Below, piece after piece: positions 1 to 54,736 of a DNA stretch of 54,736 nucleotides (positions are counted from its first letter, which is position 1; every line of letters starts with the position of its first letter). The DNA lies in contig DVED01000124.1 in NCBI GenBank assembly GCA_015295945.1, positions 1-54,736 of the forward strand, in the 5' to 3' direction. The translations under genes and the position numbers were made by a program. Source of the stretch: Oscillatoriales cyanobacterium M59_W2019_021. GTDB lineage: Bacteria > Cyanobacteriota > Cyanobacteriia > Cyanobacteriales > Geitlerinemataceae. The notes under the pieces are model-generated. The model ran no database searches and was not told the origin of the DNA. It was given only the letters and a program-made list of their open reading frames with translations.

Positions 1-45
1 AACCTGATAAGCTAAATAAAACCAGGGAAATACCGACATTCAGGC

Positions 46-1020
46 ATGGATATCAAAAACGGTTTTGTGGGTACGGTAGGCAACACCCCACTGATTCGGC
101 TCAACAGCTTCAGCGACGAAACAGGTTGCGAAATTCTCGGCAAAGCGGAGTTTCTCAATCCCGGCGGTTCCGTCAAAGACCGGGCAGCCCTGTATATCAT
201 CCAAGATGCCGAAGCCAAAGGGTTGCTCCAACCGGGGGGAACGGTGGTCGAAGGCACGGCAGGGAATACGGGTATCGGGTTGACCCATATTTGCAATGCT
301 CGAGGCTACAAATGTCTGATTATCATCCCCGAAACCCAATCTCAGGAAAAAATGGATGCTCTGCGGACTTTGGGGGCGGAGGTGCGTCCGGTTCCTGCCG
401 TACCGTATAAAGATCCCAACAATTACGTCAAACTTTCCGGTCGGATTGCCAGCGAAATGGACAATGCCATCTGGGCGAACCAATTCGACAATCTCGCCAA
501 CCGCCAAGCACACTACGAAACTACCGCCCCGGAAATTTGGGCGCAAACCGACGGCAAAATCGATGCTTGGGTAGCGGCGACGGGAACGGGGGGGACTTAT
601 GCCGGAGCAGCGATGTTTTTCAAAGAGAAAAATCCCGACGTGCGTTGCGTGGTTGCCGACCCCATGGGGAGCGGGTTGTACAGTTACGTGAAAACGGGGG
701 AAATTAATATCGAAGGCAGTTCCATTACCGAAGGCATCGGCAACAGCCGGGTGACGGCGAATATGGAAGGTGCGCCGATCGACGATGCCATCCGCATTGA
801 CGATCGCGAATGTTTGCGCGTGGTTTACCAACTTTTGCGGCAAGATGGGTTATTTATGGGCGGTTCTGTGGGTATTAACGTCGGTGCTGCTGTGGCGTTA
901 GCTAAGGAAATGGGACCCGGACATACGATCGTCACGGTGCTGTGCGATAGCGGTTCTCGCTACCAGTCTCGCTTGTACAATCCCGAATGGTTGGCGTCGA
1001 AGGGTTTGTCGATCGATTAA
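46..1020 (+). CDS. cysK: Cysteine synthase A (O-acetylserine sulfhydrylase)
   Basis: PLP-dependent enzyme that makes L-cysteine from O-acetyl-L-serine and sulfide in the cytoplasm, the last step of sulfate assimilation. The 324-residue length is normal. The fold-type II lysine lies in GGSVKDRAA (about residue 44), the substrate loop in EGTAGNTGIGL (about 68-78), and the phosphate-binding loop in TGTGGTYAG (about 178-186). The C-terminal SGSRYQSRLYNPEW stretch is typical of cyanobacterial CysK-type proteins. Only 45 bases upstream are visible, so promoter and operon context are unknown. A cystathionine beta-synthase-like role is less likely because no CBS domains follow. Downstream, a heptamer array starts a few bases after the stop. 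Confidence 0.93.
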   Translation: MDIKNGFVGTVGNTPLIRLNSFSDETGCEILGKAEFLNPGGSVKDRAALYIIQDAEAKGLLQPGGTVVEGTAGNTGIGLTHICNARGYKCLIIIPETQSQEKMDALRTLGAEVRPVPAVPYKDPNNYVKLSGRIASEMDNAIWANQFDNLANRQAHYETTAPEIWAQTDGKIDAWVAATGTGGTYAGAAMFFKEKNPDVRCVVADPMGSGLYSYVKTGEINIEGSSITEGIGNSRVTANMEGAPIDDAIRIDDRECLRVVYQLLRQDGLFMGGSVGINVGAAVALAKEMGPGHTIVTVLCDSGSRYQSRLYNPEWLASKGLSID

Positions 1021-1023
1021 AAC

Positions 1024-1051
1024 GGTAATGGGTAATGGGTAATGGGTAATT
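1024..1051. repeat. Heptamer array (GGTAATG)n
   Basis: Three perfect and one variant copy of a 7-base unit directly after the cysK stop codon. It belongs to the short tandem heptamer class seen at many junctions of this window. It supplies the ATG that opens the longest reading frame of the next gene, which makes that start doubtful. Confidence 0.85.
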
Positions 1052-1167
1052 GGATTGAAGTTTGCTGCCTGAGATGGGGTCTCCCGACCCAGTTCTCAAA
1101 CGGATGCCTAAAGAATTGGAGAACCTTATCGCGCGAATCTCGCAGGGATGGCGGATCGCGAACTCGA

Positions 1168-1776
1168 GTGGCGTTCCCAAAGGCTTCCCTCCCATTAACC
1201 CTCGTCTGCCTCGCTTCCTTCTCCAGTTGGGGAAAACCTGCCGTCGCCCACAACATCCAAACCGACGGCACGGTGGGGGCAACGTTTCACATCGAACCCG
1301 ATCATAACCCCCGTGCGGGCGAACCCACAACAGCTTGGTTTGCCTTGACTAAAGCGGGTGGGGAAGCGATTCCTTTGGCACAGTGCGATTGTCGGTTGGC
1401 GGTGTACGATCGCGCTGCCGACCCCGATACCCCCGTCCTCACGCCACCTCTAGAAGCGATCGCCGCCGAACAGTACCGCGATATTCCCGGTGCTGAGATC
1501 GTCTTTCCCCAAGCGGGGATTTACGAGTTGGAAATTAGCGGATCGCCGAAAGCCGAAGCGGAGTTCGAGCCGTTTGCTCTGACGTACTCCGTGACCGTCA
1601 GTCCCGGCAAAGCGGCTGCCGTTCCCGCAGAAACCGCTCCAACGGCGATCGACAGTCAAGTCAATCTAAAGGAGTCTCGCCCTTCTCAGGGAGAATGGTA
1701 CTGGGCGGCAATCGGTCTGGGGGTGATTGTGGTAGCTGTTGCCCTGTGGATGGCACGTCAGCCGCGATCGAAATGA
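1168..1776 (+). CDS. Secreted, membrane-anchored hypothetical protein
   Basis: Unknown function. The frame is open from 1042, but that ATG lies in the heptamer array and the first 42 residues are arginine-rich and unlike a leader. From the GTG at 1168 the protein begins with a plausible signal peptide (ASLPLTLVCLASFSSWG) ending near AVAHN. The body has beta-rich, CopC/YtkA-like character (a conserved-looking DHNPRAGEPTTAWFAL stretch and a CDC motif near VYD). A single C-terminal membrane helix (about 20 hydrophobic residues after GEWYWAA) ends in RQPRSK. The predicted topology is a periplasmic domain anchored by its C-terminus. I recall similar proteins in other cyanobacteria but no assigned role. 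The start is uncertain; a frameshift near the 5' end cannot be excluded. Confidence 0.65.
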   Translation: MAFPKASLPLTLVCLASFSSWGKPAVAHNIQTDGTVGATFHIEPDHNPRAGEPTTAWFALTKAGGEAIPLAQCDCRLAVYDRAADPDTPVLTPPLEAIAAEQYRDIPGAEIVFPQAGIYELEISGSPKAEAEFEPFALTYSVTVSPGKAAAVPAETAPTAIDSQVNLKESRPSQGEWYWAAIGLGVIVVAVALWMARQPRSK

Positions 1777-1796
1777 CGTATTAATCCATCCCCAAC

Positions 1797-2267
1797 TTAG
1801 CCGCAAATGCGCAGTTCTTCGGGTTGAAATTGACGATCGCCATCGAGTTGCCAACTGCGGATATCGATAGTTTTACCGTTTCGGACGGAGGCAATGATAT
1901 AAGAATACTGTTGCCACGCCCAGAGGCGATCGCATTCAGAAGGAACGGCGGGATGGTTGGGATGGGAATGGTAGATGCCGATGATATCGAGTTGGCGTTC
2001 CCTAGCGGAGCGTTGTGCGGCAAACATCGTTTCCGGGGCGATCGTGTAGCGGCGTTCTTGGGTAAAATCGTTCGATGTGTCGGAATCCGAAACGAATGAT
2101 CGCGCGGATTCCCCATCCCACGCATTCTCAGTTTCCCATACTTCTACCAAAACTTTCCCCCCCGCGATCGTCCGTCCCAACAGCAAACCGCAGCACTCGT
2201 ACGGATACGATCGCTCCCCACTCTCCCGAATCGCTCGCAGATGTTCCTCCCGTAACTCTAAAATCAT
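1797..2267 (-). CDS. JAMM/MPN (Mov34, M67) metallopeptidase-like protein
   Basis: A 156-residue single-domain JAMM protein. The zinc motif is complete: a Glu in the SYPYECCGLLLG segment near the N-terminus, then HSHPNHPAVPSECD (H-x-H-P-x7-S-x2-D). Bacterial stand-alone members cleave isopeptide-like bonds, for example releasing sulfur-carrier or ubiquitin-like proteins, and some act in cysteine or thiamine synthesis. No ThiS/MoaD-like carrier gene is adjacent; the nearest sulfur gene is cysK, 0.8 kb away on the other strand. The start ATG is at the high-coordinate end and the upstream region holds a TTAGTGG heptamer array. Zinc hydrolase activity is likely; the substrate is unknown. Confidence 0.85.
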   Translation of the reverse strand: MILELREEHLRAIRESGERSYPYECCGLLLGRTIAGGKVLVEVWETENAWDGESARSFVSDSDTSNDFTQERRYTIAPETMFAAQRSARERQLDIIGIYHSHPNHPAVPSECDRLWAWQQYSYIIASVRNGKTIDIRSWQLDGDRQFQPEELRICG

Positions 2268-2275
2268 TGATTTTG

Positions 2276-2297
2276 TTAGTGGTTAGTGGTTAGTGGC
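2276..2297. repeat. Heptamer array (TTAGTGG)n
   Basis: Three copies of TTAGTGG between the divergent JAMM gene and surE, followed by GGTAATGGGTAATTGG, a second heptamer flavour. Confidence 0.8.
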
Positions 2298-2372
2298 TTG
2301 GGGTTGGTAATGGGTAATTGGCAAACCTCTGCCTCCCCTGCTCAAGAAAGCTCCTGAACTCCTGTAACTCCT

Positions 2373-2410
2373 GTAGGCGCAGCCAGTGCGAAGCACTTAC
2401 TCCTGAACTC
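2373..2410 (+). repeat. Dispersed repeat with small hairpin, copy 1
   Basis: Begins GTAGGCGCAGCCAGTGCGAA and contains the small hairpin AGTGC-GAA-GCACT. The reverse complement occurs again at 11068-11101 with one clear mismatch over the core. This copy ends 9 bases before the surE start codon and is probably transcribed in its leader. Confidence 0.75.
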
Positions 2411-2419
2411 CTTCTTTCT

Positions 2420-3109
2420 ATGTCCCTCATCTTAACCAACGACGACGGTATCGACGCACCGGGATTGGCAGCTTTGCGGCAAGCGGTGCGTTCTCTGCCG
2501 GATAAAGCGATTATCGTCGCACCGCAGGAACACCACTCGGGATGCGGTCATCAGGTAACCACCCATCGATCGATTCCCGTCGAAAAGCGATCGCCGACGG
2601 AGTACGCGGTGGGGGGAACCCCTGCCGATTGTACCCGATTGGCACTGAGTCATTTGCATCCCCAAGCAAGTTGGGCGATCGCCGGGATTAATGCTGGGGG
2701 GAATTTGGGGGTGGATTGCTATATTTCCGGAACGGTGGCGGCGGTGCGAGAAGCGGCACTGCACGGCATCCCCGGTATCGCCATTTCCCAGTATCGCAAC
2801 CGACAACGCGAGATCGATTGGGAAGCGGCAACGCGGTGGAGTGCGATAATTATAGCCGAGTTGATGCAACGGGCGATCGAACCCTACAGCTTTTGGAATG
2901 TCAATCTCCCCCATCGAGAACCGGGAGAACCGGAACCGGAGATCGTCTTTTGTCCATTGAGTTACGACCCTTTACCGATCGAGTATCGACAAGAAGGCGA
3001 TCGCTTTCACTATACAGGAGTCTACCAACAGCGCGATCGAACTCCGGGAACCGATGTAGACGTGTGTTTTTCTGGCAATATCGCCGTCACCCACGTGAGA
3101 TTGGGTTAG
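2420..3109 (+). CDS. surE: 5'-nucleotidase SurE
   Basis: Metal-dependent nucleoside monophosphate phosphatase. The frame is open from 2318, but the ATG at 2420 gives the canonical SurE N-terminus MSLILTNDDGIDAPG with the metal-binding DD pair; the 34 residues before it are encoded by dispersed-repeat DNA. Other family marks are HHSGCGHQVT, GGTPADCTRLAL, GINAGGNLG and the SGTVAAVREA active-site loop. Its length of 229 residues is normal, although the C-terminus ends early at THVRLG. The TAG stop is inside a TTAGTGG heptamer array, so the last codons may have been rewritten by array insertion. Confidence 0.92.
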   Translation: MSLILTNDDGIDAPGLAALRQAVRSLPDKAIIVAPQEHHSGCGHQVTTHRSIPVEKRSPTEYAVGGTPADCTRLALSHLHPQASWAIAGINAGGNLGVDCYISGTVAAVREAALHGIPGIAISQYRNRQREIDWEAATRWSAIIIAELMQRAIEPYSFWNVNLPHREPGEPEPEIVFCPLSYDPLPIEYRQEGDRFHYTGVYQQRDRTPGTDVDVCFSGNIAVTHVRLG

Positions 3110-3130
3110 TGGTTAGTGGTTAGTGGTTAG
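3105..3130. repeat. Heptamer array (GGTTAGT)n containing the surE stop
   Basis: Four near-perfect units. The surE stop codon (3107-3109) is part of the first unit. Confidence 0.85.
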
Positions 3131-3253
3131 TTGCTTCTCTCCCCCTGCCTTCTGCCATCTTCCCGCAAAACTGCATAGGCAATCGCTCCCCAGAAGTATA
3201 TGGAAGTAGAACGCAAAAACGATCGCCCAGAAACGAACAGGAGAGCAAGCGTC

Positions 3254-3793
3254 ATGGCATCTACCCTCCCCACCTCCAACCCTAATTCTCTGAGCCTATC
3301 GCAGTTGGCGGCGGTATCGGTTCCCCTCTCGTTGCTGCGTAGCGGACAACTTCTCGCCATTACCCCGGATTCCCAAGGTGGATTGCTGTTAGATAAAGGC
3401 TTCTACACCGATTTAGTCCTGCCGGGAGCGGCAGTGGGTGGCGTGTTCGATCTCAACTGCAAAGCCATTCGCGTCATCGGTACAGTTCAATTTTACGCCC
3501 CAGAGTCTCGAGCCGATCGCACTATCGCCTACCAAAAACGCATGGCAAGTCAAAATCTCCTCAAACAAATTGTATCGGAACCCGCGCCTTTATCTCGCGC
3601 CGATCGCATTATCTACTTTCTGACCCGCAAATTTGGTTCCGAAGAAATGCAGCAAATGCCGATGGAATGGATCGCCAAATTAGTGGGAATTATGCCCAAA
3701 ACCGTTCGCCTTTTTTGGCATCGTCATCAGTTGGCAACCGTAAAAAAGCTGGAAGATCGATCGCCCCAACTTCAAGCTGTTCGTGCCTGCTAA
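3254..3793 (+). CDS. Hypothetical protein, possible Crp-like regulator
   Basis: The frame is open from 3200, but an AGGAG-type ribosome site at 3239-3245 precedes the ATG at 3254 by about 8 bases, giving a 179-residue protein. The N-terminal half (PLSLLRSGQLLAI, then LDKGFYTDLVLPGAAVGG) is beta-rich and reminiscent of a small effector domain. The C-terminal half (ADRIIYFLTRKFGSEE, MEWIAKLVGIMPKTVRLFWH) looks like a degenerate Crp-type helix-turn-helix. I do not recognise the protein and the regulator idea is an inference from shape only. It stands alone between surE and the caspase gene, same strand. Confidence 0.6.
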   Translation: MASTLPTSNPNSLSLSQLAAVSVPLSLLRSGQLLAITPDSQGGLLLDKGFYTDLVLPGAAVGGVFDLNCKAIRVIGTVQFYAPESRADRTIAYQKRMASQNLLKQIVSEPAPLSRADRIIYFLTRKFGSEEMQQMPMEWIAKLVGIMPKTVRLFWHRHQLATVKKLEDRSPQLQAVRAC

Positions 3794-4050
3794 ATCTTAT
3801 AAACACGATCGACACCAAAACCTAAAACGTGGTATAAAAAAGCCTATTCCGCTCGATCGCCAAGCGACTCTATCGGAGGATCGCTCAAATTTATCAATTC
3901 TCAATTTTAAATGTAAATATTGTTGAAACATAGAGGATAGATCGTTGAATTTATGATATTTAAAACTGCAATCGCTCAGTCTCCATAACCGATCGGCTGT
4001 ACTCGTTTTTTGGCATTAAAAATTTAGCCATTTTACCCATTACCTAACAC
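3794..4050. other. AT-rich intergenic region upstream of the caspase-like gene
   Basis: No gene longer than about a dozen codons is visible. The segment is markedly AT-rich compared with its neighbours (for example TTTATCAATTCTCAATTTTA near 3889) and probably carries the promoter of the gene at 4051, but no clear -35/-10 pair could be chosen. Confidence 0.5.
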
Positions 4051-6297
4051 ATGATGAAACGCCGTCACTTTTTACAATTTGCAGGTTCGACTCTTGCAGC
4101 TTTGGGAATCAATCAATTCGATCTCTTTCGACAGGGCGATCGATACGGTAGAGTTCTCGCCCAAGACACGCCCCGCAAACTCGCTCTTTTGGTGGGAATT
4201 AATGATTATACAGGAGCTTGGCCCTCTTTAAAGGGTTGCTTAACTGATGTGGAAATGCAGAGACAACTGCTCATTCACGGATTTGGATTTAACGAGAGCG
4301 ATATTCGCGTTGTCACAAATGCCAGTCGAAACGAAATTTTAACGGCTTTTGAAGAGCATCTCATCAAACAGGCAAAACCGGGAGATGTTGCCGTTTTCCA
4401 CTTCTCCGGTCACGGTTCGCGAGTCATCGATCTCGCTTGCAATAGCATTGGTGGTTTCAACAGTACATTTGTTCCCATCGACAGTCCGATTCCTGCTAAC
4501 GACGAAGGCACGGTCAACGATATCATGGGGCGATCGCTTTTCTTATTAATGTCTGCCGTGCAAACTGAGAACTTAACCGTCATTCTCGATAGCTGCCATT
4601 CTGGGGGTGGAAAACGGGGAAATTTCACCGTGCGATCGCGACCGGGATCGGAAATTTTTGCTCCCTCGGAAACCGAATTAGAATTCCAAGAACGAATTCG
4701 ATTAGACTATACAAATTTATCCCCAGAAGAAGTCGAAGAATTGCGATGCGAAAATATCGCTAAAGGCGTGGTCATTGCTTCCGCCAGCCGCGATCAATTA
4801 GCCGTCGATGCTCCATTTGATGACTTCCACGCCGGAGCGTTTACCTATCTGATGACGCGCTATTTGTGGCAGCAAACGCGATCGGAACCCATCTCTCAAG
4901 TCCTGGCACAACTCGCTCGCACGACCGAGGTAATGGCTACCAAATCGGGTATCCTCCAAATTCCGGAAATGGAATTCAATCCACCAGAAAATCAATCCCA
5001 ACCGCTCTATTTTATCGAACCCGAGAAAATCCCTGCCGAAGGTGTCATTTTACAGGTACAGGGCGATACGGTTGATATCTGGCTCGGAGGTGTCGATCCC
5101 GAAAGTCTCGAAGCTTTTACCGCAGACACCCTCATGTCCGTCATGGATGCCTCGAGACAAGATATCGGGGGAGATTCTCCCTTACTCATCAAACTCGAAT
5201 CGAGAAATGGATTGCTCGGACAAGGTAAAATTCAGTCGCATCCCCAACAAAGCACAATCCGAGCAGGAATGTTCGTCCAAGAGCAAGTGCGGGTCATTGA
5301 TGAAGATATTTCGTTACATATCGGCTTAGATAGCGAATCTCTTAACGCTAGCGAACTCGCCGAAGCTAAACAACTTCTCGAAGCCTTTCCTCGCATTAAA
5401 ACCCATCCTTTGGGACAACAAGAAGTTCAGTATATTTTTGGTCGGGAAATCGAGCGGAATCTTCCCCCGCAACCCGAATCCGACCTACCGCCTCGTCCCA
5501 CTCTGGGCAGTGTGGGCTTGTTCTTGCCCGCATTAGAAATCGTTCGCGATTCCTTCGGCAGTGCCAACGAATCCATTACTGCTGCGGTCGAACGCTTGCA
5601 AGCCAAATTCACGGCGTTATCAATTGCCCGAGTTCTCAAAATCCTCCAGAATCCCGATTCCACCCGGATGGATATCGCCGCATCGCTCCAACTCGCCCAA
5701 CCGCTACCTGGAACGGTTCCCATACAGGGAAGTGTCGCACCCGTTCGCGGCGGTGGTGGCAATCCCGGACAACCCACCCGCAGTCGTGCTGTTCCCGACC
5801 TTCCCGAGTTGAAAGTTGGCACAGACGTTCAATTTGAGGTGACCAATAACGAAGCGGACGATTTGTATTTCAGCGTGTTACTCATCGGTGCGGATGGGGA
5901 AGTGGCGCTCATTTTCCCGGTAGATTGGGTTGCCCCCATCGAGTCATCTCGGGTAGCGGCGGGAGAATCTCGCAATATTCCCGAAGATACCGATTCGTTC
6001 GGATTGAGAATCGGCTCGACGCTAGGGGTTTCGGAGGCACTCGTCCTTGCCAGTCGCCAACCTTTGCGAGATTTCCTGAAAATCATTCAAGATTTAGCTG
6101 CAACCCGAGGGGTCAGTCGGGGATTTGTCGGAGCAGATGCGGAGGAGTCTGCTAATGCAGTGGCATCGTTGTTGGGAGATTTGCGCGGGAATACTCGTGG
6201 GGCATTGGATATTTATGCCAGAGAAGGGCGAAATACGATCGATTCTGCCCAAATCGCTGCCGTTTCCATTGCCTTTCGCGTCATTCCGGCTGCTTAG
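4051..6297 (+). CDS. Caspase-like peptidase (C14, orthocaspase type), Tat-exported
   Basis: A 748-residue caspase-fold protein. The N-terminus MMKRRHFLQFAGS is a twin-arginine-type signal with cleavage plausible near VLAQD, so it likely acts outside the cytoplasm. The p20-like domain spans about residues 42-300, with catalytic His121 in FHFSGHGSR and Cys182 in ILDSCHSGG. Orthocaspases cleave after Arg/Lys. The central region is a long linker with proline-rich stretches. The C-terminal part (about 590-745, beginning VGTDVQFEVTNNEADDLYF) looks like a DUF4384-type beta domain, common behind cyanobacterial caspase domains. Both catalytic residues are intact, so it should be active. The AAA+ gene downstream is convergent; a hairpin terminator separates them. 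Confidence 0.9.
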   Translation: MMKRRHFLQFAGSTLAALGINQFDLFRQGDRYGRVLAQDTPRKLALLVGINDYTGAWPSLKGCLTDVEMQRQLLIHGFGFNESDIRVVTNASRNEILTAFEEHLIKQAKPGDVAVFHFSGHGSRVIDLACNSIGGFNSTFVPIDSPIPANDEGTVNDIMGRSLFLLMSAVQTENLTVILDSCHSGGGKRGNFTVRSRPGSEIFAPSETELEFQERIRLDYTNLSPEEVEELRCENIAKGVVIASASRDQLAVDAPFDDFHAGAFTYLMTRYLWQQTRSEPISQVLAQLARTTEVMATKSGILQIPEMEFNPPENQSQPLYFIEPEKIPAEGVILQVQGDTVDIWLGGVDPESLEAFTADTLMSVMDASRQDIGGDSPLLIKLESRNGLLGQGKIQSHPQQSTIRAGMFVQEQVRVIDEDISLHIGLDSESLNASELAEAKQLLEAFPRIKTHPLGQQEVQYIFGREIERNLPPQPESDLPPRPTLGSVGLFLPALEIVRDSFGSANESITAAVERLQAKFTALSIARVLKILQNPDSTRMDIAASLQLAQPLPGTVPIQGSVAPVRGGGGNPGQPTRSRAVPDLPELKVGTDVQFEVTNNEADDLYFSVLLIGADGEVALIFPVDWVAPIESSRVAAGESRNIPEDTDSFGLRIGSTLGVSEALVLASRQPLRDFLKIIQDLAATRGVSRGFVGADAEESANAVASLLGDLRGNTRGALDIYAREGRNTIDSAQIAAVSIAFRVIPAA

Positions 6298-6314
6298 AAG
6301 GGCGATCGCGGTCG

Positions 6315-6345
6315 GAACCCCCATTTTGTTGAGAAATCGGGGTTC
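6315..6345. terminator. Hairpin terminator between convergent genes
   Basis: Arms GAACCCCCATTT and AAATCGGGGTTC pair with one mismatch around a 7-base loop, followed by a T/A-rich tract. It lies between the ends of the caspase gene (+) and the AAA+ gene (-) and may serve both. Confidence 0.65.
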
Positions 6346-6416
6346 TGTTATCTAATTTAATTTAATTCAACGTCAGTACGATAAAGATCCAGGCAAATGA
6401 CAAATGAAAATTAGAG

Positions 6417-7628
6417 TTAAACAAATTGATGGTAAAACTCCCCAATAAAGTCAATTCGACCTTTGCGTAACATCGCCGGGTCGAGCCGTTCGGTGGTATT
6501 GCAAGTTAACAAAACCACCAGTTTTTGCGATGCCTGAGTTCCTCGATCTTCGATGACACTTTGGTATAACGTTCCATCTAATAAACTGAGGATGTGTTCG
6601 GTGGTACTGCTGCGTTGAGCCACTTCGGTGGCGCGATTTTGAGCTAAGTTATCGGCTTCGTTGACAATCAAGCAAATTCGCTCTAGATAGCTGGGGGGAA
6701 CGAAATTTTCCACGGCATCGCGATCGAGAATAAAAATCACGTATCCCAACGGCACGAGGATTTCCTGTGCTACCGCTTGCGTCCACGCCGTTTTACCCGT
6801 TCCCGGCACGCCTCGCACCAATATTGCAACTCGCTCGCGATCGAAAATTGCCTGCCCAACGGTATCGGTAAACTGTTGAATATCGGCGGGAAAACTGCGA
6901 ATGGGATACTGCGATCTCACTTGTCCGATGCGATTTTGATACCCACTCAACATCACGGCTAAGTTGTAAGTGGCTTTGTTAATCATCGATGCTAAATCTC
7001 GCGCGATCAGGGTGTAGAGTCGCACTTTAGCCTCCCCTGAATGCGACGGACGAATGGTCAGCCAAACTTCGGGTTCGTGCCAGTAGGCATAAATGGTATC
7101 GAGCAGTTGCAGGCGATCCCAGTCGGTAAATCGCTCTACGGGGTAAGAAAAGGCGCGATCGCCCGAAAATTGAAGAATACTATCGGGACGACCGAGAATC
7201 TCCAAAATTTTCAGCACCGTCATTTCCAGGAGGCGATCGAGAGCGTAGTCGATGGGGATGCTATTGCGGTTAACGGTCAGTTTGAGCGGCGTTTCGATGC
7301 TGAGAACCTGTTTGGCATGATAGTCGGGAATCGAGTAGTCGGGGGTAATGTAATTCCAAAATTCGTCGATTTCGTATCGAGTATTCTCGGAAAATAAGTT
7401 CAGTAAATTCGACCACCACGCATATTCACGACGACCGACGGCATTGGCTAAATCGCTCGCCACATCTAAAGTTTTCTGAAGCAGTTCCCCCGTATCGTTC
7501 TGCACCAGATGCCACAGATACCCCCAGTCGAGTTCCCGATGCAGAGGTCTCCAGCCTGCTCCCAACAATCCTAAGTTTTGAGGGATGCGGTTGGCAGCAT
7601 TAAAATTGGATTGGTTGGCGTTCCCCAT
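6417..7628 (-). CDS. AAA+ ATPase, function unknown
   Basis: A 403-residue protein. The C-terminal third is an AAA+ module: Walker A GVPGTGKTAW, a possible Walker B in ICLIVNEADNLAQ, sensor-1-like LVVLLTCNTTERLDP, and arginine-containing AMLRKGRIDF. The N-terminal about 270 residues (WGYLWHLVQ, YEIDEFWNYI, DWDRLQLLDTIYAYWHEP) match no family I can name. The frame extends to 7679, but a promoter with a perfect TATAAT overlaps that extension, so the ATG at 7628 (MGNANQSNF) is preferred. In place of the usual Walker B DE, the motif reads NE, which may weaken hydrolysis. It is divergent from the HNH gene. Confidence 0.75.
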   Translation of the reverse strand: MGNANQSNFNAANRIPQNLGLLGAGWRPLHRELDWGYLWHLVQNDTGELLQKTLDVASDLANAVGRREYAWWSNLLNLFSENTRYEIDEFWNYITPDYSIPDYHAKQVLSIETPLKLTVNRNSIPIDYALDRLLEMTVLKILEILGRPDSILQFSGDRAFSYPVERFTDWDRLQLLDTIYAYWHEPEVWLTIRPSHSGEAKVRLYTLIARDLASMINKATYNLAVMLSGYQNRIGQVRSQYPIRSFPADIQQFTDTVGQAIFDRERVAILVRGVPGTGKTAWTQAVAQEILVPLGYVIFILDRDAVENFVPPSYLERICLIVNEADNLAQNRATEVAQRSSTTEHILSLLDGTLYQSVIEDRGTQASQKLVVLLTCNTTERLDPAMLRKGRIDFIGEFYHQFV

Positions 7629-7659
7629 TGATGTTCGCGATCCGAATCGATCGGTTGAT

Positions 7660-7694
7660 TGTAGTATTATACTACACATTCGCCAATCCGTCCA
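7660..7694 (-). promoter_or_regulatory. Promoter with overlapping 17-bp palindrome
   Basis: On the minus strand a TTGGAC -35 element is followed after 18 bases by a perfect TATAAT -10 box (7666-7671). The -10 sits in the perfect 17-base palindrome TGTAGTATTATACTACA (7660-7676), the form expected of a repressor operator. Transcription would start about 30 bases before the ATG at 7628. Confidence 0.6.
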
Positions 7695-7759
7695 ATCCCC
7701 ATCCCGACGTTCGATCGAATCCTATGCTAATCTAAAAAAAAGAAGCTGACACAGTTGCC

Positions 7760-8257
7760 ATGGCTAAGGTTCTCGTGCTAAACGCTTCCTTCGAGCCGCT
7801 CAACATTACCAGTTGGCGAAGGGCGATCGTTCTAGTCCTCAAAGGCAAAGCCGAACAAGTCGAACATAACGGCAGGTATGTCTACGCCAATTATCCCCTA
7901 CCTACGGTCATTCGACTGCGCCACTACGTCCGCGTCCCCTACAAAGACATTCCCCTCACTCGCCGCAACATCTTCTTTCGAGATGCTCACACTTGTCAGT
8001 ATTGTCATTACTCCGGTGATGAGTTAACCCTGGATCACATCCTGCCCCGCTCTCGTGGCGGGGTTGATAGTTGGGAAAACTTGGTGACTGCCTGCGTGCG
8101 TTGCAATGTCAAAAAAGGCAACCGCACCCCCAAAGAAGCCAATATGCCCTTAGGTAAAACCCCTCGAAAACCCCACAGCAGCCTCTATTTTGAAATCGGC
8201 AAGCACCTCAAAAGCGGTATTCATCCCGAATGGCAAAAATACGCGATCGGGATGTAA
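7760..8257 (+). CDS. HNH endonuclease
   Basis: A 165-residue cyanobacterial-type HNH nuclease. The motif is complete: CQYCHYSGDELTLDHILP, then SRGGVDSWENLVTACVRCNVKKG, with two CxxC zinc pairs framing the catalytic DH and the Asn. The N-terminus MAKVLVLNASFEPLNITSWRRA is typical of stand-alone HNH proteins that are nearly universal in cyanobacteria, where the role is not settled. There is no adjacent methylase, integrase or intron, so a restriction or mobile function has no local support. The upstream region is shared with the divergent AAA+ gene. Confidence 0.9.
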   Translation: MAKVLVLNASFEPLNITSWRRAIVLVLKGKAEQVEHNGRYVYANYPLPTVIRLRHYVRVPYKDIPLTRRNIFFRDAHTCQYCHYSGDELTLDHILPRSRGGVDSWENLVTACVRCNVKKGNRTPKEANMPLGKTPRKPHSSLYFEIGKHLKSGIHPEWQKYAIGM

Positions 8258-8546
8258 GAGGCTTCGATATTGCCTCCACAGCCACCTCAAAAAAAAGTAG
8301 CACCATCTGGATGCCGATCGCGCATCTGATTTAGACTTCGAGCAAAATCTCCCTGGAAAGAGAGTGGGAGAGCCAAGGGCTATAGCTTCAGCTATAGCTC
8401 TAATGTTAGTTTTACGCCTCATTTACCCATGGGATTGTCAAACACTTGACACCTCGGTAAGAGCCTGATAGATCTTTAGAAAAACTTTCACATTGTCTAA
8501 CTTGGACTGCTCGGATCGAAAAAAATTAGAGATGATATAAACTCAT
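8258..8546. other. Intergenic region upstream of mscL
   Basis: No gene was found. It contains a perfect inverted repeat at 8379-8398 (arms GCTATAGCT and AGCTATAGC, 2-base centre), of the kind dispersed in cyanobacterial spacers. The mscL promoter should lie in the AT-rich final 100 bases. Confidence 0.55.
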
Positions 8547-8975
8547 ATGGCAAGGACTAGTCGAAATACGATTTCTCGGTTTTTCAACGATTTTCGCGAG
8601 TTTGCCCTTCAAGGCAATGTCCTCGATCTGGCGATCGCCGTCATTATTGGTAGCGCATTCGGAAAAATTATCACCTCTTTTGTCGAAGATTTGGTAATGC
8701 CGGGAATCATTAACCCCATTCTCGGTCAAACGGGAGATGCGTGGCGAGAAACTACGTTTCTTAACATGAAAATAGGCAGTTTCTTGGGTAACGTCGTCGA
8801 TTTTGCGATTATTGCTTTGGTGATTTTCATCGCGGTTCGCGCCCTGGAACGCATGAAACGGAAAGAGGCTTTAGCTGAAGCAGAACCGGAGCCCGATCCC
8901 AATATTCTGGTACAGCAACGGCTCATAGAAGCTTTAGAACGACTTTCCCAAACTATAGAATCCAAAGATTTATAG
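8547..8975 (+). CDS. mscL: Large-conductance mechanosensitive channel MscL
   Basis: Inner-membrane homopentameric channel that opens under membrane tension to release solutes during hypo-osmotic shock. At 142 residues it has the normal size. The amphipathic N-terminus leads into FALQGNVLDLAIAVIIGSAFGKIITSF (first helix, with the pore-lining AVIIGSAFGKI pattern). The periplasmic loop is short, and the second helix is FAIIALVIFIAVRALERMKR. The C-terminal coiled part (PNILVQQRLIEALERL) is the expected cytoplasmic bundle. It is a single gene; an inverted repeat downstream separates it from a convergent gene. Confidence 0.95.
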   Translation: MARTSRNTISRFFNDFREFALQGNVLDLAIAVIIGSAFGKIITSFVEDLVMPGIINPILGQTGDAWRETTFLNMKIGSFLGNVVDFAIIALVIFIAVRALERMKRKEALAEAEPEPDPNILVQQRLIEALERLSQTIESKDL

Positions 8976-8998
8976 CGGGTGCAATTCCTAATTTTTAG

Positions 8999-9068
8999 AC
9001 ATCTCCAAAAATCTCCTTCAAACCCTTATCTTATCTTGTCTAGGGAAAAACCGAGTATTTGGAGATGT
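8999..9068. terminator. Inverted repeat between convergent genes
   Basis: Arms ACATCTCCAAA (8999-9009) and TTTGGAGATGT (9058-9068) are perfect, with a 48-base loop. It lies between mscL (+) and the gene ending at 9074 (-). A bidirectional termination role is possible; the long loop makes a dispersed-repeat origin equally likely. Confidence 0.45.
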
Positions 9069-9073
9069 TTATT

Positions 9074-9385
9074 CTAACCGATCGATTCGTTCGAGTCTGA
9101 CGATCGATCGAACAATTCAAATAAACCGATCGTTCCTACAAAAAAGGTATAAATCGCAAAGCGAATCGGTTTTTCCCCTTTGCGAGGAGCATAGAATGCC
9201 GCGATCGCCCCTTCTCCTAAATGCGCCAGCAAAGCAAAACGCTCGAACCCAATCAGCGGTTGGAAGCGATCAAACTGCTCGAATCCGTGGGTATATAAAT
9301 TCCACAATTCTAAGGCGATCGCCCCGGTTATCAACACCGTCGATAGCACTTTAATCCCATTTGCCAATCGATCGTCTAACTTCAT
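9074..9385 (-). CDS. Small membrane protein, unknown
   Basis: 103 residues with three predicted membrane helices: VLSTVLITGAIALELWNLY, FALLAHLGEGAIAAFYA and FAIYTFFVGTIGLFELF. Loops carry several charged residues (FEQFDRFQP, PRKGEKPIRF). I do not recognise the family. The frame has good coding character and HIP1 sites of the same density as its neighbours. It lies downstream of glgA on the same strand, separated by 150 bases holding a heptamer array and a hairpin, so co-transcription is uncertain. Confidence 0.6.
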   Translation of the reverse strand: MKLDDRLANGIKVLSTVLITGAIALELWNLYTHGFEQFDRFQPLIGFERFALLAHLGEGAIAAFYAPRKGEKPIRFAIYTFFVGTIGLFELFDRSSDSNESIG

Positions 9386-9450
9386 CTCATCCCACTCCTT
9401 CTTTGTTTCCCGCGATTGCCATTCTCAATAGAATTTGGTACATCCGGAAG

Positions 9451-9484
9451 GGCATTAGCGAAGCCCTGCCGCAGGCTATATGCC
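9451..9484. repeat. Imperfect hairpin, dispersed-repeat type
   Basis: GGCATTAGCGAAGCCC and the later GGCTATATGCC form an imperfect stem. It resembles the AGCGAAGC-containing palindromes common in cyanobacterial spacers and lies just downstream of glgA. Confidence 0.45.
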
Positions 9485-9514
9485 AATCACCCCTACAATT
9501 TGACGATCCGCTCT

Positions 9515-9539
9515 TAACTTATTACTTATTACTTATTAA
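9515..9539. repeat. Heptamer array (TTACTTA)n containing the glgA stop
   Basis: About three units of the heptamer. The glgA stop codon (9536-9538, read on the minus strand) is formed by the array. Confidence 0.85.
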
Positions 9540-10957
9540 GACTCCACCAAGTCTTCCGACTCTGGGGACGTTTGGGCGGGTAATTCCCAACCCAAAATCT
9601 CGTGATACAACCGATTGTACTGCTCGGCAGACCGATCCCAGCTAAAGTCTTGCTGCATGGCACGCTGTTGCAATTGCGCCCACTTATCTTTATATTGAAA
9701 GCCTTCCCAAGCCCGAATCAAACAGGTAAATAAATCTAATGGTTCGTAACGATCGAAACAGTATCCCGTCCCCGCATTTTCTGAGGGGTTGTGATGCTGC
9801 ACGGTATCCACCAAACCTCCAGTGCGGCGAACGATGGGAATCGACCCATATCGCATCGCCAGCAGTTGGCTGATGCCGCAAGGTTCAAACCGACTCGGCA
9901 TCAAAAACGCATCAGTTCCCGCGTAAATTTGCCGCGACAAAATATCGTTATAGAGCAGGTATACAGCCATGCGTCCGGGGTAGCGATTGCTCAGTTGCCA
10001 CATTTGGGTTTCGTAGTAGCGATCGCCCGTTCCCAGCAACACGAATTGCGCGTCCGTATACGCCAAAAATCGATCCATAATTTGCAGGATCAAATCGATA
10101 CCTTTCTGCTCCACCAATCGGGTGACCATTCCCACCACAAAGGATTTAGAATTGATTTCTAACCCCACTTCTTCTTGTAAGGCGATTTTATTGGCACGGC
10201 GTTTTTCTAAGGTGTCGGCGGTGAAAGTTTGGGCGATCGCCTTATCGGTTTCCGGGTTGTAGCGATCGGTATCGATACCATTGAGAATCCCGCTAAGTTT
10301 GCTACTGATAAATGACAGCAACCCTTCAATTTTTTCCCCGTACTCTGCCGTTTGAATTTGTTGGGCATAAGTTGGCGAGACGGTATTGACGCGATCGGCA
10401 TATTGCACCGCCGCCGCCATGGTATTGTGACCTTGCATATACCACGGACACCAGGTAATTCCTTCCAAAAACCACCGCCACGGTCCTTGGTACGCCAGGT
10501 TGTGAATGGTAAACACCGTGCTGATATCCGGCGACTGGTGCATCCACACCGGAATCATCCCCGTATGCCAGTCGTGGCAGTGAACGATGTTCGGTTTCCA
10601 ATAGTTCCAGCAAAATTCCGCCGCCCCGTTAGAAAAAAAGGTAAAACGCCACCCTTCGTCTTCTCCCCCGTAAATTTTACGGGGCATAAACGCCGGATGC
10701 CCAAACAGGTAAAGCGGCACGTCCGTTCCCGGCAGCAGGGTTTCGTAGACGGAAAACGATTGAAACATGGCATTCCCCTGCCAAACGGGTTCGCTGGGGA
10801 TTTCCATTTTGTCGCTCAGGAAACCGTAGTAGGGCAGGAAGACGCGCACATCGTGTCCCATTTTTCGCAACACTTGAGGTAGCGATCCCACCACATCCCC
10901 CATACCCCCTACTTTAGCGATCGGTGCTGCTTCTGCTGCGACAAATAAAATTTTCAT
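9536..10957 (-). CDS. glgA: Glycogen synthase (ADP-glucose type, GT5)
   Basis: Transfers glucose from ADP-glucose to the non-reducing ends of alpha-1,4-glucan, storing photosynthate as glycogen. At 473 residues it matches cyanobacterial GlgA1 as I recall it. Landmarks are the N-terminal [13 protein letters not shown] (ADP-glucose binding), the catalytic-region [13 protein letters not shown], the C-domain [10 protein letters not shown], and [16 protein letters not shown] with [10 protein letters not shown] (nucleotide-sugar loop). No other glg gene is in the window. The C-terminal tail ([15 protein letters not shown]) is acidic and ends in the heptamer array. Confidence 0.95.
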
Positions 10958-11067
10958 CTACGATCGGTCTCCCCTGTTGCGATTCGGATACTGGATATTT
11001 TGACCCTCATTGAAGGGTATCAGAGAAGTTACCGGAACGTGCATTAATTTTTGAGGAGTTCAGGATT

Positions 11068-11101
11068 TCAGGAGTAAGTGCTTCGCACTGGCTACGCCTA
11101 C
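11068..11101 (-). repeat. Dispersed repeat with small hairpin, copy 2
   Basis: Reverse complement of the element at 2373-2410, differing at one position in the core. Confidence 0.75.
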
Positions 11102-11160
11102 AAGAGGAAGAGAGCAGGAGGAGTAGGGGAAGCCGGGGAAGCGGGAGAAGACCATGACCG

Positions 11161-11208
11161 ATTACCCATTACCCATTACCAACCCCAAACCCCAAACACC
11201 CAATTCCA
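11161..11208. repeat. Degenerate heptamer array (ATTACCC / CCCAAAC)
   Basis: ATTACCCATTACCCATTACC followed by CCAAACCCC-type units; two heptamer flavours sit side by side. Confidence 0.7.
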
Positions 11209-11441
11209 ACAAAGACAAAGGATTCAGGACTTCGATCGACCTGTTGCGACCTGAGTCATTCTGATATCCGTATTTGTAAAGCTAAGGTATCGTCCCGAGA
11301 GTTGATACGCATACACTCTCTTCTTTACAGAAGATTCACAAAAAAGATCGGTACGATCGCCAGTTCCAGAAACTAACTTAGATCGACTAGATTTAGAGCA
11401 TTGGTTCTTGTAAGACAATCTCTAACTAAGGAGTAACAATA

Positions 11442-11534
11442 ATGCCTCTACCAACAACCGATCGAGACAGGTATTGTTTTGTGGGTAGAACTTTTTATAA
11501 CCCATCCAATGATGTCTCGTTTAAAGTGAACTAA
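11442..11534 (+). CDS. Possible 30-residue protein
   Basis: A short frame opening with ATG at 11442 behind a strong AAGGAG ribosome site (11428-11433, 8 bases). The product starts MPLPTTDRDRYCFVGRTFY and ends in VSFKVN; it has no membrane segment and one cysteine. It matches no small cyanobacterial protein I know. It ends four bases into the 3' end of the convergent DUF5615 gene. The good ribosome site is the only positive evidence; it could also be chance. Confidence 0.35.
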   Translation: MPLPTTDRDRYCFVGRTFYNPSNDVSFKVN

Positions 11535-11908
11535 ACGAAGTTTATATCTCTATACATCCCGACATCATTCACAAAGAGCGATCGCCTTTTTTTTATTAAA
11601 CCAACCTTAAAGTCAAAACTACCTATTTTTATATTTTCCCTCAATAATTGCTCGATATGACGAGTCGAACAGTTACCGCGACGAATCCAAATTACCTTGG
11701 GAGGCGTATCGAGCAATACGTTCAACTCGCTGAAATCTGCATCTTTCGTTACAATAATAAACCCCCGATCCCGAGCAAATTCCCAAACGTCTCGATCGGG
11801 TGCAGTTCCCAAACCCAAAGCATCGACATGAGCGGAACCTAGATACAAATCCACCAGTCGCGTCACCAGTCGAGGCGAAAGATTTTGGTCGAAGAGAAGC
11901 AATTTCAC
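11531..11908 (-). CDS. DUF5615 PIN-like toxin candidate
   Basis: 125 residues when started at the GTG at 11908, which overlaps the stop of the antitoxin gene in the four-base GTGA. The product begins VKLLLFDQNLSP (Asp near the N-terminus), continues with HVDALGLGTAPDRDVWEFA and IIVTKDADFSE, and has the KVIWIRRGNCSTRHIEQLL block, the usual DUF5615/Mut7-C-like pattern of PIN-type RNases. A longer frame to 11959 has no support because it would overlap the antitoxin coding region by 50 bases. The pair is a typical type II toxin-antitoxin arrangement, antitoxin first. Confidence 0.8.
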   Translation of the reverse strand: MKLLLFDQNLSPRLVTRLVDLYLGSAHVDALGLGTAPDRDVWEFARDRGFIIVTKDADFSELNVLLDTPPKVIWIRRGNCSTRHIEQLLRENIKIGSFDFKVGLIKKRRSLFVNDVGMYRDINFV

Positions 11909-12129
11909 GTTTGAACTGTTACCGTAATCCGTTCTCGTTGAGCCGCAAACCAAAAACAAGCGAGAATATCGGCTTGAGTCAGATAGGGAAAGTCTTCCAA
12001 TATTTCTTCCTGACTCATTCCCGATGCCAGATATTCTAGAATATCATACACGGTAATTCGCATCCCTCGAATGCAGGGCTTACCGCCACGTTTTCCGGGT
12101 TCTAAAGTAATAATTTCCTGATAATTCAT
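11905..12129 (-). CDS. DUF433 antitoxin candidate
   Basis: 74 residues. GKRGGKPCIRGMRITVYDILEYLASG is the characteristic DUF433 core (VapB-like/DUF433 winged helix), followed by SQEEILEDFPYLTQADILACFWFAAQRE. DUF433 proteins usually precede DUF5615 PIN-like toxins, as here, with a four-base overlap implying translational coupling. It would neutralise the partner toxin and probably autoregulate the operon. Confidence 0.85.
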   Translation of the reverse strand: MNYQEIITLEPGKRGGKPCIRGMRITVYDILEYLASGMSQEEILEDFPYLTQADILACFWFAAQRERITVTVQT

Positions 12130-12209
12130 GGAAAGTCTTTGTTGATAAAAGCGCGACTTATATGGTGTTAATTTTACTTTAAATCAAGTTGAAAAGCGAT
12201 CGCCGAATC

Positions 12210-12235
12210 CAGCCAAGGAATTAATTCCTTGGCTG
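12210..12235. repeat. Perfect 26-bp palindrome
   Basis: CAGCCAAGGAATT joined to its exact reverse complement with no loop. It lies in the spacer between the toxin-antitoxin operon and era. Its form is that of a dispersed cyanobacterial palindrome; an operator role is possible but untested. Confidence 0.7.
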
Positions 12236-12293
12236 ATAGCTCAACTCATCTAAAGATGACTGAACACTAGAGCGATTCATCTTATTAGAGAAT

Positions 12294-12323
12294 TGGTGCG
12301 TTTCGTGCCTCAACACACCCTAC
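12294..12323. repeat. Dispersed repeat, copy 1 (CAACACACCCTAC family)
   Basis: 30 bases from TGGTGCGTTTCGTGCCTCAA to CACCCTAC. The reverse complement recurs at 21596-21625 with 29 of 30 bases matching. I recognise it as a family widespread in filamentous cyanobacterial spacers. Confidence 0.8.
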
Positions 12324-12360
12324 AAAGGACGATCACTTTTTTTCGATTCCCAACTCTCAA

Positions 12361-13290
12361 CTACTCTTCCACTCGATACCCCAACTCTGCCAACTGCATT
12401 CGCGATTGCCGCCATTTGGGTTGCACTTTAACAAACAGTTCCAGGTAAATTTTGCCACTAATCAACTTTTGGATTTGCTCCCTAGCAGAAGTGCCGATCG
12501 CCTTGAGCATACTGCCCCCTTTACCGATAAGGATGCTTTTTTGCGAGGGGCGTTCGACGTAAATGGTGGCGAAGATGCGGGTAATCTGGGGCGTTTCTTC
12601 TACTTTGTCGATGGCAATCGCCACGGAATGCGGCACTTCTTCGCGGGTTTGTAGCAAAATTTGCTCGCGAATCAGTTCCCCCATAATAAATCGTTCGGGG
12701 CGATCGGTGACTAAATCCGGGGGATAATAGTACGGACCGGGTTCGAGGCGATCGACCAGCAGGGTTTGCAGTGTCTCCGTCCCTTCCCCCGTCAGTGCCG
12801 AAAATTTTACGGTTTGCCAGTGGGGTAAAGCTAACTCGGCGTAACTGCGATCAATAGCATCGGCATTCTGGACACTTTGGCGATCGAGCTTATTTAACCC
12901 TAAAATCACGGGGACTTTGAGATCGCGCAGCAAGTCAGCAACGTAGCGATCGCCGCCCCCCGCCACCGTCGATCCATCGACCAAAAATAGCACCACATCT
13001 ACGGCATAAATCGCGCTTTTGGCATTTTGTACCAATACTTTCCCCAGTTGGTGGTGCGGTTTGTGAATGCCGGGAGTGTCCACGAACACGATTTGCGCCG
13101 TATCCGTGGTGAGAATGCCCTGCAAGCGATTTCTCGTGGTTTGGGCGACGGGAGAGGTAATCGCCACTTTCTGCCCCACCAAGTGGTTCGTCAGCGTGGA
13201 TTTGCCCACATTCGGACGACCGATAATGGCGACAAAGCCGGATTTATAATTCGGCGGCGGCGTGGGAATGGGTAAGGAAAGTTCGTGCAT
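12361..13290 (-). CDS. era: GTPase Era
   Basis: Essential GTPase that binds 16S rRNA near its 3' end during 30S ribosome assembly. 309 residues from the ATG at 13290 (MHELSLPIPTPPPNY); the longer frame to 13338 runs through a heptamer array and overlaps the next gene. The G motifs are complete: GRPNVGKST (G1), TTRN (G2), DTPG (G3), NKLD (G4) and FSALTGEG (G5). The C-terminal KH domain has the IGKGGSMLKAIG loop. The CPBP protease gene lies immediately upstream on the same strand with a 31-base gap. Confidence 0.95.
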   Translation of the reverse strand: MHELSLPIPTPPPNYKSGFVAIIGRPNVGKSTLTNHLVGQKVAITSPVAQTTRNRLQGILTTDTAQIVFVDTPGIHKPHHQLGKVLVQNAKSAIYAVDVVLFLVDGSTVAGGGDRYVADLLRDLKVPVILGLNKLDRQSVQNADAIDRSYAELALPHWQTVKFSALTGEGTETLQTLLVDRLEPGPYYYPPDLVTDRPERFIMGELIREQILLQTREEVPHSVAIAIDKVEETPQITRIFATIYVERPSQKSILIGKGGSMLKAIGTSAREQIQKLISGKIYLELFVKVQPKWRQSRMQLAELGYRVEE

Positions 13291-13296
13291 TTTAGA

Positions 13297-13316
13297 TTTG
13301 GGGTTTGGGGTTTGGG
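13297..13316. repeat. Heptamer array (TTTGGGG)n
   Basis: Nearly three units between the CPBP gene and era. Confidence 0.8.
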
Positions 13317-13321
13317 ATTGG

Positions 13322-14206
13322 TTACGAACCGATTGCAATGCCAGTTACCAACAGCAAAATTATCCCCAAAAGACCCGCCAGGGGTTTTCCCGAAATTCCG
13401 CTGACCCATTCCGGACTTTGACCCGTATAGCGAACGATATCTGCCGTATCGAGGCTCACCATCGACCAAACCCATCCGGCATGAAGTCCCCACGCCAATC
13501 CCAGGCTACCCCCATCGACGATTCTCGCCCAAACCAAAACCATGCCCATCAGCCACAATCCAAGCAGTTGAGGTAAGGTTTCTCGGATGTCCCAGAGAAG
13601 GTGAAGCAGGGCAAAAATCGTACTGGAGATCGCCGCCGCGATCCAAATCGGGTATGCTGCTTGGAGTAAATTTTGTAAGATGCCTCGAAACATTAATTCT
13701 TCCGTTCCGGCAACCCACACGGCTAAGATAAATGCGGGTAGCAAGATGGACATCGAAGGCAAAACCCATGCCGCTAATCTAGAGGGAAAAGAAAGGGGGA
13801 ATTCCGGTAACTGGCGATCGGGAAAATTCCAAGAAATCCAGCCCGCGATCGATTGCAGGGCGAAGGAGAGAACTAATCCGAAAACCCCCAGGGCAAACCC
13901 TCGACTTGACGATGCCAAGGTAGCGGCATCCCAAGTCAAACCGCAATCGGCTAACGTCGATTTTTCCAGCGTGGCAGTTAGGAGCGCGATCGGGGGGGCA
14001 ACTAAATAAAGAGAGGCTAATAAAGGCAGTCGCTGCTGAGACGACAGGGGCAAACCCGGTCGCCATTTTAAAAGCAGCGATTGGGGAATGGCAAACGGAA
14101 GCCACAGCCCCAACCAAGCCCCAAAAAAGACCGTCACCTTTAAAAATACGGGAAACCCCATATAGAGTTCCTCGCCCCAGGTGAGGACTGTTTGGAAAAT
14201 TGCCAT
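13322..14206 (-). CDS. CPBP family intramembrane glutamic protease
   Basis: 294 residues, about eight hydrophobic helices. The catalytic signature EELMFRGIL (Glu-Glu...Arg) and two later motifs (FALLHLLWD and GLHAGWVWSM) are in place, as in Rce1/CPBP (Abi) proteases that cleave near membrane surfaces. The C-terminal segment DIVRYTGQSPEWVSGISG is paralleled in the second CPBP protein at 41143-41991, so the two are paralogues of a cyanobacterial subfamily. Substrate unknown. It is upstream of era on the same strand and may be co-transcribed. Confidence 0.88.
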   Translation of the reverse strand: MAIFQTVLTWGEELYMGFPVFLKVTVFFGAWLGLWLPFAIPQSLLLKWRPGLPLSSQQRLPLLASLYLVAPPIALLTATLEKSTLADCGLTWDAATLASSSRGFALGVFGLVLSFALQSIAGWISWNFPDRQLPEFPLSFPSRLAAWVLPSMSILLPAFILAVWVAGTEELMFRGILQNLLQAAYPIWIAAAISSTIFALLHLLWDIRETLPQLLGLWLMGMVLVWARIVDGGSLGLAWGLHAGWVWSMVSLDTADIVRYTGQSPEWVSGISGKPLAGLLGIILLLVTGIAIGS

Positions 14207-14359
14207 CGATAGTATCGAGAAATCTGGCGATCGAGATGCTGGGGGAAATCGCTAACCGCCTGAATCGCTTTCTTTTGGAAAGTTTTTCAGATTGGGATTT
14301 CCTCAGAGCGAGTCTGAGGATCGCACTCGAGATTTCCCCCGCATTATCAGGGCGATCGG

Positions 14360-14758
14360 CTAGTCGTCTCCCGCACCATTTTCATCCGAGTCTTTATCAA
14401 CCTGAATTAGGTGGATATGCTTGTAACCGAGTTTGATTTCAAACTCATCTCCCGATTTCAATCCCATGGCTTCGGTATAAGTCGAGCCAATTACAATTTG
14501 ACCGTTTTTATGCACGCTGACGCGGTAGGTCGGTTCCCGACCGCGACCGTCTTTCGTGCCTTCTGGACTCAGAGGAATGCCGCGAGCCGCCAGGACAGCA
14601 TCGTAAAAATCCGTCAAGTTAACCCGAGTTTGGTTATTCTTGGTGACGGTATAGTAGCCGCAGCGCTTTGCTGTTTCGCGGCGAGGTAAGTGGGAGAGTT
14701 CTTTTACTTTTTGAAGCAGAGCCTTTCCAGTTAAGGGGGCTGTTGCGGTTTCAGTCAT
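14360..14758 (-). CDS. cyAbrB-type transcriptional regulator
   Basis: 132 residues from the ATG at 14758 (MTETATAPLTGKALLQKV). The body (SHLPRRETAKRCGYYT, NLTDFYDAVLAARGIPL, then the AbrB-like strand region YRVSVHKNGQIVIGSTYTEA and SGDEFEIKLGYKHIHLIQ) matches the cyanobacteria-specific cyAbrB family. Members bind AT-rich DNA broadly and tune carbon/nitrogen balance, hydrogenase and nitrogen genes. The tail DKDSDENGAGDD is acidic. It is monocistronic by appearance, with an AT-rich upstream region. Confidence 0.9.
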   Translation of the reverse strand: MTETATAPLTGKALLQKVKELSHLPRRETAKRCGYYTVTKNNQTRVNLTDFYDAVLAARGIPLSPEGTKDGRGREPTYRVSVHKNGQIVIGSTYTEAMGLKSGDEFEIKLGYKHIHLIQVDKDSDENGAGDD

Positions 14759-14988
14759 CGCGTTACCAAATATTCGTCTATCTCTAAAATGGTAAATCAA
14801 ATTACCCGACCAGTTGAACTGGCTTTATAAAAATATATCCTTATTTTTCTCGATTTTGACAACCTTTTTAGAAAAATCACAATTTTTTTTGAATCGCTCG
14901 ACGATCGCGGAGGACTTACAGCGGCTCGAGGGGGGTTAATCGCCGAGCAAACCCACTAATTTTGCGAGTCCCGTTTCCGATTGTCCCC

Positions 14989-16059
14989 CTACGATCGCTC
15001 GATCCGCGATCGCAAATCCTCTAAGTTGAAGCGACGCTGGATTTGTCGGATGAGGCGATAGATTTCCGGCAGGCGTTTGAAGAGGGCTGCATTTTTTAGC
15101 CAAAGTTTGTTAGGAATTGCGGGGAAACCGGAAACCACCATTCCCGCTTCTACGTCTTGATGAATCCCACTTTTTGCCGAGGCGATCGCCCCATCTCCAA
15201 TACGCGCTTGATTGGCGACTCCAACCTGACCGCCCAAGAGGACATTATTCCCTAAAGTTACGCCTCCTGCGAGTCCGACTTGGGCGGCTATTGCACAATT
15301 TGAACCAATTTTACAACCGTGACCGATTTGTACCAAATTGTCAATTTTTGTGTGGGAACCCACGCGAGTTTCACCCACTGCCGGGCGATCGACAGCACTA
15401 TTACAGCCCACTTCTACACCCTCTTCTAAAACGGTGTATCCCGATTGCTGCATTTTGAACCATCCCGCAGAGGTCGGGACAAAACCGAAGCCTTCCGAGC
15501 CGATCGCCGCACCGCTATGAATGACGCAATCCGCACCAATTTGACTGCGTTCGTGAATCGTACAATTGGCGTGCAATACCGTTCGATCGCCAATTCGCAC
15601 ATTGGGATAAATTACCACATTTGGGTGAATGCAAACGCAGTTTCCGATGCGAACGTCAGCTTCGATAACCACGTGCGCCCCAATGGAAACCCCATCGCCA
15701 ATTTCCGCCGTGGGATGGATCGCCGCCGTGGGATGAATTTGAGGGGGTGGCATAAAGGGTTGATAAAAGATCGCGATCGCTCGAGCGAATAACCATCGCG
15801 GTTGAGAAGTGGCAATCCAGGCAATTTTTCGAGCGGTGGCTCGTGCCTGGAGGTCGGGATCGGCAGGTAAAATTAAAGCACTTGCCGCCGTTTTTTCCAC
15901 CCAATCGGCAAATTTTCCCCCTTCGATATAACTTAAGGTGGTCGGTGCTGCCGTATCGATGGGGGCGACGCCCGTAATCTCCGGATCGACTCCATCGATC
16001 GGCAAACTATTACAGGTTGCCGCATCGCCGAGCAGCGCGATCACTTCACTAAATTTCAT
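14989..16059 (-). CDS. lpxD: UDP-3-O-acylglucosamine N-acyltransferase LpxD
   Basis: Third step of lipid A synthesis: transfers a 3-hydroxyacyl chain from acyl-ACP to UDP-3-O-acylglucosamine. 356 residues from the ATG at 16059 (MKFSEVIALLGDAATC). The N-terminal uridine-binding domain is followed by a run of left-handed beta-helix hexapeptides from IHPTAAIHPTAEIGDGVSIG to IGDGAIASAKSGIHQDV. The catalytic His is expected in the IDNLVQIGHGCKIG stretch. The C-terminal helix ENLRSRI-like tail (FNLEDLRSRIERS) is normal. The rest of the lpx pathway is not in the window. Confidence 0.93.
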   Translation of the reverse strand: MKFSEVIALLGDAATCNSLPIDGVDPEITGVAPIDTAAPTTLSYIEGGKFADWVEKTAASALILPADPDLQARATARKIAWIATSQPRWLFARAIAIFYQPFMPPPQIHPTAAIHPTAEIGDGVSIGAHVVIEADVRIGNCVCIHPNVVIYPNVRIGDRTVLHANCTIHERSQIGADCVIHSGAAIGSEGFGFVPTSAGWFKMQQSGYTVLEEGVEVGCNSAVDRPAVGETRVGSHTKIDNLVQIGHGCKIGSNCAIAAQVGLAGGVTLGNNVLLGGQVGVANQARIGDGAIASAKSGIHQDVEAGMVVSGFPAIPNKLWLKNAALFKRLPEIYRLIRQIQRRFNLEDLRSRIERS

Positions 16060-16122
16060 AAAGTTCCTTGCTATCGATTGATGGGTTGCGAGCGGCATCC
16101 CGCTGCGGAAGCTATGGTTCAA

Positions 16123-16476
16123 CTGAAGATCTTCCCCAGTTTTTTCGATGGATCGATCTCAGACGAGGGCTTTCGAGCGCCGTTGTCTTTCAAGTGTTTC
16201 GCCCCGGATTGGAAACTCTCGAAATTCTCGCGTTTTCGGCTAGACTGGCTCCCAAAGTTTTTTCCCATCGCACGGGCTAACGGCGATCGGGAATGGTTCG
16301 TAGGTCGTCGTGACTTGAGATCGAACTTCGAGGTTGTCATCGCAGGAGCGATCGCAACCTCGAAAGATCGTAGCCCTTAACGGCAAATTTGATGCGGATG
16401 TGGAAAAAAAGAAATGGGTCTGCCCCGATCTCTGGCGATCGACTCTAACCCATCACCGATCGGCAAATGGGGAAAA
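16123..16476. other. Intergenic region with a strong hairpin
   Basis: No credible gene; short frames on both strands lack recognisable features and ribosome sites. A 17-base stem with two mismatches and loop AGGA lies at 16327-16364 and could terminate the YkvA-like gene upstream of lpxD. Confidence 0.5.
16327..16364. terminator. Long hairpin between YkvA-like gene and lpxD
   Basis: Left arm TTCGAGGTTGTCATCGC, loop AGGA, right arm GCGATCGCAACCTCGAA; 15 of 17 pairs match. It has no T-run on either strand, so intrinsic termination is uncertain; the right arm contains a HIP1 octamer. Confidence 0.4.
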
Positions 16477-16797
16477 TTAGTCGATGGAGACGGCATCGAC
16501 ATCGACCGTTTTCGGTTCGGAAGTTGCCCCTTCGGAATCCAAATTGGAGGGCGGATTGGCGGTTCGTTCTCGTCGTTCCTCCATCCATTCGGCGAAAATT
16601 TTAGACAGTTCGGACACCAGTAACACGACCACTGCCGCATCGTCAATTTGCCCCAATAAGGGAAATAAATCGGGAGAAATGTCGATCGGACTGAGTAAAT
16701 ACGCCAGAGTTCCTAAAATAATCCACCATCGATACTGGGGATGGCGGAGGGCATTGCGATACCCATTTGTTAGCGCTCGAACGAACGGGTTATTCAT
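16477..16797 (-). CDS. YkvA-like DUF1232 membrane protein
   Basis: 106 residues. The DUF1232 core is WWIILGTLAYLLSPIDISPD followed by LFPLLGQIDDAAVVVLLVSEL, with the typical LSPIDxxPD and IDD motifs. The function is unknown; members are small membrane-associated proteins, sometimes linked to stress. The C-terminal third is charged and disordered (EERRERTANPPSNLDSE). It appears monocistronic. Confidence 0.85.
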   Translation of the reverse strand: MNNPFVRALTNGYRNALRHPQYRWWIILGTLAYLLSPIDISPDLFPLLGQIDDAAVVVLLVSELSKIFAEWMEERRERTANPPSNLDSEGATSEPKTVDVDAVSID

Positions 16798-16855
16798 GAA
16801 ATTCCTCGGGTTGAGAAGCGACTCGACTGCCGCTGACGATCACTACAGAAGGAAA

Positions 16856-16978
16856 ATGACCCAAAAAAATAGGAGCCAATCCTCACTTCAATCGTTTTTG
16901 CAGATGGAGGCGATCGATCGTCTCAGCAACGATCGGATGATGAATTTTAGCGAAAGAGGAGTCCGTCGGTCAACCTAA
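16856..16978 (+). CDS. Possible 40-residue protein
   Basis: ATG at 16856 behind an AAGGA ribosome-like site four bases away; the product is polar (MTQKNRSQSSLQSFLQ, ending GVRRST), with no recognised motif. The spacer it occupies lacks any other candidate gene. Evidence is weak and this could be a chance frame. Confidence 0.2.
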   Translation: MTQKNRSQSSLQSFLQMEAIDRLSNDRMMNFSERGVRRST

Positions 16979-17119
16979 ATAGGTAAGGACGTCTGATGTG
17001 AATTAAAAAGGTGGGGGGAGACAGGAGTTTCAGGAGTTCCAGAAGTTCCAGAACTTGAAGAGTGCAACCACAAGGCACGGGAGGCAAATGCGTGCGGTCT
17101 CGGGTGAAAAATGCGTTTG

Positions 17120-18472
17120 CTACTCCATCTTTGAATCCGACAACTCCAAACACGCCAACATCAACTCCTCTTCACCCGTCACTGGAATGACAGCAGTCTT
17201 TAACTTCTGTCCCAACTCCGCCACCGTTACGTTATCCAAAAATCGCGTCTCCCCGTGTTTCAGCATCACCGTCGGCAACAAAATCCCATCCCCCAAGTCT
17301 TTCCCCTGCAATCCTCGCAGCAAATCTTCCCCGGTTAGCACTCCCGTGACGCTGATGTCTTGTCCCCAAAAGTGACTGGACAGCGTTACCAATTGCACCT
17401 CTAATCCCGTAACTCGATTTAACCGCTCTACCAGGGGTTGAAAGGCTTTCCCCACTGCATTTCCCACCACCCACGTCAACCGTCTCGGCGGGGAAACTTC
17501 GGCGGGTAAGAGGCGATTTGCCGCTTCGGAAAAGCGATCGAGAAATAACCGAATCAAACCCACGCCGTTATCAATTTGCGGGTACTCTTCGTACTCCTTG
17601 GCGGTGGGTAATTCTTCCCCCGCCAGTAAGAACCATTCGTCCGCCAACCCGGCAAATGCAGACCCCAAACTCCGGCGAAATTCTGCTTGCAAACCCCGAA
17701 CTTGCGCCATCACTTCCCGTGCCTTTTCCGGCGAGACGGGAATCAGTTCGTCTTCGGGAGGACGAAACCGCGTCAAACCCACCGGAACCACCGCCACGGA
17801 AGCCACCGCCGGAATCTCCCCACCGCCAAATTCTGCCAAATCTCGCAGGGTTTTTTCTAGATGTTCGCCATCGTTAATTCCCGGACAAACTACCACTTGC
17901 GCGTGAATTTGCAGCCGTCGTTCTTGGAACCATTTTAATTGATTTAAGATTTGCGCTGCGCGATCGTTTTTCAGCAAGCGAATGCGAACGTCCGGTTCGG
18001 TGGCGTGAACGGAAACGTAGAGGGGAGACAGGCGCATTTGTTCGATGCGTTCCCACTCTTTTGGCGGAAGATTGGTTAGGGTTAAATACGACCCGTACAG
18101 AAAGCTGAGACGGTAATCGTCATCCTTCAAATACAGGGTATCCCGCATTCCCGGTGGTTTCTGGTCGATAAAGCAAAACGGACAGCGATTGTTACACTGA
18201 ATCAAACCGTCGAATAATGCCGTATCGAACTCCAACCCCAAATCTTCATCGTAGTCTTTTTCAATTTCGAGGCGATGGGTTTTTCCCTTGGCATCGAGAA
18301 CTTCCAACTCCAGAACTTCATCCGCACAAAGGAATTGATAATCGATCAAATCTCGCGGACGAACATTATTAATCGACACCAATTGATCGCCCGGTTCAAA
18401 GCCAATTTCAGCGGCGATCGAATCGGGCAAAACTCGCGTCACTAAAGCCGGACGAATTGAAGATTTGGTCAT
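17120..18472 (-). CDS. PDZ/radical SAM protein of the cyanobacterial TIGR03279 type (DUF512)
   Basis: 450 residues. An N-terminal PDZ-like segment (LPDSIAAEIGFEPGDQLVSI) is followed by CNNRCPFCFIDQ, a radical SAM-like cysteine cluster, then the long DDDYRLSFLYGSYLTLTNL block and the DUF512 C-terminal region. Members are almost confined to cyanobacteria and plastid lineages, and their reaction is unknown. The start codon ATG at 18472 abuts a TCATTTG heptamer array. It lies 130 bases downstream of pmbA on the same strand; the spacer consists mostly of heptamer arrays. Confidence 0.88.
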   Translation of the reverse strand: MTKSSIRPALVTRVLPDSIAAEIGFEPGDQLVSINNVRPRDLIDYQFLCADEVLELEVLDAKGKTHRLEIEKDYDEDLGLEFDTALFDGLIQCNNRCPFCFIDQKPPGMRDTLYLKDDDYRLSFLYGSYLTLTNLPPKEWERIEQMRLSPLYVSVHATEPDVRIRLLKNDRAAQILNQLKWFQERRLQIHAQVVVCPGINDGEHLEKTLRDLAEFGGGEIPAVASVAVVPVGLTRFRPPEDELIPVSPEKAREVMAQVRGLQAEFRRSLGSAFAGLADEWFLLAGEELPTAKEYEEYPQIDNGVGLIRLFLDRFSEAANRLLPAEVSPPRRLTWVVGNAVGKAFQPLVERLNRVTGLEVQLVTLSSHFWGQDISVTGVLTGEDLLRGLQGKDLGDGILLPTVMLKHGETRFLDNVTVAELGQKLKTAVIPVTGEEELMLACLELSDSKME

Positions 18473-18530
18473 TTGTCATTCGTCATTTGTCATTTGGGGT
18501 TGGTTATTGGTGCTTTGTCATTGGTCATTA
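18470..18530. repeat. Degenerate heptamer array (TCATTTG)n at a start codon
   Basis: CATTTGTCATTCGTCATTTG and following units; the CAT of the first unit is the start codon of the radical SAM gene read on the minus strand. Confidence 0.75.
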
Positions 18531-18564
18531 CTCCTAATAACCGACTCCCCACTCTAAACCCCAA

Positions 18565-18598
18565 TACTTATTACTTATTACTTATTACTTATTACTTA
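18565..18598. repeat. Heptamer array (TACTTAT)n
   Basis: Nearly five units of the same heptamer family as at 9515 and 54563, ending 5 bases before the pmbA stop codon. Confidence 0.85.
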
Positions 18599-18602
18599 AT
18601 TC

Positions 18603-19943
18603 CTACTCTCCAGTAATCGACAATCCTTCCACCCAAACGCGAGGACAAACGCCACTGGGGGTCACTTCTGCTTCTTTCTCCACGTAAATAATCGACTTCA
18701 AAACTTCGCGAATATCTCCGGCAACGGTTGCAGAATCGATGCTGACTTTTTCCCCTTGATTGACAATCCAACCATCGAAGGGAAGGGAGAACGAACCTTG
18801 TAGGGAATTAACTCCAGCGTGAAGGGCGCTTAAATCGTCGATAAATACTACATTTTCCGCCGTTTCTAGGCTGTATTCTTCTTCGGGAAACGATCCAGCA
18901 AAGATGTGATAAAAGTTGGGACTGACCGATACTTTCGCGCCGATATCTGCATGACCCGTCGGTTGTGCGTTCATCCGTTTTGCCGTTCCCGCACTGTGTA
19001 GAAACCCAGTTAAAACGCCGTTTTCAATAATGGGAACGCGGCGGGTGGGAGTTCCTTCGCCATCGAAAGTGATACTGCCCAGATTATCGGCATGCAAGGC
19101 ATCGTCGAAAACGGACAGGAATGGCGAGGCAATTTGCACGCCTAACGAGTCGGCGGTGGAAAGGCTGCGATTGTCGAGAATGCTTTGGGCATTGTACAGA
19201 TTAGAAAAGGCATCCAACAGGCTGATAAAGGCTTCTGGAGAAAAGACAATGCGATATTTTCCAGTGGGAATTTTTTTGTAGTTCAGGTGAGAAATCGTCT
19301 TCTCTTCGGCTTCTTTCACACAACCCCGAACGTCTAGATTTGCCACGCTGCGGCTCATTTTAAATGCTCCGGCACTGCGCGGCTTTTTCCCTTCCTGTTC
19401 CGTTTTGCTGTAGAGATAAATGGAAGCGTAGGATTTGGCTTCGTGGCGCTCTGAACCGTCGCTATTGATGTAAAATCGTTCGATATCGCGTTGGGACAAT
19501 CCGTTGTAGGGAACGCTAACGATCGCCGGATGAGAATCTAATAGTTCTTTCTCCGCAGAAATCAAGGTTTCGATCAGTTGAGAAACGGGAGATGGGTCGG
19601 CGGTTGCGTTTTCGGTTGCTGCAAGGGGCGCGGTGGCTTCGGGACTGAAATCGGGGATGTTTTCAGTAACGCCGAATTCGCTGGCTTCAAAGGCCGTTTT
19701 TAGGGCGAGTTCCAATCCTTTCGGGTCGGTATCGGTGGTGGAAGTGACGCCGATCGTATTGTGAGAATTCCATACCCGCACGGTAACGGACGATCGATTG
19801 GAAGCTTTAACTTGTTTCGGTTCTCCGCGATCGACTTGAACGCTGGTTTCATCCACCGACGATCCGTAAATATCGTATTTTTGAATCCCCAATTTTTGGG
19901 CGATTTCTCGAGTTTGACTGGCTAAATCGGCAACGGAAGGCAT
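18603..19943 (-). CDS. pmbA: TldD/PmbA family protein (PmbA type)
   Basis: 446 residues. PmbA pairs with the metalloprotease TldD to degrade or trim peptides, as in microcin maturation and CcdA turnover. The sequence lacks the HExxxH zinc motif of TldD, as expected for the PmbA partner. Family marks are VRVWNSHNTIGVTSTTDTD, the mid-region SDGSERHEAKSYASIYLYSK, FDGEGTPTRRVPIIENGVL and FSLPFDGWIVNQGEKVSI. No tldD is adjacent. The upstream spacer holds a 15-base inverted repeat. Confidence 0.88.
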   Translation of the reverse strand: MPSVADLASQTREIAQKLGIQKYDIYGSSVDETSVQVDRGEPKQVKASNRSSVTVRVWNSHNTIGVTSTTDTDPKGLELALKTAFEASEFGVTENIPDFSPEATAPLAATENATADPSPVSQLIETLISAEKELLDSHPAIVSVPYNGLSQRDIERFYINSDGSERHEAKSYASIYLYSKTEQEGKKPRSAGAFKMSRSVANLDVRGCVKEAEEKTISHLNYKKIPTGKYRIVFSPEAFISLLDAFSNLYNAQSILDNRSLSTADSLGVQIASPFLSVFDDALHADNLGSITFDGEGTPTRRVPIIENGVLTGFLHSAGTAKRMNAQPTGHADIGAKVSVSPNFYHIFAGSFPEEEYSLETAENVVFIDDLSALHAGVNSLQGSFSLPFDGWIVNQGEKVSIDSATVAGDIREVLKSIIYVEKEAEVTPSGVCPRVWVEGLSITGE

Positions 19944-19981
19944 AGTTTTTTAAGAAGTTCAGGAGTTTTTTAAAGTTGTAG

Positions 19982-20046
19982 GGGCGAAGCCTTTGGGCAA
20001 CAATTTATAGGTTAAAACGTAAAATCTCGTACCAAAGGCTTCGCCC
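19982..20046. repeat. Inverted repeat with 15-bp perfect arms
   Basis: GGGCGAAGCCTTTGG (19982-19996) and CCAAAGGCTTCGCCC (20032-20046) flank a 35-base AT-rich loop. It is shaped like a very small MITE or REP element and lies between rlmD and pmbA. Confidence 0.8.
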
Positions 20047-20154
20047 TTCTTCTTCGCCCGTTTGGAAGTTTAGGAAATTAGAAAGTTCGGCGATCGCAAT
20101 TTTCCTTAAAAATTATAGCGCTTCGGAAAGGGCGATCGCCACAACCCCAAACCC

Positions 20155-21525
20155 CTAACCCCGGTTCAAAAATGCCACGCATTCCACGTGAGCCGTTTGA
20201 GGAAAGAAATCGGCAGGTTGCACGAATTGGAGTTGATAGACGCCATCTTCGCAGAGAATTTTCAGATCTCGCGCCAGGGTGGCAGGTTTGCAACTGATGT
20301 AGGCGATGCGTTTCGGTTGTCGCTGGCGCAAGGCTTCGAGTACCGCGCGATCGCACCCACTTCTGGGCGGATCGAGCAGAACTAAATCCAATTTTTTGGG
20401 AATATCCGGCGCATCTCCCGTTAAAATTTCCTCCACTTTCGCTTCGTAAAATGTCGTATTTGTCAAGTGGTTTAACTTAGAATTTTCCCAAGCCTGCTCC
20501 ACGGCAGCAAGCTGCACTTCCAGACCGATCGCCCGTTTCACCCGTTGTGCCAAAGGTAGCGTAAATGTCCCCACACCGCAATAGGCATCGAGAACCACCT
20601 CATCGCCGGATAAGTTCAACTCAGCAACGATCGCCTCCCACAGCGCCTCTGCCGCCTCCGTATTCACTTGAAAGAAGGTATTCGATCGCAACTGGAACTG
20701 CAACCCGGCAAACTCCTCCACCAAATAATCTCGTCCGGCGATGCAGCGCGTTTGCGCCCCAAAAATCCGATTAGTTTGCTCCCCATTCAGGTTCAAACAT
20801 ACCCCTACCAACCCCGGATAGCGCTCCAACCACGCCTCTGCCTGCTCCTCCAATCCCGCCAGTTTCTTCCCCCGACGCGCCACCAGAGTCAGCAACATTT
20901 CTCCCGTTCGCCGCCCGATTTGCAGCCCCAAATGCCGCAACTCTCCGTGGTGGCGTTCCTCCTCGTAAATCGCCCAACCCCGTTCCTGGATATCCTGTTT
21001 CACCTCCGCCAGCAAGGGATTGAGGCGATCGTCCTGTACCGGGCATTGGTTCAAATTTACCAACTTGTGCGACCCTTTTTGGTAATACCCTGCCTGCACC
21101 TGACCCGTTGCCGAAATGCCGAGGGGATAGGTTGCCTTGTTGCGATACCCCAGAGGGTTGTTCGCCGTCAGCACCGGACGCACGTCGGGGTCGGCAAATC
21201 CCCCGATGCGGGTCAGTGCTTGCACCACCGAATTCCGCTTCGTCTCCAGTTGGTACGGATACTCGATATGCTGCCACTGACAGCCCCCACACTTGTCTGC
21301 CACGATACAACCAGGGCGCTGTCGGTGGGGAGATGGTTCTAAGATTTGTAACAATTTGCCGTTGGCATATTGGCGTTTGACCCGCACCAGCCGCACCGAA
21401 GCGCGATCGCCCACCACCGTATCCGGCACGAATACCACGCCGCCATCCGTTCGCGCCACCCCGTCCCCCGTATCCGTCAAATCGGCGATCTCAACTTCCA
21501 CCATTTGACCTTGGGCGATCGTCAT
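20155..21525 (-). CDS. rlmD: 23S rRNA (uracil-5-)-methyltransferase RumA/RlmD family
   Basis: 456 residues from the ATG at 21525 (MTIAQGQMVEVEIADL); the frame open to 21750 continues through heptamer arrays and a dispersed repeat and is rejected. An N-terminal TRAM domain is followed by the iron-sulfur cysteines in CIVADKCGGCQWQH. The SAM-binding YCGVGTFTLPLA motif lies in the C-terminal half and the nucleophile in ISCKPATLARD. It methylates C5 of a uracil, most likely U1939 in 23S rRNA; RlmCD-like dual specificity is possible in this phylum. Confidence 0.9.
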   Translation of the reverse strand: MTIAQGQMVEVEIADLTDTGDGVARTDGGVVFVPDTVVGDRASVRLVRVKRQYANGKLLQILEPSPHRQRPGCIVADKCGGCQWQHIEYPYQLETKRNSVVQALTRIGGFADPDVRPVLTANNPLGYRNKATYPLGISATGQVQAGYYQKGSHKLVNLNQCPVQDDRLNPLLAEVKQDIQERGWAIYEEERHHGELRHLGLQIGRRTGEMLLTLVARRGKKLAGLEEQAEAWLERYPGLVGVCLNLNGEQTNRIFGAQTRCIAGRDYLVEEFAGLQFQLRSNTFFQVNTEAAEALWEAIVAELNLSGDEVVLDAYCGVGTFTLPLAQRVKRAIGLEVQLAAVEQAWENSKLNHLTNTTFYEAKVEEILTGDAPDIPKKLDLVLLDPPRSGCDRAVLEALRQRQPKRIAYISCKPATLARDLKILCEDGVYQLQFVQPADFFPQTAHVECVAFLNRG

Positions 21526-21530
21526 CGTTT

Positions 21531-21590
21531 TATCATTTGTCATTTGTCCTTTGTCCTTTGGGGTTCGGGGTTCGGGGTTTGGGGTTTGTG
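21531..21590. repeat. Mixed heptamer array upstream of rlmD
   Basis: TCATTTG/TCCTTTG units pass into GGGTTCG and GGGTTTG units, all 7 bases long, beginning 5 bases from the rlmD start codon. Confidence 0.8.
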
Positions 21591-21595
21591 AGTAG

Positions 21596-21625
21596 GTAGG
21601 GTGTGTTGAGGGACGAAACGCACCA
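21596..21625. repeat. Dispersed repeat, copy 2 (GTAGGGTGTGTTG family)
   Basis: Reverse complement of 12294-12323 with a single mismatch, placed directly after a heptamer array. Confidence 0.8.
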
Positions 21626-21805
21626 TGATGGTTAGTTGTTTCTCTCCTCCGGCTTCCCCGGCTTCCCCGGCCTCCCCGGCTCAAGAAAGCTGCCCCTTCT
21701 GCCCTCTGCCTTAAAATCCCGTTCCGCATTACCGATTCCCCATTACCCATGTGTCCTTAAATCGGTAAACTACATTAATAGTATCTTCAAACACCTCTAA
21801 TAATC

Positions 21806-22291
21806 ATGAGTGTAGTTAGTAAACTGATCCTTCAAGCCGACGACGAACTGCGGTATCCCAGTAGCGGAGAACTTCGGAGTATCGAATCCTTCCTGAAAAC
21901 GGGAGAACAGCGGATTCGCATCGCGGAAACCCTCGCCGAAAATGAGAAAAAGATCGTAGACAAAGCCAGTCGGGAACTGTGGAAGAAACGCCCTGACTTT
22001 ATTGCCCCTGGCGGTAATGCCTTCGGTCAGAAGCAAAGGGCGCAATGTCTGCGGGACTATGGCTGGTATCTCCGCCTGGTCACTTACGGCGTTCTGGCTG
22101 GGGATAAAGAACCCATTGAGACGATCGGTTTGATCGGCGCGCGCGAAATGTACAACGCCCTCGAGGTTCCCGTTCCCGGCATGGTCGAAGCCATTCGCTG
22201 CCTCAAAGATGCGTCTCTGGGGTTGTTGGATGACGACGACGCCACTGCCGCCGCTCCCTACTTCGATTACATCATCCAAGGGATGTCTTAA
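21806..22291 (+). CDS. apcD: Allophycocyanin alpha-B subunit ApcD
   Basis: Phycobilisome core subunit that acts as a terminal, red-shifted emitter and directs energy mainly to photosystem I. 161 residues, as for ApcD. The start [18 protein letters not shown] and the body [20 protein letters not shown] separate it from ApcA. The bilin-attachment Cys is in [14 protein letters not shown], and [16 protein letters not shown] is also typical. It is monocistronic, as usual for apcD, with an AT-rich promoter region in the 80 bases upstream. Confidence 0.95.
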
Positions 22292-22424
22292 TGCCCGAAC
22301 CCCGAGCATTTCGCTGTGGTGTGGAAAACATCGAAATGGTAGGGGCGATCGCCAATCGCCCTTCAAGATGTACCGCCTTTCCGCGAGAATTGCCTGAAGT
22401 GGGGAACGACGGGTTACAGCCCGC

Positions 22425-22487
22425 AACTGGGACGAGAGGTAGAGGAAGTCGCAAGCGCGTGCCTCTCTTTTACCGCTCGTCCCAGTT
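22425..22487. terminator. Large hairpin between convergent apcD and ABC gene
   Basis: Perfect 12-base arms AACTGGGACGAG and CTCGTCCCAGTT, with further partial pairing inside (AGAGG with CCTCT). Its position between convergent genes fits a bidirectional terminator. Confidence 0.55.
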
Positions 22488-22501
22488 TGTTCTTGCCCAA
22501 C

Positions 22502-23266
22502 TCATCCCATCGCAAACGAGTGGAGATCTTTGGGAGAGACGCGATCGTTCACGACCGCGCCATCTCGGAACATCACCACCCGTTGGGTGCGACACGCCAC
22601 TTCCGGTTCGTGGGTCACCATCACGATCGTGATTCCCCCCGCATTCAACTCCTGGAAAATATCCATCACTTCCTGGGTTGTATGGGTATCCAGCGCCCCC
22701 GTCGGTTCGTCCGCCAGCAACAACACCGGACGATTGACGATCGCCCGCGCAATGGCGACGCGCTGCTGCTGCCCCCCAGAAAGTTGCGTGGGTTTGTTAT
22801 TCATCCGATTCTCCAAACCCACCCGAATTAGGGCTTCTCGAGCGCGTTCTTGGCGTTCTGCCAGGGGAATTCCGGCATAGACCATCGGCAGCATCACGTT
22901 TTCCAGCGCGGTTTGTTGCGCTAACAAGTGGAATTGCTGAAACACGAACCCCAATTTTTGGTTGCGGATGTGTGCCAAATCGCTTTCGGAAACGCTCGCC
23001 ACTTCTACCCCATCTAAGTAGTAGCGACCGGAAGTCGGGCGATCTAAGCAACCGATGACATTCATCGCCGTGGATTTCCCCGAACCCGACGGGCCCATAA
23101 TCGCGCAGTATTCGCCAGCGTAGACCTTCAAATTCACCCGATCGAGCGCTCGCACTTCAATATCGCCCATCCCGTACACTTTGGAAATATTTTCTAATTG
23201 AACGATCGCCCGATTCTCTTCAGGTGCGATATCGTTTGGGATTTCAATATCGATCGGTTTGACCAT
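22502..23266 (-). CDS. ABC transporter ATPase, MacB/LolD/DevA type
   Basis: 254 residues. Walker A GPSGSGKST, Q-loop FVFQQFHLL, signature LSGGQQQRVAIARAI, Walker B LLLADEPTGALD and switch-His VMVTHEPEVA are all intact. The sequence class (GMGDIEVRALDRVNLKVY...) belongs to the MacB/LolD family, which powers lipoprotein or glycolipid export by mechanotransmission; the cyanobacterial DevA exporter belongs here too. No permease or membrane-fusion gene is adjacent, so its partner must be elsewhere. The gene is convergent with apcD. Confidence 0.9.
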   Translation of the reverse strand: MVKPIDIEIPNDIAPEENRAIVQLENISKVYGMGDIEVRALDRVNLKVYAGEYCAIMGPSGSGKSTAMNVIGCLDRPTSGRYYLDGVEVASVSESDLAHIRNQKLGFVFQQFHLLAQQTALENVMLPMVYAGIPLAERQERAREALIRVGLENRMNNKPTQLSGGQQQRVAIARAIVNRPVLLLADEPTGALDTHTTQEVMDIFQELNAGGITIVMVTHEPEVACRTQRVVMFRDGAVVNDRVSPKDLHSFAMG

Positions 23267-23404
23267 AGCGGTTTCTATCTGTTCTATCTGGCGCAGGCGT
23301 TGGGCTAACTCTATTCTAATCGTGTTATCAAGGAGGAAAGACCCGTTTCCGGTGAAGGCAAGGGAAGCAGGGGGGACAGTGGGAGAGAAACCACTATATA
23401 CAAT

Positions 23405-23447
23405 GATGCGTTGCTACGCTTTTCATGTCGCGAACGCGAAACGCATC
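23405..23447. repeat. Inverted dispersed repeat (GATGCGTT...AACGCATC)
   Basis: 8-base perfect outer arms plus partial inner pairing. It resembles the GATGCGTTTCG/CATCCTAC repeats seen elsewhere in cyanobacterial spacers and lies 37 bases before the glycosyltransferase start. Confidence 0.5.
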
Positions 23448-23483
23448 CTACTGGACTGACAAACACCCAACCCCAAATAACCA

Positions 23484-24467
23484 ATGACCCAAATATCCGC
23501 CATTATTTGCACGCACAATCGATCGCAGTATCTGGGAGCGGCGATCGATAGTTTACTCGACCAGGATTTCGAGGCGGACTCGTTTGAGGTCGTGGTGGTG
23601 GACAACGGGTCGATCGATCGCACCCGCGACGTGGTGACAGAACGCCTTCCCGATCCACGCTTGCGCTACATCTGGGAACCCACCCTCGGCTTATCCGTCG
23701 CCCGCAATCGCGGCGCCACCGAAACCCGATCCCCCATTCTCGCCTATCTCGACGACGACGCCGTTGCCAGTCCCCACTGGCTGCGAACCCTCTGGGTCGC
23801 CTACCAAACCAACGATAAGCTCGCCGTGGCGGGGGGAAAAGTGGCCTTGCTTTGGCCCGAAGGCGTGCAGCCTCCCGCTTGGCTGTCGCCGGGACTGGCG
23901 GCGAATTTGGGTGCGTACGACTTAGGAGAAGAGATTGCCTACATCGACAATCCCGGTTTGACTCCCCGAGGTTTGAACTACTCCATCCGCCGGACTTTCC
24001 TAGAATCTGTCGGTGGTTTCGACCCAAATTTGGGTCGCGTCGGTAAAATTCTCCTGTCTAACGAAGAACTGATGATGACCGAACTGGCACTGAAGAAAGG
24101 TTGGCAGGTGGCATACCTTCCCGAGGCGCTGGTGGCGCACAACGTGGCGATCGAGCGGTTGGCGCGATCGTGGTTTTTGCAGCGCGGTTGGTGGCAAGGC
24201 ATCAGCGAGTGCTATCGAGAACGATTGAGCGATCGATCAGGTTGGCAACAATTCCCGCGCGCATTGGAGCGAATCCTGCGCGGACTCTACAATGCGGTAA
24301 AATACCGAACCGATCCGGCGCGGCGATTTGATAACCTCGTCTACGCCTACAGTCAAATTGGCTATCTGGGCGCCGCCATTCGGGGCAGATTCGACGCGGA
24401 CTCGACAACATCAGATCGATCGAGAAGGGAGAAAGTTAAGATTGAAGAGTTGGGCGTCGATCGTTAA
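23484..24467 (+). CDS. GT2 glycosyltransferase, hps-like cluster
   Basis: 327 residues, GT-A fold. The N-terminus ISAIICTHNRSQYL is typical of GT2. The donor-site acids are in VVVVDNGSIDRT and LAYLDDDAVA (DDD of the DxD motif). The stretch from PPAWLSPGLAANLG through GGFDPNLGR and NEELMMTELALKKG continues the catalytic domain. No membrane helices, so it is probably a cytoplasmic or peripheral enzyme adding one sugar to a lipid-linked polysaccharide. It is the first gene of a three-gene cluster with a 20-base gap to the next. It resembles HpsN/HpsO-type enzymes as I recall them; the exact orthologue is not certain. Confidence 0.85.
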   Translation: MTQISAIICTHNRSQYLGAAIDSLLDQDFEADSFEVVVVDNGSIDRTRDVVTERLPDPRLRYIWEPTLGLSVARNRGATETRSPILAYLDDDAVASPHWLRTLWVAYQTNDKLAVAGGKVALLWPEGVQPPAWLSPGLAANLGAYDLGEEIAYIDNPGLTPRGLNYSIRRTFLESVGGFDPNLGRVGKILLSNEELMMTELALKKGWQVAYLPEALVAHNVAIERLARSWFLQRGWWQGISECYRERLSDRSGWQQFPRALERILRGLYNAVKYRTDPARRFDNLVYAYSQIGYLGAAIRGRFDADSTTSDRSRREKVKIEELGVDR

Positions 24468-24487
24468 GTGTTAATTATTAATCTTTT

Positions 24488-25426
24488 ATGACTTCTACTT
24501 CTGCCAAGGTTCCCATTTCCGTTCTCATTCCCGCGAAAAATGAGGAAGCCAATCTTCCCGCTTGCTTAGAAAGTGTTGCCCGTGCCGATGAAATTTTCGT
24601 CGTCGATTCCCAAAGCGACGATCGCACCTGCGAAATTGCTGAAAGCTACGGGGCAAAAGTCGTACAATTTCACTTTAAAGGCGGTTGGCCGAAAAAGAAA
24701 AACTGGTCTCTGGATCGCCTTCCCTTTCGCAACGAATGGGTGTTAATTGTCGATTGCGACGAACGGATTACCCCCGAACTGTGGGACGAAATGGCAGCCG
24801 CCATTCAATCTGGCGATCGCGACGGTTACTATCTCAATCGTCGGGTCTTTTTCCTGGGAACTTGGATTCGTCACGGCGGTAAATATCCCGATTGGAACCT
24901 GCGCTTATTCAAACATGCGAAAGGTCGTTACGAAAACTTACACACCGAAGACGTTCCCAATACGGGCGACAACGAAGTTCACGAACACGTCGTTCTAGAA
25001 ACCCCTGCCGGATACCTGCAACACGATATGATTCACGAAGATTTTCGAGATATCTATCATTGGCTAGAACGACACAATCGCTACTCCAATTGGGAAGCGC
25101 GAGTCTATTACAATATCCTAACCAGCAATGACGATCGCGGCACGATCGGCGCCAATCTCTTCGGCGATGCCGTCCAACGCAAGCGGTTTCTCAAGAAGAT
25201 TTGGGTACAACTCCCCTTTCGTCCCACCCTCCGTTTTATCCTGTTTTACTTTATCCGCTTGGGCTTTTTAGATGGAAAAGCCGGCTATGTATACGGACGA
25301 TTGCTCGGTCAATACGAGTTTCAAATTAGCGCGAAACTATACGAACTCATGAACTACGGCGGACAGTTGAATGTTGTCAAAGAATCACCCAAAGTTACAA
25401 AATCTGTCGCTCAACTAAATTCGTAA
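24488..25426 (+). CDS. GT2 glycosyltransferase, WaaE-like, hps-like cluster
   Basis: 312 residues. ISVLIPAKNEEANLPACLES, then EIFVVDSQSDDRTCEIAESYGA and GWPKKKNWSLDRLP are characteristic of the WaaE/KdtX-like branch of GT2. The catalytic acids are in LIVDCDERITPEL. The region from TWIRHGGKYPDWNLRLF onward, and a likely amphipathic C-terminal membrane-binding region (FRPTLRFILFYFIRLGFLDG), complete the family. It adds a sugar during assembly of an extracellular or envelope glycan. The second gene of the cluster, closely spaced on both sides. Confidence 0.87.
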   Translation: MTSTSAKVPISVLIPAKNEEANLPACLESVARADEIFVVDSQSDDRTCEIAESYGAKVVQFHFKGGWPKKKNWSLDRLPFRNEWVLIVDCDERITPELWDEMAAAIQSGDRDGYYLNRRVFFLGTWIRHGGKYPDWNLRLFKHAKGRYENLHTEDVPNTGDNEVHEHVVLETPAGYLQHDMIHEDFRDIYHWLERHNRYSNWEARVYYNILTSNDDRGTIGANLFGDAVQRKRFLKKIWVQLPFRPTLRFILFYFIRLGFLDGKAGYVYGRLLGQYEFQISAKLYELMNYGGQLNVVKESPKVTKSVAQLNS

Positions 25427-25474
25427 TTCATCTTCGATTGTTTGTCCTTCATCATAGGCAACTAGCTACTAGCT

Positions 25475-26059
25475 ATGACCATGAATCCTCAATCTTGGGT
25501 TGATTTACGATCGTACGATCGCGCAAAGTTCGATCGCGGTCGTCCCGGTTGGTATGTCATGTTATGGTGGTTAGTACAGGCGATCGCTTTTCCCATCAGT
25601 CCCCATACTTTTAATGGATTTCGGTGTGGGTTGCTACGGCAATTTGGAGCCAAAATCGGTGAAGATGTACTCATTCGACCGACTGCCCGATTTACCTATC
25701 CTTGGAAAGTGGAAATCGGCAATTATAGCTGGATTGGCGATGATGTGGTGTTTTACAGTCTCGATACCATTCGGATTGGCGAACATTGCGTTATCTCTCA
25801 AAAAACGTACCTGTGTACGGGGAGTCATGACATCGAAGATCCGGCATTTGGCTTGATAACCTCGCCGATAACAGTGGAAAATGGTGCTTGGGTGGCAGCG
25901 GATTGTTTTGTCTCGCCGGGAGTCTGTATTGGGGCGAATTCTGTGGTTGGAGCGAGATCGTCGGTCTTTACCAATTTGCCACCGGGTTACGTGTGTCTGG
26001 GAACGCCTTGCCGTCCCCGATATCCCCGAAAAATGAAGGCAAAAACCGATCTGAATTAA
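25475..26059 (+). CDS. hpsU: WcaF-like acetyltransferase, HpsU type
   Basis: 194 residues, left-handed beta-helix O-acetyltransferase. After an N-terminal hydrophobic region (WYVMLWWLVQAIAFPI), hexapeptide repeats run from IGEDVLIRPTARFTYP to IGANSVVGARSSVF. The catalytic His is in LCTGSHDIEDPAFG. This is the WcaF-like family; in filamentous cyanobacteria its members include HpsU, linked to hormogonium polysaccharide. Two starts are possible, ATG 25475 and ATG 25481 (MNPQSWVDLRSYD); both give the same protein core. Adjacent glycosyltransferases support a role in acetylating a polysaccharide. The symbol is a best match by memory and context. Confidence 0.8.
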   Translation: MTMNPQSWVDLRSYDRAKFDRGRPGWYVMLWWLVQAIAFPISPHTFNGFRCGLLRQFGAKIGEDVLIRPTARFTYPWKVEIGNYSWIGDDVVFYSLDTIRIGEHCVISQKTYLCTGSHDIEDPAFGLITSPITVENGAWVAADCFVSPGVCIGANSVVGARSSVFTNLPPGYVCLGTPCRPRYPRKMKAKTDLN

Positions 26060-26381
26060 CCGTTTTTCGATCGATCGTCGAAATTCCCTATAGGGGCGAT
26101 TGGTAATCGCCTTACCGATGGATGTTATATCTTCAATTCAAACTGTTAAATCAGTAACATTGAAAGCAAAACTATTGTAGATTAAGATACAAAAAAACGA
26201 TTCATAAATTTTATCCTTACGACTGTGAATCCGAGCGTAAACTCGATCTAAAATAACTTGGCTTTAAAGTTTTTCTGCGGGAAGACTGCGCCCTAATCGA
26301 AATGCTTTCGATCGACAGTCTGCAATGCAAAAATCTTGAGGATTTGTGAAATCCCGTAACATTCAATCAACATAACGAACC
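26060..26381. other. Intergenic region between hpsU-like gene and HypB-like gene
   Basis: No gene seen. GGCGATT-GGT-AATCGCC at 26095-26111 forms a 7-base hairpin that may end the upstream operon. The remaining AT-rich sequence should hold the promoter of the HypB-like gene. Confidence 0.5.
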
Positions 26382-27122
26382 ATGTCTAACAACTCAAACA
26401 CAGTGCCACACTTAACTTCAAGGACTAGAGAGCGAATGATCGCCGCTCGCAATCGCGCTCAATTCGACGCTTGGGGAGCGACGTGCCTGAATCTTACCAG
26501 TCGTTCTGGGACGGGGAAAACTCAGTTACTCGAGAAAACGATCGCCGCCTTTAACGATAAACTCGAAATCGCCGCCATCTCTGGGGAGAGAACGGGAACT
26601 TTTGAAACCGACGTTTGGCAAGATTTTGGTATTCCCACCATCTCCATTTCCACGGCAAATTCCGGTCATCTTAACGCCCAAACAGTCTCTGAAGCACTCT
26701 TTCAACTCGAACGTCAATACTTACCGTCAGAATTAGATTTAATCCTGATTGAAAATCAGGAAAATCATGAATTTTCCACAGATTTCTCGGTTGGCGAACA
26801 CCATACGATCGCCCTATCCAGTATCGCCGATTGTGTGAGTCAACCGATCGCGTCTAGCCCGATTTTTCGAGAAGCCGACTGCATCGTGCTGACGCAGATC
26901 GATCGGGCGGCGGATTTAAAAATCGACCTCGATCGTCTCATTTTAAACGCGCGGCAAATTAACCCGAAAGCTACGATTTTACCCCTCTCAACCGCCACAG
27001 GCGAAGGATTAGCCACTTGGCTGAATTGGGTCAGCTTGCAAGTTGCCCTCCGCAGTCAGTCGGCAAAAGCCGCTAAAATCGAATATTCTCGATCGAACAT
27101 TCCCCTGCGTTCGGTTCGATGA
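26382..27122 (+). CDS. HypB-like P-loop protein lacking catalytic residues
   Basis: 246 residues. The order of segments follows HypB, the GTPase that delivers nickel to [NiFe]-hydrogenase: RSGTGKTQLLEKTIAAF (Walker A), IAAISGERTGTFETDVW, LDLILIENQENHE, CIVLTQIDRAADLK and the C-terminal LSTATGEGLATWLNW. Several HypB hallmarks are missing: the nickel-binding His/Cys N-terminus, the Cys and His of the dinuclear metal site (the ENVGNLVCP region reads ENQENHEFS), and the Asn-Lys of NKxD, which reads TQID. The name is therefore 'HypB-like', not HypB. It may bind a nucleotide without metal-insertase activity. No hyp or hydrogenase genes are nearby. Confidence 0.75.
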   Translation: MSNNSNTVPHLTSRTRERMIAARNRAQFDAWGATCLNLTSRSGTGKTQLLEKTIAAFNDKLEIAAISGERTGTFETDVWQDFGIPTISISTANSGHLNAQTVSEALFQLERQYLPSELDLILIENQENHEFSTDFSVGEHHTIALSSIADCVSQPIASSPIFREADCIVLTQIDRAADLKIDLDRLILNARQINPKATILPLSTATGEGLATWLNWVSLQVALRSQSAKAAKIEYSRSNIPLRSVR

Positions 27123-27147
27123 AGCCAAACATTAACCGAATGCGAAA

Positions 27148-27191
27148 CATCTCCGAAAACACAGCAGGAAAAGACTGAGTTTCCGGAGATG
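27148..27191. terminator. Hairpin terminator between convergent genes
   Basis: CATCTCCGAAAAC (27148-27160) pairs with GTTTCCGGAGATG (27179-27191), 12 of 13 positions, loop 18 bases. It lies between the ends of the HypB-like gene (+) and the anti-sigma gene (-). Confidence 0.6.
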
Positions 27192-27238
27192 CCGACTCAA
27201 CGTCAGTTCGGATGACAAGACCCGTTCGACTGTCGCGT

Positions 27239-27976
27239 TTACTCCACAAACAGCGCTCGGCTGACAATCGACGGTTCCGATGGAGCGTTCGGAGAGACCG
27301 CCGCCGGAGTACCATCGCGATTGAGCGCGACGGTGGGGTCGGCTCCATCCCCTTCTTGGGGAGATTGCGCCATTTGAGGGCTGAAGGAACGATTGGCGAG
27401 GGTCATCCCCGAAACAACGGCAACGAAGGCAGCCGCAACGGCTCCACCCCAGCGCAGGTTTCTGCGTCGGCGCTGGCGATCGATCCGAGAGAATACCCCA
27501 TCGGCAAGCTGTTGAGCGGAGGCAGCGACGGGAACCGGAATCGATTGAATATCGCGATGCAGGCTCGACATCCGATGGTATAGCGTTCGGGTTTCGGCAT
27601 CGGTTGCCAGCCAGACTTCGACTTGCTGGCGTTCGGCTCCATCGACTTCGCCGTCGAGGTAGGCACTTAACAATTCAAATCGATCGCGCTCGAAAATGCC
27701 GTCAGCCAGCGCTTTTGCCGAAGAAGCCGCAGTGGGAACCGGAATCGCTTGGATGCTGCCATTCAGGCTCGACATCCGATCGTGCAGTTGTTGGAATTGG
27801 GGATCGGCTGCCAACCAAGTTTCGACTTGCTGGCGTTCTTTGTCGTTGACTTCGCCGTCGAGGTAGGCACTCAACAATTCAAATCGAGCATCGAACTCGT
27901 CGGCGTCTGGCGTGTCTCCATGGAGGGGAACGATCGACGGATCGGAGTTGGGATAGGCGTTAGATTGGGAGGTCAT
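27239..27976 (-). CDS. Anti-sigma factor with duplicated cytoplasmic module
   Basis: 245 residues from the ATG at 27976 (five residues longer from 27991). Numbered from the longer start, two 68-residue copies (about 36-103 and 104-171) each start RFELLSAYLDGEV and include RQQVExWL, RMSSL and AIPVP/SIPVP. One membrane helix follows near 183-200 (VAAAFVAVVSGM), then a 50-residue periplasmic tail. It is 236 bases downstream of the ECF sigma gene, same strand, which fits a sigma/anti-sigma pair. The modules resemble RseA/anti-sigma N-terminal domains but lack the HxxxCxxC zinc motif. The duplication is visible in DNA at a 204-base period. Confidence 0.82.
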   Translation of the reverse strand: MTSQSNAYPNSDPSIVPLHGDTPDADEFDARFELLSAYLDGEVNDKERQQVETWLAADPQFQQLHDRMSSLNGSIQAIPVPTAASSAKALADGIFERDRFELLSAYLDGEVDGAERQQVEVWLATDAETRTLYHRMSSLHRDIQSIPVPVAASAQQLADGVFSRIDRQRRRRNLRWGGAVAAAFVAVVSGMTLANRSFSPQMAQSPQEGDGADPTVALNRDGTPAAVSPNAPSEPSIVSRALFVE

Positions 27977-28212
27977 GGTCAATATCACCACCAGGTCGGG
28001 TTAGTTGGACTCCCCGAACGCGACATTACAGTTTTCTGTAAGTTCACTGACTGATTTTAACGGGAAAAAGTTCTCTAAAAATGGAAAATTTACAAAAAAT
28101 GGTATTAATTTATCTTGACAATTAGCAAGACTTCCGAGTTCCTTGCCGCCTTTCTCGAAGGGCGGGTAGCACCGATCGATCTCCAGACCTGGATTTACCC
28201 GTTTTTGCCAAC

Positions 28213-28878
28213 TTAACCGGGCCAATAGGCTTGCAAATCAGTTTGGAGTCGGTAGCGAGCGCGGGCAATTCTCGATTTGACGGTTCCCAGAGAAACGCCC
28301 GTAATTTCGGCGATTTCTTCATACGCCATGCCTTCGATTTCTCGAAGGACGATGGTGGTGCGGAACACTTCTGGCAATTGGGCGATCGCCGCTCGCAGTC
28401 GATCGTAAAATTCTCCAGTGGCTAGCTCTTCCTCGGGACCCGGCTTGTCGGCGGGAATTTCCCATTCTCGCTCCCCATCTTCGAGGGTATGGGGCGCGTC
28501 GATGGACAGGGGGGGACGCACTCGCTTGCGTTTGCGGAGTTCGTCATAAAATAGATTGGTAGCAATGCGGCTGAGCCAACCTTTAAACTTTCCGGGTTCG
28601 TTCAGGCGTCCCACATTGCGGTAAACTCGAATCCACACTTCCTGAGCCAGATCTGATCGATCTTGCCAGTCTGGTGCTAAATGATACAAAACTTTATCGA
28701 CATACGACTGATAGCGGCGCAACAACTCGGTGAATGCCGCACGATCGGGGCGCAGCCCTTCTTGGCATCGCAGCACCAATTGCCGATCGGACAGTTTGTC
28801 GGGGGAAAGAGTGGGGGTGACAGTTGCCGCAGCGGCTGACCCAGGAAAAGAGATAGATTGAATCATGGGCAAAATCAT
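28213..28878 (-). CDS. ECF RNA polymerase sigma factor
   Basis: 221 residues with both ECF regions. Region 2 includes RYQSYVDKVLYHL, DLAQEVWIRVYRNV and KFKGWLSRIATNLFYDELRKRKR. Region 4 is AIAQLPEVFRTTIVLREI with the HTH EGMAYEEIAEITGVSLGTVKSRIARARYRL. An alternative ATG at 28866 gives four fewer residues. It should direct RNA polymerase to envelope or stress-response genes and be held inactive by the membrane protein encoded next. In cyanobacteria the closest named class is SigG; I am not certain enough to assign the symbol. Confidence 0.92.
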   Translation of the reverse strand: MILPMIQSISFPGSAAAATVTPTLSPDKLSDRQLVLRCQEGLRPDRAAFTELLRRYQSYVDKVLYHLAPDWQDRSDLAQEVWIRVYRNVGRLNEPGKFKGWLSRIATNLFYDELRKRKRVRPPLSIDAPHTLEDGEREWEIPADKPGPEEELATGEFYDRLRAAIAQLPEVFRTTIVLREIEGMAYEEIAEITGVSLGTVKSRIARARYRLQTDLQAYWPG

Positions 28879-29162
28879 AGCGCTCGGACAAGCCTATAGT
28901 TATTGCTAGACGCTCCCCAGATTCTAATCGTTCCCCAGATTTGCTAGTTTGTTGAGGAGACAATTCGATCGACTGTCACATCCCCAGCCGATGAGAACGA
29001 GAGAGGTGAGGCTCGGGAGTTCCAACAATCGGGTATTGTTATCGATTCGTCTCTGTTTTCTGTTTGTCGTCTTTTAACTGGGTGCTTCGCTAACTTCAAC
29101 CGGCAACTGAAATAACCGATAGCTTCTTTCGATCCACTTTCGATCTAGTCCTTCTCCGTGCG
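28879..29162. other. Divergent intergenic region
   Basis: Spacer between the sigma gene (-) and the histidine kinase gene (+). No gene or clear operator was found. Confidence 0.5.
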
Positions 29163-31163
29163 ATGAATACCCCTTCCTCCGATCGATCGCAATCGAATAA
29201 CGAATCTCGACTGCAAAAATTTGTAGAAAATGCTCCGGCGGCGATTGCGATGCTGGACGTGCAAATGCGCTATCTCGTCGTCAGTCGGCGTTGGTTGACG
29301 GATTACGGCTTACCCGAAACGATTGTCGGTCAGTCTCACTACGATGTTTTTCCCCTGTTTCAAGCCTGGGATGCTGCCGAGTTTGATCGCCACCAAACGA
29401 TCTATACCCAGTGTCTGAGTGCCAACAGAGCGATTTGTACGGAAGAACAGTGGACGCGCGCAGACGGCACGATCGATTGGTTGCGGTGGGAAATCCAAAC
29501 CTGGGAGAACGACTCGGGAGGCGTTGGCGGTTTGATAATGTTTGTAGAAACAATTACCGAAACCAAACGCGCCGAGCGATCGCTCTACGCAGCCAAAGAA
29601 GCCGCCGAAGCTGCCAACCGCGCGAAGAGTACCTTCCTCGCCAACATGAGTCACGAACTGCGGACGCCGCTGAATGCCATTATCGGTTACAGCGAAATGC
29701 TGGTAGAAGAAGCGCAAGACTGCGGCTACACCGAGATCGCGCCGGACTTAGAGAAAATTCGATCGGCAGGCAAGCACTTATTATCGCTGATTAACGATAT
29801 TCTCGATATTTCCAAAATCGAAGCGGGTCGCATGGATCTGTACGTCGAACGCTTCGAGGTGGCGCAATTGGTGGCAGAAGTCCAAAATACCATTCGCCCC
29901 ATCGTCGAGAAAAATCGCAACCACTTGCACGTCAGCCTTGCCCCCAACCTCGGCAGCATGACCGCCGATCTGACCAAAGTCCGACAAGCTCTGTTTAATT
30001 TACTCAGCAATGCGGCGAAGTTCACCCAACAGGGTCGGATCGAAATCGACGCCCGTCGGGAAGTTGTCATCGACGAAGAGACAACCTCTCGCCGCCCGCA
30101 ATCCTATATCGTTTTCCAAGTCAGCGATACGGGAATCGGCATGACCCCGGAACAAATGGAGAACGTCTTCAAAGCTTTCGATCAAGCCGATGCCTCCACC
30201 ACGCGCCAGTACGGGGGAACGGGGCTGGGATTGGCGATTACCCGTCACTTTTGTCAGATGATGGGGGGAGAGATTCGGGTGGAAAGTGAGTTGGGCGCGG
30301 GCTCGACCTTTACCATTCGCTTGCCCGCCCGAGTTCGTCCGTTGGGGAAAATGGAACCGATCGCCCCCATCACCCCGCCAGCTCCCACGACCCCGACTAC
30401 GCCGACCAATACCGTGTTAGTCATCGACGACGATCCTGCCGTTCGGGAATTGATCGTGCGGCGGTTAAAGAAAGAGGGTTTTAGCATCGAAACCGCACCC
30501 ACTGGCAAAGAGGGTTTGCAACGCGCCCGCGAACTTTGTCCCGACGCCATTATTTTAGACGTACTGATGCGGGATATGAATGGCTGGAGCGTGCTGTCGG
30601 CACTCAAAGCCGATCCGGCATTGGCGGAAATTCCCGTGATTATGTCTACGATTTTGGACGATCGCAATTTAGGCTTTACGTTGGGGGCATCGGATTTTAT
30701 CACCAAGCCGATCGACAATCAGCGTTTGGCACGTTTGTTGAGTAAGTATAAAAAAAGAAAGACGAAAACAACACTTCCCCACCAAATTTTGATCGTGGAA
30801 GACGATGCCCTATTGCGAGAAATGTTGCGGCGGATGTTGGACGTGGCGCACTGGGGGACGATCGAGGCAGAGAACGGACGGGAAGCCTTGGAGATGTTGC
30901 GATCGCAAACTCCCGATTTGATTTTGCTCGATTTGATGTTACCGGAAATGGACGGTTTTGAGTTTTTGCAGCAACTGCGGCAAACTGCCGATTGGCGATC
31001 GATTCCCGTCGTCGTCGTTACGGCAATGGAACTCACCACCGCCGATATCGATCGCTTAGATGGCTGCGTTTCGCAAATTGTACAAAAAGGAGCCTACAGT
31101 CGAGACGAACTGTTGCGCCAGGTTCGGGATTTATTAGTCGAAAGTTTATCGGAAGATCGCTAG
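29163..31163 (+). CDS. Hybrid sensor histidine kinase with two receiver domains
   Basis: 666 residues, soluble. A PAS sensor domain (about 15-140, with [14 protein letters not shown]) is followed by HisKA with phosphorylated His164 in [14 protein letters not shown]. The HATPase domain carries the N box ([12 protein letters not shown]), G1 (DTGIGM) and G2 ([10 protein letters not shown]). A proline/threonine linker leads to receiver 1 ([13 protein letters not shown], phospho-Asp in [11 protein letters not shown]) and receiver 2 ([13 protein letters not shown], phospho-Asp in [11 protein letters not shown]). No membrane segments, so the PAS domain senses a cytoplasmic signal. A single-domain receiver gene follows after 53 bases, so a phosphorelay within the pair is likely. 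Confidence 0.92.
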
Positions 31164-31216
31164 TGGCTATTCGTCAAACACGGCTGCCTTCAATTCTATC
31201 ATTTTAAAAATCAGAT

Positions 31217-31585
31217 ATGCCCAAAATTTTATTAGTTGAAGATAATGAAATGAATCGAGATATGCTGTCTCGAAGATTAGAACGAAAAGGATTTGAAGTA
31301 GAAGTTGCCGTGGATGGCGTGCAAGGGGTGGAAATGGCAAAAGCACGACCGGATTTGATTTTAATGGATATGGGTTTGCCCGTTCTCGACGGTTGGCAAG
31401 CCACCACTCAAATTAAAGCCGATCCGCGAACCTCCTCGATTCCGATTATCGCGCTCACGGCTCACGCGATCGCCGGCGATCGAGAAAAGTGTTTGCAGGC
31501 CGGATGCGACGATTACGATACCAAACCCGTGGAATTTCCCCGACTGCTGGCTAAAATTCAAGCGTTGCTAGGGACGGGAGGGTAA
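31217..31585 (+). CDS. Single-domain response regulator
   Basis: 122 residues, CheY-like receiver only. The acidic pair is in ILLVEDNEMNRDM, the phospho-Asp in LILMDMGLPVLDG, the Thr in ALTAHAI and the Lys in YDTKPVEF. It has no output domain; it probably shuttles phosphate from the upstream hybrid kinase to another protein or acts by protein-protein contact. The stop codon TAA is the first triplet of a TAATAAG heptamer array. Confidence 0.92.
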   Translation: MPKILLVEDNEMNRDMLSRRLERKGFEVEVAVDGVQGVEMAKARPDLILMDMGLPVLDGWQATTQIKADPRTSSIPIIALTAHAIAGDREKCLQAGCDDYDTKPVEFPRLLAKIQALLGTGG

Positions 31586-31638
31586 TAAGTAATAAGTAAT
31601 AAGTAATAAGTAATAAGTAATAAGTAATAAGTAATAGG
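31583..31638. repeat. Heptamer array (TAATAAG)7 plus a variant unit
   Basis: Seven perfect tandem TAATAAG units and a final TAATAGG. It is the cleanest array of the window and contributes the stop codon of the response regulator. Confidence 0.95.
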
Positions 31639-31743
31639 CGATCGATCTTAACTTTCTGTAGGGTGGGCAATGGCAGCAATCATCGGGATTCGTCCTCAAC
31701 TGACGATTGAAAATCCGCCATTGCCAACCGAGTTGGGAACTGA

Positions 31744-32475
31744 TTAGAGACTGTCGGGGTTAATGCCTTGCGATCGCAAGTAGTCAGCCAGTCGATCGGC
31801 GCGTTGACGTTCTTGTTCGACTAATTCTACACCCCAGGGGAGTAGAGTTTCATCTTCATCCCACCAGCGCAACCAATAGCCCGATCGCCCTTCCTTCTCA
31901 CCTCGCCACGTTCCCAGAAATAAACCGAGTTCGGCAAACCAGTGCCACCCCTCCGTATTGGGTTGCTCGAGTTGATATTGCTCTCCCTGATGCCGATAGA
32001 CTTCTAGTAAGCCCCCTTCCGGCTCGAAAATGATGTAAGTCGGGATTTGAAGCACTTGTTCGTAAAAGAACCACTTGCCGATAGGAGGAATGTGCCGATG
32101 GGAATATTCGCCCCCGTCGGTTTCGGAGAGGAATTCCATGACGATGCTGGGGAGTTGTCCTTCGCGGTGCGGGGTATAGCTTTTGCGATCGCCACTAGTA
32201 GCGAGGGGCTGAACTTGGGGGACGAACATCCAGTCGGGAGCTTTCAGGGTTAGCTCTCCGTTAACGGTGGCGCAAATCCCCAAGTTAGAGGCAATCAGTT
32301 GCCCCGGTTGGATGCGTTGGGCCAGTTCTAAAGCTTCGCGCAAGGCTCCGGCGATGAGGGGTTGCCCTGTATTCTCCACAGGTTCCTCGGGTAGGGGGTA
32401 GTCTTGGGGGAGGCTGTCCCAGGTGACGGTGAATGAGGGGGGAAGTCCGATCGCGGGTTCCTGTGTTGCTACCAT
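31744..32475 (-). CDS. Uma2 family (DUF820) putative nuclease
   Basis: 243 residues from the ATG at 32475, which has a GGAGGT ribosome site six bases upstream; the longer frame to 32616 crosses into the divergent neighbour. Features of the PD-(D/E)XK-like DUF820 fold are DWMFVPQVQPL (Asp), PSIVMEFLSETDGGE (Glu) and a YEQVLQIPTYIIFEP stretch. Cyanobacteria carry many such genes, of uncertain biological role. The C-terminus EQERQRADRLADYLRSQGINP is a coiled segment typical of the family. It is paired head-to-head with a paralogue at 32574. Confidence 0.85.
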   Translation of the reverse strand: MVATQEPAIGLPPSFTVTWDSLPQDYPLPEEPVENTGQPLIAGALREALELAQRIQPGQLIASNLGICATVNGELTLKAPDWMFVPQVQPLATSGDRKSYTPHREGQLPSIVMEFLSETDGGEYSHRHIPPIGKWFFYEQVLQIPTYIIFEPEGGLLEVYRHQGEQYQLEQPNTEGWHWFAELGLFLGTWRGEKEGRSGYWLRWWDEDETLLPWGVELVEQERQRADRLADYLRSQGINPDSL

Positions 32476-32573
32476 TGCTTCACCTCCGATGTTCGATAAG
32501 TGTATTGTAATCAGTTGGCTTGATGTTAGAGTCATAATATTGAATTGAGATTGAAATTCAGTAGGAGGTGGCA

Positions 32574-33434
32574 ATGGCGATCGCGTCTCAAACTTCGATC
32601 GAGCGGGAAGATGCACCCCGTTCGCCCAAAGAAACCTTGCCCACCATGTACGATTTACCCAGCGAAGACCCCGAGGAACCCGGCTTGCCTGACGAATTCC
32701 ACGACCTGCAACCTCAATTGTTGAGCCGCACCCTCCAGCTACTCAACCACAGCCGCAACAATTGCTTCACCGCCTCCGATCTGAATCTGTACTACGATGT
32801 CAGCCATCCCTTCTGGTACAAGCGTCCTGATTGGTTTCTAGTCCTGCGCGTCCCGCGTCTCTACGAGGGGAAGGATTTGCGCCGCAGTTATGTCGTCTGG
32901 CAGGAAGGACAAAATCCCTACGTCGTGGTGGAGTTTTTGTCGCCGGGGACGGAACGGGAAGATTTGGGGCGTTTTGTCTCGGAAACGCCTGGAGTTCCCG
33001 AAGATGTTACCGCAGAGGAACGACAGCAACCGCCTGGAAAATGGGAGGTTTACGAGCAGTATCTGCGGGTTCCCCACTACATCGTTTACAGCCGCTACAC
33101 GCAACAGTTGCGCTATTTCCAATTAGAAGGGGGAGTCTACCAAGAAAAGCCGATTCATGCCGAAAATCCCCGGATTTGGCTGGCGGATTTAGAGGTGGGT
33201 TTGGGGATTTGGGAGGGGACGTTCGAGGATGTTCCCAGTTGTTGGTTGCGGTGGTGCGATGCTGAGGGGAACTGGTTGCTGACGGATACGGAACGAGAAC
33301 GATCGCAGAAAGAACAATTGCAGGCTCAACTGCACCAAGCGGCGCGAAATCTGCTGGCAACGGGGATGGAAGCGAGTCAGGTTGCTCGGATTTTGGGGTT
33401 GCCGGAGGAGCGAGTTCGAGAGATTGCAGATTAA
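32574..33434 (+). CDS. Uma2 family (DUF820) putative nuclease
   Basis: 286 residues from the ATG at 32574 behind an AGGAGGT site (32563-32569); a GTG six bases earlier opens the same frame but overlaps that site. It has the same architecture as its divergent paralogue: RPDWFLVLRVPRL (Asp), NPYVVVEFLSPGTERED (Glu), YEQYLRVPHYIVYSRY. The C-terminus (LATGMEASQVARILGLPEERVREI) looks like a small helix-turn-helix, commonly found in DUF820 proteins. It is followed by recO on the opposite strand, with the last 4 bases overlapping. Confidence 0.85.
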   Translation: MAIASQTSIEREDAPRSPKETLPTMYDLPSEDPEEPGLPDEFHDLQPQLLSRTLQLLNHSRNNCFTASDLNLYYDVSHPFWYKRPDWFLVLRVPRLYEGKDLRRSYVVWQEGQNPYVVVEFLSPGTEREDLGRFVSETPGVPEDVTAEERQQPPGKWEVYEQYLRVPHYIVYSRYTQQLRYFQLEGGVYQEKPIHAENPRIWLADLEVGLGIWEGTFEDVPSCWLRWCDAEGNWLLTDTERERSQKEQLQAQLHQAARNLLATGMEASQVARILGLPEERVREIAD

Positions 33435-34291
33435 ACGGCTTGTGTCGCCAAGTAAGTGTCGATTAAAGTTGCAGAGCGGATCGATCGCCCGAAATGGTAT
33501 TGAGCGTATTGTCGCAGAATTCGTTCGATCGCCACCCACGCGCGATCGATGGCAGGGGAGGTTGCCATTGGTTCTGGTAATGGCGGCAATTCCGCTAAGG
33601 TTAACTGTTGCAGTAGGGTTAATTCCGTGGCGTTGAGGTAAATGGGGGGAAGAGTTGGCGATCGATCGGTGCGATAGTGACCGCCAGTTTCTCGCGCAAC
33701 GTGAAGTTGGGACTCTTCTGGCGTACTGACGGTTCCTCCCGCATCGATTTTAAAGCTGACTCGCCAATTGGGATCGGTAATGTCGGGAACGATCGCTCGT
33801 TGCGTCACGCAGCAGTCCCGCACTTGCGGTGCGAGTCCCGCCGATGCCAGCAGGTGAAAAATCCCGTGGTTGAGATGCGCCAACACCAATACGGGGGAGG
33901 CACTGCGATTCAGTTTTTCCAAACGGCTCAAATGCTCGACGAGTAACTCGAAGAGTTCTTCCTGGGGTTGTTCGCTCAAAGCTTGCGCCAGCACCAATTC
34001 CGTGAGATATTGGCTGGCGGTGAGGGTTCCTAAATTGCGGCTCAAACCGGGGTAGGACGCGATGGTTTCCGCCTGGGTAATGCGATCGAGGGTTTTCCCT
34101 TTCGACATCGACAGTTCGTTGATCGCAAATAAGGCGCTACGTCCCGCCAATTGGGATTTGTGCTTGCGCGAACCGGGTGCGACGGCTTGAATTAAGCCGT
34201 ATTCCCGCGTTAACACTGTCAGGAGGCGATCGTGTTCTCCCAATGGCATACTTTTAAGATTGATTCCGATGGTTTTGTAAGTGCGGCTCAT
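33431..34291 (-). CDS. recO: DNA repair protein RecO
   Basis: Mediates loading of RecA on gapped single-stranded DNA together with RecF/RecR and anneals strands. 286 residues. The N-terminal OB fold starts MSRTYKTIGINLKSMPLGEHDRLLTVLT in the usual way, followed by GLIQAVAPGSRK. Helical parts include YLTELVLAQALSE and FHLLASAGLAP. The C-terminal zinc site is reduced, with only CC in the region where four cysteines are common. It may be co-transcribed with nothing nearby; a heptamer array lies upstream. Confidence 0.92.
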   Translation of the reverse strand: MSRTYKTIGINLKSMPLGEHDRLLTVLTREYGLIQAVAPGSRKHKSQLAGRSALFAINELSMSKGKTLDRITQAETIASYPGLSRNLGTLTASQYLTELVLAQALSEQPQEELFELLVEHLSRLEKLNRSASPVLVLAHLNHGIFHLLASAGLAPQVRDCCVTQRAIVPDITDPNWRVSFKIDAGGTVSTPEESQLHVARETGGHYRTDRSPTLPPIYLNATELTLLQQLTLAELPPLPEPMATSPAIDRAWVAIERILRQYAQYHFGRSIRSATLIDTYLATQAV

Positions 34292-34303
34292 ATTGCCTTG
34301 TTA

Positions 34304-34335
34304 TTTGGGGTTTGGGGTTTGGGGTTTGGGGTTTG
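34304..34335. repeat. Heptamer array (TTTGGGG)n
   Basis: Four units in the spacer between the sugar kinase gene and recO. Confidence 0.85.
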
Positions 34336-34386
34336 TCATTTGCTAGTCTCCGTGTCTCCCTTCCCCCTGCTTTCTTCCTTTCTGCC

Positions 34387-35679
34387 TTAATTCTGTGCCA
34401 ACAACGCCGTTCCGTAGGCAGCTTCCGTATGCGGAGATTGGAGGATGGGAACGCGGAGATGGCGGTGGCGGATGCGACTCCAGGGGGCATTTTTCGCGCC
34501 GCCGCCAGCAGTATACACCCGCGAAATGGGGGTAGCACCGAGTTGTTGCAAGAGTTGATAGCCTCGCGCTTCGATTCGCGCTAAACTTTCTAGCAAGCCG
34601 TGTAAAAAGGCAACGGGATCGTCCGGTCGGGGTTCCAATTTGGGGGGATACTGGGGATCGTTGATGGGGAAGCGTTCTCCGGGTTGGGTGAGGGGATAGT
34701 AATTCAGGGAACTTTCGGTGTCGGGAAGGCGATCGCTCAGAGTGGCGAGTTCGGCATCGGTGAAGAAGTTTCGCAACACCGCACCACCGGCGTTGGACGC
34801 GCCTCCGGTCAGCCACAAGTTGCCGAGGCGATGGCTGTAAATGCCGTAGCGACTGTCTTCGATACGCGATCGACTGAGGAGTTTGAGGACGATCGTCGAA
34901 CCCAGGGAGGTGACGGCTTCACCAGGGTGTTGCACCCCACTGGCGAGACAAGCCGCGATGCTGTCCGTGGTTCCCGCACAGACGAGGCATTGAAGAGAGA
35001 AGCCAAAGCGATGGGCGATGTCGGGGATGAGTTGACCAATGGGGGTTCCCGGCGCCACTACGCGGGGAAGTTGGGGAACTCTTCCGTTGGCGATGCGGTG
35101 GATGCCCTCTACTAGCCACTTAGGATACCATAAATTCACCGGGTCGCAGCCTAATTTTAAGGCATTGTGATAGTCACTGATGCCGAGTTGACCGTGGAGT
35201 AAAAACGCCAACCAATCGGCTTGGTGGAGGAAGAAATACTCGGATTTAGTGGCTCCCCCCTCCAGCCACCAGAGGAGTTTGGCGAAGCTGGAAGTGGCAC
35301 TCACCACGGTATGGTTTGCCGGAGCGATTTCGGTGACTTTATCCAGAACTGCCGCACCGCTTCCGTCGTTGTAGAGGAGGGGAGGTACGACGGGTTCGCC
35401 GGACGCATCGCAGAGCAAGACAGTTGCCGACGTACCGTTGATGGCAATGCGCGAAACGATCGCCCCTTGGGGAAGTTGCTGCCGGGTGGTTTCCAGGAGA
35501 GCGAACAAGGCTTCGCGCCAAGTGGCTGGGTTGGCAGTTGCCGATGGGGTGAAGGGAGACTCGGCTTGCGATCGAATTTCTCCGGCCGTATCGATAGCGA
35601 TCGCTCGAGCGCCCGAAGTCCCGAAATCGATTCCTAAAGCGCACTCCAAATTTTTACCTGAAACGGGTGAATTTGTCAA
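34387..35679 (-). CDS. FGGY-family carbohydrate kinase
   Basis: 430 residues. The ATP phosphate loop is CALGIDFGTSGARAIAID, with the second nucleotide site in GGASNAGGAVL and a later GAKNAPWSRIRHR. The catalytic Asp of the family is expected in the SLGSTIVLK/TTDSIAACLASG region. I recall similar cyanobacterial enzymes that phosphorylate D-ribulose or xylulose, which would feed the pentose phosphate/Calvin cycle; substrate not proven. The ORF begins with TTG at 35679 (TTG ACA AAT); no ATG is available before the phosphate loop, so an unusual start is probable. The gene diverges from the sulfotransferase operon. Confidence 0.82.
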   Translation of the reverse strand: MTNSPVSGKNLECALGIDFGTSGARAIAIDTAGEIRSQAESPFTPSATANPATWREALFALLETTRQQLPQGAIVSRIAINGTSATVLLCDASGEPVVPPLLYNDGSGAAVLDKVTEIAPANHTVVSATSSFAKLLWWLEGGATKSEYFFLHQADWLAFLLHGQLGISDYHNALKLGCDPVNLWYPKWLVEGIHRIANGRVPQLPRVVAPGTPIGQLIPDIAHRFGFSLQCLVCAGTTDSIAACLASGVQHPGEAVTSLGSTIVLKLLSRSRIEDSRYGIYSHRLGNLWLTGGASNAGGAVLRNFFTDAELATLSDRLPDTESSLNYYPLTQPGERFPINDPQYPPKLEPRPDDPVAFLHGLLESLARIEARGYQLLQQLGATPISRVYTAGGGAKNAPWSRIRHRHLRVPILQSPHTEAAYGTALLAQN

Positions 35680-35847
35680 GACTTTTTCAACTCAAAATAA
35701 CTCGTGCTAACTTAAAAATAGTATGACATCGATCGGGTAGCATTGAGCTTTCAGCTATTAGCCGTCAGCTTCAGATCTACCTCAACATTAGATTTAAATG
35801 CTAGCATGGTTGCGTTGGGGAAAAGTTGAGGAAAAGTTTGATCGAAG
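35680..35847 (+). promoter_or_regulatory. Divergent promoter region of sulfotransferase operon
   Basis: AT-rich spacer between the kinase and the sulfotransferase operon, including TAAAAATAGTATGACATCG near 35714-35730. No ribosome site of consensus type precedes 35848 (closest is GAGGAAAAG at 35828-35836). Exact promoter elements cannot be placed with confidence. Confidence 0.4.
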
Positions 35848-36657
35848 ATGCTATTAACCGATAAATTTGTCTACATTCACTATCCCAAAACAGGCGGATC
35901 GTTTGTCACCAATCGGCTCTTTAAGCTGCACGAAGGCACTGGAGTGCAGAACCCAACACTGCAGCGAATTGGCAAACGATTGGGAACCACCTGGGGAGGG
36001 TTAATCGATACCGCCAAAGAAGGCTTGCAACACAATACTTGTCGGGAAATTCCCTTCGGGTTTCGCCACAAACCGATCGTCTCGACCATTCGCAATCCTT
36101 ACGATCGCTACGTATCCGGATATATGTACGGTTGGTGGAAACGCTATCCCGAACAGTTTGCTGGTGATGTGGAGGCAGTATCCAAAGCCTATCCCAACTA
36201 TCCCGATTTATCCTTTGACGACTACGTGAGAATTAGCAACGATTTTAACGCTTTTCAGAAAATATCGACCCCTCATTTAAATCCCGACAATCCCATCGGT
36301 CAAAGAACCTACGAAACGATTCAATTTTTCTTCAAATACGATCCAGAAACAATTTTTTTAAAGCTAACAGAAGATTATATTACCTCTGGCACTTACAAAC
36401 AAGATATTTTCCCCGTTCGTTTCCTGAAAATGGAAAACTTGAATCGAGAACTGTACGACTTTCTAGTAGAAGTTGGATATCCTTCAGAACGGGTAAAATT
36501 CATTCTCGAATCGGAAAAAGTGCTGCCGGGGATGCAACCGGGAACGATCGTGCGAGAAGATTCGGGATGGCAAGCGTATTATACTCCCGAACTCAAGGCA
36601 TTTGTTCGACAGCGAGATCGCCTCTTTTTTCAAATGTTTCCCGAGTATGATGTCTAA
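35848..36657 (+). CDS. Sulfotransferase (paralogue 1 of 3)
   Basis: 269 residues; a PAPS-dependent sulfotransferase of the sulfotransferase-2-like class. The 5'-phosphosulfate loop is YIHYPKTGGSFVTNRL and the 3'-phosphate motif is TIRNPYDRYVSGYMYGWW. The C-terminus YYTPELKAFVRQRDRL...FPEYDV is shared by all three paralogues. A 20-residue segment with RIGKRLGTTWGG after the N-terminal helix is shared with paralogue 2 but absent in paralogue 3. No signal peptide or membrane helix, so it acts in the cytoplasm on a lipid-linked or nucleotide-linked intermediate, or another small acceptor. First gene of the six-gene operon. Confidence 0.82.
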   Translation: MLLTDKFVYIHYPKTGGSFVTNRLFKLHEGTGVQNPTLQRIGKRLGTTWGGLIDTAKEGLQHNTCREIPFGFRHKPIVSTIRNPYDRYVSGYMYGWWKRYPEQFAGDVEAVSKAYPNYPDLSFDDYVRISNDFNAFQKISTPHLNPDNPIGQRTYETIQFFFKYDPETIFLKLTEDYITSGTYKQDIFPVRFLKMENLNRELYDFLVEVGYPSERVKFILESEKVLPGMQPGTIVREDSGWQAYYTPELKAFVRQRDRLFFQMFPEYDV

Positions 36658-36662
36658 ATAAA

Positions 36663-37472
36663 ATGCTGTTAACCGATAAATTTGTTTATATTCATTATCC
36701 CAAAACTGGGGGAACCTTTGTTACCGAAACTCTCCAAAAAATTCACGCCGGAAAAGGATACAAAAAGTCAACAGTTAGCAAAATTGCGCGAAGATTCGGC
36801 AGCGTTGGCGGCGGCATCGTCGATACAGCATCCGAGGGAAGCAAACACGCCACCTGTCGCGACATTCCTCCGGCATTTCTCCGCAAACCCATTCTCTCCA
36901 CCGTTCGCAACCCTTACGAACGCTATCTTTCGGGATACTCGTTCGGGTGGTGGAAAAAGCATCCCCAAGACTTTATGCTAGATGTAGCGGCGATCGTTCG
37001 CGACTATCCCCAGTATCCCGAAATTTCATTTTCAGAATACGTTTATATTGTTAACACCTATCATTATTTTAGAACGCTAAAAACGCCGCACCTCAATTCC
37101 CAAAATCTCGTCGGACAGAGAACCTACGAGATCGTTCGTTTTTTCTTTAAAGATCCTCCCGAAATAATTTTTCCAAAACTGAGTGACGAGTATATTTACA
37201 CACAACAGTATCGCTCGGATCTCTGTCCGGTTCATTTTCTGCAAACCCACAATCTCAATCGGGGACTCTATGACTTTTTGCTTAAAGTCGGTTACGATCG
37301 GTCTCAAATCAAATTTATTCTCGATGCCGATCGCATCTTACCCAATTTACCACCTGGCGGCATTCGGCGATCGTCAAAGCGTTGGCAAGAGTATTATACT
37401 CCCGAACTCAAAGCTTTTGTCCGACAGCGAGATCGCCTGGTCTTTTCCTTATTTCCCGAGTTTGACGTGTAA
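36663..37472 (+). CDS. Sulfotransferase (paralogue 2 of 3)
   Basis: 269 residues, starting five bases after paralogue 1. Motifs are YIHYPKTGGTFVTETL and TVRNPYERYLSGYSFGWWKK, plus DSQIK-like C-terminal YDRSQIKFILDADRILP. The length, the RRFGSVGGG insert and the tail match paralogue 1, which points to a tandem duplication. Divergence is substantial in the middle (about 100-200), the region expected to contact the acceptor, so the two may have different acceptor sites. Confidence 0.82.
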   Translation: MLLTDKFVYIHYPKTGGTFVTETLQKIHAGKGYKKSTVSKIARRFGSVGGGIVDTASEGSKHATCRDIPPAFLRKPILSTVRNPYERYLSGYSFGWWKKHPQDFMLDVAAIVRDYPQYPEISFSEYVYIVNTYHYFRTLKTPHLNSQNLVGQRTYEIVRFFFKDPPEIIFPKLSDEYIYTQQYRSDLCPVHFLQTHNLNRGLYDFLLKVGYDRSQIKFILDADRILPNLPPGGIRRSSKRWQEYYTPELKAFVRQRDRLVFSLFPEFDV

Positions 37473-37481
37473 GCAATAGAA

Positions 37482-38357
37482 ATGTTGAAATCCCTACCCA
37501 TTCTCCGACAAAAACCTATTTTAATCGTGGGTTTACCTCGCAGCGGAACAACTTGGTTGGCTTCAATTTTGAATACTGCGAGGGGGATCGAATATTTTCA
37601 CGAACCTTTTAACAGCAATCACGTTCCGGAAGCCGTTCTTCTAGCAGATAAATATTTGCGCGAGAATGACATCGATCGAGAATTTGAAGCCTACTGTCAA
37701 AAAATATTTTCAGGAAAACACGAAAGTGGTTTTGTTTGTCACAAACTGTCATATTTTTATCAAAAGTATCGTTGGTTTCCCGGTCGAGTGATGGTCAAAG
37801 ACGTGCGATGCCATAAAACTTTAGCCTGGATCGATCGGCACATTTCACCAAAAATTGTCATTACTATGCGGCATCCGTGTGCGGTAGCTAACAGTTTGCT
37901 GCGACTGTATGGTGAAGGGGTTGGAGATCGATTGTTTCAGCGAATTCTCAATTTACCGGAATTAATTGAGGATTATCTTCATCCTTTTCAAGATTTATTC
38001 GATCGAGCGGAAGGGTTTTGGCAAAAAATAGGAGTGGTCTGGGGTGCAACGTATTACGTCATTCAACAACAAAGCCTTCAAAAAAACAACTGGATTTTCG
38101 TGAAACACGAGTCGCTCTGTCTCGATCCAGAGCGAAAATACCGACAGTTATTCGATCGCTTAAATCTTCAGTGGACGACCCAAACCGATCGATTGCTCAA
38201 TTTATCAACAACTCAAGATAGCGGTCATCCCTATGTTCCCGAACGGATTGCATCGCAAGAATATAACAAATGGAAAAAACAGATTGAGCCATGCCAAATC
38301 GAACAAGTGAAAGAGTTTGTTCTACCTTTTAAGTTACCCTATTACTCGGATTTTTGA
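37482..38357 (+). CDS. Sulfotransferase, classical P-loop type
   Basis: 291 residues. The phosphosulfate loop ILIVGLPRSGTTWLASILN and the 3'-phosphate motif TMRHPCAVANSLLRLYGEG mark a different sulfotransferase subfamily from its three neighbours. A later IFVKHESLCLDPERKYRQL is also family-typical. It is inserted between paralogues 2 and 3, with a 9-base gap before and 50 bases after. It probably sulfates another position or another acceptor of the same polysaccharide. Confidence 0.82.
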   Translation: MLKSLPILRQKPILIVGLPRSGTTWLASILNTARGIEYFHEPFNSNHVPEAVLLADKYLRENDIDREFEAYCQKIFSGKHESGFVCHKLSYFYQKYRWFPGRVMVKDVRCHKTLAWIDRHISPKIVITMRHPCAVANSLLRLYGEGVGDRLFQRILNLPELIEDYLHPFQDLFDRAEGFWQKIGVVWGATYYVIQQQSLQKNNWIFVKHESLCLDPERKYRQLFDRLNLQWTTQTDRLLNLSTTQDSGHPYVPERIASQEYNKWKKQIEPCQIEQVKEFVLPFKLPYYSDF

Positions 38358-38407
38358 TTTAGCAAATTGAATGGCTAATTACTGTTAACAAGGAGATCGC
38401 CTTAACG

Positions 38408-39160
38408 ATGCTATTAACCCCTAATTTTGTTTATATTCATTACCCTAAAACAGGTGGCACATTTGTTACTGAAATCCTCAAGAAGGTTCATAATAACCCA
38501 GAATTTGGTAGCCTAGTCGATACGACAACAGCAGGAACGAAACACGGACAATGTAGGCAAATTCCGCCAGACCATCAACATAAACCGATCGTATCCACCA
38601 TGCGAAACCCTTACGATCGCTACGTCTCCGCTTACGAATTTGGATGGTGGAAAAAATACCCCGAAAGTTTCTTTGAAGATGTAAATTTTGTCAAACAAAA
38701 GTATCCCTATTTTCCATCGCTTTCGTTTGCCGAATATTTAGAGGCTATCAACAGTCTTTGTAAATTTCATACTTTGGAAACCCCTAATCTCGATCCCGAT
38801 CTCTCGATCGGTCGGCAAACCCAAAACTTTATTAAGTATTTTTTCAATAAACCCGTAGAAGCAATCTTTGCTAAATTCAATCGAGAGTACATTCGATCGA
38901 AGGACTATCTAGAAGACCTCTTCAGCGTTCGATTTCTCAACACCGAAACTCTCAATCAGGATTTGTACGATCTACTCTTAGAATTTGAATATCCTCAAAA
39001 AGATATTCAATTTATCTTGACTGCCGATAAGATCTTTCCACCGGAAGGTGGCAGAAGCGAAGAACAAAACTGGCAAAATTACTACACTCCAGAACTGAAA
39101 GAATTTGTAAAATTGCGAGAAATGCTCCTCTTTTCTATTTTTCCTGAGTTTGATGTTTGA
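38408..39160 (+). CDS. Sulfotransferase (paralogue 3 of 3)
   Basis: 250 residues; motifs YIHYPKTGGTFVTEILKK and TMRNPYDRYVSAYEFGWWKK. It lacks the about 20-residue insert of paralogues 1 and 2 (reads NPEFGSLVDTTTAG instead), so it is the more distant copy. The tail YYTPELKEFVKLREML...FPEFDV is retained. A GGAGA ribosome-like site lies upstream at 38391-38395. Its stop overlaps a TTG start option for the next gene. Confidence 0.82.
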   Translation: MLLTPNFVYIHYPKTGGTFVTEILKKVHNNPEFGSLVDTTTAGTKHGQCRQIPPDHQHKPIVSTMRNPYDRYVSAYEFGWWKKYPESFFEDVNFVKQKYPYFPSLSFAEYLEAINSLCKFHTLETPNLDPDLSIGRQTQNFIKYFFNKPVEAIFAKFNREYIRSKDYLEDLFSVRFLNTETLNQDLYDLLLEFEYPQKDIQFILTADKIFPPEGGRSEEQNWQNYYTPELKEFVKLREMLLFSIFPEFDV

Positions 39161-39174
39161 GAATAGCTGATAAA

Positions 39175-40158
39175 ATGCGATCGTCTTTATCTCCCGAACT
39201 CGATTTTACCGTCGCCATTCCAACGTATAATGGCGCGAATCGATTGGCGGAAGTTTTGGAAAAACTGCAAATTCAGATGGGTACGGAGTCTATTCGCTGG
39301 GAAATTCTCATTATCGATAATAATAGCACCGATCGCACCGCAGAGTTCGTTCGACAGATGCAAAAAAACTGGACTCAATCTTATCCCTTACGATACACTC
39401 TGGAAACCCAACAAGGCGCATCCTTTGCTAGACTGAAAGCCATCGGAGAAGCAAAAGGGAAATGGGTGGGATTTCTCGATGACGACACCATTCCCGCTGA
39501 AAACTGGGTGGTAGCTGCGTATCAATTTGGGGAAAAACATCCAAAAGTTGGCGCATATGGCAGTCAAGTTCGTGGAGCTTATGAAGTCAAACCTCCCCCT
39601 AACTTTGAGAAAATAGCTAGCTTTTTTGCTATCACCGAACGCGGTTCTCAACCCCATCTTTACGAACCTAAAATGAAGATGCTACCCCCATCGGCTGGAT
39701 TAGTGGTTCTTAAACAAGCATGGTGCGAAAGCGTTCCCGACAAACTCTTTTTAAGCGGTCGTTCTGCGCGATCGATCCTTAATAGCGAAGACCTAGAAGT
39801 CATCCTGTACATCCAAAATGCTGGGTGGGAAATTTGGTATAACCCCGAAATGGAAATTTACCATAAAATTCCGCGCGATCGTTTGGAACGAGATTACTTA
39901 CTATATTTGATGCGAAGTACGGGGTTGGCACGACACTATATTCGGATGTTGCGCTTTAAAACTTGGCAAAAACCTTTCGTTTTTCCCGTGGGTTTCGGTC
40001 GAGATATTTATAAAGCTATTCGTCATTTTTGTAAGCATCGGCACCATCTCGATCGCGATATTGTGGCTGCCTGCGAACTGGAATTTTTAACGAGTAGTAT
40101 TATCAGTCCTTTTTATCTGTGGAGAGAATCGATAAAACGATGGTGGATTTCACGGTAG
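39175..40158 (+). CDS. HpsE-like GT2 glycosyltransferase 1
   Basis: 327 residues from the ATG at 39175; a TTG at 39157 overlapping the previous stop opens the same frame six codons earlier. DFTVAIPTYNGANRLAEVL, ILIIDNNSTDRTAEFV, ETQQGASFARLKAI and WVGFLDDDTIPAENWVV are the catalytic GT-A blocks. The later LPPSAGLVVLKQAW, NSEDLEVILYIQNAGWEIWYNPEMEIYHKIP region matches hormogonium polysaccharide HpsE-type enzymes as I recall them. No transmembrane helix is evident. It overlaps the next gene by 19 bases, indicating coupled translation. Confidence 0.85.
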   Translation: MRSSLSPELDFTVAIPTYNGANRLAEVLEKLQIQMGTESIRWEILIIDNNSTDRTAEFVRQMQKNWTQSYPLRYTLETQQGASFARLKAIGEAKGKWVGFLDDDTIPAENWVVAAYQFGEKHPKVGAYGSQVRGAYEVKPPPNFEKIASFFAITERGSQPHLYEPKMKMLPPSAGLVVLKQAWCESVPDKLFLSGRSARSILNSEDLEVILYIQNAGWEIWYNPEMEIYHKIPRDRLERDYLLYLMRSTGLARHYIRMLRFKTWQKPFVFPVGFGRDIYKAIRHFCKHRHHLDRDIVAACELEFLTSSIISPFYLWRESIKRWWISR

Positions 40159-41111
40159 CGATTCCAACTTATAATAGCGAGCATCGCTTACCTCTATTTT
40201 TGGAAAAACTCCGAGAATGTTTGCTCTATACCGAACGCTCGGAACTATGCAATATTTCTGTCGAAGTCATTATTGTTGATAATAATAGTGGCGATCGTAC
40301 GGAAAAAATTATTAAAAACTATCGAGAAAATTGGCATTCTAAATTTCCATTAATCTACTGTTTTGAAGCCGAACAAGGTGCGGCTTTTGCAAGACAACAT
40401 GCCGTTCGAGTAGCTCACGGAGAGTTTATCGGTTTTCTGGATGACGATAATTTACCCGCACCAGATTGGATCGTGCGTGCTTATTTATTTGGCAAACAGC
40501 ATCCCCAAGCGGGTGCGTATGGCGGAAAAATTCACGCAAAGTATGAAGTTTTACCTCCTGAAAACTTCGATCGAATAGCAGGGTTTTTAGCCATTCGCCA
40601 TCGAGGGGAACACCCCAATTTATATCAACCCGAAGTGCTGAGTTTGCCACCGGGTGCGGCAATGGTGGTGCGTCGCCAAGCGTGGCTAGATTGCGTTCCC
40701 CAGCGTCCGAAGTTGGGAGGAAAAGCCGCAGGTTCGATGATTCAAGGTGATGATTGGGAACCGTTAATTTATCTCTACAAAGCGGGTTGGGAAATTTGGT
40801 ACAATCCAGAGATGCGTACCGAACATCAAATTCCGGCATTTCGCCTCGATCGAGAATATTTACTCGCATTGATTCGCGGGTCTTGCCTGTGTTTTATTCC
40901 TTTAAAAATGATGTTTCTAAAGCCTTGGCAGAAGCCGATTGCGATCGCCAAAACGGTTTTAGGAAATAGCTATAAAGCCGCATGGCATTACCTCCAATAT
41001 CGAAACTTGTTGAAGTCAAATCTGGTCAAGAGATGCGAGTTGCAAATTTATTTAAGTCGAATTGAGAGCGTTTTTTATTATTTTTCTCTATTCAAAAACC
41101 GTCATTGGTAG
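40140..41111 (+). CDS. HpsE-like GT2 glycosyltransferase 2
   Basis: 323 residues from the ATG at 40140 (MVDFTVAIPTYNSEHRLP). It is a paralogue of the preceding gene, with EAEQGAAFARQHAV, GEFIGFLDDDNLPAPDW and GWEIWYNPEMRTEHQIP. Conservation is strong except in the segment after KPPENF/LPPENF. Last gene of the operon; the convergent CPBP gene ends 32 bases downstream. Two similar glycosyltransferases in series suggest alternating addition of related sugars to the polysaccharide chain. Confidence 0.85.
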   Translation: MVDFTVAIPTYNSEHRLPLFLEKLRECLLYTERSELCNISVEVIIVDNNSGDRTEKIIKNYRENWHSKFPLIYCFEAEQGAAFARQHAVRVAHGEFIGFLDDDNLPAPDWIVRAYLFGKQHPQAGAYGGKIHAKYEVLPPENFDRIAGFLAIRHRGEHPNLYQPEVLSLPPGAAMVVRRQAWLDCVPQRPKLGGKAAGSMIQGDDWEPLIYLYKAGWEIWYNPEMRTEHQIPAFRLDREYLLALIRGSCLCFIPLKMMFLKPWQKPIAIAKTVLGNSYKAAWHYLQYRNLLKSNLVKRCELQIYLSRIESVFYYFSLFKNRHW

Positions 41112-41142
41112 TTATTGATGCGATCAAAATGTAAAAATATAG

Positions 41143-41991
41143 CTATTCTGCCAATGATTTTTGAGTCTTTTTTGCCATATATTTCATCCCCAAGGCGATG
41201 GCACTTAACCAAACCATTCCCATCATGCCTGCTAAAGGATTCGCATCAATTCCCGTCACCCAAACCGGAACGGCATCCCGGTATTCCATTAATTGACCGA
41301 CATTCATGAGGTAATATCCCCACACTAATCCTGAATGCAACCCCATCGGCAAACCTAATCGTCTTTGTCCCGTTTTTTTTGCCCAGACCAATGCTAAACC
41401 CAATAAAAATAAACCCGGAAAAGCAGGAAGCGATCGCAGCATTTCTTGCCAAGGTTTAATAAAGTGTACGGCGGCAAATAACAACGCATTCACCCAAGTT
41501 GCGGTGTCGCTGCGGTAGTCTCGCTGCAACTCATCCAACAACCACCCTCGAAACAATAACTCTTCCGCAAATCCAATCCCAACAGCTACGGCAAAACCTT
41601 CTACAGCAATGCGGGGAAAGTTGCTTGCCGGGGGTTGCCATGCCAGCCAACCCAGCACAAATTCCAAGCTGAGTAATGAGAACAAACTAACTAACCCCAA
41701 GCTCAAACCGAACAGCCAATCTCGACCGTTTTTTTGAAAAAAAATCAGTCCGTAACGCTGAAAAAGAGATTGCCGATAAACATAACGTCCCCATATTTTG
41801 AGTAATACGAGAAATTCGAGATAGAGAATTCCCATGCTCAGGATACTCACCCAATTGGGGTCTGGAACGAAGCGATAAATGGGTAAGGCAAAGGGAACCC
41901 ACAACAGCAACAGCGCGATCGTAAAAAGGCTGAAGCGAATGGCTAAGGGGTGTCGATCGAGTTGTTTGAATCGAGATTTAAAAAAATTCAC
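41143..41991 (-). CDS. CPBP family intramembrane glutamic protease
   Basis: 282 residues, seven to eight membrane helices. The catalytic motif EELLFRGWLLDEL is intact, as are FAAVHFIKPWQEML and GLHSGLVWGYYL. The segment GLHSGLVW...VPVWVTGIDANPLAGMMGMVWL corresponds to GLHAGWVW...PEWVSGISGKPLAGLLGIILL in the protein at 13322-14206. Such proteases act on membrane-embedded or prenylated substrates; substrate unknown. It is convergent with the sulfotransferase operon. Confidence 0.85.
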   Translation of the reverse strand: MNFFKSRFKQLDRHPLAIRFSLFTIALLLLWVPFALPIYRFVPDPNWVSILSMGILYLEFLVLLKIWGRYVYRQSLFQRYGLIFFQKNGRDWLFGLSLGLVSLFSLLSLEFVLGWLAWQPPASNFPRIAVEGFAVAVGIGFAEELLFRGWLLDELQRDYRSDTATWVNALLFAAVHFIKPWQEMLRSLPAFPGLFLLGLALVWAKKTGQRRLGLPMGLHSGLVWGYYLMNVGQLMEYRDAVPVWVTGIDANPLAGMMGMVWLSAIALGMKYMAKKTQKSLAE

Positions 41992-42114
41992 AGAACTCTA
42001 ATTTTGATAATATTAGTGATATTGCACTGAGCGGTTGAATCCCGTACACTCCTAGTGCGATCGGCAGTCATCAGATTGGGGACGATCGATCGCTCGTTTT
42101 CAAACTTTGGAATT

Positions 42115-43092
42115 ATGAAAAACCCAAATCAAAATTCTACGATCGTCACTCCCACAATCCAAGAGATGTATACCGATGGCGCGTGTAGCGGCAATCCCGG
42201 CAAAGGAGGGTGGGGAACCGCCATCTACTACGCCGATGGCTCGGTTTGCGAATTGGGCGGTATGGAGCCGGAGACGACCAATAATCGCATGGAAATGCAG
42301 GCAGCGATCGCCGCACTGGAATTTCTTGCTAATTCCGGACAAACCCAATCGGTAACGCTGTATACCGATAGCGAATACGTGAAAAATGGGATTACCCAAT
42401 GGATTCGCGGTTGGAAAAACAAAAATTGGAAAACCTCCACCGGAAAACCCGTTCTCAACCGAGATTTGTGGGAAATTCTCGATCGCCTCAATTCCCCTCA
42501 AATTCGTTGGGAATACGTGCGCGGTCATGCCGGAAATGAAGGTAACGAACGCTGCGATACCATCGCTCGCGCCTTTGCCCAAGGTCGAAATCCTGCCTTA
42601 CAACAGCCAAACAGTCTGAAATTGTCCGCACCCGAAAATGGGGATCGCCCAACCCCAAACAACGGGAAATCTAAAGAAACTCTGCCGATTTTCGCAGATC
42701 GCGCGATCGCCCCCAAACTCAATTTATCCCCCGATCGCATCCACATCACTGCAAATGAGAGGTTACAATCAACATCTGTAACTTCTAGTTCTGTAATTTT
42801 CGATCCTGACATGACAGACCTGACCCATAACGCTAACGAGGCTACCCTTGATACCCGCCCTTCGGATTCTCGGATTGTCGCACTGCGCGACGTTGTCGAA
42901 AGTCTGCGAATTGCCGATGAAGTCGCAGCCAAAGGTTATTTAATCAGCAGTTCCGAACTCGCCGATTTGATCGATGTCAACGCCAGTGCCGTCACCTCTC
43001 GAGGAGATCACTGGGTTTGGCGCAATTGGGTTGTTTCGCGGGTGCGACGCGAAGGCAACCAAATTCTCTGGCAGTTGGAACGAGTGGATTAA
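42115..43092 (+). CDS. rnhA: Ribonuclease HI with extra C-terminal domain
   Basis: 325 residues from the ATG at 42115; a shorter distance-based alternative at 42055 adds 20 unlikely residues. It degrades RNA of RNA-DNA hybrids. The four catalytic acids are in MYTDGACSGNPGKGGWG, NNRMEMQAAIAAL, LYTDSEYVKNG and HAGNEGNERCD. Usual RNase HI is about 155 residues; here a low-complexity linker (about 160-250) leads to a 70-residue C-terminal domain (RIVALRDVVESLRIADEVAA, then SSELADLIDVNASAVTSRGD, VVSRVRREGNQILWQLERV) that resembles a winged helix. Confidence 0.93.
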   Translation: MKNPNQNSTIVTPTIQEMYTDGACSGNPGKGGWGTAIYYADGSVCELGGMEPETTNNRMEMQAAIAALEFLANSGQTQSVTLYTDSEYVKNGITQWIRGWKNKNWKTSTGKPVLNRDLWEILDRLNSPQIRWEYVRGHAGNEGNERCDTIARAFAQGRNPALQQPNSLKLSAPENGDRPTPNNGKSKETLPIFADRAIAPKLNLSPDRIHITANERLQSTSVTSSSVIFDPDMTDLTHNANEATLDTRPSDSRIVALRDVVESLRIADEVAAKGYLISSSELADLIDVNASAVTSRGDHWVWRNWVVSRVRREGNQILWQLERVD

Positions 43093-43154
43093 CCCGATCC
43101 GACCGCGATCTGGACGCGCCTTTCTCCCCTAATTCCTGTCTTCTAACAGGTCAA

Positions 43155-43181
43155 GGAAGAAGACTATTCGAGTTTTCTTCC
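43155..43181 (+). terminator. Hairpin terminator after rnhA
   Basis: GGAAGAAGACT and AGTTTTCTTCC pair completely if one G-U is allowed, loop ATTCG. It lies 63 bases after the rnhA stop, between convergent genes. Confidence 0.55.
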
Positions 43182-43279
43182 CTCGAGTTCTTGATCGCTC
43201 TCTTCCGGCAACAGAGAGTTCGGCAAGGGGAAAGCGGGGTAGAAGGAGGCGAAAAGACGTCTGATCGGTCTCGTTTGCC

Positions 43280-44071
43280 TCAATTTCCGCAAGCGGGACA
43301 GGGACGATCGAGATCGCTCTGAAAGATGGGATACCCGCAACGATCGCACAAATCGTAGCTTCCCGCCACTAAGCCGTGTTTGACGGCAACCCGTTGGTCA
43401 AACACGAAACATTCCCCCTGCCACAGGCTATCTTCCGGGGGAATGTCTTCCAAGTATTTGAGAATGCCGCCTCGGAGGTGATAGACCTCCTCAAATCCTT
43501 CCCCGAGTAAATAGGAGGTGGCTTTCTCGCAGCGAATGCCCCCCGTACAAAAGAGTGCCACTTTTTTGTGTCGGCGGGGGTCGAGGTGTCCTCGGACGTA
43601 GTTGGGAAAGTCCCGAAACGATTCGGTGTGGGGGTTTTGGGCGCCAGAGAAAGTGCCGATCGCCACTTCGTAAGCATTGCGAGTATCGATGACGAGGGTT
43701 TCGGGATCGCGAATTAACTCGTTCCAGGCGTGAGGACTGACATAGGTTCCCACGCGATCGCCCGGATTGACGGTGGGGACGCCAAAGGTGACGATCTCCT
43801 TTTTCAACCGCACTTTTAACCGTTGGAAGGGGGGAACCTCGGCTTCGGATTCCTGGGTTTCGAGATCGGCTAACCGGGGATCGCCACGCAGAAATTCGAT
43901 CGCAGCATCGATCGCCCCCCGAGATCCGGCGATCGTCCCGTTAATCCCCTCCGCCGCCAGCAAGATCGTCCCTTTCACCCCTCGTTGGTGGCAGTACGTC
44001 CACAACGGAACCCGCTGGTCGGCAAAGTCGGCAAGGGGGGCGAATTTATAAAAGGTGGCAATTACGATCAT
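43280..44071 (-). CDS. trhO: tRNA uridine(34) hydroxylase TrhO, rhodanese family
   Basis: 263 residues. Oxygen-dependent hydroxylation of U34 in tRNA, a step to cmo5U/mo5U modification. The N-terminal domain ([20 protein letters not shown]) and the rhodanese domain with catalytic Cys in [18 protein letters not shown] fit the family. The C-terminus [24 protein letters not shown] has paired CxxC motifs for zinc. A TTATTGG heptamer array adjoins the start codon. Its neighbour, tRNA-Ala, lies 185 bases upstream on the other strand. Confidence 0.92.
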
Positions 44072-44072
44072 C

Positions 44073-44100
44073 GGTTATTGGTTATTGGTTATTGGTTAGT
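44073..44100. repeat. Heptamer array (GGTTATT)n
   Basis: Three to four units, starting two bases upstream of the trhO start codon. Confidence 0.85.
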
Positions 44101-44255
44101 AGTTAGTCGCTTTTCTCCCCCTGCCTCCCCTGCTCCCCCTGCTCAAGAAAGCTTCTAAAAAAATTTGCGATCGCCCCTAGACAAACACGCTATAAAAGGT
44201 ATAATAGCAAAGGCGAAACGAGAAAACGCACGAGTCAAGCGGTTTTCCCAGTTTC

Positions 44256-44328
44256 GGGGGTATAGCTCAGTTGGTAGAGCGCCTGCTTTGCAAGCAGGAT
44301 GTCAGGAGTTCGAGTCTCCTTACCTCCA
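44256..44328 (+). tRNA. tRNA-Ala (anticodon UGC)
   Basis: 73 bases, no encoded CCA. The acceptor stem GGGGGTA/TACCTCC (one G-U), D arm GCTCAGTTGGTAGAGC, anticodon arm CCTGC-TTTGCAA-GCAGG and T arm AGGAG-TTCGAGT-CTCCT are complete. The TGC anticodon reads Ala codons. Confidence 0.97.
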
Positions 44329-44418
44329 TTCAGAAGCAGATAGCAGTTAGCCATTATTGGGGCAACTGGCAAGAGGGAGCGATGGCAACTTTTCAGACCC
44401 GTCCTCGGTAACTTGCTA

Positions 44419-44544
44419 GGGTCTGTCATCAATTAGCCGTACATCCGGCACTAGGCGTGGATTCTGGCTTGGGGATGTGTTTTCGAGCCATCGCACCTAA
44501 ATCCTTGTCCCGAAAGGGTTCTAGATTTAATTGATGACGCGCCC
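44419..44544. mobile_element. MITE-like element, 126 bp, TA-flanked
   Basis: Terminal inverted repeats GGGTCTGTCATCAATTA (44419-44435) and TAATTGATGACGCGCCC (44528-44544) match at 14 of 17 positions and are each flanked by TA (44417-44418 and 44545-44546), as for a TA target duplication. It has no open frame. It lies 90 bases downstream of tRNA-Ala and resembles ends of IS630- or IS5-like elements. Confidence 0.75.
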
Positions 44545-44573
44545 TAAGTTGGCTAACCACTAACCGCTAACCG

Positions 44574-44852
44574 CTAGCAATACAGTCGGTCTTGGTAAAA
44601 GTCTTCGCAAGAGACGGGGGTAACTTCCTGAAGACCGAGACTTTCGAGATGTGAGATCCATCCGTCTAAGGTATCTTCAACCGGGAGCAATCCGATCGCC
44701 CTGGCGACGTCGGCAACCCAAGGAACCGTGGAGATGCGGTATCCCTGCCAGTTAACGCCGAGTTCGAGCCAATCGGGAACGCGACGATCGTCAAAACCCG
44801 TCGATCGTTCCCAACTGGCGAGGAAGCAATAAATTTTGCAGCCATTTCGCAT
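44574..44852 (-). CDS. Hypothetical protein
   Basis: 92 residues (MRNGCKIYCFLASWER...CEDFYQDRLYC). It has several Trp and acidic residues, and an even mix of helix-forming blocks (VADVARAIGLLPVEDTLDG, WISHLESLGLQ). No family is recognised. It is 64 bases downstream of the ABM-fold gene on the same strand and might be in one transcript with it. The 3' end lies 30 bases from the MITE. Confidence 0.5.
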   Translation of the reverse strand: MRNGCKIYCFLASWERSTGFDDRRVPDWLELGVNWQGYRISTVPWVADVARAIGLLPVEDTLDGWISHLESLGLQEVTPVSCEDFYQDRLYC

Positions 44853-44916
44853 CCTTCAACCTCTTAGAGAGAGATGGGCAAGTGAGGAGCAATCGACTTG
44901 GACGAGAGAGGAACGG

Positions 44917-45252
44917 TTAAGTTGCCTCCACCACCGGAGTTTCCACTTCCGCACACACTTCGTAGAACATCGTTTGCGGGGGACGGGCGAACAAATGCGC
45001 CATTTCCTGCAAAACTGCTTCGCAGGTTTCATTTTTGTTGGCATCCATGTCCTCAATGCCTTCCCAAAAAATGACGGCAATGCCTTTATCCGTTCCCGGT
45101 TCTTGGAGCAAATACGCACCCTTAAACCCTTGGCTGTAGGTGGAAACGGCTTTTTCAAACAATTCTTTGGCTTCGGTAAACTTACCGGGTTTGAATTCGC
45201 CCTCGGCAACGTAGGCAATTTTATGTTTGAGGAAATCGAGAAAGTCACTCAT
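44917..45252 (-). CDS. Small ABM-like protein
   Basis: 111 residues from the ATG at 45252 (MSDFLDFLKHKIAYVAEG), which has an AGGAG site about 12 bases upstream; the frame open to 45444 is not supported. The sequence EGEFKPGKFTEAKELFEKAV followed by YLLQEPGTDKGIAVIFWEG resembles antibiotic-biosynthesis monooxygenase (dimeric alpha-beta barrel) proteins of cyanobacteria. Substrate unknown; many are heme- or quinone-related or without catalysis. It is divergent from the MetF-family gene. Confidence 0.7.
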   Translation of the reverse strand: MSDFLDFLKHKIAYVAEGEFKPGKFTEAKELFEKAVSTYSQGFKGAYLLQEPGTDKGIAVIFWEGIEDMDANKNETCEAVLQEMAHLFARPPQTMFYEVCAEVETPVVEAT

Positions 45253-45547
45253 GATTCGGGCAATCTCCTGATGTTTCTTCGGCGACGTTGTGAGTCGATC
45301 GTTGGCATTATAGAGCGATCGCGTTCGTTGGCGGACAATCGCAACCAGAATTTCCGATTTGATTTGATTCCGAATTTGGCGATCTTGAGGGGCGATCGAG
45401 CGCCGAGCAGGGCAATTGGCTCTAAAATGGACACTGGACTTCAAACTCTCTCGGTCTGAGAGCGGCGAGTTTTTGCCGGACTTCCATTACCTCTCGTCCC
45501 CTGGATGGCATCTTCGTGCCTCTCGTCGATTTCATTTTCCTTTCCCC

Positions 45548-46447
45548 ATGACCCCGATCCTTTCCCGTTTCCGCAATGCCGTCCGTGCTGGCGAGTTTTT
45601 AATCACCGCAGAAGTTATGCCCCCTAAAGGTGGGAACCCCACACACGCCCTAGAAATGGCGAAGGGTTTGAAAGATCGAGTTCACGCCGTCAATATTACC
45701 GACGGCTCGAGGGCAGTGTTGCGGATGTCTCCGTTGGTGATGTCGGTGTTGCTCCTGCAAAACGGCATCGAACCGATTTGTCAGGTGGCGTGCCGCGATC
45801 GCAATCGCATCGGCTTGCAAGCGGACTTGATGGGCGCTCACGCTTTGGGAATTCGCAATATCTTAGCGCTGACGGGCGATCCGGTCAAAGCGGGGGATTA
45901 CCCCGACGCTCGCAGTGTGTTCGATTGGGAGTCGGTGCGGTTGCTGGGGGCAATTTCCAAGTTGAATGAGGGATTGGATGCCAACGACAAACCCCTACCC
46001 GACGGTCCGTTGGAGTTATTTCCCGGTGCGGCAGTCGATCCCCAACTGAAGAGTTTTTCCAGCTTGCAACGCCGTTTCGAGCGTAAAATCGAAGCGGGGG
46101 CGGAGTTTTTCCAAAGTCAACTGATCTCCGACTTTGATCGCCTCGATAAGTTTATGACTCAAGTGGCTAACGGCACGGGCAAACCCGTTCTCGCCGGCAT
46201 TTTCTTAATCAAGTCAGCAAAAAATGCTCGCTTTCTCAACAAGTACGTTCCCGGCGTGCACATCCCCGAAGAGACCATCGATCGCTTGGAAAAGGCAACC
46301 GATCCCCTGCAAGAAGGCGTGGCGATCGCCGCCGAACAAGTCCAACTCGCCCGCCAAATCTGCCAAGGCGTGCATATGATGGCAGTTAAGCGGGAAGATC
46401 TCATTCCTCAAATTCTCGATCGGGCGGGGATTGAGCCTTTGACGTAA
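45548..46447 (+). CDS. Methylenetetrahydrofolate reductase family protein
   Basis: 299 residues from the ATG at 45548 (MTPILSRFRNAVRAGEFLITAEV). The TIM-barrel blocks AEVMPPKGGNP, HAVNITDGSRAVLRM, PICQVACRDRNRIGLQADL, ILALTGDPVKAGDYP, FFQSQLISDFDRL and PVLAGIFLI with VPGVHIPEETI are all typical of MetF. It would reduce 5,10-methylene-THF to 5-methyl-THF for methionine synthesis. Relative to E. coli MetF the start is divergent and the family branch is common in cyanobacteria; it may use ferredoxin or another donor, so no symbol is given. Confidence 0.87.
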   Translation: MTPILSRFRNAVRAGEFLITAEVMPPKGGNPTHALEMAKGLKDRVHAVNITDGSRAVLRMSPLVMSVLLLQNGIEPICQVACRDRNRIGLQADLMGAHALGIRNILALTGDPVKAGDYPDARSVFDWESVRLLGAISKLNEGLDANDKPLPDGPLELFPGAAVDPQLKSFSSLQRRFERKIEAGAEFFQSQLISDFDRLDKFMTQVANGTGKPVLAGIFLIKSAKNARFLNKYVPGVHIPEETIDRLEKATDPLQEGVAIAAEQVQLARQICQGVHMMAVKREDLIPQILDRAGIEPLT

Positions 46448-46472
46448 TCGTTGTTTGTTGTACTGATTTAAG

Positions 46473-46730
46473 TCAAATTCGACGCCAATCTTGCCACTCT
46501 AAACCATCAATTCGATCGAAATGGCATTGATTATGGGTGATAAGAACTAGATCGTTCGAGATGGCAACACCTGCAATCAGGAGGTCGATATCATCAACTG
46601 GGGTTCCGCTACGTCGCAAAGTTGCGTAAATTTCGGCAGAAAGTTTCACAGACTCCTCAGTGAGAGGCAAGATGAGATTCCGATCTGGTTTGGGTGTCAG
46701 AAAAATTGAACTGCAATCTAAAAGAATGTA
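46473..46730 (-). pseudogene. PIN-domain toxin remnant
   Basis: The longest open frame, from TTG at 46670, gives 65 residues of a PIN C-terminal half: GTPVDDIDLLIAGVAISNDL and LITHNQCHFDRIDGLEW. Reading the same frame upstream to 46730 adds YILLDCSSIFLTPKPDRNLI, the strand-and-Asp start of a PIN domain, but with no start codon and with about 40-50 residues of the middle domain missing. An internal deletion has therefore joined the two ends. It overlaps the antitoxin candidate's 3' region. Confidence 0.6.
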
Positions 46731-46815
46731 CTAGATTGTATAGTGCCATCAACGGGTCTTCTGGAACAAGCTGGATTTCTTCTAAAACTTTGGTCTTTAG
46801 ATCTGAGATATTCAT
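46657..46815 (-). CDS. Antitoxin-like small protein, 3' end disturbed
   Basis: 52 residues from an ATG at 46815 behind a strong GGAGGG site (7 bases). MNISDLKTKVLEEIQLVPED continues as PLMALYNLVHSFRLQ, the N-terminal helix-helix pattern of the small antitoxin family paired with PIN toxins. The last 17 residues run in the antitoxin frame over PIN sequence and are probably not native. The locus is a decayed toxin-antitoxin pair; whether this peptide is still made is unknown. Confidence 0.55.
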   Translation of the reverse strand: MNISDLKTKVLEEIQLVPEDPLMALYNLVHSFRLQFNFSDTQTRSESHLASH

Positions 46816-46875
46816 CAATAAGCCCTCCAAAACTTCGCTCTCTATTGTGAGATTTTATGGCTTTCAATAATGTCT

Positions 46876-49809
46876 CTAATTCGACGAAGAAGCGGTTGTT
46901 TCCGGTTCCGAAAAATCTTCGGGCGATCCAAAAATATCGCTATCGTCCCACTCATCCTCTTCTTCCGGTTTGATCGACCGAATCGGACGAGAAAAATCCA
47001 TTAAATCGTTGGGTGCGAGGACGGTAACTTCGACGCTAGGTACGCTGTCTTCTGGCGAAGAGTCGAGTTCTTCGTCATTATCTGGCTCGATGTCTTCTAA
47101 TTCCGCATTTTCTAAATCTGCCTCTTCTAATTCAACTTCCTGGGTTTCAACTACAGGAGCGATCGCCTTATCTTCAACTGGCACTCGATCGATCCCTTTC
47201 TTGGTGAAAACTAGTCCATCTTCGCGACACTCAACCACGATCGTATCGCCTTCTACAAACGCCATTTCTAACAGTTTGGTAGCGATCGGGTTTTCCAATT
47301 CCCGTTGAATGGCTCGCTTCAAGGGACGCGCCCCGTACACCGGATCGTAGCCCACATCGGCGATATAAGTTTGTGCCGCTTGAGTGAGTTCGATTTTGAT
47401 TTTTTGTTCGCCTAACAACCGTTCCAACCGCTTAATTTGAATACCGACAATATCGCGCAATTCGGCTTTACTCAGCGGGTGGAAGAGGATAATATCGTCA
47501 ACGCGATTGAGGAATTCCGGGCGGAAGTGCGATCGCAAAGCATCGTACACCCGCTTTCGCATTTCTTCGTATTTGGCATCGTTCCCCGCCACATCTAAAA
47601 TGTGTTGGGAACCGATATTACTGGTCATCACAATCACGGTATTGCAGAAGTCTACCGTTCTCCCTTGAGAATCGGTAATTCGCCCGTCATCGAGGACTTG
47701 CAGCAAAATATTAAAAACATCCGGGTGAGCCTTTTCTACCTCGTCAAACAACAACACCGAATAGGGTTTGCGGCGGATGGCTTCCGAGAGTTGTCCCCCT
47801 TCCTCGAATCCCACATATCCCGGAGGCGCACCCACTAAGCGGGCAACGGAATGTTTTTCCATATATTCCGACATATCGATCCGCACCAAGGCATCGCGAT
47901 CGTCGAATAACGATGCTGCCAATGCCCGCGCTAATTCCGTTTTTCCCACCCCTGTGGGACCCATGAACAGGAAGGAACCGATCGGACGACCGGGATCTTT
48001 CATTCCGGCACGGGCGCGGCGGATGGCGGCGGAAACGGCTTCTACGGCTTCCGATTGTCCGATGACGCGCTGGTGCAGTTGGGTTTCGAGTTGCAGCAAT
48101 TTTTGCCGTTCTGACTCCAGTAAGCGGTTCACCGGAATTCCCGTCCACTTGGCGACGATTTCGGCGATGTCGGCTTCGGTGACTTCCTCTCGCAGCATGG
48201 TCGTGCCTTGGGATTGGAGGGTCATCAGTTCGGTTTCCTTAGCTTCGCGATCGCGCTGAACCACCGCCAATTCGCCGTATTTCAATCGTGCCGCCAGTTC
48301 CAAATCCGATTTCCGTTCCGCTTGTTCGATCTTCAGGCGCAGTTGTTCTTCTTCTTCTTTAAGCGTATTGATGGAATCCAGGAGTTGCTTTTCGCCCTGC
48401 CACTGAGAACTGAGTTCTTCTTGCCGGGTTTTCAATTGGTCGATTTCTTGGCGGATGCGTCCCAACCGTTCCTGAGAAGGCGCGTAGGTTCCCACCCGTT
48501 CCTCTTCCGCTTCCAGAGACAGCTTTTCCATCTCCAACTGCATCAAGCGGCGATCGACATCTTCCAATTCGGCGGGTTTGGAGGTAATCTCCATCTTTAA
48601 GGTCGCCGCCGCTTCGTCTACGAGATCGATCGCCTTATCCGGGAGAAATCGATCGCTGATATAACGGTTGGATAGCGTTGCCGCCGCCACCAACGCCGCA
48701 TCGATAATCTTCACCCCGTGGTGGACTTCGTAGCGTTCCTTCAGCCCGCGCAGAATGGAAATGGTATCCTCCACGCTGGGTTGTCCCACGTAAACCTGTT
48801 GAAAGCGGCGTTCGAGTGCTTTATCCTTTTCGATATGCTTGCGGAACTCATCGATCGTCGTTGCCCCGATACACCGCAGTTCCCCCCGTCCCAGCATCGG
48901 TTTGAGCAAGTTTCCCGCATCCATCGTCCCTTGGCTGCCGCCGCCTCCCGCACCGATGACGGTGTGCAATTCGTCGATAAACAGGACGATTTGCCCGTTG
49001 GAACCCGTCACTTCTCGCAAGACCGATCGCAACCGTTCCTCAAATTCTCCCCGAAACTTCGCCCCGGCAATTAAACTGCCCATATCTAAGGAAATCAAGC
49101 GGCGATTTTTCAGCGATTCCGGCACGTCGCCGTTGACGATGCGTTGCGCCAAGGCTTCGGCTACCGCCGTTTTCCCCACCCCCGGTTCGCCGATCAACAC
49201 CGGGTTATTTTTGCGCCGCCGGGAGAGAATGCCGATCGTCTGGCGAATTTCCTCATCTCTGCCGATGACCGGATCGAGTTTCCCTGCTCTGGCTTGTTCC
49301 GTCAAGTCTCTGCCGTATCGTTCCAGAACCCCTTCGGCTTGTTCGGCTTTGGCTTCTTTCTTTTGAGTGGCTTGGCGCAGTTTTTTGATGGCGGCGGCAA
49401 GTTGCGCTTGTTCCACGTTGAGGGTTTTCAGCGCTCGCCGTCCGATGCGATCGTCCTGGGCCAATCCTAACAGCAAGTGTTCTTCGGAAATCACCTCATC
49501 TTGGAAGTTCTGCCGCGCCGCATCCGCCTTATCCAGCATGGTATCCAAGCTGCGACCCAAATACAACTGATCGATGCGATACACTTTGGGATGGCGCTTG
49601 GCGAAGGTGTCCAGTTGTTGCGCCAGGGTTTCCGGTTCCACACCGACGGCTTGGAGAATTTGCTGCGCGAGATCCGAATGCTCCAACAGTGCCAGGGCAA
49701 CGTGTTCGACTTCTAAGTATTGATTTTGGTAGCGTTTGGCAACATCTTGGGAGTTGACGATGGCATCCCAGGCTTTATCGGTAAATTGGGTGGGGTCTGT
49801 TGGCTGCAT
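46876..49809 (-). CDS. clpB: ATP-dependent chaperone ClpB with acidic C-terminal tail
   Basis: 977 residues; hexameric AAA+ disaggregase that works with DnaK to solubilise protein aggregates. The N-domain is followed by NBD1 ([28 protein letters not shown]), the coiled M-domain ([20 protein letters not shown] and onward), and NBD2 ([27 protein letters not shown]). Typical ClpB is about 860-880 residues; here about 100 extra residues follow the last AAA+ small domain (from [14 protein letters not shown] to PETTASSSN), strongly acidic with many Glu/Asp. The tail has no known domain. Confidence 0.95.
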
Positions 49810-50084
49810 AGAGTCGGGTACGGGGTAACGAATGGTTTCTATGTAATGCTGCTACAAATACCGAGCAGGGGGAGCAGGGGGAGAGTGGGTAGCCAACATT
49901 GAGGGAATCGAGATATTCAGGAGGGAGTGCGGGACTACTTTGGGGTGGCTCGGCGATCGAGAAGTTTGTTTCTACCTTAGAACAATTTGGCAGTGGCGAC
50001 TAGTCTGGGGCGATCGGTCTCCAGGTTTTGGGCTAGCCTTTCTTTCAAAATTCATCCCGGCACTCGGACAACATCTCAGTCGTT
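49810..50084. other. Intergenic region upstream of clpB
   Basis: No gene. Contains an AGCAGGGGGAGCAGGGGGAG purine-rich direct repeat (about 49864-49883), a common filler sequence in this window. The clpB promoter should be in the first 100 bases, but no clear CIRCE or sigma-32-like element was found. Confidence 0.5.
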
Positions 50085-50420
50085 TTACTCTTGTGTCGGT
50101 AGCAAAGGTTGGATGTAAGTGAGAAGTTCCAGGAGATCGGTCTGAATAATTCTCCAGATCCGATCGAGATCGACCCGTTCGTACTCATGCACGGCAATAT
50201 CGCGTAAACCCGCAATGTTGCGCCAAGGAATTGTCGGGTGTTGAGAACGAAATTCTGGCGATAATCGCTTCGTCGCCTCACCAATAATAATTAATCGTCG
50301 CAGCACGGCATCCTGTTTTTCTTCGTTCTGGGTAAAACGATCGAGATCGATGCCCTGGGTGTATCGCATAATGAGGTGAATTGAATCGGAAATATCGATA
50401 AGCGATTCGTTATCTCGCAT
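50085..50420 (-). CDS. hepT: HepT-type HEPN toxin (DUF86)
   Basis: 111 residues. HEPN nuclease fold with the RxxxxH motif in GLRDIAVHEYERVDLDRIW (Arg73, His78, Tyr80). The start DNESLIDISDSIHLIMRYTQGID is a typical DUF86 helix. HEPN toxins cleave RNA and are neutralised by the partner MntA through AMPylation of the Tyr near the active site. Its start overlaps the 3' end of the antitoxin gene by 11 bases, so the pair is coupled. Confidence 0.87.
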   Translation of the reverse strand: MRDNESLIDISDSIHLIMRYTQGIDLDRFTQNEEKQDAVLRRLIIIGEATKRLSPEFRSQHPTIPWRNIAGLRDIAVHEYERVDLDRIWRIIQTDLLELLTYIQPLLPTQE

Positions 50421-50871
50421 GATAAATAATCCGATGCGAATTTAAAATATTCTGACGCCGCAGCCAATTGCGGCTGTTCAGAATGGCTTTCTTACTCACA
50501 AAATCCACTTTACGATCGAATAACGTCTCTAATTGCTCTTGCATCTCGAATATTTCCAGCCCGTAGTTTGCCTCGGCTGAAAAAAGATACAGTACGTCGA
50601 TATCGCTGGGATCTTCTCCTTCGGCACGAAAATCCTCTCGGAGAACCGAACCAAATAAAGCCAATTCGGCAATCTGCCATTTGTGACAAAAGTTTGAGAT
50701 TGCTTCTGGGGTCGTTTGCAGGCGATCGAAAATTTGACCCACAGATAACTCGAATTCTTGGGGCGCAAGTCTCTGTTCTTCTGGCAAATGTTCGGAATTG
50801 CCAGTGATGCCACCCGAAACACGAGTTGGAGATAACGAATGGGTCATTACAATTCGATCGAAACCGTCCAT
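50410..50871 (-). CDS. mntA: MntA-type nucleotidyltransferase antitoxin
   Basis: 153 residues. The minimal nucleotidyltransferase motif is in LALFGSVLREDFRAEG followed by DIDVLYLF (G-S ... D-x-D), but the spacing between GS and DxD is 14 residues, four longer than usual. It would transfer AMP to the partner HepT. N-terminal residues 1-45 include no known domain; start alternatives at M9 exist. It and the HepT gene form a two-gene cassette in the same direction as the repeat protein upstream. Confidence 0.87.
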   Translation of the reverse strand: MDGFDRIVMTHSLSPTRVSGGITGNSEHLPEEQRLAPQEFELSVGQIFDRLQTTPEAISNFCHKWQIAELALFGSVLREDFRAEGEDPSDIDVLYLFSAEANYGLEIFEMQEQLETLFDRKVDFVSKKAILNSRNWLRRQNILNSHRIIYHAR

Positions 50872-50918
50872 TTGCCCTTAATTTTAACGTAAGAGAAATT
50901 CGAGCGTCGATCGCCACT

Positions 50919-52364
50919 TTACAAGCCTATCAGGGCGATCGCCTGTTCTATAATTTCTGTAGCCTGTTCGGTTTGTCCGTTCTCGGCTAAAGTGTCGGCA
51001 ATGTCTGTCAGTGCCGAGGCTTTCCGTTGGTCATCGGGAATAGATTGAGCCACCTCCAAAGCTCGCTCTAACTGTCCCGCTTTGGCTAAGGCAACAGCAA
51101 TCCCATACAATGCCCAGGCTTTGGGCTTGTCATCGGGAAAGGATTGAGCCACCTCCAAAGCTCGCTCTAACTGTCCCGCTTCGACTAAGGCAACAGCAAT
51201 CCCACCCAACGCCCCGGCTTTGGGCTTGTCATCGGGAAAGGTTTGAGCCACCTCTAATGCTCGCTCTAACTGTCCCACTTCGGCTAAGGCAACCGCAATC
51301 TCATACAACGCCCTGCCTTTCCACCCGTTATCGGTAATCGATTGAGCCACCTCTAATGCTCGCTCGGACTGTCCCGCTTTGGCTAAGGCAACAGCAATCT
51401 CATACAACGCACTGGCTTTGAGCCTGTCATCGGGAAAGGTTTGAGCCACCTCTAATGCTCGCTCTAACTGTCCCGCTTCGACTAAGGCAACAGCAATCCC
51501 ACCCAACGCCCCGGCTTTGGGCTCGTCATCGGGAAGGGACTCGGTCACCTCCAATGCTCGATCGAATTGTCCCACTTCGACAGCAATGCCTGTCAGTACC
51601 CAGGCTTTGGACCCGTCATCGGGAAAGGTTTGAGCCACCTCCAATGCTCGATCGAATTGTCCCGCTTCGACAGCAATGCCTGTCAGTACCCAGGCTTTGG
51701 ACCCGTCATCGGGAAAGGTTTGAGCCACCTCCAAAGCTCGCTCGACTTGTCCCGCTTCGGCTAAGGCAAGAGCAATCCCATACAATGCCTCGGCTTTCGT
51801 CCAGTCACCGGGAAGGGACTCGGTCACCTCTAATGCTTGATCGATTTCTCCCGCTTTGGCTAAGGCAACAGCAATCCCACGCAATGCCTCAGCTTTCGTC
51901 CAGTCACTGGGAAGGGACCCGGCTACCTCTAATGCTCCATCGACGTTTCCGGTTTCGACTAAGGCAATCCCAATTTCACTCAACGTTAAAGTTTTGCTCA
52001 AATCAGTAACGGTTTGAGCCACATCCAATGCTCGATCGATTTCTCCAGCTTCGGCTAAGGTAACAGCAATTCCACGCAATGCCGAGTCTTTTGATACCGA
52101 TCCTTCATCGGTAATGGCGCCAGAGATCTCCAACGCTCGATCGAATTGTCTCACTTTTGCCAAAACTACAGCTATTTGGGATAACAGGTCAGGGTCGTGC
52201 TGTAGCGTTTGAGACAAATGGAATGACTCAGCAGCCAATTCCCCGGTCTTGCCAATCACACCCAGATTCTCAGTGTTCGTTACAGAAATTGCCCCCCATC
52301 CGGCACGCGGCATGAGAACCGCCAGAGACGCTAGCACGGGAATGAAGAGTGTTTGAAGTTTCAT
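50919..52364 (-). CDS. Secreted TPR-like repeat protein, paralogue 1
   Basis: 481 residues. A signal peptide (MKLQTLFIPVLASLAVLMPRAGWG) implies export. The rest is about a dozen tandem units of about 33 residues with the consensus GQLERALEVAQTFPDD then KPKAGALGGIAVALVEA: pairs of short helices as in TPR/PPR-like solenoids. Two units are shortened to 30 residues (GIAVEAGQFDR...), and these two adjacent DNA copies (51551-51640, 51641-51730) differ at a single base, showing recent duplication. It ends ALIGL, shared with the paralogue at 53213. Function unknown; a binding or scaffold surface is the safest inference. Confidence 0.82.
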   Translation of the reverse strand: MKLQTLFIPVLASLAVLMPRAGWGAISVTNTENLGVIGKTGELAAESFHLSQTLQHDPDLLSQIAVVLAKVRQFDRALEISGAITDEGSVSKDSALRGIAVTLAEAGEIDRALDVAQTVTDLSKTLTLSEIGIALVETGNVDGALEVAGSLPSDWTKAEALRGIAVALAKAGEIDQALEVTESLPGDWTKAEALYGIALALAEAGQVERALEVAQTFPDDGSKAWVLTGIAVEAGQFDRALEVAQTFPDDGSKAWVLTGIAVEVGQFDRALEVTESLPDDEPKAGALGGIAVALVEAGQLERALEVAQTFPDDRLKASALYEIAVALAKAGQSERALEVAQSITDNGWKGRALYEIAVALAEVGQLERALEVAQTFPDDKPKAGALGGIAVALVEAGQLERALEVAQSFPDDKPKAWALYGIAVALAKAGQLERALEVAQSIPDDQRKASALTDIADTLAENGQTEQATEIIEQAIALIGL

Positions 52365-52431
52365 CGTGACTCTTGAGAGATCGGGGTAGATCTATCTCAC
52401 TCTACCAATTTCTTGGGATGTATCAATTATC
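52365..52431 (-). promoter_or_regulatory. Conserved upstream sequence of repeat protein 1
   Basis: This segment, ending GGTAGA TCTATCTCAC TCTACC (an inverted GGTAGA/TCTACC), is nearly identical to 54428-54491 upstream of the paralogue. It begins directly at the start codon and probably holds a leader or operator. Confidence 0.6.
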
Positions 52432-52595
52432 GCGATCGCTTCGGCGACTCCGCAGGAGTATCGCCCTCTCCATTCTGGGTTAAAACATTGATTTTGGGTG
52501 AGGGTCGATCGATCGTTCCAGGGATTATACGATCGAGGTAGGAGATTTGCGAAAATCGATCGAAGTTGTTTTGCCAAACGATGAGGAACCCTCAC

Positions 52596-53192
52596 ATGAT
52601 TGCCGAACCGAGATCCAATCGCTCCATGACAGCGGAAGAATATCTGGCATGGGAAGCCGAGCAAGAACTGCGTCACGAATATATTGATGGCGAAATTGTG
52701 GCGATGACAGGCGGGACTCTGGCTCATGCCAAAATTTATCTCAACTTTTACAGGGCGTTGTATCCTCACTTACGTCAACGAGGCTGCGAAACTTACGTGT
52801 CGGATGCTAAAGTTCAAGCGCGTCCCAACAGTCGTTATTTCTATCCCGATGTGGTGGTCACTTGCGACGCCGAGGATTTAAAAGCTCGAGATTGGGTGCG
52901 AAATCCGACAATTATTGTTGAAGTGCTCTCTCCCAGTACGGCGGCATACGACCGCACGAAAAAACTAAAATACTATCGCCAAATTCCCAGTTTGCAAGAA
53001 TACATTTTAGTCGATTCGGAATCGATGTCGGTGGAAATTTATCGTCGGGGAGAGGGTAAATTTTGGCTGTACTATGCCTATGAAGCTGGAGAGACGATCG
53101 CCTTAGATAGTATTAACTTTGAATGCCCGATCGAACTCTTATACGAGGGAGTCACATTCGAGCCAACGATCGAGGATGAAAGGGAAGATTGA
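52596..53192 (+). CDS. Uma2 family (DUF820) putative nuclease
   Basis: 198 residues from the ATG at 52596, which has a GAGGAA ribosome site; ATG 52581 and TTG 52566 are alternatives. The consensus MTAEEYLAWEAEQELRHEYIDGEIVAMTGG is the standard family start; catalytic acids are in SRYFYPDVVVTCD and PTIIVEVLSPSTAAYDR, with Lys in TKKLKYYRQIP. It is closer to the common cyanobacterial DUF820 core than the two at 31.7-33.4 kb. It sits between the two secreted repeat genes, in the opposite orientation. Confidence 0.88.
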   Translation: MIAEPRSNRSMTAEEYLAWEAEQELRHEYIDGEIVAMTGGTLAHAKIYLNFYRALYPHLRQRGCETYVSDAKVQARPNSRYFYPDVVVTCDAEDLKARDWVRNPTIIVEVLSPSTAAYDRTKKLKYYRQIPSLQEYILVDSESMSVEIYRRGEGKFWLYYAYEAGETIALDSINFECPIELLYEGVTFEPTIEDERED

Positions 53193-53212
53193 TTCGCTCT
53201 TCAGATCGCCTT

Positions 53213-54427
53213 CTATAAGCCTATCAGGGCGATCGCCCCCTCCAAAATTTCCGCAGCTTTTTCGGTTTGTCCGTTCTCGGCTAAGATGTCGGCAATGGTG
53301 CGAGCAATTTCTAAGGCTCGATCGACGTTTCCCGCTACGGCTAAGGCAGCCGCAATTTTGTGCAGTACAAAGGCTTGGCGAGCGTCCTCGGTAATGGTTT
53401 GGGCAAGTCGCACAGATCGATCGATTTCTCCAGCTTCGGCGATGGCTACAGCAATCCCGTCTAACGCCAAGCCTTTACTCCATTCATCGGGAATAGTGCC
53501 AGCGATCTCCAATGCCCGATCGATGTCTCCGGCGTGAGCTGACCAATGAGCAATCCCGCTCAACGCCAAGGCTTGCCACCCTTCGGGAATGGTGCGAGCA
53601 ATTTCCAGCGCCCGATCGATTTCTCCCGCTTCGGCTACAGCAAGCGCAATCGACAATGACGCTGGGGCTTCCCCCCAGTCAATCGTAATCGTTTGAGCTA
53701 AATCCAGCGCCCGATCGATGTCGCCGGTTTTAGCTAAGTCAGCAGCAATCGCAATCGACGTTGCCGATTGAAAACTTTCAAGAGGAATCGTTTGAGCCAA
53801 TTCTATAGCCCGCTCGACTTGTCCGGCTTGGGCTAAGTTAATGGCAATCGCGCGCAATGCAAAGGTTTTCGATAAGGAATCGGCAATCGCTTGGGTCATT
53901 TCCAAAGCTCGATCGATCTCTCCGGCATCGGCTAAGGCAACCACAATCTCTTTAAGCGCAAAGCCTTTATTCCATTCGTCGGTAATAGTGTCAGCTATTT
54001 CCAAAGCTCGATCGATTTCTCCGGCATCGGCTAAGGCAACCACGATCGCGCTTGATGTCGTCGATTGCAGCCCTTCATCGGTCGAGGTTTGAGCGATCGT
54101 TAAAGCGATATCGACTTCTCCAGCTTCGACCAAGGCAATGACAATGCTTTTGAATGCCGAGGTTTTCGGAGTTTCATCGGTAATGCTATGAGCCACTTCC
54201 AACGCTCGCTCGATCGATCCTACCTTCACCAAGACAACCGAAATCTCCTGTAACAGTGAGAAGTCTGGTGTTTGAGACAAATGGAATGACTCAACAGCCA
54301 ATTGCCCAGCATTGCCAATAACACCCAGATTCTCAGAGTAAGATCCAGACCTTGCCCCCAATCCGGCACGGGGTGCGAGAACCGCTAGAGAAGCCAGTCC
54401 GGAAATGAGGAATGCCTGAAGTTTCAT
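53213..54427 (-). CDS. Secreted TPR-like repeat protein, paralogue 2
   Basis: 404 residues; signal peptide MKLQAFLISGLASLAVLAPRAGLG. Units of about 33-34 residues have the consensus GEIDRALEIAxTITDEW then KGxALxxIAVALADA, with the same LERALE/DRALE core as paralogue 1 and the same ending GAIALIGL. Units are more diverged from each other than in paralogue 1. The shared signal peptide, C-terminus and upstream sequence show that the two genes arose by duplication. Confidence 0.82.
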   Translation of the reverse strand: MKLQAFLISGLASLAVLAPRAGLGARSGSYSENLGVIGNAGQLAVESFHLSQTPDFSLLQEISVVLVKVGSIERALEVAHSITDETPKTSAFKSIVIALVEAGEVDIALTIAQTSTDEGLQSTTSSAIVVALADAGEIDRALEIADTITDEWNKGFALKEIVVALADAGEIDRALEMTQAIADSLSKTFALRAIAINLAQAGQVERAIELAQTIPLESFQSATSIAIAADLAKTGDIDRALDLAQTITIDWGEAPASLSIALAVAEAGEIDRALEIARTIPEGWQALALSGIAHWSAHAGDIDRALEIAGTIPDEWSKGLALDGIAVAIAEAGEIDRSVRLAQTITEDARQAFVLHKIAAALAVAGNVDRALEIARTIADILAENGQTEKAAEILEGAIALIGL

Positions 54428-54491
54428 CGTGACTCTTGGGAGATAGGGGTAGATCTATCTCACTCTACCAACTTCTTGGGATGTGTCAAAT
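54428..54491 (-). promoter_or_regulatory. Conserved upstream sequence of repeat protein 2
   Basis: Matches 52365-52431 with only a few substitutions, including the GGTAGA/TCTACC inverted repeat. Confidence 0.6.
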
Positions 54492-54562
54492 CCAGTACGC
54501 AACCCCATTGCTAGCTCAACCCCCACCCACAAAAAAACAAACTCAGCCACATCGAACTCCTC

Positions 54563-54589
54563 ACTTATTACTTATTACTTATTACTTAA
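54563..54589. repeat. Heptamer array (ACTTATT)n
   Basis: Four units of the array type also found at 9515 and 18565. Confidence 0.85.
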
Positions 54590-54637
54590 TCCGCTTCGCC
54601 AATCAACGTAAACGCCGCCCAATGGCTGGGACTACAG

Positions 54638-54736
54638 GTTGACATACTCACCGTCCTAAAGGCGCGGTGATTCTTGACACTTCACCGGGTCTTGCTACCG
54701 AAGTAGTCTGACAGTCCCTCGATGTCCGTTTAGAGT
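54638..54736 (-). mobile_element. Probable end of an IS200/IS605-type element (partial)
   Basis: From GTTGACATACTCACCG the sequence TCACCGTCCTAAAGGCGCGG reads as a hairpin (TCACCG ... CGGTGA). This is the subterminal shape I associate with the right ends of cyanobacterial IS200/IS605/TnpB elements, with the following ACCGAAGTAGTCTGACAGTC-like stretch. The minus strand would run from a tnpB 3' end beyond the window edge into this hairpin. The gene itself is not in view, so the call is tentative. Confidence 0.45.

Follow-up and report, generated by a model that had tools for sequence, protein, structure and literature searches.

The window analysed here, a stretch of 54,736 nucleotides on contig DVED01000124.1 of Oscillatoriales cyanobacterium M59_W2019_021, contains six open reading frames on the same strand between positions 35848 and 41111. 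The original prediction had described six such genes separated, in gene order, by gaps of 5, 9, 50 and 14 bases and then by a 19-base overlap, and an ORF check together with reading of the sequence gave the same result (the spacing assumes ATG starts at 39175 for GT1 and at 40140 for GT2). The six genes, referred to below as the cassette, and two landmarks outside it are as follows:

35848..36657, + strand: ST1, a PAPS-dependent sulfotransferase of a divergent Sulfotransfer_2-like family (PF03567; PKTGG loop, H62, RNPYDRYVS)
36663..37472, + strand: ST2, a paralogue of ST1 (57% identity), from the most recent duplication of the set (ST1 and ST2 grouped 98/98)
37482..38357, + strand: ST3, a Sulfotransfer_3-type protein with a PRSGTT loop, from a family other than that of ST1, ST2 and ST4 (PF13469, PF00685)
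38408..39160, + strand: ST4, a shorter paralogue of ST1 and ST2 with a gap after the PAPS loop (BLASTP; motifs kept)
39175..40158, + strand: GT1, an HpsE-family GT2 glycosyltransferase of the first-gene type of tandem (NF038302)
40140..41111, + strand: GT2, an HpsE-family glycosyltransferase of the second-gene type, overlapping GT1 by 19 bases (NF038302)
34387..35679, - strand: FGGY-family sugar kinase, the divergent left neighbour, outside the cassette and used as a site marker (PF00370/PF02782)
46876..49809, - strand: clpB orthologue, 5.8 kb from the cassette and in opposite orientation (77% identity to ClpB of locus L008, see below)

According to Pfam profiles, the cassette is flanked by the FGGY kinase and by a CPBP protease. 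The GC content of its genes (0.385-0.449) contrasts with that of the 38 other ORFs of the window (0.524 +/- 0.032; Mann-Whitney p = 6e-7, the comparison set being the genes of the window), in agreement with the predicted A/T richness relative to the surroundings. The AT-rich stretch does not correspond exactly to the six genes, because it also covers the convergent CPBP-protease gene that follows them (GC 0.455). Inverted repeats of at least 20 bases, sought as insertion marks, were not found in 35400-42300, and the direct repeats in this interval are the coding paralogues themselves. Promoter and terminator scans returned no more sites than were obtained from shuffled sequence.

ST1, ST2 and ST4 all carry the PKTGG and RNPY motifs, and in BLASTP comparisons ST4 is 49% identical to each of the other two, so that their description as three paralogous sulfotransferases with PKTGG and RNPYxRY motifs holds; the tree that groups ST1 with ST2 does not settle the placement of ST4. 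They are the sole close members of their family in this genome. Their PF03567 scores are 23.4 bits (ST1), 20.7 bits (ST2) and 19.4 bits (ST4) for a cut-off of 22, the latter two falling just below it, and a homologue at locus L269 reaches 33 bits. In an alignment of 14 homologues from five phyla, the PAPS loop P13-G17 (PKTGG), H62, R82 and S90 are invariant. H62 of ST1 aligns with the histidine of mouse SULT7A1 that we take to be the catalytic base of SULT enzymes; the PAPS loop, the 3'-phosphate motif and the putative catalytic base are all conserved in ST1-type proteins. Divergence between the paralogues peaks at residues 31-60 and 211-240, and ST4 lacks approximately 16 residues within the former segment, just after the PAPS loop. 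Residues 121-150 rank only third, and the low-identity stretches do not form the one middle region in which the original prediction had placed most of the divergence.

The AlphaFold model of ST1, which is of high confidence (pLDDT 89), indicates a sulfotransferase fold, all 50 matches listed in the structure comparison being sulfotransferases or SULT relatives. The best of them are the heparan-sulfate 2-O- and 6-O-sulfotransferases (HS2ST, Z 9.6; HS6ST, Z 8.9; 4ndz and 5t03), which share the PAPS fold with the model but only 13-16% identity with ST1, and whose margin over other sulfotransferases is small: the others score at most 8.8, and SULT and tyrosylprotein sulfotransferases lie within about two Z units. 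The fold class is clear from the model, but, with Foldseek TM-scores of only about 0.4, it does not fix the type of acceptor. The heparan-sulfate enzymes are animal Golgi proteins that act on a finished chain. ST3 matches PF13469 at 55 bits (cut-off 27) and PF00685 at 33.7 bits and has no BLAST similarity to ST1, ST2 or ST4, as anticipated for an unrelated PRSGTT-type sulfotransferase; about a dozen further PF13469 sulfotransferase matches occur in this genome. The sulfotransferase assignments, which an absence of family matches would have undermined, are supported by the PF13469 match of ST3, by the motifs and by the ST1 model, the PF03567 scores of ST1, ST2 and ST4 lying on both sides of the cut-off.

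Both glycosyltransferases belong, as predicted, to the HpsE family, with NF038302 scores of 486 bits (GT1) and 432 bits (GT2) for an equivalog cut-off of 300, and they are the only genes above this cut-off in the genome. HpsE itself is common: of 291 sampled Cyanobacteriia genomes, 111 carry a gene above the cut-off, and among 60 loci selected for their high scores about 26 are tandem pairs. The settings of these 60 loci are varied, with a uvrB-like gene, clpB and, in Nostocales-like genomes, pseudopilin loci among them. A sulfotransferase lies directly beside HpsE in just one of them (L144, PF13469), a lower bound obtained with local profiles and the loop pattern, and two further loci have a weak sulfotransferase match within about 4 kb. 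HpsE function therefore needs no sulfation, and what is unusual in the gene combination singled out by the original prediction is the pairing of HpsE with sulfotransferases and not the HpsE pair, which usually occurs without an adjoining sulfotransferase. The HpsE tree separates the first genes of the tandem from the second genes, GT1 and GT2 representing one group each; GT2 falls inside the second-gene group, which has a support of 100 in most loci.

Three other cyanobacterial genomes show the order clpB-sulfotransferase(s)-HpsE-HpsE, and clpB-ST-ST is retained in one more. In Oscillatoriales S07.Bin090 (L008) clpB is followed by an ST1-type gene, ST3, two HpsE genes, two GT2s and a SASA-type esterase, beyond which an SGNH-like gene and an MBOAT acyltransferase lie on the other strand. 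Locus L232, from a genome of the same taxonomic order but another family (G016), reads clpB, ST3, HpsE, HpsE, three GT2s, a methyltransferase and a SASA esterase, Oscillatoria SIO1A7 (L015) has clpB, ST, HpsE, HpsE, and Ca. Paraprochloron terpiosi (L011) has clpB, an ST gene broken by a stop, and ST3. Orthologues of ST3 adjoin clpB and HpsE in L008 and L232, and clpB and an ST in L011. The first three loci share protein families and their order with the cassette, but differ from it in having clpB directly upstream and extra GT2s nearby, the window clpB being 5.8 kb away. A search for the same gene order elsewhere, which had been proposed as a check, recovered the families in order beside clpB, but not the triplication: one ST1-type copy is present in L008 and L015 and none in L232, which has ST3 only, as opposed to three in the window.

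The ST1-type family is rare. Of 387 other genomes sampled from the class, only 2 gave full-length members in a profile search; matches with E <= 1e-12 came from 4 of 388 other genomes of the order (one broken by a stop) and from none of the 13 family relatives searched. Outside cyanobacteria, its hosts are genomes of Chloroflexota, Acidobacteriota, Verrucomicrobia and Planctomycetota. The homologue at L269 (G552) lies among genes for ATP sulfurylase, APS kinase, an inositol-monophosphatase-family protein (PAP phosphatase-like), a CitMHS/Na-sulfate symporter-type transporter, a Wzy_C polymerase, an ABC transporter, glycosyltransferases and two other sulfotransferases. Other homologues adjoin an ABC-2 exporter with a Wzt-type ATPase (Wzm/Wzt-like; L009, Chloroflexota) or an ABC ATPase (L012, Verrucomicrobia), or reside within a glycosyltransferase cluster (L013, Planctomycetota); L010, a non-cyanobacterial homologue with no obvious polysaccharide locus, is the exception. 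These conserved neighbourhoods in unrelated genomes sustain the proposed tie to polysaccharide synthesis.

Comparison with family relatives provides clues to the origin of the cassette. In four of them (G001, G002, G005 and G007) the orthologue of the FGGY kinase and one or two HpsE genes (two in G001, G002 and G007) are transcribed divergently, and the HpsE genes are followed by GT4-like genes and by no sulfotransferases (GT4 typing by Pfam refers to G001). The window shares the kinase-divergent arrangement. Inheritance of the HpsE genes in place from these kinase-linked copies is not favoured, because in a quick tree GT1 does not group with them but is sister, with support 99, to the HpsE next to clpB-ST3 in G016. 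The cassette was probably acquired, since the relatives carry HpsE without sulfotransferases at the same site and GT1 groups with a clpB-ST3-linked copy from another family. The separate ancestry that had been proposed gains support from this grouping and from the absence of the ST1-type family in the 13 relatives, and the deviating GC content also speaks for acquisition. The simplest account would be acquisition of an ST-HpsE cassette at a site that holds other HpsE genes in relatives, followed by amplification of ST1: the block would have come from a different family of cyanobacteria, in which it was linked to clpB, and an ST1-type gene would then have given rise to the three copies. Note also that a phage or plasmid origin was considered and rejected, ST2 having no match in phage or plasmid records and weak partial matches only to viral contigs.

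Taken together, the cassette is probably one co-transcribed, acquired unit that assembles and sulfates part of a surface or extracellular polysaccharide. The two HpsE glycosyltransferases would each add one sugar to a lipid-linked oligosaccharide at the cytoplasmic face of the inner membrane, and the four sulfotransferases would move sulfate from PAPS to hydroxyls of that lipid-linked chain before export, each ST1-type copy perhaps serving its own position. Sulfation of the lipid-linked repeat unit in the cytoplasm is the likeliest order of steps, because ST1-type proteins start almost at the PAPS loop and have no room for a leader. Export and polymerisation would depend on genes located elsewhere in the genome. 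The window genes scanned include no polymerase, flippase, ABC polysaccharide exporter, co-polymerase or priming transferase; the cassette is therefore a two-sugar and sulfation module, not a complete polysaccharide pathway, and the earlier view that the genes both make and sulfate one extracellular polysaccharide is not supported in that form. Points that count against the preferred reading are this lack of export, polymerisation and priming genes, the scarcity of sulfotransferases beside HpsE in the 60 high-scoring loci, the context of L010, and the low TM-scores together with the narrow structural margin.

A precedent is the synechan (xss) cluster of Synechocystis PCC 6803, with the sulfotransferase genes xssA and xssE, and cyanobacterial sulfotransferases are mostly located in EPS clusters (PMC8205485). 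Like the cassette, xss combines sulfotransferases of distinct subfamilies with glycosyltransferases, and its polymer is extracellular (PMC8205485). However, xss encodes eight glycosyltransferases, Wzx, Wzy, PCP, the XssQRS regulators and two sulfotransferases (PMC8205485), whereas the cassette has four sulfotransferases and two HpsE glycosyltransferases, no polymerisation or regulatory genes having been found with it, nor the Wzx/Wzy/PCP set or ABC exporter of an xss-type cluster among the window genes scanned. The hps locus of Nostoc punctiforme (hpsE-G) shares with the cassette the tandem of HpsE-family glycosyltransferases, to which L108 and similar loci add a third glycosyltransferase, but it contains no sulfotransferase and its HpsE is flanked by pseudopilin-like genes, the cassette showing the opposite on both points.

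A possible but doubtful alternative is that sulfation by the cassette is directed specifically at the motility (hormogonium-type, HPS) polysaccharide and thereby tunes gliding or adhesion; as a special case of the reading given above, it shares part of the confidence placed in that reading. The idea that the cassette enzymes decorate HPS follows from HpsE of Nostoc punctiforme making this polymer, HpsE being linked to the motility polysaccharide of filamentous cyanobacteria (PMC10581220; PMC9239167), and is consistent with GT1 and GT2 exceeding the equivalog cut-off as the only such genes and with HpsA-like fragments elsewhere in the genome. However, the pseudopilin genes hpsA-D do not adjoin HpsE in the window, unlike in Nostocales, and the HpsA matches are fragments on other contigs that score below the cut-off, so that the hormogonium-polysaccharide label exceeds the evidence; nor does membership of the HpsE family fix the polymer, because the family occurs in several different contexts. 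It is unlikely that the sulfotransferases act on a glycolipid, glycoprotein or secondary metabolite for which HpsE makes a short glycan: nearly all neighbourhoods of other homologues hold several glycosyltransferases, polymerase or exporter genes, even if the operon has no polymerase or exporter, the L010 homologue lies outside a polysaccharide locus, and the fold comparison puts SULT and TPST only slightly behind the heparan-sulfate enzymes. Very improbable is a fortuitous gathering of unrelated ST and HpsE genes, only some functional, in a stretch that is AT-rich, probably acquired and hosted by a genome with its dozen or so other PF13469 matches, since the recurrence of the ST and HpsE combination next to clpB in other genomes already speaks against it, as do the tight spacing and the intact catalytic motifs of all window copies.

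Returning to the assembly and sulfation of part of a polysaccharide as the preferred reading, sulfated EPS clusters with sulfotransferases are already known (xss, PMC8205485; PMC13125312), and heterologous transfer of such a cluster is on record (PMC13125312). No earlier description appears to exist of the rare ST family, of its triplication or of the recurrent clpB-ST-HpsE-HpsE order. The ten best-ranked of 137 literature matches for HpsE and sulfotransferase concerned heparan sulfate, heparanase (HPSE) and human sulfotransferases, and none of them linked cyanobacterial HpsE with sulfotransferases, in a search that lay mostly outside subscription journals. Interest in the sulfated polysaccharides of cyanobacteria is both ecological and biotechnological, and in the cited literature the genetically worked-out pathway is that of synechan (PMC8205485, PMC13125312). 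To this the cassette adds a sulfotransferase family that is seldom encountered and an ST-HpsE order that recurs between genomes, and tests would require only a few genes. More speculatively, it may represent a transferable HpsE-linked sulfation module that yields a sulfated motility or sheath polysaccharide in some filamentous cyanobacteria, with position-specific ST1 paralogues. The three paralogues form a small system in which to probe the position specificity of bacterial sulfotransferases, and, if they do differ in this respect, they would constitute a simple bacterial parallel to the patterning of heparan sulfate.

The AT-rich composition of the cassette is shared by the CPBP protease gene at window positions 41143-41991. 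A small ClpS-like gene adjoins the CPBP protease gene in several family relatives, but not in the window, and the rearranged stretch may therefore have its boundary near position 42000. Apart from the cassette, a same-strand group at positions 23484-26059 encodes a hexapeptide-repeat protein of acetyltransferase type together with two GT2 glycosyltransferases, of which the first is distantly related to HpsE, scoring 102 bits against the NF038302 cut-off of 300 bits. Elsewhere in the window, two neighbouring repeat-rich proteins (50919-52364, TPR-rich according to Pfam, and 53213-54427) have similar starts (MKLQ...LAVL.PRAG) and apparently form a duplicated pair.

In the organism's own genome, HpsA-like fragments scoring below the cut-off are divided between contigs C119 and C198, and a single 1657-aa open frame on contig C111 (25925-29440), a possible fused glycosyltransferase-sulfotransferase protein, carries three HpsE-like GT2 matches and one Sulfotransfer_3 match.

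The ST1-homologue locus of genome G552 (L269:1-14251) is a candidate complete sulfated-polysaccharide locus: it has its own genes for supplying PAPS (ATP sulfurylase, APS kinase and a PAP-phosphatase-like gene) and a sulfate-type transporter, adjoining a Wzy_C polymerase and three sulfotransferases. The ST1 homologue of Ca. Paraprochloron terpiosi (L011:1918-2625), interrupted by an in-frame stop, is a decaying copy; the neighbouring ST3 is intact.
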